Below, in pieces: positions 1 through 8,618 of a stretch of 8,618 nt of DNA (its first letter is position 1; each line of letters starts with the position of its first letter). Source of the DNA: Candidatus Altarchaeum sp. (GTDB lineage Archaea; Altiarchaeota; Altiarchaeia; Altiarchaeales; Altiarchaeaceae). A program made the translations under genes and the position numbers. The notes under the pieces were generated by a model, which was given only the letters and a program-made list of their open reading frames with translations, searched no databases and was not told the DNA's origin. The stretch covers positions 33,499 to 42,116 of the forward strand of contig JAGTWP010000005.1 of assembly GCA_018260755.1 (NCBI GenBank), written 5' to 3'.

Positions 1-174
<174 letters not shown>

Positions 175-200
<26 letters not shown>

Positions 201-339
201 AAAGGCAAACTTTGGACATAGTTTCCTTACAACCTGTCATGACGAAAAATTAAAAAATGTCACAGTAAATAGATCTGTGATATTACAAGCACAATACAAA
301 AAAGGGATAGATTTTAAAAACTTGGTATTTGTAAGGTGA
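175..339 (+). pseudogene. Second unidentified coding fragment, ends at in-frame stop
   Basis: This stretch is open from just after the stop at 172-174 to the TGA at 337-339, in the same frame as the DUF4411 relic that follows. It reads TPAIVTIYKKANFGHSF, and later VTVNRSVILQAQYKKGIDF. The fragment at 54-200 ends in another frame where this one begins, so one frameshift near 170-180 would join the two. No start codon or known motif is visible. It may be an unrelated decayed gene or simply an open stretch by chance. Confidence 0.25.
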
Positions 340-744
340 AAAGTTTACATTCTCTTACAACCTGTTGTTTGCTCCAAAGTAGGTTTTGACGAGATTTGTA
401 AAGGAGATGACGAACTAAAGAAATGGGTTCAGAAACGCCATAAAAAGTTTATCAGGCAGTTAGATGAGTTTCAGATTCAAAAAGCAAGGGAGTTACAAGC
501 AGAATATCCATCATGGATAGATATAAATAAAGAAACAGAGATAGCGGATCCTTTTATTGTTGCTCTCGCTATAGAGAACGACAATAATCAAAGAACATTA
601 GTGCCAACTATTAAAAAGAGAATAGTTGTTACACAAGAAAAGATTGATAGAAACAACATCAAGATTCCTTTTGTCTGCAAGAAGCACAATATTGAATGTA
701 TTGAGATTTTTGACCTTTTCAGAAAGTTAGGGCGGAAATTTTAA
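340..744 (+). pseudogene. DUF4411 / PIN-like toxin, N-terminally truncated relic
   Basis: The frame is open from the codon after the TGA at 337-339 to the TAA at 742-744 (134 codons). It contains no ATG and no usable GTG or TTG, so it cannot start by itself. From about codon 9 it matches my knowledge of the DUF4411 family: VVCSKVGFDEICKGDDELKKW, then EIADPFIVALA, then VVTQEK, and a cysteine-containing C-terminus ending IEIFDLFRKLGRKF. DUF4411 proteins are PIN-like nuclease toxins of toxin-antitoxin pairs. The Glu of FDEI and the Asp of ADPF, probable acidic active-site residues, survive. The N-terminal strand with the first catalytic Asp is missing, so the fragment should be inactive. No antitoxin is recognisable nearby. 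The family call is from memory of its consensus. Confidence 0.75.
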
Positions 745-760
745 ATCTGTTTTTCAATAC

Positions 761-796
761 CTAATTTTAATTATAATATTAATTTTATTTATAAAA
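761..796 (+). promoter_or_regulatory. Probable promoter of the winged-helix gene
   Basis: The gap after the relic is very AT-rich. It contains a TATA-like ttataata at 771-778, about 20-25 bases before the ATG at 797, which would suit a leaderless or very short-leader archaeal transcript. No Shine-Dalgarno sequence precedes the start. In such AT-rich DNA, TATA-like strings are common by chance. Confidence 0.4.
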
Positions 797-1390
797 ATGC
801 GTTCGCGTGAATTTTTAGATGCGTATATTATAAGGACACTCATTGAAACAAAGAAAAATCCATCAGTCGGAAGAAAGACATTAAGCTGCAAAATCGGAAT
901 CAGTGAAGGAAGTATGAGAACATTGCTGAACTATTTAAAAGAGAAAAACATTCTTACCGCAACACATAAGGGACACGCTCTCACTCCTGCGGGAGATAAA
1001 ATAATTGTCGGATTTTTAAATTTTGCATCGTTCCCGTTTGAAATTTCCCTTCCGGATATGACACAAGATAAGTGTATCGGAATAATACTGAAGAATGCAT
1101 CCGAAAAAATAAAAAAAGGAATTGAAGAGAGAGATACTGCAATCAGGGAAGGATGCAATGGAGCTTATGTTCTTTTATATACAAATGATGGATTTAAATT
1201 TCCATCCGTAAACACAAGCATCTTTGACTATCCTGTTTCTCATGAATATCTGAACAATATCGCAAGACGAGAAAATTTAAATGAAGGTGATGTTGTAGCA
1301 ATATGCTTTGCCGATAATTTTATAAATGCAGAAAACGGAGTTATAAACATTTCATTAAATAAACAAAATTTTAATTGGAAATTATTTTAA
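797..1390 (+). CDS. Winged-helix DNA-binding protein, DUF4443-like
   Basis: This 197-residue protein is probably a cytoplasmic transcriptional regulator. Residues about 10-70 form a winged helix: the helical part includes VGRKTLSCKIGISEGSMRTL and LNYLKEKNILT, and the wing is HKGHALTPAGDKI. Residues about 90-195 form a second domain with IGIILKNASEKIKKGIEERD, then TAIREGCNGAYVLLYTNDGF, and an acidic-to-hydrophobic ending. This two-part layout (HTH, then a domain containing a K-x-G-I-E-x-R-D-x-A-I-x-x-G-like motif) matches the archaeal DUF4443 family as I remember it; members are uncharacterised. The ATG start has an AAAATG context and no ribosome binding site. The next gene begins 37 bases downstream on the same strand, so the two may be co-transcribed. 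Its ligand and target are unknown. The family call is recognition by eye, not a search. Confidence 0.75.
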   Translation: MRSREFLDAYIIRTLIETKKNPSVGRKTLSCKIGISEGSMRTLLNYLKEKNILTATHKGHALTPAGDKIIVGFLNFASFPFEISLPDMTQDKCIGIILKNASEKIKKGIEERDTAIREGCNGAYVLLYTNDGFKFPSVNTSIFDYPVSHEYLNNIARRENLNEGDVVAICFADNFINAENGVINISLNKQNFNWKLF

Positions 1391-1427
1391 GTTGGAAATT
1401 TAATTCTTATTTAAATAAATTCAAAAA

Positions 1428-2765
1428 ATGGCAGACAAAACCAAAAGAATGATTATCGTATCAAAAGAGAAGAAAGAAAAGAGAACAAATAGGTTGTTGT
1501 TGGTTGGCTCATTTGTAGTTGCTATAACAATGGTCTTATCGGGGCTTATTATGAGCAATTTTCATATGACACAGCAACAGCCGCAAAATCCCGTGGATGT
1601 TGTTTCGGATTTAAATTTAAAGACAACAGAAGAGGTAACATTTTATGTTGAAAATTTTTCGGATGAATTTATTTTTATCACAAATAGCGGTTTTGATTGG
1701 AACACTCTGAACTACATGAAAAATATGTCCGTAAAAGGTGTCCAAAAAATTGAAGTAGAATACGTTACTAACAAGTACTATATTTTTAAATTTAAACTGA
1801 ACACCACAAATAGTACTGATTCGGATAAGAATGACACCTTTAACGAAATTTATAATAATTTCAGATTTTCGCTTAATATAGAAGATAAAAACAGTTTGCT
1901 TGGTGTATATAATGGTTATCTGTATGGAATTGCAAAAAGATTCAAAATATTTTCCCCTGTTTCTACGCAACCGGACGATTTTGTTACCGGAGCATGGTAT
2001 ATAATGAAAACAAACACAACGACAGAAGATGTGGCACTTGTATCAAAAATTATTGAACAATGCAATAATATGTCAGCGGTTGTGAAAAACATAACTACCG
2101 TAAATGTTGAAGGTGCAACGGACAATGCAAAAATTTTAGGGAAATTAAACATAAACACAAGTAGCCTGAAGATAGAAAATCCTAAGGTTGAATTAGGTAA
2201 TGATAATGCTACAAATATTTTGCTTTTGAAAAATTTAATAAATAAATATCCTAATAGTATTTTAACAGATAATACTTCAAACATTTCAGCGATAAATTTT
2301 GCCGAATTTGCAATAAAGGTGAAAAATTTGGAAAATTTAAATAACAGCAATAATACAAATACGAGTCCAGAAATTATTTCATTTGAGTATAATTTCACAA
2401 AGGAAGAAATGGAAAAAATACTGAATGATGCTCTGACAGGCACAAAAATAAATTATGCTATTAATCCCGGAAAAATAACCTTCGGAATAGACGCAAATAT
2501 ATGGAACAAAGAAATTTATGAAAACATAAAGAAAAATTTAAAAAATTTAACGATAGAGAAGCAGGGAACTGTCAGCATAGCGGAATCATGCGTGAATGAT
2601 AAAAAACTGATTGCCATTACTAAAAATACCGACTTCAATGCAGTTGTAAATTTAAATAGAAAGAGCAACGATACTATAAAGGTAAATATAAATTTATATT
2701 CAATGACAGGAGGTGGAGAAGATAGATATATTCCTTATCTGGCGGTTGATTCGGATTTGAAATAA
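1428..2765 (+). CDS. Membrane-anchored, sequon-rich extracellular protein of unknown function
   Basis: I do not recognise this 445-residue protein. The N-terminus is strongly basic (lysine/arginine-rich, residues 4-22), followed by one hydrophobic segment at about 23-42 (LLLVGSFVVAITMVLSGLIM). This predicts an N-in anchor with the remaining 400 residues outside the cell. No lipobox cysteine is present. By my count the outer part has 18 N-x-S/T sequons, clustered around residues 125-145, 210-250 and 300-330, as expected for a heavily N-glycosylated archaeal surface protein. Only two cysteines exist (C212 and C388), both outside, so they could form one disulfide. Asn-rich low-complexity linkers separate alternating beta-like and helical blocks. 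It follows the winged-helix gene by 37 bases and precedes atpF by 194. A link to ATP synthase assembly is possible but unsupported. Confidence 0.85.
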   Translation: MADKTKRMIIVSKEKKEKRTNRLLLVGSFVVAITMVLSGLIMSNFHMTQQQPQNPVDVVSDLNLKTTEEVTFYVENFSDEFIFITNSGFDWNTLNYMKNMSVKGVQKIEVEYVTNKYYIFKFKLNTTNSTDSDKNDTFNEIYNNFRFSLNIEDKNSLLGVYNGYLYGIAKRFKIFSPVSTQPDDFVTGAWYIMKTNTTTEDVALVSKIIEQCNNMSAVVKNITTVNVEGATDNAKILGKLNINTSSLKIENPKVELGNDNATNILLLKNLINKYPNSILTDNTSNISAINFAEFAIKVKNLENLNNSNNTNTSPEIISFEYNFTKEEMEKILNDALTGTKINYAINPGKITFGIDANIWNKEIYENIKKNLKNLTIEKQGTVSIAESCVNDKKLIAITKNTDFNAVVNLNRKSNDTIKVNINLYSMTGGGEDRYIPYLAVDSDLK

Positions 2766-2774
2766 AACAGAGTG

Positions 2775-2820
2775 ATCATTTAATAAACAATTATTAGCAA
2801 TCATTTAATAAACAATTATT
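2775..2820. repeat. 25-base tandem duplication
   Basis: A 21-base string beginning atcatttaataa occurs identically at 2775-2795 and 2800-2820, giving a period of 25 bases. The four bases after each copy differ (agca, then taat). It lies in the gap between the membrane-protein gene and atpF, 140 bases before the atpF start. Confidence 0.95.
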
Positions 2821-2895
2821 TAATATAGTAAATGCAGAAGGTAATTAAATATAAATATTAATCATTTATTTTTATTAAATTATAATTTATAATAA

Positions 2896-2910
2896 TTCTT
2901 TTTTAATTTT
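2896..2910 (+). terminator. T-rich tract, possible terminator of the upstream gene
   Basis: A run that is almost all T on the plus strand (13 of 15 bases not A) lies 131 bases beyond the membrane-protein stop, just after an AT-only near-palindrome. Archaeal RNA polymerase can terminate at such oligo-T stretches without a hairpin. It stands between that gene and atpF, so it may insulate them. The rest of 2821-2959 is AT-only sequence with weak TATA-like strings near 2919-2935. An AAGGA at 2943-2947 is too far from the atpF start to be a normal ribosome binding site. Confidence 0.3.
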
Positions 2911-2959
2911 ATGTAAAATTTAAAAATTTAACTTAATTAAGAAAGGACAAAATTTAAAA

Positions 2960-3256
2960 ATGGTAAAAATTTGTTTTATAGGAGATGCATTAACTGCTTC
3001 TGGGTTAAATTTGGTTGGAATTAAGGATACGCACATTGTAACAAAAGAAAACATCGGCGAAATTTTTGAAAAAGAAAAAAATAAAGAAATTATTATTATT
3101 CCTAACAAATTATACCAATTGGTTAAAGACAAAGTGAAAAAGTTGCCTTCGACATCCATCGTTGTGGCACTTCCCGATGAGAATGGAGTCGGAGAGGACA
3201 AGGCGATGAAAATGATTGAAGAAGCAATAGGAAGAAGCATAACCCTAAAAAAATAA
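2960..3256 (+). CDS. atpF: A-type ATP synthase subunit F
   Basis: Subunit F is a small central-stalk component that contacts the A3B3 head and takes part in rotation and regulation of the archaeal ATP synthase. The product is 98 residues, usual for the family (about 100). It begins with the characteristic strand and loop MVKICFIGDALTASGLNLVG, then shows the Rossmann-like alternation, a strand IIIIPNKLY at about 47-55, a third strand SIVVALPDENG at about 71-81, and a C-terminal helix KAMKMIEEAIGR. It lies directly upstream of atpA (94-base gap), keeping the common archaeal order F-A-B. The start has TTAAAAATGG context. The identification rests on both sequence pattern and position. Confidence 0.93.
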   Translation: MVKICFIGDALTASGLNLVGIKDTHIVTKENIGEIFEKEKNKEIIIIPNKLYQLVKDKVKKLPSTSIVVALPDENGVGEDKAMKMIEEAIGRSITLKK

Positions 3257-3285
3257 AAAGGTAAATTCAATAATATTATAAAATT

Positions 3286-3317
3286 ATGATAAAATAATGA
3301 TAAAATAATGATAAAAT
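3286..3317. repeat. 11-base tandem repeat upstream of atpA
   Basis: The unit atgataaaata occurs at 3286-3296 and 3297-3307, and a third copy begins at 3308 and loses phase after ten bases. The period is close to one DNA helical turn, so the units lie on the same face of the helix. The array ends six bases before the likely TATA box of atpA. Confidence 0.93.
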
Positions 3318-3322
3318 TTTAG

Positions 3323-3332
3323 TTATATAAAA
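3323..3332 (+). promoter_or_regulatory. TATA box of atpA
   Basis: The sequence ttatataaaa is close to the archaeal TATA consensus and is centred about 24 bases before the atpA ATG at 3351. In archaea transcription starts about 25 bases after the TATA centre, so the transcript would begin at or next to the start codon and be leaderless. No Shine-Dalgarno sequence lies in 3333-3350, which agrees with that. Confidence 0.6.
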
Positions 3333-3350
3333 TTTAAAAATTCAGTCAAA

Positions 3351-5213
3351 ATGGAAAAAGAAGAAAATTACGGAAAAATAACAAGAATAGCAGGTCCATT
3401 AGTTGAAGCGAATGGAATGAAAGGTCATAAGATGTATGAAGTAGTTAAAGTAGGTGATTTGGGTCTTATAGGAGAAATAATAAAAATTATAAGGGATGTG
3501 GCGTCAATACAGGTTTATGAAGATACCAGCGGATTAACACCCGGTGAGCGGGTTGAAGGAACAGGACACTTGCTTTCCGTTGAACTTGGTCCGGGAGTGT
3601 TAAAATCAATATATGACGGAATTCAGAGACCTCTTGAACTGATAAAGAAGAAAAGTGGTGATTTCATTGCGAGGGGAATTAATGTTCCGCCAATAGACAA
3701 ACAAAAGGTCTGGGATTTCATAACAAAAGTTAAAGAAGGGGATAATGTTGAGCAAGGGGATATCATAGGTGATGTCCAGGAGACAGATCTTATTGTCAAC
3801 AAAATTATGATTCCTGTCGGAATTGAGGGAAAGATTGAAAATATTTATAGTGGAAAGCACAGAGTTGAAGATACAGTGTGTGTTGTAAGAGACAAAAATA
3901 ATCGTTTGCATGATGTAAAGATGATGCAGATATGGCCTGTCAGAGAACCAAGGCCTTATGTCAGGAAATTACCTCCGGAAATTCCTTTAAAGACAGGACA
4001 AAGGATATTTGATACGGCTTTTCCAATAGCAAAAGGAGGAACTGCTGCAATTCCGGGACCGTTCGGATCCGGGAAGACAGTAAGTCAGCATCAATTGGCG
4101 AAGTGGTGTGATGCAGAAGTAATTGTCTATGTTGGGTGCGGAGAAAGAGGTAATGAAATGACCGAGGTTCTTGAAGAATTTCCACATTTGATTGATCCGT
4201 ACAGCGGAAAACCATTAATGGAAAGAACAACAATGATAGCAAATACATCCAATATGCCGGTTGCTGCAAGAGAAGCAAGTGTTTATACAGGTGTAACGCT
4301 TGCAGAATATTACAGAGATATGGGATATAATACTGCAATGATGGCCGACTCAACATCAAGATGGGCAGAGGCAATGAGGGAAATTTCAGGACGGCTGGAA
4401 GAAATGCCGGGTGAAGAAGGTTATCCTGCATATCTTGCTTCAAAAGTAGCTGCATTTTATGAAAGAGCGGGAATGGTTGAAATTTTCGGAAAAGACGGCA
4501 AAAATAAAAACAGAATCTCATCAGTCTCTGTAATTGGTGCGGTAAGTCCGCCAGGAGGTGACTTTTCAGAGCCGGTTACGCAGAACACACTGAGAGTAAC
4601 AAGGGTATTCTGGGCATTGGATGCACGACTTGCACACAGAAGGCACTTCCCGAGTATTAACTGGATGACATCTTATTCGCTTTATGAAAAATTGCCTGAG
4701 TGGTTCAATAACAATGTTAATAAAAACTGGGTTGCAAACAGAAAAAAGGCGATGGAACTGATGCATAAGGAGGCGGAATTACAGGAAATCGTCCAGTTAG
4801 TGGGAAAGGACGCATTAGCAGAAAAAGAAAAGATGGTACTTGAAATAACACGACTGATAAGAGAGGCAATTTTACAGCAGAACGCTTTTGATGATGTGGA
4901 TAGTTATTGTCCGTTAAAAAAACAATATGACATGCTTTATATAATATTGCACTTGCATGATAAATTAGAAAGATGTATTGCTAATGGAAATACAATTGAG
5001 GAAATTTTCAAAAAGGTAGAAGGATTAGCAGATATTATGACGAGCAGGATAGCACGACTAAAATATTCTCCTCTAAAAGAAGAATGTGACGAAGGAGGAC
5101 GGCTAAAAGGAAAAACAAAGGATAAAATTTTAGGACAGATAAAAGACGGTTCTTTAAAATATTTTGATGATGCGTATAAAGATATTTTTGCAGTGGTTGA
5201 AAAAATAAAATAA
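3351..5213 (+). CDS. atpA: A-type ATP synthase catalytic subunit A
   Basis: This is the catalytic subunit of the A3B3 head, making or hydrolysing ATP at the A/B interface on the cytoplasmic side. The N-terminal beta-barrel begins [17 protein letters not shown]. The family-specific insertion lies between about residues 110 and 210 ([17 protein letters not shown]). The Walker A loop is GPFGSGKT at 236-243, the catalytic glutamate sits in GERGNEM (E265), and the Walker B end is MMADSTSRW (D333). [19 protein letters not shown] and [13 protein letters not shown] follow, and the last 170 residues are helical. All catalytic residues are present, and there is no intein in the P-loop region. At 620 residues it is about 30 longer than the usual 580-590, with the extra at the C-terminus. 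It lies between atpF and atpB (47-base gap) and has its own TATA box. Confidence 0.98.
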
Positions 5214-5227
5214 ACTGAATAAAATTT

Positions 5228-5240
5228 TAATAAATTTAAT
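5228..5240 (+). promoter_or_regulatory. Weak TATA-like element before atpB
   Basis: The 47-base gap between atpA and atpB is almost pure A+T. The string taataaattta lies about 28 bases before the atpB ATG at 5261, the right distance for a promoter. It is not distinctive in this composition, and atpB may instead be read through from atpA. No Shine-Dalgarno sequence is seen. Confidence 0.25.
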
Positions 5241-5260
5241 GACAAAATCAATCAAATAAA

Positions 5261-6760
5261 ATGGAAGATAAAATACCTAAAATTCCAAAAGAATATAACT
5301 CAGTAGTTGAGGTTAAGGGACCATTGATAGTTGTAGAGGGTGTAAAAGGTGTGATGTATGGGGAGGTTGCGGATATAAAAAGCGGAGACGGGAAAATTTT
5401 ACACGGACAAGTTCTTGATGCAATGGAAAATTTGGCTGTTATACAGGTTTTTGAAGGTACATCGGGTTTAGATACAAAAAACACATCCATAAAATTTTTA
5501 GGCGAGACGATGAAATTGGATGTTAATTTTGATATGCTCGGAAGAATATTTGACGGTGCGGGAAGACCGATTGACGGAAAAGGCCCGATAATTCCGGAAA
5601 AAAGAATAGATATTAACGGTTTGCCGATGAATCCTTCCGCAAGACAATTTCCAAGGGACTTTGTCCAGACAGGGATTTCCACGATAGACGGGATGAACAC
5701 ATTAGTCAGGGGACAAAAATTACCTATATTTTCCGGTTCGGGACTAACTCATAATCGTCTGGCGGCACAAATAGCGAAACAGGCAAAGGTCCTGGGAGAA
5801 GGAGAGAGTTTTGCAGTTGTTTTTGCGGCGATGGGAATTACAGCCGAAGAAGCACATTTCTTTAAAAGTGAATTTGAAAGCAGTGGGGCATTACAAAAAA
5901 TAGTGATGTTTCAAAATCTGGCAGATGACCCAGCAATAGAAAGAATCATTACACCAAGATTAGCATTAACAACCGCTGAATATCTGGCATTTGAAAAGGA
6001 TATGCATATATTAGTAATTCTGACAGATATGACCAATTATTGTAATGCATTAAGAGAAATTTCAGCTGCAAGAGAGGAAGTGCCTGGAAGAAGGGGTTAT
6101 CCGGGATACATGTATACTGATTTATCAACAATTTATGAAAGAGCTGGAAGAATTATCGGAAAAAAAGGAACGGTTACCCAAATTCCGATACTTACAATGC
6201 CTGACGATGATATCACCCACCCGATTCCGGACTTAACGGGCTATATTACGGAAGGACAAATTGTTCTGGGAAGAGGACTGCATATGAAAGGGATATACCC
6301 TCCGATAGATGTTCTGCCGTGTTTAAGTCGTCTGATGAACCAGGGAATAGGTGAAGGCAAGACAAGAGAAGATCACAAGGAGGTTGCTGATCAGGCGTAT
6401 GCTTTATACGCTGAGGGGAGAGATTTAAGGGATTTGGTTGCTGTTGTCGGAGAAGAAGCGCTATCTCCGAGAGATAAACTCGTGCTCACATTTGCAAATG
6501 TATTTGAAAACGAATTTGTTGCCCAGGGATATGATGATGATAGGAAAATTGCAGGCGATATGAGTCATGGATTGGATACAAGTACAACCCTGGATAAATT
6601 GTGGTACCTGCTTTCAATACTTCCGAAAAACGAACTCATAAGAATAAAGGAAAAGACATTGCAAAAGTATTATCCGCCGGAAGATAAGAGATGGAAACCA
6701 AAAGACAAAGAAGGAGTTGGGCAATCTGGTGAAGCATTGGATATGACAATAGAGGGATAA
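5261..6760 (+). CDS. atpB: A-type ATP synthase regulatory subunit B
   Basis: Subunit B alternates with A in the A3B3 head and binds nucleotide without catalysing hydrolysis. The N-terminal barrel reads [18 protein letters not shown]. In place of a Walker A loop it has the family's degenerate GSGLTHNR at 159-166, where most relatives I know have Pro rather than Thr at position 163. [34 protein letters not shown] and [20 protein letters not shown] follow, all typical of subunit B. The usual family end, around [19 protein letters not shown], is followed by a charged, glycine-containing tail of about 25 residues ([20 protein letters not shown] and on), making 499 residues against about 460-470. 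The gene ends at a hairpin terminator, and subunit D, which often follows B in archaea, is absent. Confidence 0.98.
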
Positions 6761-6775
6761 ATAAAGGCAGAAACG

Positions 6776-6826
6776 AATGCGGATAAATTTATTTATATTT
6801 CCGCATTTTCTATTTTTTTATTTTTT
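6776..6826 (+). terminator. Hairpin plus T-run terminator of the atp block
   Basis: Sixteen bases after the atpB stop, aatgcgga (6776-6783) can pair with tccgcatt (6800-6807). The loop itself contains the short pair ataaat/atttat. A T-rich tail (tttctatttttttattttt) runs directly out of the 3' arm. This is the classic layout of an intrinsic-type terminator and the clearest transcription end in the window. Confidence 0.75.
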
Positions 6827-6890
6827 AAAATTTCCGAAATTTCCCGCAAAATTTTTTTGTAATTATAATAGATTTATCAGATTTTTTCTT

Positions 6891-7063
6891 AAATTTACTA
6901 TTTTAAAACCAACATTCTGCACATATAATCAAATTTTTTAATTTCCGAAAATTTGTAAATTTTATAGTTTTTTATGGCGATTTTCAAAATTGCGAAAATT
7001 TTGAAAATCTCCTAACGATGGTGAAATAATATGCGGAACGTTGGTAAATTTACTATTTTAAAA
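6891..7063. mobile_element. MITE-like element with terminal inverted repeats and flanking direct repeats
   Basis: An 18-base direct repeat, aaatttactattttaaaa, occurs identically at 6891-6908 and 7046-7063. Immediately inside are imperfect inverted repeats: accaacattctgcacatat at 6908-6926, and atatgcggaacgttggt at 7029-7045, whose complement is accaacgttccgcatat. The interior (about 100 bases) has no gene but holds a perfect 13-base-pair hairpin at 6979-7009. Terminal inverted repeats bounded by a direct repeat are the hallmark of a small non-autonomous transposable element. The 18-base duplication is longer than most known target-site duplications, so a recombination product or a structured RNA remains possible. 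No transposase is visible in the window. Confidence 0.45.
6979..7009. repeat. Perfect 13-bp palindrome
   Basis: gattttcaaaatt (6979-6991) is the exact reverse complement of aattttgaaaatc (6997-7009), leaving a five-base loop gcgaa. It lies inside the MITE-like element. The 3' side continues into ttttgaaaatctcc (6999-7012), a 14-base string found again at 7272-7285. Confidence 0.9.
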
Positions 7064-7253
7064 TTTGTTTTGAATACTAAAACCCACCTGATTTTAATCT
7101 TTAAAAATCCATAATATTTTTAGATACTAAAAATAGGAGTTTTTCAATCTTTTAAAATTTATACTAAAAACTATGCCGAAAATCTATAAAATTTTTAAAT
7201 GAAATTTTGAAATACGTGAGTGTAAACGAGCGTAAATGTTCCAAACAAAGCGG
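7064..7253. other. Non-coding AT-rich stretch with short repeats
   Basis: No gene is visible in this part of the convergent intergenic region. The string atactaaaa occurs three times, at 7074-7082, 7124-7132 and 7161-7169. A 10-base near-duplicate, gagtgtaaac then gagcgtaaat, lies at 7218-7237. The string ttttgaaatac at 7205-7215 recurs at 7406-7416. This suggests repeated or decayed dispersed-repeat material rather than a promoter or an RNA gene I can name. Confidence 0.6.
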
Positions 7254-7285
7254 GATTTCAAAAACTCAAATTTTTGAAAATCTCC
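7254..7285. repeat. Imperfect palindrome, second copy of the hairpin motif
   Basis: gatttcaaaaa (7254-7264) pairs with tttttgaaaatc (7271-7282) with one bulged base and a six-base loop. Like the hairpin at 6979-7009, it ends in ttttgaaaatctcc and has the same gattt(t)caaaa 5' arm, so the two look like divergent copies of one repeat unit. Confidence 0.75.
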
Positions 7286-7328
7286 GGGCGTTAGCTATGA
7301 GATTTATCCTAAAATATCCAGGCAATTG

Positions 7329-7349
7329 CAAAAATCTTGTAGATTTTTG
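7329..7349. repeat. 8-bp hairpin with five-base loop
   Basis: caaaaatc (7329-7336) pairs with gatttttg (7342-7349) around the loop ttgta. The 3' arm contains a T-run, so the structure could stop transcription from either side. It is the third of four regular hairpins in this convergent region. Confidence 0.7.
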
Positions 7350-7355
7350 GGATAG

Positions 7356-7380
7356 TCAAAAATGCTCCCGGCATTTTTGA
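7356..7380 (-). terminator. 10-bp hairpin, possible bidirectional terminator for atpC
   Basis: tcaaaaatgc (7356-7365) pairs perfectly with gcatttttga (7371-7380) around the loop tcccg. Read on the minus strand it lies 88 bases beyond the atpC stop and has a T-run in its 3' arm, as an intrinsic-type terminator would. It is symmetric, so it could act on either strand. It may equally be a member of the local palindromic repeat family. Confidence 0.4.
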
Positions 7381-7424
7381 TACAGCAAGGTGCGAAGTGA
7401 AAGATTTTTGAAATACACTATTTA

Positions 7425-7450
7425 CTAACAAAGTTAGCATAAAAAGTTAG
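7425..7450. repeat. Small hairpin and duplicated octamer just beyond the atpC stop
   Basis: ctaac (7425-7429) can pair with gttag (7433-7437) across three bases. The octamer aaagttag occurs at 7430-7437 and again at 7443-7450. The elements lie 19-44 bases past the atpC stop. The stem is too short to call a terminator with confidence. Confidence 0.4.
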
Positions 7451-7468
7451 TATAAATGATGTGAAGTT

Positions 7469-8512
7469 TTACATAAGTACCATCATTTTATTTATCTCCT
7501 CATTATTAACTCCGTATTTTTTGCCAACCAGCAACACCCTTATATTCCTAACATCAAACCACATTTTTCTTAAATAAGTAAGAACATATTCCAATGATAT
7601 TGGATTTGGGATAACAGCCACAGAAGCAGAGGTACTTTCTATCTCCAATTCAAGCATATCAATACTTTTTGTTTTTTTAAATTCTTCAAAGACCTGTGCA
7701 AATAAATTTTCATAAGGTGTTCCTACCAAAATTCCCGGTATTGCATCTATATTTTCCTTACTTATTTGAGCCGCATTTATTGTATTTAAAATTTCAAAAT
7801 TTAAATACGCTCCGGAAGTAGTTTTCTTTATAAAATTATCTGCATCAACCCCCAAAATTTTCATTCTTATAATCGCCTTTAAATTTAAGGCATCAATCCT
7901 TTTCTTTACAAATTTTTCAGTTACTTTTACTTTTTCCGCCTCTCTTGCCCATTTTCTTATTAAATTTATATCCAAGCTATTTTCAAGGTCAAACAAATTT
8001 TCACCATCTATTTCAAATCCCAAAGTTTTTATCTTACCTGTCGCACCCTTAAAGTCAGTGTTTGCTATTTCTTTTAAAATTTCAACCTTTATGTTTCCTT
8101 CTATGCATTCCGCAAGTATTTCATCTGTATTTTTTCCTTCATTTCCGCTTACACCTTTGGCCTTTAATGCCCTTAAAATCCGTTTTAAATTTCCGATATC
8201 AAATTCATCAAGCAGGATTGCCTTACTGCTGTCCCGGACATCCATCGGAAGTGTATTAATTACTGCATTGCAGATATCAAAGTAATAGCTTACAACTGCC
8301 TTTTCTATTTCTTCTAAATTTTCACCACCTTTTCTACTGATTGCCTCCTTTATTTGCTTTTCATACTGTGTTTTTGTAAGTTCGGCAATTGCCATTTCAA
8401 CACTTACTGATTGAAGAATGCGCGTATATGTCTCTTTGTCCATGTGCTGCGGCATTGCAGATACCATCCCGTAAGAGTATGCATAAGTTGCCGCATCTAA
8501 TAATCCTATCAT
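7469..8512 (-). CDS. atpC: A-type ATP synthase subunit C
   Basis: Subunit C (homologous to V-ATPase subunit d) is the funnel-shaped, mostly helical part that joins the central stalk to the membrane rotor ring. The 347-residue product fits the family length (about 330-390). It begins IGLLDAATYAYSYGMVSAMP, like the usual YAYANARVRA-type opening. It continues with helical repeats including SSKAILLDEFDIGNLKRILR and LKAIIRMKILGVDADNFI, and ends with NPISLEYVLTYLRKMWFDVR then NIRVLLVGKKYGVNNEEINK, the usual C-terminal pattern of the family. It lacks the clear P-loop and catalytic motifs of A and B, as expected. The ATG is preceded by acaaaa without a Shine-Dalgarno sequence. It is convergent with atpB, whereas in most archaea C lies upstream of F on the same strand. 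Confidence 0.92.
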   Translation of the reverse strand: MIGLLDAATYAYSYGMVSAMPQHMDKETYTRILQSVSVEMAIAELTKTQYEKQIKEAISRKGGENLEEIEKAVVSYYFDICNAVINTLPMDVRDSSKAILLDEFDIGNLKRILRALKAKGVSGNEGKNTDEILAECIEGNIKVEILKEIANTDFKGATGKIKTLGFEIDGENLFDLENSLDINLIRKWAREAEKVKVTEKFVKKRIDALNLKAIIRMKILGVDADNFIKKTTSGAYLNFEILNTINAAQISKENIDAIPGILVGTPYENLFAQVFEEFKKTKSIDMLELEIESTSASVAVIPNPISLEYVLTYLRKMWFDVRNIRVLLVGKKYGVNNEEINKMMVLM

Positions 8513-8552
8513 TTTGTTTTTGTTAAATTTATTTTAAATTTTAAATTTTTAT
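8513..8552 (-). promoter_or_regulatory. Probable promoter/leader region of atpC
   Basis: Read on the minus strand, this stretch is almost pure A+T, with overlapping aaatttaaaatttaaa and ttaaaataaattta strings that could serve as TATA boxes 20-35 bases before the ATG. No Shine-Dalgarno sequence is seen. Individual elements cannot be picked out with confidence in this composition. Confidence 0.35.
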
Positions 8553-8618
8553 GAATTACAAATTGATTATAAATTACAAATTGATTATAAATTACAAATT
8601 GATTATAAATTACAAATT
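8553..8618. repeat. 18-base tandem repeat upstream of atpC
   Basis: The unit gattataaattacaaatt occurs perfectly three times (8565-8582, 8583-8600, 8601-8618), after a partial copy whose last ten bases match at 8555-8564. The array runs off the right edge, so its size is unknown. On the minus strand every unit contains atttataat, which is TATA-like. It lies 41 bases upstream of the atpC start. Confidence 0.97.

Follow-up and report, generated by a model that had tools for sequence, protein, structure and literature searches.

The element between atpB and atpC

In Ca. Altiarchaeum, a subsurface archaeon not yet cultivated, the gap between two convergent ATP synthase genes holds a short non-coding segment with inverted ends set within a long direct repeat, which raises the questions of whether the segment is a mobile element, what type of transposase may have moved it, and how its flanking repeat came to be so long. 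The window analyzed here (the whole stretch of DNA, 8,618 nucleotides) is part of contig C30 of assembly G000 (1.32 Mb in 78 contigs, 85% complete), and four genomes of the Ca. Altiarchaeum group were examined, namely G000 and its three sister genomes G001, G002 and G003 (completeness of the genus assemblies, 65-87%). Relatives of the AtpB of the window at 91-93% identity belong to Ca. Altarchaeum / Altiarchaeales assemblies. Subunits F, A and B of an A-type ATP synthase are encoded on the plus strand and subunit C on the minus strand, confirming the convergent atpB and atpC named in an earlier sequence-only reading (Table 1); upstream of these genes, a 445-aa protein without Pfam match is encoded (1428-2765, plus strand).

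Within the 708-bp gap between atpB and atpC (intergenic A+T content of 74%), the element opens with CCAACATTCTGCACATA and closes with AATATGCGGAACGTTGG, and its imperfect inverted ends abut the direct repeats exactly, as had been described. The direct repeat proved to be exact and, at 19 bp, longer than the 18 bases first reported; both copies directly adjoin the element. It is the longest repeat in the gap, against a maximum of 15 bp in 100 dinucleotide shuffles. The whole element folds strongly (z -4.95 with respect to shuffles), as is expected of any inverted-repeat element.

Table 1. Features of the atpB-atpC region of the window, and examples of inverted end pairs in sister genomes
Feature	Position	Strand	Remarks
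Body of the very probable MITE	6909..7044	+	136 bp, non-coding; aligned with 10 family copies (alignment A1); family model R1
Left terminal inverted repeat	6909..6925	+	17 bp, imperfect, CCAACATTCTGCACATA; family consensus CCTACATTCCGCACATC
Right terminal inverted repeat	7028..7044	-	17 bp, imperfect; minus-strand reading CCAACGTTCCGCATATT
Left target-site duplication copy	6890..6908	+	19 bp, TAAATTTACTATTTTAAAA; exact repeat; single copy at related empty sites
Right target-site duplication copy	7045..7063	+	19 bp, TAAATTTACTATTTTAAAA; exact repeat
Nested hairpin module	6982..7029	+	Hairpin 6976-6991/6997-7012 plus linker CTCCTAACGATGGTGA 7009-7024; edges inferred from alignment
Target hairpin predating insertion	6865..6901	+	5' arm 6865-6876, loop, 3' arm TAAATTTACTAT 6890-6901
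A-type ATP synthase subunit B (atpB)	5261-6760	+	Flanks element
A-type ATP synthase subunit C (atpC)	7469-8512	-	Flanks element; convergent with atpB
Inverted end pairs, examples	G001:C189:3711-3825; G001:C169:439-553; G001:C66:1065-1178; G003:C131:5398-5511

Relatives in sister genomes

A search of G000 with the whole element returned itself and fragments only, with no second complete copy, while the same sequence found clear relatives in the three sister genomes; the further copies anticipated from the sequence were thus present as complete elements in the genus, and in the window genome itself only as fragments. The end pattern occurs in the sister genomes as inverted pairs approximately 115 bp apart (Table 1). 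Across the four genus genomes about a dozen two-ended copies were counted, one of them complete in the window genome, and those of the sister genomes occupy unrelated sites beside unrelated genes (single-end matches in coding DNA, such as G001:C107:3515, were left out). Alignment A1 defined a common family body of approximately 113 bp with ends CCTACATTCCGCACATC, some copies carrying insertions, and the sequence-only model R1 matched the family in all four genomes (4/4). The terminal inverted repeats are near-perfect in one sister copy (L091). In the window copy, approximately 24 bp of the left interior have been lost, and an additional hairpin module precedes the right end.

With 136 bp (basic form, approximately 113 bp) and no transposase gene, the element falls within the size of a MITE (<500 bp). 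Known archaeal MITEs, from Sulfolobus and Haloquadratum, are likewise short (<500 bp), non-coding, A/T-rich and intergenic, with terminal inverted repeats, direct repeats and presumed mobilization in trans, and Haloquadratum is known to have mobile MITEs in genomes that lack a functional transposase (PMC10969869, PMC3119063). The family studied here differs from them in its low copy number and in its sequence, for which no description was found, and the window copy differs in its 19-bp duplication and in the nested hairpin modules that it carries; the literature searched held no described mobile-element family of this kind for Altiarchaeum.

Two loci of G003, L111:601-1002 (C79) and L107:984-1128 (C60), combine the outer ends of the MITE with a different interior and a right end ...AATTTRAAAGTGCGGAATGTA, and are possibly deletion derivatives of a missing autonomous element. 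A further repeat family of approximately 85 bp (TGCTCAATAA...GTTATTCGTGATTTTTTAACTGTTA...TTATTGAGCA) was found at L119:346-547, L109:1000-1075, L104:1000-1075 and L051:7580-7700; in L119 it lies nested within the MITE, and in L109 it truncates the MITE.

Nested hairpin module

The central hairpin, which the sequence-only reading had called perfect, is present with 15/16 positions paired and belongs to a nested second repeat, not to the basic element. The module is missing from basic copies of the family, and a related module occurs at the same position in two copies from G002 (L082 and L026rc, on C6 and C81); therefore, the composite of element and module probably predates the insertion in the window. 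The linker CTCCGANCGAAGTGAGGTGA, of which the window's own CTCCTAACGATGGTGA is a diverged form, was found (≤2 mismatches) in 36, 102, 45 and 130 copies in G000, G001, G002 and G003, respectively, and its reversed pattern in none. Hairpin modules whose A/T-rich stems vary and whose linker CTCCGAACGAAGTGAGGTGA is conserved are abundant between genes throughout the four genomes, and in the window they occur at 6976-7024 and at 7064-7415, the latter region, to the right of the element, being a mosaic of such repeats. The module resembles REP/BIME-type palindromic repeats (PMC2817692) in forming abundant intergenic palindromes and mosaic arrays, and differs in its A/T-rich variable stems and conserved CTCCGAACGAAGTGAGGTGA linker.

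Target duplications and empty sites

Five of the ten sister copies are flanked by exact repeats of 5-6 bp (ATTAAT, TAAAA, TTAAA, TAAAT and CTATAT), compared with 4/90 mismatched flank pairs (permutation p 0.0002), and a clear target duplication was absent at the remaining five. In this test the copies were aligned at their CC...GG ends, with the edges of some diverged copies set by hand; because looser edges gave a signal not distinct from that of cross pairs, the result holds only if the edges are right. Given these short A/T duplications in the sister copies, the 19 bp of the window copy, three to four times longer, are exceptional, in agreement with the earlier remark on an unusually long duplication. 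The long duplication is a single case, all other copies having at most 6 bp. Several duplication lengths are known for IS1202.

Sites related to the target but empty were recovered with a query made of the left flank, one 19-mer and the right flank. One of them, L233 (G003:C90), is identical at 57/67 positions across both junctions, and the other, L235 (G001:C192), at 44/51; each carries a single 19-mer (one mismatch) and no element. Empty sites bearing the repeat once, the check suggested in the sequence-only reading, thus exist as paralogous copies of the target repeat, not as the orthologous site. The latter was sought in the sister loci L050-L052, where the region following atpB is divergent, broken up by other repeats or cut off before the site is reached; related contigs break in the atpB-atpC region. 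Both L233 and L235 contain an intact hairpin (12-bp stem, ATAGTAAATTTA-13 nt-TAAATTTACTAT) into which no MITE has inserted, and its 3' arm coincides with the first part of the 19-mer; a near-identical left half occurs in the window's own contig (G000:C30:20363, L037).

Candidate transposases

Searches of the window genome (85% complete assembly) with PF13701 and PF01609 gave no match. Genus-wide, the end patterns (≤2 mismatches) formed pairs only up to 402 bp apart, with no transposase-bearing element that had the MITE's own ends, and the single-ended matches L109, L113, L217 and L221, checked for an autonomous element, showed truncated ends and no transposase. A class-wide search with the end pattern outside the genus returned scattered 2-mismatch matches only, and viral contigs searched for the end motif yielded 45 single, chance-like matches with no convincing inverted pair.

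An intact IS1634-family transposase (612 aa; NF033559, 7e-67) is encoded in a sister genome (G002:C177) within an element of 2123 bp, which is flanked by a duplicated TTAAAA (6 bp) and has ends CCCATGTTCGTCA/CCCATGTTCTTCACAACAC; the end pattern of this element, CCCATGTTC[GT]TCA, resembles the MITE ends. The right-end consensus of the MITE agrees with the right end of this element at 13/19 positions (shuffle p 0.0008), and agreement ranges from 8 to 14 of 19 depending on which ends are set against each other (best shuffle p 0.00025), values obtained after several other IS elements had been examined as partner. A transposase with exactly the MITE's ends, proposed at the outset as a check, was not found, the IS1634 element being similar in its ends and target duplication. 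Unlike IS1634-family elements, the MITE is without a transposase, and its ends match the local IS1634 element only in part.

The IS1634 family, preferentially found in Euryarchaeota in the survey of PMC2266710, has ends C-----YT and a usual duplication of 5-6 bp, and long variable duplications (8-514 bp) are recorded for IS1549 and IS1634, for which there was no model at the date of that 2008 review. The ends of the MITE (CCTACATT) and those of the IS1634 element both fit the published pattern, and the duplications of the MITE family, which measure 5-6 bp at sister copies and 19 bp at the window copy, fit that of IS1634. Since the MITE family fits each published point, mobilization by an IS1634-type transposase is the best reading and a fairly probable one; the assignment is made at family level, the exact partner not having been found. 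IS1380 was rejected as partner, given that its sole clear genus copy, at G002:C222, has different ends (GGAAATCC...). That IS1380-like element (L197, 1170-2745) lies within an IS5-like transposase gene and has a duplication of about GTTAA.

Alternative explanations

The feature is very probably a MITE, that is, a non-autonomous DNA transposon copy of 136 bp, without coding sequence, from a small family of the Ca. Altiarchaeum group, because two-ended copies lie elsewhere in the sister genomes, empty sites hold a single 19-mer, and sister copies have target duplications of their own; the same evidence upholds the initial proposal of a non-autonomous transposable element. That it is instead a conserved RNA structure or terminator where atpB and atpC end, as its location between convergent genes and its strong fold (z -4.95) might suggest, is scarcely credible, considering that it is not kept downstream of atpB at L050-L052, within reach of their contigs, that family copies adjoin unrelated genes, that an Rfam search of the element gave no match, and that no terminator-like site was found. 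Equally hard to credit is an origin by chance or by faulty assembly in DNA that is rich in A/T and dense in repeats: related contigs do break in the region and its intergenic DNA is 74% A+T, but the 100 shuffles never reached a 19-bp repeat, and the ends of the element agree with those of a family defined on copies at other loci.

The MITE reading is firmer than the assignment to IS1634. It is unlikely, though by no means as far-fetched as the preceding alternatives, that the element was moved by a different DDE family that makes short A/T duplications (IS1380, IS701 or ISH3). In favor of this, IS1380-, IS701- and ISH3-like transposases are present in the sister genomes, and IS1380 ends start with CC; the G002:C222 element, however, has ends unlike those of the MITE, and we know of none of the three families with long duplications. 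The usual duplications of IS701 and ISH3 are 4-5 bp, yet their published ends (---YACT-Y and CRGT, respectively) mismatch CCTACATTC (PMC2266710). A similarly low probability was given to an ordinary 5-bp duplication (TAAAT or TAAAA) that later gained 14 bp, whether by slippage, by gene conversion or in a second event close by. The first five bases of the 19-mer are TAAAT and its last five TAAAA, both of which occur as 5-bp duplications at sister copies, and the ≤6 bp of all other copies also favor later lengthening, which would nevertheless require an extra event copying precisely to the element edge. Moreover, the related empty sites hold the whole 19-mer once, with continuous flanks, and therefore a simple duplication suffices.

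Proposed insertion and its implications

With the element taken as a MITE, a transposase acting in trans would have bound the 17-bp terminal inverted repeats (CCYACATTCCGCACATC) and inserted the element into a hairpin repeat that was already present downstream of atpB; the nested hairpin module would have been in place near the right end of the copy before it moved. We infer that one staggered cut, with 19 bases between the cleavage points on the two target strands, followed by filling of the gaps, would have produced the direct repeats of 19 bp. The most likely type of transposase would be that of the IS1634 family, with DDE chemistry and A/T duplications usually of 5-6 bp and sometimes far longer.

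Several repeat families nest in one another in these genomes, which probably helps to explain the fragmented assemblies. In the target hairpin, the duplication begins precisely where the loop meets the stem, and it is conceivable, if decidedly improbable, that an IS1634-type transposase meeting an extruded hairpin cuts at positions set by the hairpin, producing long target duplications; if true, such cutting would explain in structural terms why the duplications of IS1634 and IS1549 are long and variable. The case described here, in which a copy with 19 bp duplicated and related empty sites can be compared with sister copies that have 5-6 bp, bears on the question of why long targets are sometimes duplicated in IS1634-type transposition.
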